This document shows positions 1-64,000 of a stretch of 64,000 nt of DNA, in pieces (the first letter of the stretch is position 1; the number at the start of each line of letters is the position of its first letter). Under the pieces are notes generated by a model. That model searched no databases. It was not told where the DNA came from and saw only the letters and a program-made list of their open reading frames with translations. A program made the translations under genes and the position numbers. Origin of the DNA: Rhea pennata (lineage: Eukaryota > Chordata > Aves > Rheiformes > Rheidae); NCBI RefSeq assembly GCF_028389875.1, contig NC_084668.1, positions 23,613,493 to 23,677,492 of the forward strand, in the 5' to 3' direction.

Positions 1-1759
1 ACTTCCTTTTAATGACCTTCCTGTACGCAATTCCCACTGAGCTGAAAGGCGATAGATTTAGACGTTTTATATGAATTTTTACACAAATAAAAAACAGGGG
101 GCCCAATTAACTCCAAGATACCAAAGGGGGTAAAAAACAAACCCTCACAATTGTGGCTTGAGCTGGTTTGCAGAACCGCAGAGTGAATTTTCAATGGCTT
201 TCTCATCCTAGGTGGCTCATTAAAATTTCCCAATCAGGGAAAGGTGTCTGAGCTGTGTCGGCTCCGCAGTGATGAATCATCCAACCCCTTAAGAAGGATT
301 GCTCACAGTCTTTTTGTCTCCTGTTGATGCATTCTTTAGTTTTGGTCCTCAAAAGGGCAGAGTTTCACCATACCTTTGAATGTTTTCATTTTTACCGAAT
401 GTGGCACAGCCTGACCTATATCCAAACACAAAGCTTTGAAGTTAGCTCACCATTTTGCCTTTTTCTCCCCCAGCTCCCTCTCGCTCCATTTGACAAGGTA
501 AGGAGCAGAGCCTCTTCAAAACCGTCTGCTAACTGTGTGAACTGTATTTTAGCCCTGAATATCCAGCCTGGGGTATATTTTAATGCTATTATTTAAATGT
601 GCAATGCAAAAGTGTGTGTAGTAGTAGGGCTACTTCAAAGAGACATTGCGACCAGCGCTGCATGCGGAGAAACATGGGCTGGCACAATGCAAGCAGACAA
701 AACAGCGCTAAAAGAGGTGCTGTAACCAGAAGGCAATTTAGCAGGTGCTTGAGACCATTTTTACTGCTTCTTCCTCTCTGGCTTTCTAGTACATCAACAT
801 TGATGAAACCTTTCTTTACTGTCTTAAAGCTAACTCCTAGTGAAGTTGGACAGATGTGATGTGACATCATCAGTTTAATTTGCTGTGCAAGACTCCTCAC
901 GTTATTTTACAAACACAGCAAAAAACAGGGCAAAAAGGTCCAAAATTTAGAATTCCAGTTTTGTACATATCATGCTCACCACACACTGTCAGTATTTAAT
1001 AAGTAAAGCTAGCAGAGCATTTCTTGTTATCTGCCTTGAAAGATACTTGCAAGTACCTTGACTCTCTAACATGCAGTTAGTTAATCGTACCTCAAAACCT
1101 CACCGTCTCAAACCCTAGCTCTTTAATCTTCTCTCAAAGCATAATGCTTTCAATACTAAAAACTAATCCTTAAGAATGCAAGAATCAGAGTAGTGGTGTT
1201 TGTGTGGCATTTTCATGGGCTTGCTCACATTCGAGTAAGTAGTCATTAAAGAGGTAACTACTTTGTGAAGAGAAGAAAAACCACCTAAGCTGCAAAATAA
1301 AACCGCAGCTATATTGAAATGAAACCAGCTACCTTCAGCACTGGTTGACTTAGCCCGCCAGGGAGGGGTCTGGGTGGCAGAGTGGCGCTGGCTGTAGCTC
1401 TCCAGCGCAGGTGATTTGAACTCCTTGTGCTTTCTTTCCGCGCGCTGTTTTCGCGCAGGCGGAGCGAGGGTGACGCCACCATCTGCGCTGGGATTACCAC
1501 CAGCTAGCTGCTCCGCTAGCCACAGCATCCGTGTACCTGAGGTCAAACTGAAGCCAACGCCGTTTTAAATTCTCGCGTATGCAGTGCTGAGCCCGGAATT
1601 CCCATTGGAAATGAGCTATTTCTCCTTAATCCCGAAGAGGTGCAGACTCCTCAGTTAGGCGACTCGCTCACTTGACTTTCTAGACAGCATTTTTAATCTT
1701 GATCTTTATACCTTGGCCACTCTGAATTAAATTGCCTCGCAGGTGTAGCCTCAGTAGCC

Positions 1760-2420
1760 GGCTCCTCCGCAGAAGCACAAGCGGTTCCCAGTAGTCTGTG
1801 GGCTTGTGGCGTGTCCTCGCCAGGCGACAGCCGCGGGGAGGACCTCTGCCGCTGCGCGTGCGTAGCACGGGTCCAGCCGCGCTGCTCGCGCCCGCCCGCG
1901 GCCACGCAGGCGGGGAGGAGGCTGTGCTGGCACTGGGCGGTTTCCCCGCGAGCGGCAAGCGGGAGTCGTCTCCCGGAGCGCGAGGCTGGTTAAAACGGCG
2001 CGGGAGGGTGTCCACGGCGCAGCCGGAGAAGGGGCCGGTGCTTCCCACGCTTCCGCCTTCCACCCGCAAGCCCACCCTTCATCTTTTTGACGTGGACCGA
2101 GACCACAGCGGTCCTGGTTTGCGTCTCATCACGTGGCAGGGGCAGCGTTTGGCAAACACCACGGCACATCTCAGCACCAGGTTTATCGCTGAGCTCTCCA
2201 CCTCAGCTGCGACAGCCTGCTGTCCGCAGGGCACCCGCGCTGGGGCTGCGGCGGCAGCACGTCCGGCGTTTGTCGGTACGTCCCACCCCATGACGGCACA
2301 GTATCGTACAGCACTAGATGTTAAAGAAGGACACGATCGAGGGACAGGTATTTTTGGCACTGCTAGGTGGTGGGTGTCAGCGGAGAGAGGCCTCGCGCTC
2401 CTCCGGGCTGAGCTGCGGCC
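1760..2420. other. GC-rich, CpG-dense block inside MAP3K20 intron
   Basis: This stretch has many CG dinucleotides and high GC, unlike the AT-rich sequence on both sides. It carries a 208-codon plus-strand open frame from 1798 that has no recognisable domain and an Arg/Ala/Pro-rich composition typical of GC-rich DNA. It could be an intronic CpG island or an old GC-rich repeat. No promoter motif stands out. Confidence 0.4.
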
Positions 2421-4771
2421 ATGAGCGCCCGTTGCCTCGTGGAGGAGTAAGGGCTCTGGCTTTCGGAGGAGGCACGCAAGCAATTGATAACATAAATATA
2501 TCTTTCACTTGCTTTGTTTCTTTATGTTTTAAGCACATCTCTCTCGGAAGGCCTCCCCCTCCGCCCCTGTTTTTTTTTTCTTCATCCGCAACTGAAACAA
2601 AACCGGCGGAGGAGCCACCTTGTCTTGCTGGAGCCTAGCTGGCAACAGCCTGCCCCGACCTGAGGCACGAGCCATTGTTAAGGGTATAACACATTTACAT
2701 ATTTTGCAATAAAACATCAGTTATTTGCATTACTGTGTCAAGTTTTATTTGATTCTTTCACCTAAAAATGACTCATTTTCCTTTCTTGTATTTTAAAAAC
2801 CAACTACTCTAAGCTTGTTTGAGAATAATCAAAAATTGCCCATTTAGCTAGAAGTCATTTTCTTTTCAAAAGGCAAATGTTATTTAATCTTTCAGCTGTT
2901 CATTGTGCCATCATAAATACTTTCTTTTCAGCACAGTTGTGGGGACTGAAATGAGCCCACTAATTGCCTCCCATTTCGACTGACATGTGGTGGTTTAGTG
3001 GAAAGAGAACACAGCGGGGAGAAGGAAATAGGAGGCTGAGAAAATGAGAGCTAATTATTTTCACTGCCTCATGTCAGGCTCTGTGTCAGCCTTGTTTTTA
3101 CAAACTGGAAGGTTTAGCACTAAATAAAACAAACTGGCGTCATGTTTTTATATACTGGCAGTGTCATGGAAGCAGCTGCACATCTCAAAGACAATATAAT
3201 GCCTGCATTCGCATGGACACCATCTGACAGCCACTGTGAGCCACTGCTAATGAGGATATCACAGTGGTGCCAAGTGAAAGGTGCTGAATTATGTATGATT
3301 CTTCATCAGTGCAGCAATAGTCCTGTACATCATTATGAGACATTGTTTTGCTGAAGAGATTAAAACATTCTTAGTTCCAGACCCTGCAACCTATACACGC
3401 TACAAGAGGTTATTAATGGAATTTTTAGGGAGAGTTTCTTGTGGATTTCTTTTTGGTTAAAAATATCTCATGGGACAAAGCAGTGGTGGGTCATGACACT
3501 ATATATGTAAAGAAGAGAAGCAAATTAACCATAATTGTGTTATCTGCCTTTAAATCCGGAATAATAAAATACAGTGTAGCTGGGTGATACATAATGATAA
3601 ATAACCCAAGTGCTGTCACTAGATGTTCAACTATAATGCCTTTAAAACAGCAGGTTTCAGCAGCTGAGATAGATAATAGCTAAGAATGTAAAGGAGCTTC
3701 TGGGGACCTAAATCACCAACATGCTACTACTTTTAGCGCCAGCATGACCAACATTTTTTTTCTTATTTGTTTCATCTGGCGTTACATCTTATTTTTCTTC
3801 TAATATCCCGTTGCCTGCTACAATGCCGTTCCCGTTTTTTCTTGAATCACATAAAAAAAAAAGGTTTATTGCAACCACTGATTTTAAAATGAGTGATGAT
3901 GATTTAAAATGATTTGGGCCTCCTTGAAAAATGAGGTGTCTCCCCAGCAAGAGTTCCAGGCTGGTGTTGCAGGAGACGTGTTTGTGGTTTAAAGCCTATG
4001 CCGGATCTTTTTCATTTTCCTTTCAGTTTCTGTTACAGACATAGTACGTACAGGGTTAAAGGAGTATTTTCAGCACAGTAAGCAGGAGACCTAATTTTTA
4101 ATGTGTTTGTGTTTTCTGTGTCGAAGCTGAGGACAAGTGGCTCGAAATACGTTTGTGATTTGCTTCTGTGTTTCTGCAGTCGTTTGCAGGGATTACTGAT
4201 TTATTAGCTTTGTCGAAATGCTACTCAGATATGCTTTTCACACAAAGTTTTAGTGATTGTGCCTCTCGGTTATGAAACTGCATTCTTTTTAATCAAAAAG
4301 CTGAAATTATTCATTTAAATCAAACTCAAACAGGTAAGTATTCGAAGGTATTTTAATGTCTGATGATTGCAAGATGCCCAGGGAAATCTTTTTTGAAGGA
4401 CCTCATGCAAGTATATTTCTCAACTAGACATTGTGAACAAACCATTTCCAAATTATTTTCTCATGTATATCTTGCACTAAATATAGTCTTGCTCCAAGAA
4501 ATGTTATGGCTCTAATGCATCAAAGAAATCAAATACATACTATTACTCTAACCAAATTTTTACTGAAGTAGTTAAACATATCTTTCCTATTCATTGCTAA
4601 ATATGAACTTACAAATTAATTGGAAAACACAGGAATATTATCCCTTTTTGCAGCACACAAACCTAGCATTATTTACTGTGTGGGTGAGCAAAATGGTTGC
4701 CAAGTTTTTAAGCAAAGAAACCAACTTATCTTACATAGTTCCTAAGTGTCTTGACTCTAAAGTCACCTGGA

Positions 4772-5010
4772 TTCTTCCTTTTGCATTCTTCTCCTTTCTG
4801 TCTGTCTTTCTTCCCTTTCCCCTTGTCCCCTTTCCCCTTGTCCCCTCCTTCTCTCTCTCTCTTTCCTCCTTGTTTTCTTCCTTCCTTCCCTTCCTTTCTT
4901 CTTCTTTGCTTTTTGCTCTCTTTTCTCTCTTTCTGTGCTTCTTTCTCGTCTCTCTCTCTCCCTTTCTCCTTTTTCTTCTGTCTCTCTCGCTCCCTTTCTC
5001 CCTTTCCTCT
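4772..5010 (+). repeat. Polypyrimidine (CT-rich) tract, about 240 bp
   Basis: The plus strand is almost purely C and T for about 240 bases, with runs of CTCT, CTTCC and CCCTTT units and very few purines. It is imperfect, so it is low-complexity sequence rather than one clean microsatellite. Such polypurine/polypyrimidine DNA can form triplex structures. It lies within a MAP3K20 intron, and the 152-codon and 91-codon frames across it are artefacts of the tract. Confidence 0.9.
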
Positions 5011-6499
5011 GACTATTTTACAATAACGCTAAATAAAAACCTTTCCAAATAAAATGAGATGGGTGTTCTAGCGGGACTGCTGAGGACGCAGTCAGTGCTG
5101 CGCCCGCGCTGTGCGGCTGGAGAGGAGGCCAAGGAGGACCGAAGGCTGGGGGCTGGGTCTTACAGATGAGAGAGCACGTTCCTTTCTGCAAAGCTGCAGT
5201 CAGTAAACACGAGTCGGCGGTGTTCGTGCACAGCTCGCGCGTCCCCAGCTGCCGCAGGCAGCCTGGCGCTGCGCGGCGCTGAGCGGGCTCCTGCGGGCGC
5301 CGCTGCGCCGGCGGCCCCGCGAGCCCCTGCGGGTGCCCAGCGCCCCTCGGCCCCGCAGTCACGCGGTGCTGCTTTCGCTCCACAGAGGGTAGCTCGATTT
5401 ACATTGCTTATAAAATAAACTCGGGCTTGTCAGATTTGGTCTGTAGGGAGACTTCATAGCACCAGCGCAAAATCCTGATCTGTGAAGCCAGAGGCGGCTG
5501 GTGCCCTCGGGTGGAAAAGGGCTGCGACCCTTGGGTGCTCTGCAGTGGTCTCCCGACAGGACACGCGCAGAATTAGGTTGATGGTATTATTTTATGTCAA
5601 TGTTTTGTTCTCTGTTTGGCTTAGGTGTTTTTGTAAAAAGTAATAAATGTCAGCAAGCGAGGCGCTGCCCCACTTTGTCATTGAACCTCAGCTTAGACGT
5701 GCCGTGGGGAACCCACACAGCATCAGCTGAGGAAATTCTGCAAGAAGCCTGGTAACAAGAAAGCCACGGGCAGCTCGAGAAGGGGAGTTTGAAACGCAAG
5801 GGATCCGTCGCTGCTCCTCGGCTGCGCAGCGCGTCAAGTCCTCGGCCGAGCGCGGGGCCTTGGAAGAGACGGGGTAACCCCCGATGACGGCCTGAAAAAG
5901 CGAGGCAGAAAAAGGACGTGCAAAGAGCCACGGTCCCTGATCAGGACAGGGAGGCGGAGGAGACGCTTCAGCCGCTCTTAGGTGGCACAGGAAGCTGGGG
6001 GCAGTGCCGGAGGCTGAGCTCAGCTGGTCGGAGCCGCAGCCTGGCCCCCTGGCCACCGGGCTGTGATTCCTTCCCGCGGAAACTGTCGTCGTGGCGTTGC
6101 TTAAATTAACGCTCACGTCCACTCCGTTTGTGAAACGCAGAAGCTTTCAATGGGGACAGATGGACATGCAGGGCCAAATGCTTTCATAAGCATAATTTGT
6201 TGTTGTGGTTCTGAAATGATTATGCTCCAGTTTTCTTTTATCTTAGAATTGCCAATTCAATGTCTGATTAAAAGCTTTGAGACTTCTGGGGGCTGAGCTC
6301 CTAAGTTACATTTGTGAGAGATGCACGTGCAAACACTAGCAGATAATTGCATGTACAAATGGATACTTTTTAGGCTGCTGTACATTTGTGTGTGCAAATA
6401 AGTGCTTATGCAAGCCTTTGGCCCTCAACGGCCATCTGCGTCCCCATTGAAAGTTTTTGCATTTTGTGAGGGAGCTGAGGAGATAGCTCCCTCACGCAA

Positions 6500-7260
6500 G
6501 TGTTAAGTCAGAGAGCACCTGCCTGGCAGGCGGCACGGAGCTCTGCCCCGACACCCCTCTGGGTCCTCCAGGACGTCTGCAAGGTGCCTCGGGGACGGGC
6601 AGGCTCCTCCGCGCGTCCGCGGATCAAGGCACAGCAATTTACTGCGGGCCGCAGGGAGTCACCCAGGGACGCGCGTCTGGAGGAACTCAGTGCACCCAAC
6701 AGCGGCTCATCCCCAGAGCGCCTGCCGGGCACGGCGCGAAGCGTTGGCTGCTTTGCTCCGTCTCGGGCGTCCCGCCGCCCATCGCCAGCCGGTCACGCTC
6801 CCCGGCTCCCCTGGGGACCCTGCTGCCGGCCCTCACGGAGGCACCTGCGGGATGCGGCCAGCAGCGTGGCGTCTTGTCGGCTCGCACCCGGGGACGGTGC
6901 TGGACGCCTGGCCCCAGATAAACTCGTAGGATGCTCTAAGGATACGTTGAATTGCTTTGTTCCGCGTCTGAAATAGCTGCGCTGCAGCAACCAGCTCGTT
7001 CTCTTACCCGCGACCTGAGCGACCGCCCTGCCGGCATTTCCTAGACCCGCTGGTCGCCTCTCTCGGCCTTGCCGGGTTGGTGCTCGCGGGGCGGCCCCGC
7101 TCCCCGCCGCGGCTCGCGCCCGCCGGGCCGCCCGCCGCGGCGCGGGCCTCTCCGGGCCGCTTCGGCCAGCCCGCCGGGCCGGCGCGCCGTCGGGACGCCG
7201 AGAGGCCTCCGCGGGGCAGCCCTTTCCCGGCCGCGACGGGGAGGAGGGCCAGCAGCAGAA
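6500..7260. promoter_or_regulatory. CpG island just upstream of a MAP3K20 internal exon
   Basis: GC and CpG content are high throughout and extreme from about 7030 to 7255. The island ends about 200 bp before the coding exon at 7465. No TATA box is visible. It may be an intragenic CpG island or an alternative promoter; sequence alone cannot decide. The Arg/Ala/Gly-rich open frames on both strands have no recognisable homology. Confidence 0.5.
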
Positions 7261-7464
7261 GCTGAAGGTTTCTCATTACCGATACTTTAATAGTAAAATA
7301 CGCGTGTCTTAAAATAAGTGTATGTTCCAAATATTTTTGTTGGTTTTTTTTAACATACTGAGGATTAGGCTGGTTTTGGTTTGTTTCGGTTTTCAGTTTT
7401 GTTTCATTTTGGGTTTTTTTATTTGTATTCTAACAATCTAGCATTCTTTTTTTATTATTCATAG

Positions 7465-7581
7465 GACTGTAAATGGAAAATGTACATGGAGATGGATGGG
7501 GATGAAATTGCAATAACCTACATAAAAGATGTGACATTCAACACTAACCTACCTGATGTAGAGATTTTAAAGATGACAAAG
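7465..7581 (+). CDS. MAP3K20: MAP3K20 exon a (39 codons)
   Basis: The acceptor ATAG ends at 7464 and the donor GTATTT starts at 7582. The 117-nt exon is phase 0 at both ends. It begins DCKWKMYMEMDG and ends EILKMTK, nearly identical to human ZAK-alpha. An in-frame ATG lies at 7480. Confidence 0.95.
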
Positions 7582-10500
7582 GTATTTACAGCCTTAAAGC
7601 TTTCACGAATTCACAGATCTCAAACAAAGACATTAAAATACCACAGCAGTCGACTTTTGTGCTTGCGGAAGCTCAGTCTCTTGACAGCTTTTAAATAAAA
7701 TGCACATTTTAAACAGATTTGTATCGTAATAGGAGTTAGGTATTTTGGTTTTCTTTTAAGCTGACAATAATGTTAACAATAGAAAAATAAGAGAAGGAAC
7801 TAATTTCTATTTTCTTCCTTTAATTCTATGTTATATCTTCTGAATTTATTACCTCTTTTAAAGAAAAGAATGTCCACAAAATTACTTTCTTTTTTAAGAG
7901 AAGAGAGAGATTTAAATGTCCCAGTTTGAAACTTCATGTGATTTGTGTGGGTGGTTTTTTTCTTTTTCTATTTTTTTTTTACATGGTTTGAGAACTTCTA
8001 CACAGTTCTAAGACTCCCTCCTTCACGCTGTGATGGTGCCAGAGACTAAAGCCCATCAGCGTGTAGAGCAGGGGCAGTATGGTACTGAACATTTTCAATT
8101 CAGCGTCACTGGATATTTACCTTTTTCAGAATCTGCTTGTAAATAATTTACCATCCAGCATTTACACTGATTTTAACGTAAGCAAAAGAAGCTTTGCTAA
8201 TGCACAGGACATTCTATTTGCTGTTATTTTAATTGATTGTTTTTATTAATATGCTCCACTTGGTAATAGCTAACAAAATACATTTCTAAGGGAAAAAAAA
8301 TACACAACTTGATTACCAATTAGAATGCTGCTCGAATGTGAGCTGATAAAAATAGAAATCCTGAAGCTTTTAGCTCTGTATGCCTTATGCAACATTTGGG
8401 GGGCATCTTTGGTTATTTCTTCTAAAGGAAAAACTCTTGAGAACTTAAAGCTATTGAGAATCAGATACTCATGGGCAGAATAATAGGGAAAATATAAACA
8501 TACGTTGACAAAACATAATTCTGATAAAAAGGATTTTCCTTTTTGATTATGCTAATACTATTGTCATAGGTAGCGATTTGTAGAGCTTTTCTATTATATC
8601 TGTGATTTATTATTATTATTATTTGAATTTTTTATTGCAAGATAGCTTCCTGTTTAATTTTTTAGAACTTCCATGTTGGGTTTTTTCATTTTTTCCCTTA
8701 AAAATAGAAAGATTAAAGTTAAAAAAATCACCAGATACAGTAAGATTACCTTTAGCATACGTCTGCGTTTGTATGTATGGCAGAGAACATCTCCATGAAT
8801 CTTTACCTATTTCTTCTTGCTTGTTTCTGAAATTCTCTCGCCAAAAATTTGCATATGCACAAAAACTAAAAAGGGTGATGCCCCAATGAGGATATTCCAT
8901 GTTGTTTAAATTACAGTCAGTTATTTCTAAAACTCTCTTCTCAGCTTTCCTTTTATAAAAAAGGGAAGTAAATAATTTCAAAAGTATATTGCCTTTCTCA
9001 TAACTTTTTAAGAAAAATATTGATGCAAACAATATGGAAAAGGATGCAACAAGGGAAAAGTTAAAAATAGCTTTGGAGTGTTTTAGAGACAAGTCAGGAG
9101 ATCAGGAAGAACACCTCATAAAAATCCACCCATATTTTTTTTCAGCCACCATTTGTAATGGAAAAATGGATTTTGGGAATCGAAGAACACCAGTCTGTAG
9201 AATGTATTGTTACATATGAGGTAAGTTCCAGGAAACAAATAAAAAAATTATTTATCCAAGATAAAGCCTTCGTGGGAGATACTGAAATAGTCTCATCTGT
9301 CTCTGCTATGTCCTATAATCAAGGCTTAGCACCCCGTAACGATTGTAAAAGCTCAGGTTCAGAGCAAAAGCTGAATGAGGTCTACAGAGACCGCGTGCTC
9401 AGACTCCTAGCCAGGACAGCTCTTTTTCTCAAGTAAGAAAACTCCTTTTACCTGAGGTAATGGTCAGTGTTGCTGGCACTACCTGAAGAGATAGAGATTT
9501 TTACTTTTTCAACAAAGAACTAATTAGCAGAGCTGAGAGGCAGGAGGAGGAGAAAGAGAATGAGAAGTAGAGAGTGAAATAAAATGAAATCTGGAGACAA
9601 TTTAACAACATTTAATGTGATAGAAATTAGCCTTTGTAAAAAGAGATTGTGGTTACTTACAAAAGTGTTTTTATAAAGACCAATGACATGCTTCACACTG
9701 AGGCTAATAATTGAAATTCCAGCTCCGTCCTAAGGCAAGGATTCAAGCGGTGATGGAGAGACAGGAAAATTCTGGACCTTGTTTGCTAGTCTTAGAAGTG
9801 AAGAATGGTAGTTTTCTGTTGCAAGAAGAATAACCCTAGGTTTCTTTTAGTCTGAAGTTCCTCCCAGGAATCACAGGGACTTACGGCAGAATTGGGGCAC
9901 ATGCTGCTCCAGGAAGGTTATCGTGGAGGGAACCCCTGCAAAAATACCTGCTTTGTCCTAGCTCTTTTAGCAGAAAGCACTGTCTGTTTGACGCAAACAT
10001 TAATACAACTAGCAGAATACTTTTTGTATTTGTTGAGAAAGGCCCTCAGATCTTTCTTCCACATGGAATATTAATTGAAACAGTTATTCACTACCGCATT
10101 TTTAGCATAATCATAAAATACCAGCCAAAATTATCTGGAGTCTAAAAATACTTGAGAACTGCATAAGTGCTTTTGCAAAACAAATTCTTTTTTCAAAACG
10201 CTGCTGCTGCCCAGGCGCTAGTGGAAGTTCCCTGGTAGGACAGCTTAGCCCGTCGTGTGTTATATCCTAATGCGGTGCTGTTTCCTGAGCAGAGCGATGT
10301 CAGAACTCCCAAAACCACCCGGCACATCCAAGGTATCCACTGGAGCAAAGTGAAAGCGCAGGATGAAGTCCAGGCAGTTCAGCTCGTGATCCAGACCTCC
10401 CTCCCGAACTCGGAGGGTGACCCACGGAGCAGGTCCAATTCAAGTAAGTCACTATACTCAGACTGCTTATTACTGCTGCTACTGCCACTGCTGCCTTTAT

Positions 10501-13500
10501 TGCTGACATGGGCAAGGTGTATGCAGGGAGAACAGGAGAAAGCAAACACTGTTATTCTGTTCTGACAGTAGAGCTCCGTCTTGCTGCTTCAGCCTGCACT
10601 GAGGCCGCTGAAATGCCCGGGGTGGATGCATGCAGGAGCACCCTGGCATGTATGACCCACCCATTAGGCAGTGATGTGTTCTATATCTCAGTGCAATTTA
10701 AAGGGGGTGTCCTGTATGGTGGAAGTAGTCTATGACGATTAGCTACAGCTCTTTCGTCTACTGTGGTCTCTTGCAGTTGCACATCATCAGCAGAGATAGA
10801 GCTCAGATCCTTGGGCTCCAAAACCCCAAACGCTTAGCCCTCCAGTGTAGAAGACTTGGTCCTTGGGAAGGATGTTTCTACCTGTAGCCCAGGCTTCTTC
10901 CACTCTCTGTTCTCACGTGTGTACATATCCACGGCAGCCTTTCCAGGATGGCAGGCGTGTTCCTCTCTCCAAGAATGCTTGTGGAGGCTGGATCGGGGGA
11001 TCAGTATGCAAATCTGCCATTCTTCTCCAAAACAAGAGGGCGCTCAGCACTGTGTCAAGTGTGTTGGCGCAGCAGAAGGATTTTGGCTGAAATCTAAAGC
11101 CCACACAGAGTGCACAGGCCTTGGCAGAGCTCAGCCTAGCAAAAGTGTGGAAGTGTAAGACTAGAGGATTCCTGACTGCAAAGGTCCCCCAGTCTATTCC
11201 TGTCACAGTTTAACATTGTGGATAATCAGTAAACCATGGTAACCTGAATCTCTTCAGTTTGAAGTCCAAATGGTAAATCTGAATGCTGGACAAAGTGTTT
11301 GCCCCCAAGAGAAACCTCCCTCTCTGCATGAGCCTCCACATATGAATGGTTCCTTTGCAGCTGCATGGCTGTAGGGAGAGTCCACAGTACCTGTCGCATC
11401 GCTCCCGCTGTCTTGCATGCTAGTTCCTCTGTGCTCTGTGCTCTGAGCTGCCACGGTGCAATCTAGCATGAGCTGTACTGGTGTAGGGCTGCGACCACCT
11501 GTCTGAGTATATCAGCAAGGCAGGACTTGTTAGCAAGGACGCATTTGCATGGCAATGCATCTAATCAGCTTTGGGACTGGTCTGAGAGCACAGGTAGGGA
11601 CACTGTAATTACCTGTATAGTTGAGCCTTGGGTGAAGATTTATTTCTCGACTATGATGTAACATGGACATCTGGAGATAGGAGATAATCTCTAGAGATAG
11701 GAGAAAGGAGAAAATCTCTCACATCTCTTCCTCTTTCTTTGAGAAAAAGGAGATTTCCACAGCCCTTAGAGGGATCCTGGGAGCCAGTGCTTTTAGCAGC
11801 TCTTATCCTGGCTTTCTCTGCCTGCAACTCAAGCTCTGCAGGAGTACTTCAGTCGGCTCTTTCCTGCTGCTCATGTCCATCTAGCTCACAAGCAGCTTTG
11901 CAGAGATGTTTGGATACAAGGCTCCTCATGGGACAGTTGTGTGGACACAGATTCCTCTTGTTCGGCAGAGGCAGAGAAGGGCATGTCTAGGCTGCCACCT
12001 CAGAAGCTGCATATGGCGTGGCAAAGAATCCTGGGCGAATGCTGCACTGTTTTGACAGGCAAATGCTGCCAGCCTGGCAAACCCATAAATGTTCCTGACT
12101 GCCAGCTGTGCTGTAAGGAAGAATGGAAATTTGCAGGGGAGTTTTTCTAGCACATCTCACTTGCCCTCTTGAGCCAGCCTGGATTCATAATTATCCAGTT
12201 CTGGCTTCTTCTGGCAGAGTGTTTGTTATGGCCTCTGGGTCTTGGCTTATAAAGTAAGATGCATTTAGTAATACAATGGGCTCTAAACTGCAGTCTTCAT
12301 TTCTTAAGCATGCTATTGACATAGACGGTCAAACTCAGCTCAGTTGACTCTAGCACAGTTTTGCCTCTAAGACATTAATTTTTTTTGTCAAGTTATTTGT
12401 TAGCCAAAGCATTTTTTCAGTTCACTTATGGCTGCAAAAATGTTTGGATTGGGACAACTGAGGGGGCAGCACAAGAGCTGGAACAAGATACAGTGGTCAG
12501 TGGAGAGTGAACGTCTTAGATTATGTACCACTTCAGCCAAATATATAACAGTGGCCTCAGGAATTAAGAAGGCTGTTTTAGACTACAGACATGTCTGATA
12601 TGGACAGTCTTACTCCTCTGTAGTAGTATCTTGATCCAGTTGCAACACAGCTGTGCTTTGTAATGCAGGTGAGACCCGGAGCACGTTCTAGAAGATACGT
12701 CTTCATTGCAGATTATCTCTGGTGGTTTTGGTCTGAACATTTAATTCAGTATTCATAATTCCTGATTCAGAGTCCAAACAAGGGAGAAGATACCACCAGG
12801 CCCAGTGAGGTGTTCAGAGTTACAGAGGTGGCTCCACTGGAGCGTGCAGGGGAGGCTCCCGCTCAGGAGCTGGACCAGGGGCTGCCATGAGGAACAGAGA
12901 TTGAATGGCCTGAAGGCCCCAAAGGGAGAGCCTCATTCAGGAGACCTCATTCAGGAGAGCCATCAGTGGTGGCTCCTGGTAGGCTGTGTGGTGGCTGCCT
13001 GAACGGGAGTACGGGTGCTCCTTCTGAGGCAGCTGATAGCAGATGAAGACACAAATTCGAGTCCTCAGCCTGCTGTTTTCAGATTTATGAAGTCTGTGTT
13101 TTACATCCACAGTCTAGGCAGAAGAACACAGGGGAATGACAGAGGAGACAGTATTTATAAAGTACCTTTCACCATGCATGTTTCTTTTAAAACTGTGACT
13201 TTGAAGGAGGTTAAGAAACAGAGGAGGCAATTCCCATCTGTCTTTTTGTGAAAGGAGGTTCATCTCTCAGTGCAGACAGAGCTATCTGCTTTGGAGATGT
13301 CACAGTCACACTTTGACAGGAAAGACAGTTTTCTTTTGACATATTTGACATTAAGCTGAAGTGATTTAAATCTCTTGGGATTCAAGCAAAGTCTGAAGAA
13401 AGGAGGAATGGAAGAGACTATCCATTACATCTTAACAGGAGCAATCTTAACAAGGACGGAGCTACCAACCAGCTTTCTGAAAACTCCCCACAGGAGATGC

Positions 13501-15550
13501 AGTGGTAGTGTTGCTAATAAGAGCCAGAGGACTCGCACTGGAGGAATGCCAGCACTCAGGAAACCAGCAATAAGATGACAGAGGATCTGGAGTCCTCTGC
13601 TGTGTATAGTAACATTTCAGTCGCATTGATCCTGCTGCAAGCTGCCAGGGTTATGGTTTTCTCTTGGAGAGATATTAGCAATCTTTAAGGACAAATCATT
13701 CAAATCTCTCTAGAGCAAAATCACTTAAGTTGCTCCCTGTGGGTTTTTGGCCAGTGCTGTGGCCTCTGATAAAAGGAATTCCTGGTCTCAGCTGTACCCA
13801 TAAAGTAAAAAATCAGGCAGCTTCCGCAGTCCAAATGAAAAATTTAGAACTATTGTATTTGCTGTATACTTTCATGCCAACCACAGGGCTGACTTTCAAC
13901 AGTGCTTCAGTCTGATCTCTGGGCGCTAGAACTTTTGTTAATATCCTGGGACTGTAACAGTAGGTGTGAGGGCACCATACTACCATGGGTAGCTCATAGT
14001 TAAGTGCTATCTATCCGTGCTATCCTAGTTCAAGTGTACTACCTCACCGTCTTTTTCTCATACAGAGTTATTTTCTCTGTGAAAGCTAGATGAAGGTTAT
14101 GGACCTTAATTGTGGCTTAGACCCAGTGTTTGGAGTGTGCAAAGCAGATTCACTTCTAAGTTCATAGTAGTAATAATCACTGAAATAGGTCAACTAGTTG
14201 TGGTTTATACCAGTTTGAAGAGAAAAAGAAGAGAGAGGTGGTGAGTTTGGCTGCTGCAGTGATACCTTTGCGCTGGAAGTTTTCGTTCTGCAAGTGGATA
14301 GACTCAGGCAGGGGTTTGCTCCACCTCTGTGGACGTGCTCATCTGCGAATGGCGGGACCACAGCAGCTGAGAGAAACACAAGTGGAGGGGATGCTGCAGC
14401 GGTGGCCAGCGTGTTGAGGTATTCACTCGGTAGTTTCCTGTTCCAAGCTTATTCCGAAGGTCTCTAGGCCCTTTTGCAATGAAAGCCGTGAAGAAATCTG
14501 CCCAGGCTGCCAGGAGCATCTAGGAAATGTTTAAAACTCACTTGAGTTAAAAACACTGGGACATGTTTGGGAGTGGAGACTCACTTTAGTGCACAATTTC
14601 ACTAGATGGTTCAATAAATATTTTCTAGCCTAAGATCCATAATCTGCACTGGCATAGCAAACATTTGCATCAGTTGCTATTTTGAAGTACATAATGCTGA
14701 ACATCCTCAAACCAAGGATTATTTCCTGCAAGGCTGGGAGGCAAAGGGCGATTTCAGATACACAATGATTCTTCAGATGGATGAAGCCTCATGCCTTTGG
14801 TAAACCAGAACGTAGTTTTTCAGCAATTCACACAAAGCTGATCCTGTTTCCATCTCTCTCCCAGGTATCGACAGTGAGTGGATGAAGACCCTGAGAATGC
14901 ACCAAATAGCAAAAGCCACTTCCCTTCAGCATGCGCATCCCCACAGCCCCACCACCGTAACGCATTATCTCCCCTACCTTCGGAGCCAGGACTCCTACGC
15001 GGCAGCTGTAAGGAGAACGCGTGGTGCCGTCACCTACCAGTTCACCTCTATCAGCCATTCCAGAAATTCGTCTCCTCTTTCGCATGGTTTGATGAGAAAT
15101 TTATCAAATCTACATCTTAACTCAAAGAGCAGCAGTAACTCTAGCACCGCTTCTGATACCGCATCAGAAAGGGACAGGTCCGCGGGCAAAGCCCAAAATG
15201 CCTCGCACAGCGGGAACTCCCGCAGCTCCTCCGACGGGAGGCGCAGCGGGACGAGCTCCCCCGCGGCCCCCCGGCACTCCGGGAAGGCGTACCGGACTTC
15301 CGTCTCAACGCCCGGCACGTCGCGGGCCTCCGACCACCGAAGGTACCCGCACGCTGCCCCTCAGCCCCAGGCCATCCCAGGTATGCCTCTGCAGAGCGAA
15401 AGCGAGCCCCGGAGGAGCGAGGGAGAGGGCAGAGCCAGCGAAGGAGGATGGATAAAGGTGCAGCACGCCAAGAAGTCCCACAGGCAGGCGGCCGGCAAGC
15501 CGGGCAAGGAGAGAGCCAGAGGGGGCTGGCGAGGCCGGAGACTGTTCTGA
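7465..15550 (+). CDS. MAP3K20: MAP3K20 (ZAK-alpha), C-terminal four coding exons, partial
   Basis: Four exons, joined 7465-7581, 9146-9220, 10293-10443 and 14865-15550, encode 342 residues that match the C-terminal part of the long ZAK-alpha isoform. Shared landmarks include DGDEIAITYIKDVTFNTNLP, the PPFVMEKW segment, SDVRTPK, QDSYAAAVRR, IPGMPL, EGGW and the basic tail with KERARG. ZAK-alpha is a MAP3K that binds ribosomes, senses stalling or collision, and activates p38 and JNK. Its C-terminal end, encoded here, is part of the ribosome-sensing region. The N-terminal kinase domain, leucine zipper and SAM domain lie left of the window. All introns here are GT-AG and exon phases join without a frame break. 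The Ser-rich linker is the most diverged part relative to human. ZAK-beta, the short isoform, would not include these exons. Confidence 0.96.
7582..9145 (+). other. MAP3K20: MAP3K20 intron
   Basis: AT-rich intron of 1,564 bp with a short (ATT)n tract near 8607-8625. Nothing else is recognised in it. Confidence 0.85.
9146..9220 (+). CDS. MAP3K20: MAP3K20 exon b (25 codons)
   Basis: The acceptor TTTTTTTTCAG ends at 9145 and the donor GTAAGT starts at 9221. The 75-nt exon, phase 0, encodes PPFVMEKWILGIEEHQSVEC and then IVTYE. Human has the same layout with a few substitutions. The frame also stays open into the intron, but conservation stops at the donor. Confidence 0.95.
9221..10292 (+). other. 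MAP3K20: MAP3K20 intron
   Basis: Intron of 1,072 bp between two coding exons, with good GTAAGT and GAGCAG borders. No repeat or RNA gene was recognised. Confidence 0.85.
10293..10443 (+). CDS. MAP3K20: MAP3K20 exon c (50 codons plus 1 nt)
   Basis: The exon follows an acceptor CAG at 10292 and ends before GTAAGT at 10444. It encodes SDVRTPKTTRHIQGIHWSKV and continues through QDEVQAVQL to RSNSS. It leaves one base (A) that combines with GT of the next exon to make a Ser codon. Confidence 0.95.
10444..14864 (+). other. MAP3K20: MAP3K20 last intron, 4.4 kb
   Basis: This 4,421-bp intron has no recognised exon, RNA gene or transposon. It contains a short local tandem duplication of a CTCATTCAGGAGA-like unit near 12930-12960. 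The open frames within it are short and have no recognisable similarity. Confidence 0.8.
14865..15550 (+). CDS. MAP3K20: MAP3K20 terminal coding exon (227 codons plus stop TGA)
   Basis: The exon begins after CCCAG at 14864 and completes the split Ser codon. It encodes a Ser-rich, probably disordered region with many possible phosphosites (SRNSSPLSHG, SSSNSSTASD, SERDRS), then IPGMPL, an SEGGWIKV segment and a basic Arg/Lys tail ending in RGRRLF. In human ZAK-alpha the corresponding tail is needed for ribosome contact. The first codons (IDSEWMKTLRMHQIA) align with human DCQWLDTLRMRQIA. The TGA is at 15548-15550. Confidence 0.95.
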
Positions 15551-15910
15551 GGCAGGACCCTGCGGGTGGTTTTGACGGCGTTATTTTCCCTTTTATTTAA
15601 CAGAATGTTTAGATGAAACAGTAAAAAAAATACGTGTGCTTTTATTTAATGTTTTCCTGCTGCTGGTGTACAGCACTGAAGTCTCGATACTACCTCTCAG
15701 AGTTTACCAGCCAAACAGCGCAGACGTGGGTGCTGCCCGTGGAAGAGAACGACTCCGTGTCCGCTTTTGTCACGGGGGCTTGCTTTCCTTCCCAGACCTG
15801 ACGGAGCTGATTCCATCTGCTCTCCTCCCTTTGGCTACTCGTGTTCCTAGCTGACTGGATATTCATTAATTTGCTTAATATGTTGATAATAAAACCAATA
15901 CCACACAACA
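15551..15910 (+). other. MAP3K20: MAP3K20 3'UTR, proximal
   Basis: The region follows the stop codon. A canonical AATAAA at 15888-15893 would give a short 3'UTR of about 360 bases. A second AATAAA at 16612-16617 sits in an A-rich stretch. Which one is used cannot be told from sequence. Confidence 0.5.
15888..15893 (+). terminator. MAP3K20: Candidate poly(A) signal of MAP3K20
   Basis: AATAAA lies 338 bases after the stop codon, with GT-containing sequence downstream. It is the first canonical signal after the coding end. Confidence 0.5.
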
Positions 15911-18900
15911 GCGTGCCGGATCACAGAGTTCTTCATTTCATCCTTGCAGACCCAGTTCTGCTGTTACACCTCCCCTCACCGCAGCTCTTTCTCCAGACGC
16001 CGAGTCCGGCTGCTAGGGCGGTTTCCCCACAGTCCGTTGAATCTGCTTCTGCCAAGGCTTTAGCAAGAGGTGATACTTTTAACAGATCAGTGGAGTTAGA
16101 AAAGAAAACAGGAATGCATAGAGACCTTTCCCCAGGTCCATGCCAGTGACTTCACTTCTCCACTTCCAGCTTGCTGTTCCCTTTCAGGAATTTCTCGGCT
16201 TTCTCTTTATGGAAAGCCCAGCTACCAGGTACCTGATACCGCGGAGCAGACTCTGTGACATCCGTGGTTGTCATAGTCAGAAAGAAAAAAAAGATAGACT
16301 TTTTGCTCTTGGAAAAAGAGGGAGAGAAAGACATTGCCTTTATAGCAGTTACATCTAAACCTATTGAGGTCTGTGATAATGTTTATCCCTGGGCAGCAGG
16401 CGTTTTTTAATTGAATTTTTAAATGTGGCCAGACTGTGCCGCTTTTGTCTTTCAGTCTTCAGGTAGGAAAGAGGAGGTCAGCGAAGCTGGTGATTAATGC
16501 GGTCCTTAGCTCCGTGGGGAACAAAGACATGGGTGCAGACGCACTTGTCTGCAGAAAGTTTTTGTTGGCCTTTTCACTCCAGGCTGATTTCACGCAATTA
16601 AAAAGGAAAAAAATAAAGAAGAAAAAAGGGTTTCCCAACATGCAAGAGGAAAAAAAAAAAAAAAGGAGAAGCAGAGAAAGGCAGCTGAACCCCAAGCAAT
16701 GCTCGGTACCCTCTGCAAGCCAAGGGACACCTTGGGCAAGGTCAGGAAATGTTACCCAGGCCTGGCCCGGGCACCCACCCGCCGTCCCTGGGGGCAGGTG
16801 CCCACAGCAAGGGACGCGGTGTCTCTGCGCGCGCCGGCAGCCCCCCGTCGCTGCGGCCATGTCCGCACCAGCCGCTGCCCTGCGGCAGAGGCATCGCAGG
16901 GGTGGGCGATGGAGACCTGATTATTTTCCCATGCAACTCGTACAAAAACCAGAGCTTTCCAGAAATGCACACAAGCAGGCCCAAATGTCTTCTGGCCTGT
17001 GCTGGGGAGAGCCAGTACTTACAGAGTGACTGGAGAAGTGTGTTTCTTGAGCTCAGAACGGGGCTCACCAAAACCAGCAGATACCACCAGGTATCCATCA
17101 CTGCTGGATACCAGGTCACTGAAGTCAGAAACTGCGGTGCCGTCAGTTGAGTACCTTTCCTTGGGACAACAGTTAAGAGTAGAAAACACCAGCAGGCTTT
17201 ATCTGGAAATGAATGGGGGCTCTGTGTAGAACTGTGTGATAACAAAGCTGTTATGGCTTCAAACCGGTGTGGTTAGTAACCCCACTTCTGACCCTGATTT
17301 ACTCATGTGGAGAAAACCTGACAACTTATCTGGGGAACAGGGACCATCCAACACGGGACATTTCTTTTCCACAACTCAGCAGAAGGCTGGTGCTGGTATT
17401 GTTAAACTTGGAGATGCATCTCAGGAAGGGAGATCTTGCTGCATGATTTGGGCCTGCACAAATTCTGGAAAGAAATTGTGAAACTTGGGAAAGGTACGCC
17501 TTTCTTACGGGGCGGTCAGGATGACAGCATCGTCACACAAGCCCGAAAAAAGGCCCTGCCCAGGGGACACGTGGAGGCTGTGGGCTGGTGGTGGCCATCC
17601 GAGATTTATCAGCTGCTTGTGGCTGATTATCAAGATGTCCAAAAGGATTCCTCTGCTGTTTGTAAGCAATTCAGTGCTGTGCCTAATTTTAATCTGCAGT
17701 GTACTGTCTGTCCACATCTGTTGTATTAAAGTGTTCATTAGCATTTAAAGGAGAAGTGGATGGTATTGATCACGCCTATTAAAATTAAACAATGAAGCAA
17801 TAGTCACTGATTACAAATCCTCTTGCTGCACCAGGATTGCTGTGTAAAGCAACAGTAAGTGAACCTGTCAGAAAAAAAAATCTTCATACCCAATGCATGC
17901 CCCAACTGTGGCACCAAAGCTGCTCTTGTATTAAAATAGCAAGAGATAAAATACTCAATGACTAACCATTTTCAATGCCAGAACGAAATTCATATTGGAA
18001 TATATTTGCGTACATTTCCCATTTCAAGTGTGATTTTTTTTTTAAATTACGAAATATATTTTATGTACTCTCCCTTAACTTTGCATAAGCGAAAAACTCT
18101 CGGCAAGATGTGCTTTTCCATCTCATTTCCATTACTCTCAGCATGTCTAGTCTCTATCTTGGTAATAATTACTTACAAAAAGCAAAATGTGCTGTAGAGC
18201 CTCTTTCATTGCCCAATACTTTACTAAGCAGTGATTTATTGCCATGGTTTCACCAATGTGCAGCCACCTCTGGCTAGAAGACTAGGCACAGCAATACGGA
18301 AAATTGGAAAGTCTTGGGCAAATGCATGTCCACAAATCATTACTCTTTGGAAAGGACCTATGCTGGATTTTGTTAGACTTTTCTCACAAATCCATGAAAA
18401 ACACATATATTTAAGTACCAGTATATTTAGATTTGCACCCTAAGAACTGAGACGTACTGCCCTCAGTCCATGGGCAGGTCCTCAGGAGTGATACACACTC
18501 CCTCCGTGGCTGGCTGTGCCAGTGGCACAACATACCATTACTAGAAATTCACACCTTGTTTTCCTGTCTCTCATTTCTTTTGGTCTTCAGATCTCCATGC
18601 ACTGACGTTGCTGTTTTCTTCGTCCCCAGAGGTGCTAAACACCACCTGCGTTTCCTCTTCCACAATTCAGTATGCTCTGAACTGTAACATGCCTGTTCAG
18701 TGATGGCTGCTAGACTGGATGAAGAAAAATAGTGGAGAGTCACGAAGGAAAGCTCAGAACTGGACGTCCGAAGTAAGGGAGTATTTGCATCCAGTGGAGA
18801 GAATGCTTATTCTGGACCGGCTGCAAGGACCAGCCTACGGTGGGTGGGATCCTCGTGGCCCTCTGCATCTCGCCGCCTATAACCGAATCTCAGCGATGGC

Positions 18901-20890
18901 ACGGCGAGGGGCAAGACACCGCCGTACCCACGCTGCTCGCTTGTCCTTATGAAATGCTGCGGCAACGACAGGCAGCGAGACCAGCTCCTGCTTCGCGGAG
19001 TCCCTCAGCGTGCGGCCCCACTTCGAGCCAGCTGCCGCGGCCCAGGAGCAATCCCCAAGTATTTTAAGGCTTTCTGTAAACTTGCTTCCAAGAATACTGG
19101 GACACGTTTCAAGGACACACACTTGAATTTTTTGATTGTGCTAGTGAATGCACTTTGATATATTAATATTACTATTATTGTTATTGTTATTATTTAGATG
19201 AGGAAAGACAGGCAGTTCTTCCATAATTGTGGAGACCTCCAGACGCAGAGACCTCCTGACTTTTCCCATCACTAAAATGGAAGCAAATAGCTGCGCCACC
19301 TCTGAAAATTGCATCTGACACACTTATTCTCTGTGTGTGTGTCTACCACAGAAGTGTTTATACATAATTTTCTTACCTAATGAAGTGCCAAAGCTTAACA
19401 GTTCAAGTCAGTTTGTCGCAGCGAGTTAAGAGGTCATGGAGGAGAGTCTATTATGGCAGTAACACTAACAAGGGTCTGCCAAGACCTTGCCTGGGGATGC
19501 GCAGACGCGGCCGGCCGCAGAGCAGCAGCGTGAGCGCGGGAGTCGACGCAGCCTGCGGCCGTGCACGCCAGCACCTACAGCGACGCCGTGGCCGAGCCGA
19601 GGCAAAGGGCAAAGCAAGCAGCCCGCGGGAGGCACGGCAGATTGATTCCCGATATCCCCTTGTATCCCACAGCTATATGTTTGCAGAACGTTTTGCAAGG
19701 GCTTTCTTTATGGCGTGACTTAATGTATTTTGTGCTTGCAAAAGAAAATACATATCAAGGCCCAAGAATGAAAAGGGCTGAGAGCTTGAGGTTTTGCAAG
19801 CGCCTGCTGGGCATTAACAACAGCTACTTTTGATCAGCACCTTTTGCTATGCATTTTGTGTTATGGCTTCAGGATACTTAAATGAATATTATATTTACAC
19901 AGCCGTAATCTGCATCACAACGCTCGGTGCGCTGAATGATCTGTTACAACTTTGAAGAATCATTAAGATTCGTATCAAAACGGACCACACTTTAGCTGCG
20001 CTCTTACACTGATTCATACAGCTTCCCATTGGGTCCATTATCGGCTATTACTTTTCCTCTCTCTGGGCTGTGTTTATGCTGTTGGTTTTCCATCTCTTAT
20101 TCTGTCCATTTCTATGGCCTTTCCGGTTTGCGTACAAAAAACACAGTATCACAGAGGATTAGATGTGACCACCTTTGATTCAAAGTGCAGGACGTTACTC
20201 TGCCTTCATTAATAAGTAACTCACAGCAAAGCTCAAAGACATGCATACATTTTAAATTAAAAGAGAAAATATTTTTTTTCTTGGAGATAGAAAAGAGGGG
20301 AAAGATATTAATTGCATTGTGGAGGTATTTTGCAGGCTTGGTATAGCTGGTCTTGGCTATAAATGGACTATCATGCTAAATATTTATATTTGTTTTTATT
20401 TTAAAAACTCTGATTGTACATAGTGAAGTCAAAATATTTACAATTAACAAAAAGCACTTTGTAAACATAATGTCCAGCAAAACTGTAGTGGTCTAACTGT
20501 AATTAAAGTAAAGCTGCAAAAATAGCCATGCTCCTCCTCCTGTATAAGAACAGATGTCCTTTTCAGGTTGCAACCAGTTGCAGGTTACCTCGTATACACC
20601 TTATTGTATCTCGTGTAGCAGTGCTAGCCACCACTCACTGGAGGGTGACGTGAACGAATGCATATGCTTGATCAGATTTATTACGGAAACACACCTTTCA
20701 AGAGAAAGAAAAACAATTAGCGTGTTATAGGTTACCGATTCACAACTTACATCGTAAATCAACGTCTGATTATTTTAATGCAAAATGCGTTTAGCTTCAA
20801 GTTATTGCACCGGCGGCTGCAGTAAAACACTATAATTTGCTCAGATGAAGAGGTGATTGGACAGCTCTTGCAGTAATTTTTAATTACTGT
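15911..20890. other. Spacer between MAP3K20 and CDCA7
   Basis: About 5 kb with no recognised gene. It contains an A-rich stretch near 16600-16665, an ATT/GTT-rich microsatellite near 19158-19195, small CpG-rich patches near 16.7-16.9, 18.9 and 19.5 kb, and AT-rich sequence from 20.0 to 20.5 kb. Part of it may be a longer MAP3K20 3'UTR. All open frames are short and lack recognisable domains. Confidence 0.65.
19158..19195 (+). repeat. ATT/GTT trinucleotide microsatellite
   Basis: Imperfect repeats of ATT and GTT over about 38 bp. Short low-complexity DNA with no visible function. Confidence 0.85.
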
Positions 20891-21442
20891 CATTAGCGGC
20901 CGCAGTCTTACTCTTTTCCGAGGAGCTGAGAGCCGTGCTGCTGCCCTGAGCCCCAGGTACGCGCTCCGCGCCCCGCCCCGGCCCGCAGGGCTGTCATTAA
21001 GGGCTTAGCGCGGCCCGGCTCCCGCGCGGCGCGGGGCGGCACGCGGCGGGGCGGGGCGGGGTGCGGCGCGGCGGCCGCCCGCGGAGCCGCCGCCCGGCCG
21101 AGCCGGCCCGGGCCAAGCGCCGCGCCGCGCCGCGCATTTTAATTTTTCCTTTTCTGTTTCTTTTTTTTTTTTTAAGCGGTTTCGGTGTCACAGCGCGGGC
21201 CGCACAGCCGCCTCCCCCCGGAGAGGAGCAGCAAGAAAGAAGGAAAACCCAGCTGCCCTGGAAGTTGGCCGCTTGGGGGGTTCCTTTTCCTTTTTATTTA
21301 TTTTTTCTTTTGTTGTTGTTGTTTTTCAGAACGGTGGAAAAAATGCGCCGTTCGGCACGTTGCGGCTTTGTGAAGCAGTTAGAAAACGCGCCGCGCGCGC
21401 CCCTCCCCCGCGCAGGCAGACGCGGCCGCGCGGCGGCCGGGA

Positions 21443-21450
21443 GCGTTTCG
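21443..21450 (+). promoter_or_regulatory. E2F-like site TTTCGCGC
   Basis: TTTCGCGC matches the E2F core TTTSSCGC and lies about 350 bp upstream of the CDCA7 start codon in the CpG island. CDCA7 is a known E2F- and MYC-responsive, S-phase gene. Use of this site is inferred. Confidence 0.5.
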
Positions 21451-21499
21451 CGCCACGGGGCCGGGCCCTTGCAGCACCACAAACGCCTCACCCACCGCT

Positions 21500-21500
<1 letters not shown>

Positions 21501-21541
<41 letters not shown>
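21501..21541 (+). repeat. Uninterrupted run of 41 A
   Basis: Forty-one consecutive A followed by an A/G-rich stretch, set within a CpG-dense promoter about 255 bp before the CDCA7 ATG. The length may be affected by sequencing or assembly. Confidence 0.95.
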
Positions 21542-21548
<7 letters not shown>

Positions 21549-21736
21549 GAAAGAGAAAAGGAAAAAGCAGAAGGCCCCGCGGGCGCTCGCGGCGCCCCGC
21601 GCCGGGCCCCGCGCAGCCTCCGCCGGGGCGGGCCAGCGGCGCGGGCGGCCGCGCTCTGCGCTGCATCTGCCAGGACGCGGGCGCCAGCGCGGGAAAGTGC
21701 CCCCAGGCCCCGCCCCGCCGCGCGCGCCCCGCCGGC

Positions 21737-21746
21737 TTGGCGCGAA
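21737..21746 (+). promoter_or_regulatory. E2F-like site TTGGCGCGAA
   Basis: The 10-base TTGGCGCGAA is the centre of the palindromic E2F consensus TTTGGCGCGAAA and lies 51 bases upstream of the CDCA7 ATG. It fits cell-cycle control of CDCA7. Function is inferred from motif and position. Confidence 0.6.
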
Positions 21747-21796
21747 CCGCCAGTCGCCTCGTGCCGCTCCCGCGCGCTGCTGCCGCTCCCGCCGCC

Positions 21797-29574
<7,778 letters not shown>

Positions 29575-31740
29575 AGCTGTGACTGCCTTCAAATTACATA
29601 CTCTTTGACCAATACTGCATTATTGCTTACAGTGAATTGTTTAATTAAGTGACATTACAAACCTAGTGGATTCCTTCTGTCACCTTTTGGGTTAAAAAAG
29701 GATAAAGAACTATCACATATCTCAGTGCAAATCGTACTTAGAAAAACTGTTTAATGAAGGCCTTTTCCTACAGGCCATTGTTACCCGTTAAACAACTTTG
29801 CAAACTAGAGAGCGTCAGTCTCCGCTTTAATGGCAACTTTTTTTTTTTTTCCTGAAAGGAGATGGGGCTTTAAGCCATTAGTTTTATTCATACGATGATC
29901 TGTGCTGCAGTTTTATTTATGCTTGAAAGTTAATCACAAAAAGATAAAGCTGTTCTGAATGTTCATGGCAGTGTTCTCACTGAGCCAAGTGGGGAAGGTA
30001 TGTGCTTAACTCATGACCAACTTTAGCTGCAATACAGATCCTTCCTGAAAAAACGTGATAGAAGTTAGAAATTCTGTAAAACAGCTGCTTGTTCTTAAGT
30101 TTAAAAAGGAAGCCCTGAAGGTTGCAGCAGAGCAGTCTCCAGGCATCATTTTAACGGTTTTATATAAGAGTACTCGAAGTGCAGACTCTTTTGAGGGAAG
30201 TTCTCTATTGAGTGACTTTAAAAATGCAGCAGAAGGAATTGGGGGTGGGGACTTTGTAATACATTTTGTCACATGACAGAAAGCCACTGCCAAAAGCTTC
30301 CACAGCACCAGCACTAGGATTGCCTAGCAATGACAGTGACAGATATGAAAGTGCTGGTATACATTGTGGAGTGACCACTCTGTCTAAAATAGAGTATACC
30401 CTATGTTAAATTAATGTTATGTTCTGGGAGTTTGCCTTTTCATGCTGTTGCTGCCAACTGCAGAATTACTTCTGTGTAGAAGTAGCCCTGGTCCTGGGGA
30501 GGGGAGCCTTCAAGACCAGGGCTTGGATAAGTACAGGAGGAGTGATTCATGTGGCTTTTGGCCAGCTGCAAAGTGGATTAAAGATGCAACTTGTCAAACT
30601 CCGCTATCAGGAAGAAAGCTAGTGACAAAGCACTGGGAACAAGAGCCTGAGTTTTCTTTTACCTCTGAACAAAATAAAAAGTAAGAACTTTGTAAACTAC
30701 AGTCCAGCTTAAGTGAAATATTCTTCCAGTTGCATAGAGCAGCATAAGCATTAATAGATAATATTCTTAAGAGACACACACCCTTGCTACAGTAGCAGGT
30801 GAGGAAAAGCAGTTGCCTTACCTAAAGGTATTTAAAAGATGAATGAAAAGGGAGATGTAATGGATTGCATACAGTTTGTGAGCACTTACAAATGTGGTTA
30901 GTGCTGTGGTCCTCTCAATGGTCCAGCCATATTTCTATTTCTCTGGCTCAACATGATTGTAGAAACACATTTTGCATGACTTTGTTAATGAACCATGAGT
31001 ACAGCAAAAATTGAGCTGAAGAATTCTAGTATGCTGCGTGGATGGGTCTTGTGTACTTGGTGCTTTAGAAAAAGTGCCATGAAAATTACATCTGGAGAAC
31101 CACAAGATGTATAAATGCTCTTAGTCTGGTAATGGAAACTGCTGCGTAAGCTTTGTGTAAGATTTAGAATGCAATGTTATAAATAATGTACAGTTGAATA
31201 GTATGCAGAATCATCTTGTGTTTATTGAGCACTAGAACAAGACATGGCTTCAGACCTCTCCACTTGCACAGTATTTGTACTGCGTGGGTATATACATAAT
31301 AATCTACACTTTATACCTGTCTGAGAAGTACATCAGCATTTGGGGAAGGAGGAGGAGAGAGAAATCTTGAAACAAAAGATCTTCATGTGTCAGATGTGCA
31401 GCTCTGTTTCATAAATCATCTGCATTGCTGAGAATCTCCAGTCCCTTCTTTGTCTCTATTTTTATACAATGAATAGCTGTGCAATCTAAGGTGGAGAGTG
31501 CTTTACCCTGTAGGTACATTTCATGAAAAAGGAGCTCTAGAAATACATGTTCTGACAGCTGTGATTTTTTTTTTCTAATTGTTGGGCTTGACTTCTGATT
31601 GCTAGAGTGTGAAAGGACTGTGTTAAAAGTAAACTCTTGCATCATGCCATGGAGACTGCTGTATTGGGATTCCTTCAAATCTATGAAGTTCTGTACAAAT
31701 GTTTTTATTTTGATAATAAAAGTTTTTTTTGTTAGAATTT
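29575..31740 (+). other. CDCA7: CDCA7 3'UTR (extent estimated)
   Basis: The region runs from the stop codon to the AATAAA at 31715-31720, followed by T-rich and GT-containing sequence. An earlier AATAAA at 30673-30678 could give a shorter form, and another at 32503-32508 a longer one. Short open frames here have no recognisable similarity. Confidence 0.6.
31715..31720 (+). terminator. CDCA7: Candidate main poly(A) signal of CDCA7
   Basis: AATAAA is followed by a T run and GTTAG, a plausible cleavage context, about 2.1 kb after the stop. AATAAA at 30673 is a possible alternative. Confidence 0.5.
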
Positions 31741-33291
31741 TTGCCCATTATTAAAAGATAAAGGGGGGGGGCTGTACTTGGATTTGTGCTGCCTTTCAGA
31801 TAAACAGTTAATGTACTGCTATAAAGTAGAGTTGGTAGTACTTGGCGGAGCAGTGGAATTAGGATCTCTCTCTCGAGGCCCAAGTACCTTGACCAGACTT
31901 TCTCTGATAGTCATGCTGTTTGGATTCAGTGCTTGGTAACTTAGGCCCAAAGATGACTAATTTGTAACTGTGAAAGTTAAATATACAGGCGCTGTGTTCA
32001 TGCCATATACAGACTTTGGCACATCGGGGAAGTGCTTACCTCTATTCCTTTGGGGGCTGGGGGGGGGGAGGGATTAGATGCCTCCATCCTGAGCTGCAAA
32101 GGATGAGGAAGAGGATAGTGACATTTTTGGATGCAAGGCAGGTGCCTGCCACTATTCTCCCACCCAAGCAAACTCTAGCTAACTTCTCTGAGGAGCTCTG
32201 CTGGAGTAGAGAGTTAACCTGGGGGCCTTGACTGCAGGCTGAGTGCAGAAGACCATTCTAACAGTTGTGCTTCTTGTTTTCGAGTTAGTGTAGTTCAGTC
32301 TAGACAGAAAAGTTGTATGAGATAGTAGCTGAAGAATCCATAAAGCCATCCTGTATTCAGGTGGAGCAACTGGGAAAGAAACCAAGCAGAGTGGCTGAGC
32401 TGACCTCAAATATTCTCTAATGACTAAAACTGCATTTTGTTGCTCTTATCTAAAAGCTTTGTTCAGATATTCATCTTTTCATTATGTTGCTAATGATGTG
32501 AAAATAAATTCATATTTAATTTGCAAGTTACTCTAGTTTAAAATGTACATTATTGTTCTGTATTTCTCCTTACAAGCTTTTCCCCCAAGCCTCTGTACTA
32601 CAGCTACTTAAGTACCGTTGATATCAACTGGACAAATAGTTAAAGAACTCATGGTTTGTCTCTGCAGTGAATGGGCAGTGTATTAAGATACTTCACAAGG
32701 AAAAAAATCCCAACTCTGTCAGTTTTGAAAACTAAGATGCATGGAAGTAAAAGCTCAACCTTAAAGGAAGAATAGAAGGCAGCAGCTTATGTGCAAGGTA
32801 GAATTACTGTTAATTAGTGGCTGTGTGAGTTGATAATCCCTCACCATTCTCAGCTCTGGTGCTACTTGATCTGCCTAGGTCTGATACAGTTTCTAGGGTT
32901 TTTGTTTGTTTTGTTTTTAATCCTGCAGTGCAATCGTTCATAAATGCTAGAAATAAATACTGAAAAGACTAATAGGAAAGTTACACTCTTAAATTCCTTG
33001 GACTTAAGTTCTTTATTCATTCTTGGTAGGGTGGTGGGGGGCTAAATTCTGGCTGTAGAGCCAGAATACAAGTGACTGTGTGTTGGGAGGGTGACTGGTA
33101 ACTTGCATTTCTAAGTTAAGTATGTAAATACAGCCTAAAGCTTCTGTGTGAACTCAGCAGCTCAGCAAGAGAAACACAACCCAGTTCAGCTCTTCATTCC
33201 TGGAATTAAAATAGTTAAAAAATAAAAAAATTAATAGAGTATCTACTGAAGTAACTGACCCAAGTTCCTCCTTACTATTGGAAGTCTCTTG

Positions 33292-33340
33292 CATGCATAC
33301 ATACATACATACATATGTTTTATATATATATATATATAAT
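33292..33340 (+). repeat. (CATA)n plus (TA)n microsatellite
   Basis: A CATA tetranucleotide run is followed after ATGTTT by a TA dinucleotide run, about 49 bp in all. Confidence 0.9.
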
Positions 33341-36300
33341 GTATTTTACTTTGTTCTCTGCTTTTTCCCTGTTTCCCTTTCCTTTTAATAAACAGCCATA
33401 TGTTGAAGTGTTAGGTCTCTTTAGGTAACTTCCCTTGAGGCAGACTTGTCGTCTTCCTTACCTATTACGTGATGTTCTTTCATTTTTTATGTAGGTTATA
33501 AAAATAACAATAAAGCATTGCTTCACATACTGATAAAATAACAAGGACTAAACATTCCAGAGCAACAAGCTCAGCCTCTTAACCGGTTACATTAGTGCAG
33601 AGAGGTGCAATGGAAATTTTAAAAATAGGCACTAGCTTTGGAAACAACCACTTCTGCCTTCACAATCTCACAGGATAGTGCACCTTTTTTGGCTGCAAAG
33701 CCTAAAATAATTAAAAAAAATGTTTAAAGGGGAAAGCAAGAAGATAGTAACATAAAACATAGCAGTAGCAGTTGCTCAGTAGCCTGCTCAGGCAGGCTAA
33801 AGGGATCAAAAAAGGCAAAACATTTGTCTAGCCAAAGAATGGCTTTCAGTATACTAAGGATGTGGGAATCTAGCTAACTTGGAAACTTTACCTGCGATAC
33901 CCAAAGTGAAGGCGTAGGTCTCTGCATCTGATACCTTTGGCAGAGGCACCCACTGATCTCTGCTGGCATAAACCAGTTTGTTCTCCTAGCTCTTTGCTAG
34001 TGCAGCTCTTGCATGGCTAATGGCAGAAGCTGGTGAGGGATTTTGGAAACCTGTCTGATGTCTTCTCATATTCCCAGCTTTGTGACTCAAAAAAATTGAG
34101 TGAAAAGTCATGGCTTTCTCTTACCAAGTATAGGCTGGCTAGTCTATGGAGTCCTAAACTTCAGTACGCAGGTAATGTTGGGCTATGCTGTAGAAATACA
34201 CGAGTGGGTCAGCTTCAAATGTAAAGAGAGAAGAGAGCTTTACCCTTAGTTCTCACCCTGTTTGCAAATAAACTAAGCCTGAACTCGCAGATGGGATTAA
34301 AATAAAAACTAGGGGGTGGGGGCAAAGAGGCGGATAATTTGTATGTCTGAGCTCGAAAGTGTGATGGTCGATGCTAGTGGTAGGAGTCCTGAACCTGGGA
34401 GCTGAGGGGAGGATGGGAATCCTGTTACGACTGGTGTTTAGAAGTGGATGTGTGTATTGATTTTATACAGAAACATGTCTAGTGGACAGAGCTACGGTCA
34501 TTTTGAGCAAGATCTGCTGGCTGCTATTTGGTATGCTTCTGGCTAGAATTAAATGTGAGCCCTGGTTGTGAGGATGGCAGGCAGTTCTGTTAGGCTAAAA
34601 AAATAAACCAGAAGTCAGCGTAGGGTGGGGATAGGGTAAGAAGGCATTGCATTTGTCTGCCTTTTACTAGGGGCATGTTGATAGCATTTCTCTGGTTGCT
34701 GATCACTCAAAACTAGAAAAACTTAAATGAGTTGAGCTGTAGATCCTGCTGTGCTGAACCTCGCTCATACAGTCTTTCCCCTGGAGCACGCCTGCAGATA
34801 CAGCTCGTACTTGTACCTACTCCTGAAAATGGAACCCAAATGTTACTAAACTTATACCTTTGTGTTTGGGCTCAACTTAGCTTTATATCATCGTCTCTGT
34901 GTTAATATTGTTGCAGGCAGAGTGAAATAGTGTCCTAGGTGGTGAGAAGAGATGCAAGTAACAGAAGCATATGGTAAGCAGCCTCTTTTTTTTTGATCAT
35001 GTACACAGCAATGAAGCAATCCTACCAGCACCCATTGCTTTGGCCTTGCTTTACTTTCTTTTAAACTAGAATGCCTACACATAAGTGGTATGTCTGTAAA
35101 GTGTTAGGTAATCTGGGTAAGAAACCTCCCACCAATACAAAAATTAATATTGTTCATGCTTTCCGAGAAAGCTCGCTTACATGTCTCCTCCATGAGCGTC
35201 CCAGCAAGCTCCTGTTTAAAAACAAAACAAAGCAACCGTGCGAGAAAGACTATAATGAAGTTTAGAGATATATCAGAGATGCAGGTGGGTTTTTCTATTT
35301 TATTTTTTTATTGCTAAAGTACACACACAAGCCAAATCAGTGTCAGCTATTTTGTTTAGTACCTTGGGGATTTACCATCTCCAGACATACCCTAAGATGC
35401 CGGGTTTGGAGACCTACTTGTGCTACCAGTGTTTTCCTGTACTGTCAGTTGCTCAGTTACTCCATATGCACAAACACAAGTGCTCTTCTTGTCGCCTTAC
35501 GTGCTACTCCTCTCCTGCAGCTTATTAGCAGAATTAAGCAGTAGGAAAGATCCTATTTCCGAGTGCTTTCACGGTGTGGGTTTTTGTTATTGGGTGGAGG
35601 GGGGTTGGTTTCGGTTTGGGATATTTCTTTTTGAGGCTAGTTATAATGTGAATATGACTGATAACAGTGAATCATCAAGAAGAAAAAAAACTTCTGGAAA
35701 TAAGCCAAAGTCAAATTCTTTTCTCGTGCTCTGTTCAATCTGCTTCCTCTTTAAAAGAAAACTTTCACATTAGCAGAAAAATAAATGCTTAGCCAGAGTT
35801 CTTTTTGTGTCCCTTTCAGCAGGGAGAAGGGGATGAGTGTGCCTAGCTCAAGGCCCTGCTGGCTTCCTCCTGCTGTGGAAAGTTAACGCTGAGGGTTTCT
35901 TCTTCCCCCTTTATTTCTGTTTTCATTTAACTCTTAGGAAAATAGTTGTGATATTACAATTTTGGTATTAGAAGCTGAAGGGAAGTGGTTTGCAGAGTAT
36001 CAGTCTGTTAGATGCCATTCTTTTTGTTCCTACGTGTTCTTCCAGTTTCCAAAAGCTCTAGAAATGCAATGTTTACCATCTGATTTTTCAGTCTGGAGGA
36101 AGTGTTATTGATGAGACACACAATTCACCTGATGTCAGGCTTAGCTCACTTGCTAACGGAGCCTGACTGAAATTTAGCCTCTGTTTTTCTCTGTACAGGT
36201 ATCAAGTCACACTTTTGACTTGGAAGGACCCCCAAGGAGATTTGGGTCCTGCCAGATTTTAGGGTTCCCTGCCGTGTATGCGTCAGCCTCACTGGCGTGT

Positions 36301-38395
36301 CCTTGCTCCCCATACAGTGCGCAAGGAGGGATTCCTTACAGCGAGCCTCAGAGATCCCCGTGATAATTGTCCTAGGTAACTGCTACAAGGCACTCAAATT
36401 CTCCCAGTATTTATAAAAACCTAAACCTCTTTCTGCTTCAGTTTCTGAGCAATATTTGGCTGGTGTTTGTGAGGCGTCTAAACAAGGCCAACCTTAGCCT
36501 CAGAAAATACAAGCTGTTGGAGTAGAAGAGAGGTACCTGAGGTGTTGGACCACTGGGCACCATTGCTGCTATTTTTCCCTGTAGTCACACTGAGGTTGGC
36601 AATGCTATGGTTGGCACGTTCCTGGGATGTGGGGCACTAAAAATACGAAAGAAGAAGAGAAGCTGTTTTTGTGCAAGGATCAGTCGGTGAGTGTCACTCA
36701 ATCTTGGCCCATTAGTGAGGCTGGAAAGTTGTGTTTTGTTTGACAGCCTGTCTGGAAGGGCAGGTATTCATGAGCTCCATGTCAACAGAAACCTAGGTAT
36801 TGAGGGGACCTTATGAGAGTAAATGTAAGTGCCATGAAATGTAGATACTATGGAGTGAAGCAGCAGCTGAACGGAGTCTGGAGGGTCTGTGTGCTGCGTA
36901 GGTATCTTACAGCAATGTAGAGAATCCTGAAGCCCTCGGGTGCATCGAATGCTAAGGTCCTGCGCAGAGTTAACCGCCTGCAGTTGATTTGGAGGTAACG
37001 TGTAAAGCTGCATGCTGATGATGGTCAGTGAGGCTGTTCTGATGACAGTGATAAATCAGTAACTGCACCGTACTCATTCCAGTGAAATCTGGTGGACGCC
37101 AGATCAGAGTATGGCCACAGTGAAGAAACTGAGTAGAAGGGATGAGCTAACCATCTCAGGACTCCCCTTAAGTGAAACAACCGAGGGAGAAGATAAACAG
37201 CTCATTCAAGAGTGTCCATTAAAAAGAGCAAGAAATCTTTTGAGGCATACCAGTTGCCCTAAGTGACCCTGGGTTTACCCACAGACTTTTCTCCCCTTTT
37301 CTGTATGAAAGACTTGTTTAGACTGCACAGTGCTATTTGTTGATGTAGATAAATTCTTTTTTTTAAAAAAATTATTTAAGTAGTGGTGGAGCTATGGAAT
37401 ATAACATGGTGCCATATAGCTGGATATAGCTGGAGGTACAGGAAACATTCTCAGATAATAGAAATTTCAATGTTTTTTGTCCTGGTGTAGAACTCCTCTG
37501 ATGTATATCTGCAGACATTGCCAATGCATGCCTTTTCTGCAGTTCATAGAGGTATATGTGTTAAAAACTGGAATTGCTGAAACTGGCATAAATGATGCTA
37601 GAGAGTAAAGATAATTTTCAGCCTTGATTTGTATTACAGTTTTGCATTTCGGCACACTATGTATTTCTGCATTTTTCCTAAACCTATTAGAAGACTGTTT
37701 CATGTGATAAATTGCATCTAAAAGCATATGAACATATTGCATCACTGTTTGCCCATATGTGTTAGCTTTCTGAAATAGAATGCTTTGTTGCATCCTATTA
37801 GTACAGCCTAAATATTTTTGTATTGCTGTTTTACAAGCAAAGCAAAAAGACCCCTGAAACCAGGCTGCCTTTGTGAGGGCTAGGAGAGAGAGACACAAAC
37901 ATTGGAGCACTCTTTCTTGACCTCCAAATAAGCCTTTATCTTCACTAATGTGCATTATTTTATGTTTTGCAACAGATACCCAATCTCTGTTTTGCCATCT
38001 GCTCCATGGCAATTGACACTTCAGAGGGCTGGCTATTACTGACTAGCCATGGATAGGAATACAGTAAATTCTTTACAAAATAAAAATCAATACTCACTCA
38101 CATACTGCGTATTGAAGAAAATAATTGTTTATGGCACTCAGCTTAAGCTGTTCTGGTAATCACGTCGAAAAATACAATATTTATTCATTAGATCAAATTT
38201 AATGAGGCCTCCTGGCAGTAATTATAAAAATTACTGTAGCAGTAAATTACTAATGAGTTGTGATGTGCTTCCTACCTGTGAGGAAGGACTGGGGGATGAA
38301 AATCCTGATATCCAGACAACACTAGGGAGGGTAAGATCTTGAGGCCAGGAGTCAAGCTCACGGCAGTGCAGAAGTTGTTCACTGCACCTGAATGG

Positions 38396-38396
<1 letters not shown>

Positions 38397-38452
<56 letters not shown>
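38397..38452 (+). repeat. A26 followed by (GA)n
   Basis: Twenty-six A run directly into about 28 bases of GA repeats. It may be the tail of an old retroposed copy, but no element body was recognised beside it. Confidence 0.9.
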
Positions 38453-41400
38453 AGAAAGAAGAAAAAGGCAGAAAAAGATTCACAACCAAGCAGCTTCAAA
38501 GGGTCGCTTTAAAGAGATATTAAACTCTAGATTCATTTCCAAACCAACAGGCATAGGCAAGGGAACAACATTATCAATGGGAGACAGAGACTCCTTTGCC
38601 ACTTGTACATTATCTTGTCTATAAAATCAGCTGAGGTGACCTAATTTGCAGTAACAGATCTTGGCCTAGGAACAACTTCTTGCTTTCTTGTTGTTATAAA
38701 GTTTCATGCAAAATACAGACAGGAGGGCGATGTTTTATTAGTGCCCTTAAATCTTACAGAACAGTCACCTAAGATGTGGAGCTGAGACGAAGGTTGAAAT
38801 CCCCCACCAGCTTGCTTTGATGCAGGGAGTTTGACCCAGATTTCTTTCTTCTTCTGAGACAAAGCTTTAAGGAATGCAGAGGCTTGTGGGTAGCAAATGG
38901 TCCACAGTTCGAATAACACCAAGGCATAAAGGTGTAAAAGTGGTGTCACTTCTATAAAATGTCCAGGCTCCTGCTGAGTCCGCGGTGCTGCAGCAACAGC
39001 ACAGCCTGGCTAGCAAAAGGGGTTCTGCTGTATGTGAAAATTAAAGCACAAGTGAATTGGTGTGTAATTATTTATCTTTTCTGTGGCGTGCAAAGGCACT
39101 GCAGATTTGGCAAGTGGTCCTCTGTATTGCAAAGCAGTGAACAGGCTAGCATTTAGCAAATTTCTATTTCCAAAGATTGGTCCCGGGTACAACATCTGCC
39201 CTATGCCAAGTAGAGAAGGGCTGTGAATTTTAATCTCTCATAACACATACACTGCTTGGAGAGGCACAGGGAAATCTAATGCAGTCTGTTTCCTCCTTAT
39301 GCTGGTGTGTTGTCCAAAAAGGGACTTCTGGGCACAGATACCTCCACAAGCTCACACATGTAGTGAAGCCAAGGTGGAGAGAAGCATGTCCGTGCAACCA
39401 AGAGTTGTTATGTTCCAAATCCCCGGAAAAGAGCAGAAATGTAGGTCCCTCACACTGTCGTAACCCGCTGCCAGCTCCTGCACAGCGTGTGCTGCATTTG
39501 GTGGAGCTGCGAATTCCTCGGGCTGAAAGGGCCCTGAGAGCCAGGTGCTGCAGTACCGAGCCCAAGACCCCCTTGTGGCATTAGCCCTGAGTGTAAATGC
39601 ATGGAAAAACATACACAGTCGGAGCTTATAACACTTTGGAAGAGCTGGGAAATTAATAGCAGGTGGGTCAACACACAGCAGGAGTCTTCTGCAGTTTCCA
39701 TAGTTTCAGGAAAACAGATACATCTTCAATGCCCCCCCCCCGAAAAAGCAATGGTTTGCAGCAATTTAATTAATTCATATTAGCTAGCATATTGATATTA
39801 AATTAAGGCAAGGAGAGTTCTTGCCATGATGCAATTACAAAAGGTCAGTATCTCGCTGCTAACCAGAAATTAACCTTATCTAACTGCATCACCACAAAAA
39901 CCACAGAGTCTAGGCTGCACTATAATGTCACCATGATAGAGCTAATGCAGTCACGCTGCAGAGGAAAACCATCTGGTTTTGGCTGTGAAGGAGATATTTT
40001 GGCTGCTGAAGTGCTCGGTTCTTTTCCGAGCATTGCCACACATTGCCTCAATGACCTCAGGGAATTCAGTCTCTCCGTGTTTCCCTTTTTAAAGCACGGA
40101 AATCCTCTCCAGGCTTTCCCTTGCTGTCTGGTCCTGTCTGGAAGATTAAAATTTGTGTTTTTTTATTATTAGCTAAACTGAATTTGGCAATGGACAGATG
40201 TTCACTTTGCATACAGCTGTGCTGGCTGAAGATGCATTCTTCTATTTCTTTCTGGAGCTGTTGTGAGGCTAAATTAACATCGACAGAAAATTCTGAATTT
40301 TTCAGATAGAAAACACTTTAGCAATAGGAGACACCGTGGCTTAGATTTTCAGAGCTGCCATCAGCCACATCTACAGCTGAAATCCGTGGAAGCTGTGGGC
40401 TGAAAAGACAAAGCCCTGAACTGTAACAGTTTACACGAATGTGGGAGTAGTTCCTGGGTGGCACAGGGATTCGAACGGCTCTACCTGCAAACCTCTCAGG
40501 TAAACACCAAAGGCAGACTGGGTGCAATGATCTATTTTTTCTCTGTGTGCTTTTCTTTAAATGGTGACAGCCAAGTCTGAGGACTTAGCCCAGAAGTCTA
40601 TGAGCTTTCACCTCAGGCTGGCTGACTACTGTCTCACGGTGCAAAGTATGTTTTTAGTAATATTGTGAACTCTTACAGAATCTGTCAGTGGCAAAATAGA
40701 AGCACTTTACCTAGTATTCTTGTTCTGTATCGGTGAAATTAATTTAATGGGGGGGATACTATGGAAATAAACCTAAATACTAAATAATAATGATGAAGCT
40801 TTTAAGAGAGAACGTCTCACAATCTGACATAAGTAGTAAGATTGTTGCTGTGCATTATTACTATAATTAAATTACATTATACTATTGCATTAAACTAATC
40901 CGTCAGTAATACTGTACTTAGCAGTAAGATTTTTGTCACATAAACATTATGAGCCTTTAAACTTCTGCATTTTGTGGTGCAAAATGCATTGAAAATAGAG
41001 AAATTGGAGCAGCAGAATATAATATGAAAACCTATAGCAATAGAAAAAGGCCAGGTGGTTCAACATGCCAGTCCTTTTAAAGCGGGTAAGTTAAGACTGC
41101 CAGAATGCATTTCCCGAATGGCCGGAACATGAGACGTATGTGTGAGGTGCCTGCTATTGCCTGGAAAATACTAGATGCCAATATAAAAACTATCTATCTT
41201 TTCAGCTTTTTCCTGAACTTCGGAGCATGTAAAGTTAAATCAGAAGCAGCTCATAGTAAACTGTTAAGAAAAACATGTAAATAACTGAAACAAAGCTGCA
41301 ATCATTTCTCTGAACAGAGTCAGAGAAAGGAGGCTCCAGACCACTCGGACGACGATCAGCAGAACAGGGCAGCTGATCAGAGAGATGCCGCCCGCAGAAC

Positions 41401-43842
41401 AGCGTGCACCCACGAAGCAGGTTAATATTTTTCAGACTGCAGCCTTCACACCCATCACGACAGATCAGACCAGCGTGCAGACCGGTTCAGATCTTGCTGG
41501 TGATTGCTCTCACAGCCTGGTAAGCTCACAGGCATTTTGTCTGGTGTTAGAGCTCTTTCAGATGGGTTACTGCAGCATTCACCCACGCTCCATTGACAGC
41601 TTTCCCTTCCCGATTTTTGCAAAATAGAGACCTTCTTAATTGCTCATTTTTGTTATCAGAAACAAACAACTATTTGGATTTTATCGAAAATTATCAAGAA
41701 AAAAGACCAAGCAGATTTCCTTGCCTTTGCTTTCCTATTCTACAGATCGCACACAAACACATAGTAAATTTACGGCGTGCCACACTACTGTGACTGTAAC
41801 CACAGCACTTGCAGAGCTTCTTGCACTTGCCACAGCCTTTAAGAGCACACTGTACCGTCCTGGGCTGCAGTGCTCGTGGGCTAACTGCGCACACAATATA
41901 CCCGGACAGCCGAGCTAATCATTAAAGATTCAGATTTTGTATCGGGTCCTCTTCTAGCTCCTTGAGCTAGGAGGAGAATGGAAACATTATGAAACTTTAT
42001 TAAGCCTTTTCAGACCTCCACCCCTTGCCTCTGGTGGACTCAGGAGTGGGACGTAGCCTTTACGGGGAGACTGTCATCCATAATACATATTTATGCTGTG
42101 TCTGTAGAGCATAAGAATGCTCTCAGAAAAATTTAGGCGAGGCTGTAATAATACTTTACACTTCTTTGTTGCCTTTCATCTGAGGATTTCATTGTGCCTT
42201 TAAAAGCTTTCATTAACTAAAATTCACAGCCCCATTGTGCAGTAACTGTGCATTAACACCTCCACCCTATGTAAAATACAGCTCAGAGAAGCAAGGGTTG
42301 GTGTAAGTGGCTTAAAAAGCTGGAAAGAATAGGGGGAAAAAAACCTGGAAATGATTATTCCCTCATCTATGTGCTAACCCTGCTTTTTCCATCTAAAATG
42401 TCTTAGACTCGGCTTGATGCTCTAACTGCATTTTGCTGCATTTTTGAATGCTGATGTGTGCCAAATTTAGCATTGTTTCAAAATTCTCAAGACATTAATT
42501 TCCAAATTCATTTATTATCTGCTGGAAATCTATCCTTTGATAACTGGATGCAGATGTAGCAGTAAGAGTGTTATAATTGCCTACGGAGCTAGGTACGCAT
42601 TTTTACTATTGTCAGGCTACAGGGTCTAGTTTCCCCAGGATGTGTGTGACTTGTGAATGCCGGTTACACACATTCCTGAGAAGAGAATATGCCCCTAAAG
42701 CTACAACGTCCTTCGTGCATAGCCTCCAATTCTCTACAAAGCTTACATCTCACAGGATTCAACAGTATTGGTTCTTTGGGGATCAATGAGAAGCTCACCA
42801 CCCATCTCCAGTATCTCTGAATTACAGAGCAGAACCAGATCAAACACAGAAGAGTTCCCTCATTTATCCTGCCTCTGTAATACATCAGAGTGTGTGCTGC
42901 ATTCATTTTGTGTAGGCGGGCTGCTGTCTAATGTACTCTGTGAACATATTTATAAAGGATTAACTTGTGCCTGGTATTCCCAAAAACTGATTTAGTCAAA
43001 AATACATATTTTATTCTACTTGTCTCAACCATACAAATCATTCATGTTTAGCTTTGATATTAGTCATTTTTTTTTGCTGGGCTGTAATATACTGCACATT
43101 ATCAGCAGTCCTGCTATGTATGACAGCCTTTTTTTTCCCTAGCCAATACTTCTCAGCACATTATATGATCTGTGTCTTAGAATTTTAACCTACAGTGAAA
43201 GTGTTCGCTAATAGGATGTACTGCTTAGCAAATACTTGAACCCTGAGGATTTGCTCAACGAGTGCTATGACTTTACAAGTGTTTAGAAGCACACTGGAAC
43301 TAGAAGGTCATGAATCACAGGCCCAGGCAGGCCCGAGGTGCATCGTGTCCCCAGGGTGCTGTGCGTGAGCACACATCCTCTTACCCTAGAACAGGCACCT
43401 GCCGTTCTAGAAGTCATCCAGGAATATAAAACTCCTGGGCTGAAAACAATTGCAGCCATTCCCCACTCCCCCCAAAGTTAAATGCATATGTTTTAAAATA
43501 ATTACCTTGACACGGGTGATTTTTAACTATTTGTCTCAGATAGGAGAATGATTAAAAGGCAATACAAATGAACAGCTTGGCTAATGGAGAATCCCGACCC
43601 TCTTCTACAGTATATGAAGAAAAGCCCGAAACAGTAATGGCAGTTTGAGAAGCTGCTAACTAGGAACTTGGGATAAAACTGAAGGAGGGCCAAACCTCCG
43701 ATTAAGAACTAGGGGTAATTTACTGAAGATGAGAGCTGCAGAGAAGATGATCAAAGAACGCAGTGGAAAACCAATTACCTTAGAGGTATGGCAGCCAGCC
43801 ATCAGGTTGCCTACTCATCTGAATTTTCAGCCTGGGATTCAC

Positions 43843-43868
43843 TTTTTTTTTTTTTTTTTTTTTTTTTT
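43843..43868 (+). repeat. Run of 26 T
   Basis: Uninterrupted T run; on the minus strand it could be a poly(A) tail of a retroposed sequence, but no body was identified. Confidence 0.95.
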
Positions 43869-45672
43869 GAACCTTGTATCAGCCTATGGTGTGAAAAAGA
43901 TTATATAGTTTTGTCTTCAATATCTTATGCCTTGTAGTAAAAATGAATACTGGTAACTGATGATATTTTTGCCACTTATATGATTGCCTTTGAATTCAAG
44001 GAGTTCAGCCCGTTTGAATTCTGTTCTTGATACCATGGTTTTCATGTAATCTGTGTCAGGTATTATTTGTTCTACCATCAGTCCATCTTATCTGGGCAAG
44101 AGAAAACACAGATACCAGTGTGTGGACGTGGGGGAAGGAGGCTTCTCCTCAACAGCCCATCAAGCAATTTTTATAGTTCATTTTCTTCCCCGTTGTTCGA
44201 ATACCAGCTCAGAAGCTCACAAATGTTTCTTTTCCGTGCCAAGACAGTGGTACTTTTGCCCTGGCACACAGTTATATCCTCCCCCCCCCTTTTTCTTGTG
44301 TTTTGAGTGCAGCTGAACAGCAAATTCCTCTCTGTTTAGCAAGCAACTTCCTCATAATCAGTTCTCTCCACACCAAAGTATCTTTTCCGATTGCAGCGCG
44401 GCTCTGCAGTTGTGTTTGTTAGTTAAGTCCCATACGCAAACGGCAGCAAGTGCAGCGAAGCGGCGTGCTCGTGGGCCCGGTACAGCAGCCCCGCGCCGGC
44501 CCTGGGGCGCTGGGGCCCGTCTGTCTCCCGGAGCCCCACTCTGAGCGGACACCAGCACGGTGGCAAGCCAGCATTTAGGAAGCAAGGGTGGCTCTTCCAC
44601 AAGAAAACTCACCTCTTTTATGCCAATCCACATACATCAGGCAGGGTACTCACAGACACGTCCATGCAAGTTTTGTCCTCCTCTCTGAAACCCAGATCAT
44701 TTCAAGCTGTACAGTTTTCTTTAGCTCCCTGTTTCTGACCAGCTTAGGTCCTAGAAGCTGTAGGCAGCTGTTGGCTCATCGGAGGCCGCAGGGGGACCTG
44801 GACAGACGGACCGACAGTAGATTGATTTGTGCATGCATGCTCTGGAGTTCGTTTCCTCCCAGTTAGCCTGAGATGTTAAAACAACCATTTCAGTGACTTC
44901 TTGGCTTGCTTCACAGGAAAAGAAAGCTCGGTCTTTGCTGCTGTTGGAAGAGAGGTTGCTGCAAGGCTGCGCTCCCCCTTGCCTGATGGGCACCACACAG
45001 CGCGTTTCATCTCCGAGTGCCGCTGGCCCCCTCCGGCCCAGCCCACCCCTCCTCGCGATGATGCTCCGTGCTTTCTCCAGCCCGATCCCACTCCCTTTTG
45101 TTCCTCCTTCCCGGCAGTTAACGTCTCCCCACCTTACAAGTCAGCAGCTGATTCTGTCAGTTAAAAACCCCAAATAACAAACCCTCCTACCCTAATGGCC
45201 TTTGCTTTCAAGCATGTATTTTTCCAGCCCACGAGGCAGTCAGTGCTGTAACCTTGAGCTTCCATGAAACAGCTTCTAAGCTGGTATCTGTGTATTTTGA
45301 ATATCTTCCAAACAGTGAGCAACCGTCCCTCGTTCAACAGCTCCTACGTTTCTCGGCTTCCTGCCTCCTCCCCCTCTGCCCTCTGCTCCTTCCAAGCGCT
45401 GGCGTGTCCTCCCCTCGGCACGTAGTATCTCCAGCACCGTGGCTGCCGCCTCCGCCTGCTCCGGGCATCGCCTGACCATGCAGCAACACCCCGGGGCCCA
45501 ACCCTGTTTGCCTCCGTTCACATGTCCCACCACCAGTTGCTTGAAGATTTCTAGAAAGCAGTATGACCAGGGACACCAGCTTCCACTCTTTCTCTTCCAT
45601 GCACACTCTTCTTCTGTATCTGTTGGATTTTCCTCTGCATTTCTGTGGCCTGAGGATAAAAGCATCAGTGTC

Positions 45673-45693
45673 TTTTTTTTTTTTTTTTTTTTT
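45673..45693 (+). repeat. Run of 21 T
   Basis: Uninterrupted T run in a pyrimidine-rich area. No associated element was recognised. Confidence 0.95.
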
Positions 45694-47886
45694 CCTCCCT
45701 TTCTCCCCATTTAACATTACTGGCATCATGTCTCCACCTTTTCAGCTGCCGAGGTTGCCTTTTCTGGTGCTATTCAGTGCTGCTTCCTAACAGGCTGCTA
45801 TTAAGAAATGCCAGGCACATCTTCTGCCCTGGGGATAGTTGGCTGTCTCTGACCCAGAGACAGGAGACCACTGGCTCCGGGGCAAGGGAATGAATCTAAG
45901 CCTGCTACACAGAAATGCGAAGCACTGGCATGGCACATAGAGCCGGCTTGTAAAGGGAAGCATTAACAGAATTCCCGATCGTTTCAGAGACCTAGAAAAG
46001 GATCTCGAGGACAAGCTGAAGATCTGATTATTAGGTGGTCTGACATCATTAGCTCCTTCATTTAATTACTCACGTTTGCTGTTTCTGGGACACATCTGCT
46101 GAACACAATGCTTAAACTGTGCATTTATTCAGATTTTTTTCCCCCCTTTGCCTCCTCACACCATCTTGCCCTGCTTTGAAATGACATCTGCTTAGAAATG
46201 AAAGGTTTTTATCTGATGTCTCAGCTGGTGGCATGTCAGGTAGAGATGTAACAGAGACAGTGAGATTTCAAAAACAGGGAGGATAAGACTCTCCGGATGC
46301 CTGAGGCCTTCTCTTGCTTTGCAGTGTGTGTAACAGGGAGCTACAGAGTGAGGACATCCTTCACTGCAGGAAGCTCACAGCTCTGCTACTGACAATGATT
46401 ACTGCAGGCTTTTTAGAGGTGACCGTGATCCAAGTTTTGTTTTCAGTCTCTGTTGTATTTCTGACCTCCCAGACCCATGGGACTGATAGCCACGCAGAAT
46501 TGGCCAGTCTGCTAGCAGTAGGTAACCTCGGTGGTAGCCTCACCACAGACCTCCCCTGAGTGTGCTCCGCATCCCTCCCCATGCCCACTCTGCTCCAGCA
46601 GAGAGGCTGTCCTGGAGGCCAGCTGCATAGCCAGCATCTCCTGGCAATGCTTTTGCTGCCCAGTGGCTCACTGCATTTTGCACCTGATGGCAAAAGGTAG
46701 TATCTCACCTCAAATCCTTCTAGCTGCCAGATAGGTTTTCTACAGTTAGTTCTCCAAACACGAATACAAGGTCCAGCTTGACTCCCCTATACATTTTTTT
46801 AAAGAAAGCAGCTGTGTTGTGCTTCATGAAAACAGCTTGTAATTTAGCATTACTGCATTATATCCCCTAGGCAACGCTTTCTATCTTCAGGACATGTATT
46901 TATCTCGGACTTCACAGAAGCTCTGTGGAGCTTTAGTTTTCCATCAAGAGAAGCTAAAAGAGCATCTTATTCTGTAAGGCTCTGATTGACCACAGTGTAC
47001 CTCTGGTGCTTCACTCAAGGTCTCTGCTGAACAAGATTTCTTCTTCCTCTCTTGAGCTCTCAGGATCATGCAGGCATGCTTTGCTTTCTTTGTCTTCTGC
47101 TAGACAGGGCTTTCCTGTCCTTTGGTCGGCCTTAGTACCGCTTTCAGACAGTGGTTCGTTGCCTCACTCGGGAAGCTCCTGGGGTGAACTGGAGAGAGGT
47201 CAGTAAATATATAACTTGCCAGCATTGGGTGGCTTTCCATGTTTTGTTCTGGCTTTCACTTTTGGTATTGCAGGATACCCATGGAAGATAGATGGACACG
47301 TCTTATAGTGAGCTCAGTTAAGACAAACAGAGCATGATGGCTCCACTACTTGCTCTGAAACTTCTCTTGAAGTTTGTAATGCAAAATGCTTTGTATTTGC
47401 TGCTCGTGCTCATGACCGTTTCACCCAACAGGAGCTCAGACCAGTATGCTTTTATTGTTACAAATTCTGATCCCGAAAGCACAAGAATCTGAGCTTAGTC
47501 TTTTGAAGGAGGAGATACAGTGTGCTACAGCACTTGCCAAACCAACTTCATCAGCACACACAGCTTGAGAACAAGCAAGCAAGCAAACAAGCAAGAACTG
47601 GAAATTCAAATATTAGAGAAATCCTTCAAAGTCTGCAGTCATTGGCAAGATAAATGCAAAGCTCTTTTTGCTTTTCATAGCACCGGTAATATCAGTTTAT
47701 GATTAAAAAGCTATTCTGAATTACACAAGAAGGTATTTGCCAAAAAAAATCTTTAGTTCCTATTCTATCTTTTATGATGGACAAGAAGCGCTATCCATAC
47801 TGATTGACTGTTGGCATGCGACTTACCACTGAGCAACTGTATGTTGATGGATAAGTCAGTCTCATCCAAGTGTCACGAAGATTATC

Positions 47887-47911
47887 AAAAAAAAAAAAAA
47901 AAAAAAAAAAA
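47887..47911 (+). repeat. Run of 25 A
   Basis: Uninterrupted A run. No target-site duplication or element body could be assigned. Confidence 0.95.
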
Positions 47912-50900
47912 GAGCTGTCTGTAGTTGCTCCATCTCCGAGGAGATTGCCAACTCACCCTAACAAAAGAAAACATTAGTGTGCTATTTGCGTCTCACAAAG
48001 CAACTGTGATAAGATGACATGATAAATGATAGAGGGCTTTTTTTTCCCCAGTAAAAACACATAAGGTAGCTAAATTGTCAAATGTAAAGAATATCTTGGC
48101 TCTTGCAACTGGGGTGAGTCATTTATTTTTAAAAATAGGAAACAGTCAGAAAAACAAGAGTGTAGGTTTTGGGTTTTTGGTATTTCTTAAATTCACTCTA
48201 ATTACATTAAGTAATTATATAATTAAGTAATTCATATACATATACACAGATGTGCACACCTACACACATGTGCAGGGAGAAAAAATGATAAAGGGCCAAA
48301 TTACTAACTTGCTTTCAGATATCCCACAGAAAATTGTACACGCAATCAAGCTACCATTCTGCTGGCTTGCTTGCACTAATGGCTATTTGAGTGCTCATGT
48401 TTTGTTACCCTGAATTAAAGATACGAAGGTAGGTAATTCTAGGTGGCAAAAGAGGCGGTCCCTTTAAAAACTAGCCCCATGAATCAGATTTTCAGTAGTT
48501 AGCCTCATATACATTAACTACAACTGTGCATGCATATGCCATGATTGTGTAAATTGCTAGCGATGCCTAAGAAGCTCCTTGGTTGTCCAATTCCCTGATT
48601 TGAACATACATTGAATTTTAGTGCAGCAGGTAAATCGCTGTTTGAGATTGCTAGATATTATCAAAATTTGGACCTGCATGTTTGAGATCATTACATATTG
48701 TTATTCAGCACTTCGTGGGCTTTCAAAGAGCAGATATTATCTTTTAAAAAGAGCAAAGATTGATGATGAGTTATTCATGCCTTTTTTACCTAGTTTCACT
48801 GTTTCTGGAGTACTTTCTACATGCACAGGAAGATAAGGACATGGATGCTACTGTTACTGCACCTTTAGTCACAGTTGCTGACTGTCTCATGGTGATAGTC
48901 ACATGCCACACGTTGATATCTCTGAGCATGCTGATTGTTTACGATGCTCTTAACCATCTATCTTCTCCAGCGGGCATCTATATAACGTAGAGCTGGATGA
49001 GCTCACTTTCTTCATCAGAGTCTCGGAGGTACCGAACAGCTGCCTTCCTTCTGTCCTGTGGATTGCTTAACATGCACGGACAAACACCACAGCAACCATC
49101 CCTCTTAGCAGCTGTAACGGAGCAGCCACAGGGCTGCAGTGGCAGAAATGAAGAATGTCCCTATCTCACCTCCTGGTCTGCTCTGAAACACAGTAATAAA
49201 GCAATAATCAGAGGCCTTGCATTTTGTTTTCTAATTTCTGGAGAAACAGGGGATTTCTATCTCCTCAGCACTTGCATGATTATTTCTTTTACACAATAGC
49301 TGATGTTTCTTCTGAAAGTTTTTTTCTGTATGACATCTATGTCTGCTTTCATCTTCAAGAGATGAGGCAAGTGTCTTGTGTATCTGATTCCAAGGTGCTG
49401 TAATAAAGGAAATGATAAACTTTGTGCATCTTAGCTTTATGCAGTGTAAGTAGTTCTGCTGCCTTCATGTCTTACTATAGTCAGGTCATTCAAGCTCACC
49501 TTAAAGCTCACTGCTTTAGTTATAGACAGCTACATTTTCTGAATCAGCTGGAAGAGCACTGGAAGGAGAGCTGCAACATGAATAGCTGACAAGTTACATT
49601 ATTTTTTTTTCTTAGCACTCCGTAAGATTTCTAAATATGCAAATGGATGGGCACATTGATCTTTTGGAAAGCTGTCCAACTACAATGTCTAAAGCTATGG
49701 ATGTACTGCCTACCAAGGGAACAGGAAGCAGCAGAAATGCAGTGCACGTTAAAGACAGCAGCCTCAAATCATCTGCTGTATTAGTCTCAGACTGATCTGC
49801 ACTGCACAGGCTGCCCCGGTGCTGTGTTGGCATGCAGGCTGACAAAGCGAAGTTGCTCCTATAGCACCATTTCCCTCTGTGTCTCAGGATTAAGAAAGCA
49901 CTTGGTTTGTTTAGTGACTGGCAAGTAGGAAAAAAAAAAAAAAAACAAAAAAAAAACAAAAAACCAACAACAAACCAACCCTGCCAGGAAGCAGTGCCAG
50001 TGCTCTTTGCACCTCTGGCAGACACGCTGGTGCTCCTTCTGTACAGCTCTGCCAGCTGAAGGGTGCCCTCCTGAAACACGTGTCTCCAGGGAAGCTGCCA
50101 CCAAGAGGAGCAGGAAGCATGCAGCTGGGTGAGAAGGTGCCTCTGCACCGATGCAGTGGGCCTCTTCTGAATCCATCCCAGATCCCTGGGATCCCACAGG
50201 GTTTGGAGGATTTGTCTTGAGACCTGGAGAAGGAGTAGAAGAGCTCAGCAACAGCATTTCATGCTGTTATGAAGAGAACAAATTTGGCCTTGTAGTTTGC
50301 AAATGATGGTGTTTTGCAACCTGCTGAAGGATCTTAAATGGCCCAGCCCTATTAATGTATCATAACACACCTCCAAGGCTTTTTTTTCTGTGCAATGCAA
50401 AATAGTGCATAAATTTATATCTAATTTACATCTCACATATACTAGAGATCATCTATTTTTATTGAAATTGGTGACCACAGGAAAGAAAAAAACAAAATCA
50501 AAACAGAAAATCAGAGGGGTCACACCATCTTGTGACAAATGTGCAGCTTGCTCTGTTTTGACTGACCTTGTCTTCCACAGCTTGGGAGGCTCCTTCCCCG
50601 GTGACCGAGCAGTCGAATTGCAGTTCTGATAGCCCGGGGAGCAGGTTGACTGCAGTTATTGTCACAAAGGCAATCTCCACTTCGGGGTGCAGGCCATAAC
50701 GAATGGGGCTTTTGGGGGTAGCTTCTGATGCATATTTTTGGGGTAACCTTCCTAATCCCGGTTTGATGAGACTGCAAACCCAAGAGCAAGCGCTGACTTC
50801 TGATCAAACTGTCAAAGAAATAATAAAACCCCTGTCATCCAGACAGTCGTGGCAATACTCGCTAGACAGAGTAAGGAACCTGCTTAGGCATAAATCAAAT

Positions 50901-51713
50901 TGTCCTGATGAGGAGTCACTGTTGAGAGCAAGACTTTTATAACACTTTTTTATATCAGTGGAAAATAATCTAATTTGTTCCCCATTTTAATTAGAGCCTC
51001 TTTATGACACACCCAAGCTTGGATGCTCGCAAGAAAAAAAAAGAATTTTCTAATAATCAGGTTATTCTTCAGTTAGAAAACAGGAGAGAGATAATTTTAA
51101 ATTAAAAATAAAGAGACAGAAATGTTTTAAAAGAAAAACGTTATTTCTCCCAAATTGCAAAGTGCTGCTCTCTGGTGTAACATTATTATTCTGTGTAGCA
51201 ATTTATTAAATGAAGCAATTTATGGCAGCATCTCTGGAAAATGCTATCCTTTATTGAAATGAAAGTGAGTAATGGCATAAGGACTGTAAAATAAAAAAGC
51301 AAAATATCTTCTTTTAGACCATTACAAAAATAAATGTATTGTCTATTTGACAATCAATACACTACCATAAAATAAAATGGAGCTGTGGTATCATCATAAC
51401 TTCTATTTTAGGTGGTTTGCTAAGAGCCAGATTGGGTCTTTTAAGGAGAAGAATGACAAATGGTTTAATTCAGTATCATATACAGTATATGTACATATGA
51501 GCTCAAATTCTGTTGCAACTCAAAGCTGTTAAGCAAATATTTTAGGATCATCACAAGTTTAAAAACAACAGACGTGGGAGTACATCATTTATTTACACTT
51601 GTACTGACTTAAAATTCAGAATGTTATTTGATGCTTTTAAAGTACTGCTGTGGGATGTTAAATTACTGCTGAATTCTTACTGTTCTAAGATAGCTTTCTA
51701 CCTGCCAAGATAC

Positions 51714-51733
51714 ATGATGATGATGATGATGAT
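51714..51733 (+). repeat. (ATG)n trinucleotide microsatellite
   Basis: About six tandem ATG/GAT triplets in non-coding AT-rich sequence. Confidence 0.85.
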
Positions 51734-53229
51734 AACAACACCAGTAGTGGAGGTAATCTTTAAAATAATGTGGGGGTCATTTCTGTAAGATAAATAGCAT
51801 TTTCACTAACCCTTGTTTTATGAATCAGCATTTCTGATGCCACAAAATGAAATAATGAAAGTAAAATAACAACAGGTTTGTGTGGGATGGGAGAAGGAAA
51901 AGGAGCACGTGTATTGTCAGACTTTCTACAGAAATGGGGTGGGGGGAAGCTCTTACAATATCACTTCCTTCTTCCTCCTGCCCCCCTCCAGGAAAAAGTC
52001 CTCCTCTTGTTTTTATTATTCACTGCATTTTCTTCTTTTATTCCTTTTTCTGATCTTGCTCTTTTGTTCCCCTTCCCTCCTGAGAGGATTCTGCTCCTCC
52101 CAGTGAGAGGCTGTTGCAGCTGGACCTGGCGAGGACATCCCTTGGGCTCGGTGAGACACTTCCGTCAAGACACATCCCTGGGGCTCAGCAGGTGAGTTGC
52201 TGTTGGCTGGGGGCACTAGTGGCCCCAAAGCAGGAGATGGGAGCCAACAGGCTGCTGCCTTGGTGTGCTGCTGTGTAGGTATGGGGCCTGCTGCCCTCCT
52301 GCCACCCACCTTGGATCACCTCTTTCCCAGGTACAGGACAGGGTGCAAAGTGCATGGAGCTTGTAGCTTTCTGTGCCTGCTTTGCTTGGGCCTGAGAGGA
52401 CGAATGAAAGTAAAGAAAGAGGTGAAATGGCAAACGTGTCCACTGATGGCGAGAGTGGGGGCTTGTAGGAGAGGCTGGGGTCCACCCTCTCAGCTGAGCT
52501 GCCTGAAGCCTGGAAAGCAGAGATGTAGCAGCTACCTGACCCTGCCTTCCACTTCCATCAGACAAAGCTCTGATTTCAGTGACGGTTCCTCCTGGCACCT
52601 GGGCACTGCCACCTCTAGTGGCAATGATAATCATGAATTGCCCTGCACAGCAGGAAGGAAGAGGGCTTTTTACCTCACTCTTACCAAAATAGTTTTATTG
52701 CCCATGGACACTTCATAAGTATCACAGCTTGGGTGCAACCTTGCTGGCATAGCATTACAAGAAATCTCAATGCTTTGAAGAGAGATCAGAGGTCATTGCT
52801 GTAGGGGATCAGGGACTGATGTATTAAATAGCTAAATCCATTTAAGCTGTAATTCCTAGAAAAGAGCACTGTACTTGAGGCCATTTAAATGAATAAGAAA
52901 GTCTGCTGCTTAATGTCTGCATCTACCTTCCATAGCCACAAAACTTAACGTTAATGGAGAGATGTGGGTTATCGTGCAGCCTGCAAGCTCTCTCCTCCAG
53001 CTCCGCAGACCTGTCACCTCTCTGGGGCTGGTTGCTGCTCATGTCGTACTCATGGCTTTTGAATGAAAATGGTATAGAAGAAGATGCAGTATGTTCTTTG
53101 GTTTTGCTGACATCGCACCAAAAAAGCTTCATTCCTTAGACATTAGTAATAACCAGGGCTTAAACCAATGCCTGGTCAGGAGGCGTTTGGGTAAGGGGGA
53201 GATTATCCATCACCGTGGCAGTTGCTGAC

Positions 53230-53910
53230 GCTTCCCTCGGAGCACCCGGGTGCAGGGCTGTGGCGGTGCTGGCTGGGGCGACCTGAGAGGTGACACTCGC
53301 ACGCCCTGCGCCGAGCCGCAGCGAAGCCATAGAGAAAGCGGCACCGCCTAAGGAGACGAGCGGGCGCCGCAGCGCCCGCGCCCGCGTTAAAGCCGGGCGG
53401 CGCCGGCCCCGCCGGGTGCCGCTGCGGGCCGCGCCGAGGGCCCGGGCACCGCGCCCGCCGCCGCCGCCGCCCGCGCCCGCCCGCAGGGGGCGCTGCGGCT
53501 CCGGGAACGCGCCGCCGCCGCCGCCGCGGCCCCTGCCCCCGGCGCGGTGCGGAGCGGTGCGGAGCGGCGCGGTGCGGCGCGGCCCCGCCGCCGCGGGTCC
53601 CGGCCGGCCCCGGGGGGACGGGCGCGGCGGCGGCGGGCGGCACCGGCCCGGGGGCCCGCGCCGGCGGGACTGCCGCTGCGCTGCGCTGCGCTGCGCTGCG
53701 CTGCGCTGCGCGGGGGAGCGCGGCGGCGGCGGCGGCGGAGCCGCGCGGGGACCCGCGGCGGCGCGGAGCCCGGCGGGCGGGCGCGCCCGTGGCCGCCGGC
53801 TGTGTCGGGCCGGGGCCGGGCGCCGCCGCCTTTCTGTTGCCGGGGAAGATTGCTGGAAACGGGGAGGAAAAGCTTGGTACCGCTCACCGAGGCTTCCCGA
53901 ACGTTTTGCT
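53230..53910. promoter_or_regulatory. Isolated CpG island, gene not identified
   Basis: GC and CpG content rise sharply between about 53.23 and 53.9 kb, with extreme values at 53.35-53.8 kb, then fall to AT-rich DNA. This looks like a promoter island. It contains a (CTGCG)7 repeat at 53676-53710, CCG/GCG runs and GCGGAGCGGT-type repeats. No coding exon could be assigned on either strand; the long Arg/Ala/Gly/Pro-rich frames are compositional. It lies just beyond the last recognised dynein relic exon. A lncRNA or an undetected gene is possible. Confidence 0.6.
53676..53710 (+). repeat. (CTGCG)7 microsatellite
   Basis: Seven perfect CTGCG pentamers inside the isolated CpG island. Confidence 0.95.
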
Positions 53911-54711
53911 TAAATGCCAGTCGAAAAGAAGGTTTTCTTATTGGCGAATTTCTTAAAATTCAGATTAGCGCTCTTTCCTTAGTACAGATAAATATTCTAA
54001 AGAGGAGCTTCGTTTCTCCGACCATATTTGTGTAACCTGGCTCATCATTAGTACTTAAATGCACCTATGTTTATATGTATCTTTCAAGAATTAGTAACAA
54101 AAAAATACTGTTATTAAAAGCCTTCCAAAACAAAGATTACAAAGCACAGAGAAAAATAAAACGACCTAGCAGCCAAAGCAGCCTTTCCTCTTACGCGTGA
54201 TCCGAACGTTTTGGACTGAAACCTGAGCAATACGAATTGGCATAATGAACCTCACAGATTTTCCTCAGCTGAAGGTCTAATTCCAGTGCCCAGCATATTC
54301 AGAATATGTAAAAGATATGCTAGAGACACAAAAAAATCCATGGTCTCGCATTTCAAGAAAAATCAAACTAAGCTAAACCAACCAAAATAAATTCGTATGC
54401 TATACTACAGTAATTATCCGTAATGACTGCAAATTCTTTGTTTCCCATGCACACAGGCATGTTTTTAAGCAGAAGCTGAATTTGATGCTTCAGAACGAAA
54501 AGAACTAATTTCTTGTTTGATTTTTTGTGATTGATGTGCAGTTATTTCACTCTAGGATATGTGAACCAATCTTTAAGAAATGAAATGTATTCTGCTTTAT
54601 TATTTCGTTGTCTGAAAAGGCTGTTAGTGACTTCAGCATTTCAAGTGGCTTTAAAATGAGCAGTTTAATAATCACATTTTTAAAGTTTTATTTCTATGAT
54701 GCTTTACTTGC

Positions 54712-54924
54712 CTGGTCAAAATTATCCAGTGCAGCGTGAAGATCAGACAGCGTTTCAGGTGGTGGCTTATCAGTTACTTTAATAGGAGCTTTCCAAATCC
54801 CCTCTGGAATGAGATGTTCTTTAGGAGAAGGGGCAGGTTCCCACTCCTCAAAACCCAATAGCCTGAGTGACTTGTTCACTGGGTTTCTTCAGTAATTTCT
54901 CTAATGTGTCAAGCCACTTTGCTA
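54712..54924 (-). pseudogene. Dynein relic, piece 4 (VAKWL to ALDNFDQ region)
   Basis: After TTTTTTTTCAG the sequence reads VAKWLDTLEKLLKKPSEQ in one frame and, after a frame break, EEWEPAPSPKEHLIPEGIWK and PPPETLSDLHAALDNFDQ in another. Family members have AEPAPSPESHIIPQGILEN and NLHKALDNF. The donor position carries GCAAGT instead of GTAAGT. The usual NIHL before VAKWL is missing or overwritten by a T-rich run. Confidence 0.85.
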
Positions 54925-55508
54925 CTGAAAAAAAAGAAAAAGAATCAGGCATGGGGAGGAGGGGTATTGGGGAGGGGGGAGAAAGGAGGAAAAAATAGGC
55001 TTCCCAGTGAGCTATTGATTTGCTATATGAAACATTTTATTGATACAAGCAAAATGCAGACTTACGGAAGCAGTTTGATACTGCACAATATTTGAAAAAA
55101 ATCATGTGCATCTGTTTAGCACAATATACTGCATAATGACAGCAATCTTCCCTGTTTGTATCTATTTATCTGATTATACAGCGTAACAATTCTTTCTGCT
55201 ACACATTTATTTACTAAAGGATTTTTTTTAATGGATAATAAATTAGTAAATCAGAGATCATGTGCATGGGAAAACACGTTTGTCAACTCCCCCCACAGAA
55301 GATAGTGATATTTCATATTTTACGTGATGTTCAGGGATACTTGCATATACAGACCACATTGGGAAGTTACATGCTTTCCTTGTGGAAAAGACAAAGGAAG
55401 TTTTAAATCACTATTTAGTACTCTTTTATCTAGGCATACGTTACTTTGAAAAGCTTCAGTTTTTAACACTGCAATGCAGCACTGATGTAATGAAGAGCTT
55501 TGACTTAC

Positions 55509-55636
55509 TTGAAGTATAACCCAGTGGCCTTCTTTTGATGCTTTTTCCATAGCTATTTCTGCTACAGCTTCCTGTCCTTGACCCAAAGATACATTGTGAA
55601 GTTCTCCTGAGTCAATGGTAAATCCAAACTTGTTCC
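55509..55636 (-). pseudogene. Dynein relic, piece 3: intact exon with good splice sites
   Basis: This 128-nt exon has acceptor TTCTGTTTAG and donor GTAAGT. It reads open as [20 protein letters not shown] then [11 protein letters not shown] and EGHWVILQ, with the family hallmark [11 protein letters not shown] and GHWVILQN junction. It has no stop or frameshift. By itself it could be functional; the neighbouring pieces argue against that. Confidence 0.88.
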
Positions 55637-56477
55637 CTAAACAGAACAATATACAGTATTACTTGGAGCCAAATAAAGAAGTGTAGAAACAAGCATGTGT
55701 CCGACACACCGTGTTTAAATGCCACACGTTGCACGAGTCACTGAAGTGGGCAACAACCCTCAGAAATAGTTTCAATAAACCAGCTGTACCAGCTAAACTA
55801 GTACATTGTCTTGCTTCCTGGCTGGATATTCCTACGTTAGCAAAATATTGGTATGTCTGGAAAGCAACCCAGAAGGGGATTGCTAATGGTCTCCCTACCC
55901 ATTGCCTATATAAATATGTCGATGTGCACAAAAATGGATGTGCTGGGAACGTACAGCTACTTCATCTAAGGAAAAAGAAAAAATGAAATTAATGCCTGAC
56001 TGAAGGTAACAGTACATGCAGGCAGTACAAGGGGTCAGAAATCCTTACACTGAAACTAGGAGGTAGTTTGGTAACAGAAGAATTAGCAAGTTTTCAGCTT
56101 ATCTCTGTAATAGGGTCAAATCTTCCATGCATGTGTACTTACGCAAGGTTGTTGACTTGTACTAGTAAAATGGAGCAGAGCAGTCAGCTAGCTCTTACTT
56201 CCCCAGGAAGCAGCCAGCACTCACCAGGCAGCTCGCTGAGCCCGGCGCTGTGAGTGACCTTGGTAGTGCCAGCTGCAGATGTAATCCTCCCTGGGCATCA
56301 ATATGGGACGCAACAGGATTAGAAAGGCCTCATTTATTTTTCCGGTTGTGATAGTTAGGATAAAGACTAGTGGTGCGACTAGCTAATTTGGTAGGAGTTT
56401 CTCTCTTGTTCAGGAGTTATTTACATACAGTGGGTTTTCTGATTGTTAGCAATAGTGTCTAGTGTAGACTAATCTAA

Positions 56478-56625
56478 CGGTTCAAAATCATTAAGGTATC
56501 CAGTGCAGGAGATGAACACGACTGGGGAACAGGACTACCATCTTTGAAAGATTTTGTGATCACTGCCTTACGCCTCCGCACGTACTTGCTCCAAGTCACA
56601 GCTGGTCAGAGTTCCCGTAAATTAA
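56478..56625 (-). pseudogene. Dynein relic, piece 2 (VEEKLGAKYVVG to LSPGVDPL region)
   Basis: Minus-strand reading gives IYGNSDQL, stop, LGASTCGGVRQ in one frame and SFKDGSPVPQSCSSPALDTL in another, against family YAVRNFVEEKLGAKYVVGRA and SFEESGPATPMFFILSPGVD. Similarity is weak but in the right order and spacing. This is the least certain of the four pieces. Confidence 0.5.
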
Positions 56626-56839
56626 GAATTACAGTTGACAGAGCCTCACGGAACCAGCAGTTCAGGTGAAAGACCCATCTATAAGGCATAATATTTTATC
56701 GTGACTTATATTTGGTAGCGATCCAAGTACAACACACATTAGGGTCACTCACAGTGCAAAATCTGTCCTTCCAAGGGCTGAGGCTAGTAATGCAGACTGA
56801 CAGCACAAGTCACCCCGGCTGCTCTCCTGTCTCACATCA

Positions 56840-56995
56840 TCATCAGCTTCAGGAGAGAGCTTTCCACTTTTCAGACTTTGAGAGACTTCTCCTTTCCAGA
56901 CAGTCCAACTCCATCGCTTTTTCTCATCCTTCGGAGGTGCCTTCAGTGCCTCTATCCAAGTCACAGAATTTATTCATAAATATCATTGTCCACAC
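56840..56995 (-). pseudogene. Dynein relic, piece 1 (NLDRDIEG region)
   Basis: The piece starts after a good acceptor (TTTTCTTCAG on the minus strand). It reads MNKFCDLDRGTEGTSEG, stop, then EKAMELDC, against family MEEFCNLDRDIEGSAKRWKKFVE. A later part matches only in another frame (LSPEADDDVR against LRPDRMTYAVR). There is at least one nonsense change and one frameshift. Confidence 0.7.
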
Positions 56996-57812
56996 CTGAA
57001 GAAAACAGCATGTAGAGCCACTATGTTTGAACACAGGCATTTGGATTTTGAAAATCAATATAACTAAAAAGATCTTGATTTTTTTAAAAAATGTATTGAA
57101 TCTTTATCATAATCATACCTCGGTGACTAGATACATACTGTACCTTAATTTCTCCAAGCAGAGTTAGAGATAAAATCAGGTAACTGTTGCAACAGCGGTC
57201 AGTATTAACTCACAGACTTCACAAAGCATCAGTTTCTTTTTCATAACTAAAAGCTTCAGGACAAAACTACCATGAAATTAATACAATAGATTTGTAATGA
57301 CTGTTGCTATTTATCTCTGATACAGCTTTGAATTTTATTTATGGCCAGATTTCCCTTTCAGAACATTTTTAAAGCTTTTTAAAACATACAGAGCATGGCT
57401 ATCATAAGCCTAAATTATACGCATATAGAAACATGCCTCAGTACCTGAATCAGTTCACAAGTGGTGATTAACTACATTGGTTTGCAAGATCAGCTGAACC
57501 TTCAGCAAAATACGGACAAATTCTAAACCAAGGGCCTGTCTGAAACAGCTAAGGTTTCAAGTGAAATGTGAACCTGGTTTGTGTGAGCCTTTCAGTATGG
57601 CTAGACACACTGAATTGTAATAGCCATTACGTTGAGGAAGTATTAGTATGACATTCAAGCTCAGTGAAACTCAGGTATCTCTAGAACACACTGAGAAATT
57701 GCCAGATTATAGATAGCTGATGAATTACTTAAAATTTTAGATGTTTATAAAAGTCAGATCTTTACTTTTTAAAGAGTAACATACGGTCATCTGTAGCAAC
57801 TGCTGCTGCTGC

Positions 57813-57834
57813 AAAAAAAAAAAAAAAAAAAAAA
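57813..57834 (+). repeat. Run of 22 A after (CTG)n
   Basis: A short CTG/TGC stretch is followed by 22 A. No retroposon body was recognised. Confidence 0.9.
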
Positions 57835-60800
57835 GGAGCCCCACGCCATTATTTATTGTGCTGTACAGGAACATTTTGTATACTGTTATTTGTTTATTTG
57901 GTGTTTACTCCAGAAATGCATTCAGCTACGTATTAGTAGCCACCACTGAGTTATAAGCCTCCAGAGCAGCAAAAAATAGAACAAAAATAAAATGTTGACG
58001 GCTATTGCCCCTTTGAAAAAGAACAGGGATTTTGAGAGGGGAGGGAAGGAGTTTCCTTTTCCCTTGTGGAGTTTATTATTCTCTGGAAACAGGTAAACCA
58101 ACCCTGGCTCACGAAGATACTTTAGAATAGGAAATGTTTTGCCTTTGAAATGTACCAGATTACATGTCATTTCAAATCGTGTTCATGGCGAAGATACCCC
58201 TGGGACCACCTTACAAGAGCTTTATTTCTTGCCTGCAAATTAGTCAGTTCAAAACACCTCTCCTCTCATCTCTGCCTGCAGCTCTTAATGCCACACATGC
58301 CATTCGTAAAATAGGGGATAAGAATGAAAAGGCCCTGAATACAAAAATACAATTAAAAAATAAAACAAAAGATTGTAAAGGCACGAACAAGATGCAGTTC
58401 ATCCGACAAGAAAAACGAATGAATTTTTTGTGCATTTTTGGAGACATTTCAATAAAACCTCTTCTGCAGTTTCAGCAGGGGCTCACTGAAACAGCTAGGT
58501 TTTCCAAGTGGCAGACAGACAATAGCATCTAAATTATTTTTAAGAAAGCACTCATAGCACTAAAGCGACCACTACTACTAACTCCACCTTAGAGGAGAAG
58601 GGTGGAGGAAGAAGAAAGGTCAACAAATGTATCAGGTCTTTGTGTAATGCCTCACTGACATTTTCCAGCTCCCTCAGCTGGGTTTTATTTTTTTATATAT
58701 GTTTTTAAGAACCCCAGTAAAATGCAGTAAAGGATTTAAGGTTATCGCCTGTCTCTCTCTAACTTCTGACATCTCTTTATGACAATAAAGAGTCACAGCC
58801 AACTGTAACAGGAGGGCAACACAATGAATCCTGGTAAGACAGGGAAGGGGGGAGGTTCAACTTTGCTGCCCCTTTGCCCCTATTTCTTCCTCACAGAACA
58901 GAAGTGCCATCTGTTCTTAGCCCCAACATGCATGCGTTTGATTTCCATTCAGGAATAACTAACACAGGAAAAAGATTATCAAGTGATCTAAAGCGCTATC
59001 AGCATTTGCAGTCTTCCCTATCCGATGTATTTTGTTTGCACCTCCAAAGATTTACAGATAAAATGGATACAAACAAGCGCTTTAATTGCCCAAAATTATT
59101 CTGTTCCCTGGTAGAGGACCATATGGCCAAGGTGTGGAACATGACTAGATTAAGGATATAACATACTTGGGACAGAAAAAGATTTAGGAAAATCAAACGA
59201 GAGGAAGCATAGGTACTCTAACCTGAATTCAGTAAGCAATCTCTATTACTTGGTGCTGTAATACACTGCTGTAACAATGCAATATCAAGGCATAGTGAAT
59301 GCTGTGCAGCTAGGCAGTCAGTATTAAGGCATGAGCTTGTTTTTAAAAAAACGGAAAAATGTTTTTTATGCTTCATAGTCAAATTCACTATTTTTCATGT
59401 TAAAAAAAGCGCAGCAACACTAAAACCCCGAGACACCTTCCAGTGCAGCAAACAGTTTGAAATCCAAAAGACTAATGAGAGCTTCCTTCCTTCTTGACTC
59501 ACTGCTGGTGCTGAAGACTGTGCAGATCCCTCAGTCATGTCTTGCACTTTATTGTTGAAAGTAGTTGGCTGCAGTAGCAGATGTCAGTGAAGGAGAAGAG
59601 CCTACAATGTGATGTTTGCAAAGCAAGGTGGTGATTAACCAACAGGAGCAGTGGGATTTCTCTGTCCCAGCCCTTCAGTCACCAGTGCTCTTCCCTCTTG
59701 ATCTCCACTCCTGATCATATTTCTTCATGCATCTTCTCATCATTTTGCCCTTTTCTGCTGTTGCCTGCCTAACTTCTTACCTAAAACACTTCTTATATGA
59801 CCAGAACTTGCCCATGTTGTCAGATCCCTGCTTGCTTCACAAGGACTGAGGAAGGACCTGGAAGCATGGGAGATGCACAGCCAGAACTGCTGTAAACAAA
59901 TAAACTTGTAAAATGGTTTAAGCCAAGAAAATGGCCAGCAAGTAGGTTGTGCTTCAGACTAGATTATTCTGCGCAAGTCAGACATTGCTTAAGCTGTATC
60001 TGAAATGTGAAGCTTATCTGTCTGGCAAACCTACTTATGTCTACATTGTCAAAATATATGAGACAACATTTCATTTCTCCAAATTTCCATTAATTTCATT
60101 GCCTTATTTTCTTTCTTTTCCTCCTACACCAGGATGACATTTTTGAAGCATATTTTTAAGAGCATAATTTGATCAAATGATCCAAGGGAACTCCCTATAG
60201 ACATCCACAATTTAATGCTAGATCAGTTCTAAAGGTTGGTATGACTGACAATGAAATTTGGTTTAACCCTAGTTTATTTTTAGATAATAAATGCAGCATG
60301 TTTTTTTTCCAACTCAGGGCCGTGTTTTGTTTACACAGTTCAGTTAGAAATATACTGAATAAAGGCAGAGCCCAGATAGATATACATTGTGGTGACCATT
60401 CTGAACATCTGAATCTTAACACGAGCAGAAGGTGTTTGGCACCTCCCTGGAGCCAGATCATCATGCGTGTCCTAGTAGGTGATTTCCAATGGGCCTCGAG
60501 GAGACGGGGTGAGAATTCATGGGGGTGGCTGATCCGGGATTTGACACAGGAGATACTCTGCTGTGAATGCAAGGGGGGTCGACGTCTGACCATGAACTTC
60601 TTTGCCTTTCCTTTCCCGTCTCCACTTGCGATTTCACTTTCCAGCTCACAGCACGTGCACTGGAAGTCAAAGGAGCATCTTTTATCAGGTTATTATTTTT
60701 CTCCATTCCTGATTCACATTTCTGCAGGCTTTGGGCTGCTCTGCTCTGTACCTGTTGATCGCTCTTTTCAGAGGGAAGAAGGGAACTGTTGGTACGGGTG

Positions 60801-61403
60801 CAAACCCCACAGGAGGACTGTGCCGATGCAGAGCGCGAGCACGGCTGCACCAGACGCAGCACACTTCTCGCAGACAAAAGGCAGGGAAGGGAAAGACGGC
60901 ACTTTAAGCCACATCAGAGATCATTATACAATACTCTTCTCATTCAGCTCATCCTGGGAAGAATATGTACATGCAGCGGCAGCACAGATGATGTGAAGAG
61001 CTGCTGTGAAAGCAGATGCAGTGTTTGAGGTGAGGCTGGACGGTGGAGAGTGAGGAAACGAGCTGTCTTTACAGAGATGCCCCCAGTGACAGCGGCTTCT
61101 GTGAAACCAGCCTTTTGTGTGTGAAACAGGAAAGCAGCTCAGAGTGGCTGAGAGCAAACTCAGCGTGTAGGAAGCATTTCAGACCGCCAGGCATTGCCTG
61201 AAGAGGAAGGAAGTTTCCAGAGGCCCGGCAGAGCCCACGAGCAGCTCGAGCTGCAGCACGGAGCCCCGGACAGACGTGTACGAACCTGCCCCTGTTCCCC
61301 GCCGCCATGGGAGGCGAGGCCGCGAGGCACGGCTCTGCTCCCTCGCTGAAGCGAGGCCTGCACAGCCGTTAGGGAAGGCTGCGGACCGCGGACCGCGTGG
61401 CCA

Positions 61404-61421
61404 CGTGTACGTACGTACACG
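61404..61421. repeat. 18-bp perfect palindrome
   Basis: CGTGTACGTACGTACACG equals its own reverse complement. It lies about 110 bp left of the minisatellite, next to a CACGTG E-box formed at 61402-61407 and a short repeat of GCGGACC. Confidence 0.9.
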
Positions 61422-61531
61422 CGCACACATCCCCGAGCAGGAGCTTGCGCGAGGTCCGTACTCCGCCTGCAGAGTTAACTGGGCTGGGAAAGCAGGCTCG
61501 TCTCCGTCAAAAGGCAAACGGGAGCTGCGGT

Positions 61532-64000
61532 GCTGCCCGGCCGGCTCCCGGCCCGCGCCCTCGCGCGGGAGAGCCCGGCTCCCATCCCGGCCGGCTCCCG
61601 GCCCGCGCCCTCGCGCGGGAGAGCTCGGCTCCCATCCCGGCCGGCTCCCGGCCCGCGCCCTCGCGCGGAAGAGCCCGGCTCGCCGCCCGGCCGGCTCCCG
61701 GCCCGCGCCCTCGCGCGGGAGAGCCCGGCTCGCCGCCCGGCCGGCTCCCGGCCCGCGCCCTCGCGCGGGAGAGCCCGGCTCGCCGCCCGGCCGGCTCCCG
61801 GCCCGCGCCCTCGCGCGGGAGAGCTCGGCTCCCATCCCGGCCGGCTCCCGGCCCGCGCCCTCGCGCGGGAGAGCCCGGCTCGCCGCCCGGCCGGCTCCCG
61901 GCCCGCGCCCTCGCGCGGGAGAGCTCGGCTCCCATCCCGGCCGGCTCCCGGCCCGCGCCCTCGCGCGGGAGAGCTCGGCTCCCATCCCGGCCGGCTCCCG
62001 GCCCGCGCCCTCGCGCGGGAGAGCTCGGCTCCCATCCCGGCCGGCTCCCGGCCCGCGCCCTCGCGCGGGAGAGCCCGGCTCCCATCCCGGCCGGCTCCCG
62101 GCCCGCGCCCTCGCGCGGGAGAGCCTGGCTCCCATCCCGGCCGGCTCCCGGCCCGCGCCCTCGCACGGGAGAGCCCGGCTCCCATCCCGGCCGGCTCCCG
62201 GCCCGCGCCCTCGCGCGGGAGAGCTCGGCTCCCATCCCGGCCGGCTCCAGGCCCGCGCCCTCGCGCGGGAGAGCCCGGCTCCCATCCCGGCCGGCTCCCG
62301 GCCCGCGCCCTCGCGCGGGAGAGCCTGGCTCCCATCCCGGCCGGCTCCCGGCCCGCGCCCTCGCACGGGAGAGCCCGGCTCCCATCCCGGCCGGCTCCCG
62401 GCCCGCGCCCTCGCGCGGGAGAGCTCGGCTCGCCGCCCGGCCGGCTCCCGGCCCGCGCCCTCGCGCGGGAGAGCTCGGCTCCCATCCCGGCCGGCTCCCG
62501 GCCCGCGCCCTCGCGCGGGAGAGCCCGGCTCCCATCCCGGCCGGCTCCCGGCCCGCGCCCTCGCGCGGGAGAGCTCGGCTCCCATCCCGGCCGGCTCCCG
62601 GCCCGCGCCCTCGCGCGGGAGAGCTCGGCTCCCATCCCGGCCGGCTCCCGGCCCGCGCCCTCGCGCGGGAGAGCCCGGCTCCCATCCCGGCCGGCTCCCG
62701 GCCCGCGCCCTCGCGCGGGAGAGCTCGGCTCCCATCCCGGCCGGCTCCCGGCCCGCGCCCTCGCGCGGGAGAGCCCGGCTCCCATCCCGGCCGGCTCCCG
62801 GCCCGCGCCCTCGCGCGGGAGAGCTCGGCTCGCCGCCCGGCCGGCTCCCGGCCCGCGCCCTCGCGCGGGAGAGCTCGGCTCCCATCCCGGCCGGCTCCCG
62901 GCCCGCGCCCTCGCGCGGGAGAGCTCGGCTCCCATCCCGGCCGGCTCCCGGCCCGCGCCCTCGCGCGGGGGAGCCCGGCTCCCATCCCGGCCGGCTCCCG
63001 GCCCGCGCCCTTGCGCGGGAGAGCTCGGCTCCCATCCCGGCCGGCTCCCGGCCCGCGCCCTCGCGCGGGAGAGCCCGGCTCCCATCCCGGCCGGCTCCCG
63101 GCCCGCGCCCTCGCGCGGGAGAGCTCGGCTCGCCGCCCGGCCGGCTCCCGGCCCGCGCCCTCGCGCGGGAGAGCTCGGCTCCCATCCCGGCCGGCTCCCG
63201 GCCCGCGCCCTCGCGCGGGAGAGCTCGGCTCGCCGCCCGGCCGGCTCCCGGCCCGCGCCCTCGCGCGGGAGAGCTCGGCTCCCATCCCGGCCGGCTCCCG
63301 GCCCGCACCCTCGCGCGGGAGAGCTCGGCTCCCATCCCGGCCGGCTCCCGGCCCGCGCCCTCACGCGGGAGAGCCCGGCTCCCATCCCGGCCGGCTCCCG
63401 GCCCGCGCCCTCGCGCGGGAGAGCTCGGCTCCCATCCCGGCCGGCTCCCGGCCCGCACCCTCGCGCGGGAGAGCTCGGCTCCCATCCCGGCCGGCTCCCG
63501 GCCCGCGCCCTCGCGCGGGAGAGCTCGGCTCCCATCCCGGCCGGCTCCCGGCCCGCACCCTCGCGCGGGAGAGCTCGGCTCCCATCCCGGCCGGCTCCCG
63601 GCCCGCGCCCTCGCGCGGGAGAGCCCGGCTCCCATCCCGGCCGGCTCCCGGCCCGCGCCCTTGCGCTGGAGAGCCCGGCTCGCCGCCCGGCCGGCTCCCG
63701 GCCCGCGCCCTCGCGCGGGAGAGCTCGGCTCCCATCCCGGCCGGCTCCCGGCCCGCGCCCTCGCGCGGGAGAGCCCGGCTCCCATCCCGGCCGGCTCCCG
63801 GCCCGCGCCCTCGCGCGGGAGAGCTCGGCTCGCCGCCCGGCCGGCTCCCGGCCCGCGCCCTCGCGCGGGAGAGCTCGGCTCCCATCCCGGCCGGCTCCCG
63901 GCCCGCGCCCTCGCGCGGGAGAGCTCGGCTCGCCGCCCGGCCGGCTCCCGGCCCGCGCCCTCGCGCGGGAGAGCTCGGCTCCCATCCCGGCCGGCTCCCG
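61532..64000. repeat. GC-rich minisatellite, 50-bp unit, about 49 copies, runs off the right end
   Basis: The period is exactly 50 bp throughout. Every unit has a nearly constant core CCGGCTCCCGGCCCGCGCCC followed by TCGCGCGGGA. Two positions vary in concert across the array: GAGCTCGGCT or GAGCCCGGCT, and then CCCATCCCGG or CGCCGCCCGG. Rarer variants include GAGCCTGGCT, TCGCACGGGA, GCCCGCACCC and TTGCGCTGGA. The unit is over 80% GC with many CG dinucleotides. Because 50 is not a multiple of three and the minus strand lacks stop triplets, all three minus frames stay open for hundreds of codons; these are not genes. Confidence 0.98.

Follow-up and report, generated by a model that had tools for sequence, protein, structure and literature searches.

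The window, by which the whole analysed stretch of 64,000 nucleotides is meant (C6:23613493-23677492, in an assembly of 1.27 Gb and 180 contigs), contains two zinc-finger exons of CDCA7 on the plus strand, at 28358-28507 (C6:23641850-23641999) and at 29084-29220 (ends approximate). To their right, on the minus strand and therefore convergent with CDCA7, as an earlier note made from the sequence had described, are the remains of a dynein heavy-chain gene. Beyond the window by 190 kb, SP3-type zinc fingers are located at C6:23867596-23867787 on the minus strand, followed by an SP9-like gene at C6:24.0723 Mb on the plus strand. The expectation that SP3 would be the next gene to the right was thus borne out, on the strand that the proposed duplication of this block needs.

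The window and the 200 kb to its right were searched with DNAH9 (amino acids 1275-4486) and DNAH17 (amino acids 1250-4463, with one 69-residue gap filled), both taken from PDB alignments. This search identified 27 separate places at E<=1, 22 of which remain at a threshold of 0.1, 20 at 0.01 and 16 at 0.001. Each of the 27 is on the minus strand, their 351 pairs show no inversion of order, and the reversed-sequence control of the whole-interval search returned no match at E<=1. The ordered pieces extend over 161.6 kb, from window position 38277 (about amino acid 4335) to window-equivalent position 199882 (about amino acid 1292), and include, in order, the linker, the AAA ring and the C-terminal region almost to its end; the queries covered the protein from the linker onward. 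Five of the places are in the window, and the remainder are to its right (window-equivalent 65728-199882). The relic that had been noted at 54712-56995 is real, and it is larger than was noted. In single-segment searches, the best E value of the reversed control was 0.33 for the C-terminal query, 1.2 for the AAA query and 3.4 for the linker query; matches on the plus strand or out of order were scattered at E above about 0.9. Narrowed searches added a piece at 47957-47842 and, weakly, another at 56590-56531; many other weak matches in the narrowed search are attributable to chance.

Following the direction of the gene, the first piece in the window is a weak match at 56861-57100 (minus strand, as are all that follow; DNAH17 amino acids about 3737-3820) with a whole-interval E of 0.017 and one stop. 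It is succeeded by the weak piece at 56531-56590 (amino acids 3853-3872; E 19, or 0.65 in the narrowed search), which is not counted in the 27. The best piece in the window, at 55509-55640 (amino acids 3893-3936), is 73% identical to DNAH17 in an open frame and is bordered by a TTAG acceptor and a CAA/gtaagt donor. The next alignment, at 54661-54925, corresponds to amino acids about 3941-4012 at 54712-54925, the remainder probably being intron; in this piece the NIHL with which its exon would begin is missing, and the frame changes near 54850. Three further pieces are at 50564-50793 (amino acids about 4123-4198, with a single frame change and a single stop), at 47842-47957 (amino acids about 4259-4291; two frames, preceded by an acceptor-like ttttgttag, and likewise not in the 27) and at 38277-38383 (amino acids about 4299-4334; frame change before PQSFLT). 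What may be left of the final coding exons, two pieces with stops and a joint E of 0.73, is at 35006-35221 and is kept outside the totals. On the minus strand of 57101-64000, which is inside the relic gene, the whole-interval search gave no place at E<=1.

Two other features were observed inside the dead gene. One is a CpG island at 53251-54000 (GC 0.58-0.91, CpG observed/expected 1.08-1.33), to which no gene was assigned and which could be the promoter of a non-coding transcript. The other is a G+C-rich tandem array with a unit of 50 bases, comprising 81 copies with a 95% match, which runs from 61536 to the window end at 64000 and on to about 65596.

The type of dynein was assessed with a hand-joined peptide of 114 residues (55637-55509, 54925-54851 and, after the frame change, 54852-54712). 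Its best matches in the PDB were DNAH9 (8j07_n9, E 5.1e-30) and DNAH17 (9fqr_I4, E 5.7e-30), whereas the next dynein type gave only 2e-11; the list of 39 matches held no DNAH11 chain. The relic is therefore nearer to the DNAH9/17 (outer-arm beta) type than to other dynein types, in agreement with the original assignment to the DNAH9/11/17 type. That assignment had been based on four minus-strand pieces recorded without individual coordinates, so that matching them to ours is an interpretation; the three joined pieces are well supported, whereas the fourth, which we take to be 57100-56861, is weaker. Pfam was less sensitive than the DNAH9/DNAH17 sequence search: two of six relic pieces exceeded the curated cut-off (PF03028, 5.9e-10; PF12774, 1.5e-10), four gave no family, and a Dynein_C profile search of this genome placed none in the window among the 50 matches listed.

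Stops are present in 12 of the 27 places, amounting to 20 stops in 1285 codons. Five of these fall at the tails of alignments, in what is probably intron sequence (two in 54661-54711 and three in 71184-71243), and with such tails removed 15 stops in ten places remain. Furthermore, frame changes occur throughout, many exons did not turn up in the searches, and where DNAH17 has GNAGSGKSQV the AAA2 P-loop of the relic is GNAGVQNSQV. In place of the open frame and working ATPase motifs of a motor there are thus stops and an altered P-loop and, together with the frame changes and missing exons, these indicate that the relic can no longer make a motor. It might be argued that the gene is alive and evolving fast, or that it has been broken only through assembly errors, since some exons are open and that at 55640-55509 has a good splice site at either end. 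However, the lesions listed above speak against this, and the same searches gave runs of exon matches for both beta-type genes on contig C19, which makes a living gene very improbable.

The arrangement of the pieces also bears on their origin. The pieces are exon-sized and, when their edges were inspected by eye, an AG acceptor was found at nine of 21 starts (for example before 91248, 74861 and 199882) and an exact GT donor at two of 21 ends, such as that following 55509-55640, although many piece ends are alignment ends rather than exon ends. A processed retrocopy of a dynein mRNA, in which introns would be absent, is contradicted by the 161 kb spread and, given the splice signals at several edges, is ruled out for practical purposes; the earlier note had named intronless homology as what would overturn its reading. 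The relic is a dead, intron-bearing dynein gene.

The timing of its death is suggested by codon positions. Exon 55509-55637 differs from the DNAH17-like gene at 12, 7 and 28 of 43 first, second and third positions, respectively, and a weaker third-position excess is seen in the next exon tested (19, 10 and 26 of 43). Such an excess would be expected if selection had acted over a good part of the interval following the split, with the death of the gene coming later. Elsewhere in the genome, the queried relic pieces match at no more than 69% identity among the best candidates scored; judged by these candidates, an intact copy appears to be absent and the relic is, to that extent, a unitary pseudogene.

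A counterpart of the locus was identified on contig C2. There, an SP8-like gene (C2:34.6873 Mb, minus strand) is followed by an SP4-like gene (C2:35112185, plus strand; 94% identical to the SP3 query), a beta-type dynein gene, DNAH11 (C2:35.25-35.27 Mb, plus strand), and CDCA7L (C2:35272523-35272672, minus strand; 88% identical), which adjoins the end of the dynein gene and is the sole other CDCA7-type match among those listed. The series CDCA7(+), relic(-), SP3-type(-) on C6 mirrors SP4-type(+), DNAH11(+), CDCA7L(-) on C2 in content, order and orientation; the genes on either side of the relic are accordingly paralogous to those beside DNAH11 and correspond to them in order and orientation, as would be the case for an ohnolog. 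The paralog names of the SP and CDCA7 genes at the two loci are judged from sequence features and from position. With the SP3 query, a match on C29 reaches the same identity as that on C2 (94%; best 150 of 847 candidates), so that the name SP4 rests on position.

The phylogenetic analysis points in the same direction with moderate support. When calculated on the 231 columns common to both, the best tree has the relic as sister to the C2 gene (SH-aLRT/UFBoot 88.7/92), and the whole C-terminal alignment gave 91.2/94 for this pair. The residues that the relic shares exclusively with one gene number 17 for the C2 gene, seven for DNAH17 and eight for DNAH9. At 42 sites the relic and the C2 gene both depart from all four DNAH9/17 sequences, and at 17 of these they are identical, compared with a mean of 3.2 and a maximum of 10 in 10,000 shuffles; six of the 17 common residues are also present in an outgroup. 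Both are long branches, and attraction between them is therefore possible.

AU tests were performed on two alignments, for which the p values are given in order. Placement of the relic with the C2 gene alone had the highest values (0.94, 0.95). A relic+C2 pair beside DNAH17 (0.21, 0.17) or beside DNAH9 (0.066, 0.055) was less favoured without being rejected, and neither an outermost relic (0.13, 0.14) nor an outermost C2 gene (0.13, 0.14) was rejected. Descent from DNAH9, from DNAH17 or from their common ancestor would make the relic a decayed copy of another lineage, and the raw identities are compatible with this (47-55% to DNAH9/DNAH17, compared with 46% to the C2 gene over 231 columns), as are the borderline values for a sister of DNAH9 (0.050, 0.072) and those of 0.13-0.14 for a sister of DNAH9+DNAH17. 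However, a copy of the DNAH17 (0.0009, 0.0004) or the DNAH9 (0.010, 0.010) of the same genome was rejected, as was a sister of DNAH17 (0.018, 0.021); the exclusively shared residues favour the C2 gene; and both genes are located on C19, where no adjoining SP-CDCA7 pair was found among the matches listed. Such a descent is consequently improbable.

It is about equally improbable that a segment with DNAH11 was copied later, happened to land beside CDCA7 and then decayed, although the best trees do group the relic with DNAH11. When a stretch of human DNAH11 was added, the relic fell outside the two DNAH11 sequences (group 96/99, DNAH11 pair 83/83), nesting within DNAH11 was not rejected (AU p 0.11) and a sister of DNAH17 or DNAH9 was rejected (p 0.0001); this tree is to be taken as a lead only. 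Against a segmental copy, not only the flanking SP and CDCA7 genes but also the farther SP8-like and SP9-like genes are paralogous, in matching order and orientation, so that a chance landing would need to have hit exactly the right slot. Furthermore, the relic and the C2 gene are just 46% identical, though both copies are decaying. Nesting within a gene of the same species, which the earlier note had set against its own proposal, is hence rejected for DNAH9 and DNAH17, whereas for DNAH11 the low identity opposes it and the AU test leaves it standing.

The DNAH11 gene of C2 (C2:35.16-35.27 Mb) is broken too, as far as it was read (20 kb): the frame changes within the PDRMTYALR exon and again within the final exon, and the FQxxxRMN exon contains an inserted stretch that carries a stop. 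A query of six relic exons matched the C2 gene for two exons (one at E 1.05), the DNAH9-like gene on C19 for all six (one at E 0.2) and the DNAH17-like gene on C19 for all six (one through a match spanning two exons), the counts being made by position. Similarly, among the best 55 of 140 candidates, a DNAH9 query of 822 residues gave two matches at C2 35.16-35.23 Mb and one in the relic, whereas the DNAH9-like gene had 15 (query 1-818) and the DNAH17-like gene had 13 (query 1-705). No lesion was found in the stretches of the DNAH9-like and DNAH17-like genes that were read. These two genes are together on one small contig, as they are in chicken.

The evidence is best explained if the relic is the unitary pseudogene of an axonemal dynein heavy-chain gene, the fourth of the outer-arm beta type and an ohnolog of DNAH11, to which we assign a probability of about 0.86. 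This agrees with the origin first suggested for it and is founded on one genome, in which CDCA7-relic-SP3 mirrors SP4-DNAH11-CDCA7L and the best tree places the relic beside the C2 DNAH11. In the genome duplications of early vertebrates, an ancestral block SP8/9-SP4/3-DNAH-CDCA7 would have been copied along with the HOX-linked regions. Judging from its family, the copy on the SP3 side would then long have served the outer dynein arms as a beta heavy chain, and would have been lost only afterwards.

If this is true, the outer-arm beta chains of early vertebrates numbered at least four, and the interval between SP3 and CDCA7 in other vertebrates becomes a place to seek survivors or relics. The broken state of DNAH11, the left-right dynein, in one bird genome is also of relevance to the left-right organiser of birds, for which an absence of motile cilia is reported (PMC10126504, PMC5872349). 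One might suppose that DNAH11 and its SP3-side twin both died in this bird lineage, the SP3-side copy first, leaving only DNAH9 and DNAH17, and that this decay is the genomic footprint of a switch away from cilia-driven left-right patterning; we regard this as a tentative and rather doubtful suggestion. According to PMC10126504, a chameleon, the organiser of which is also without motile cilia, still expresses Dnah11 in the otic vesicle and kidney. This argues against a simple tie between the loss of DNAH11 and that of organiser cilia, and a causal link is therefore speculation.

Each element of this reading is of a known kind, be it a dynein heavy chain, a unitary pseudogene or the loss of an ohnolog; among the open-licence literature matches listed, there was no report of this relic, of a dynein heavy-chain ohnolog or of DNAH11 loss in birds. 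DNAH9 and DNAH17 are the best named sequence matches of the relic, in a list without a DNAH11 chain; however, they are located on C19, are free of lesions as far as they were read, and the relic is a copy of neither. DNAH11, in its SP4-DNAH11-CDCA7L setting, resembles the relic in domain order where compared, in shared residues and in its mirror-image neighbours, whereas the relic occupies the paralogous SP3-CDCA7 region, is 46% identical to the DNAH11 of its own genome and is dead. An obvious candidate for a survivor is zebrafish dnah9l, likewise a beta chain gene and the third of zebrafish, which in Table 1 of PMC6008050 has a row without a human partner, in a layout that is ambiguous because Dnah8 and DNAH8 are also on separate rows. 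On the basis of that row, dnah9l could be the living counterpart of the relic.
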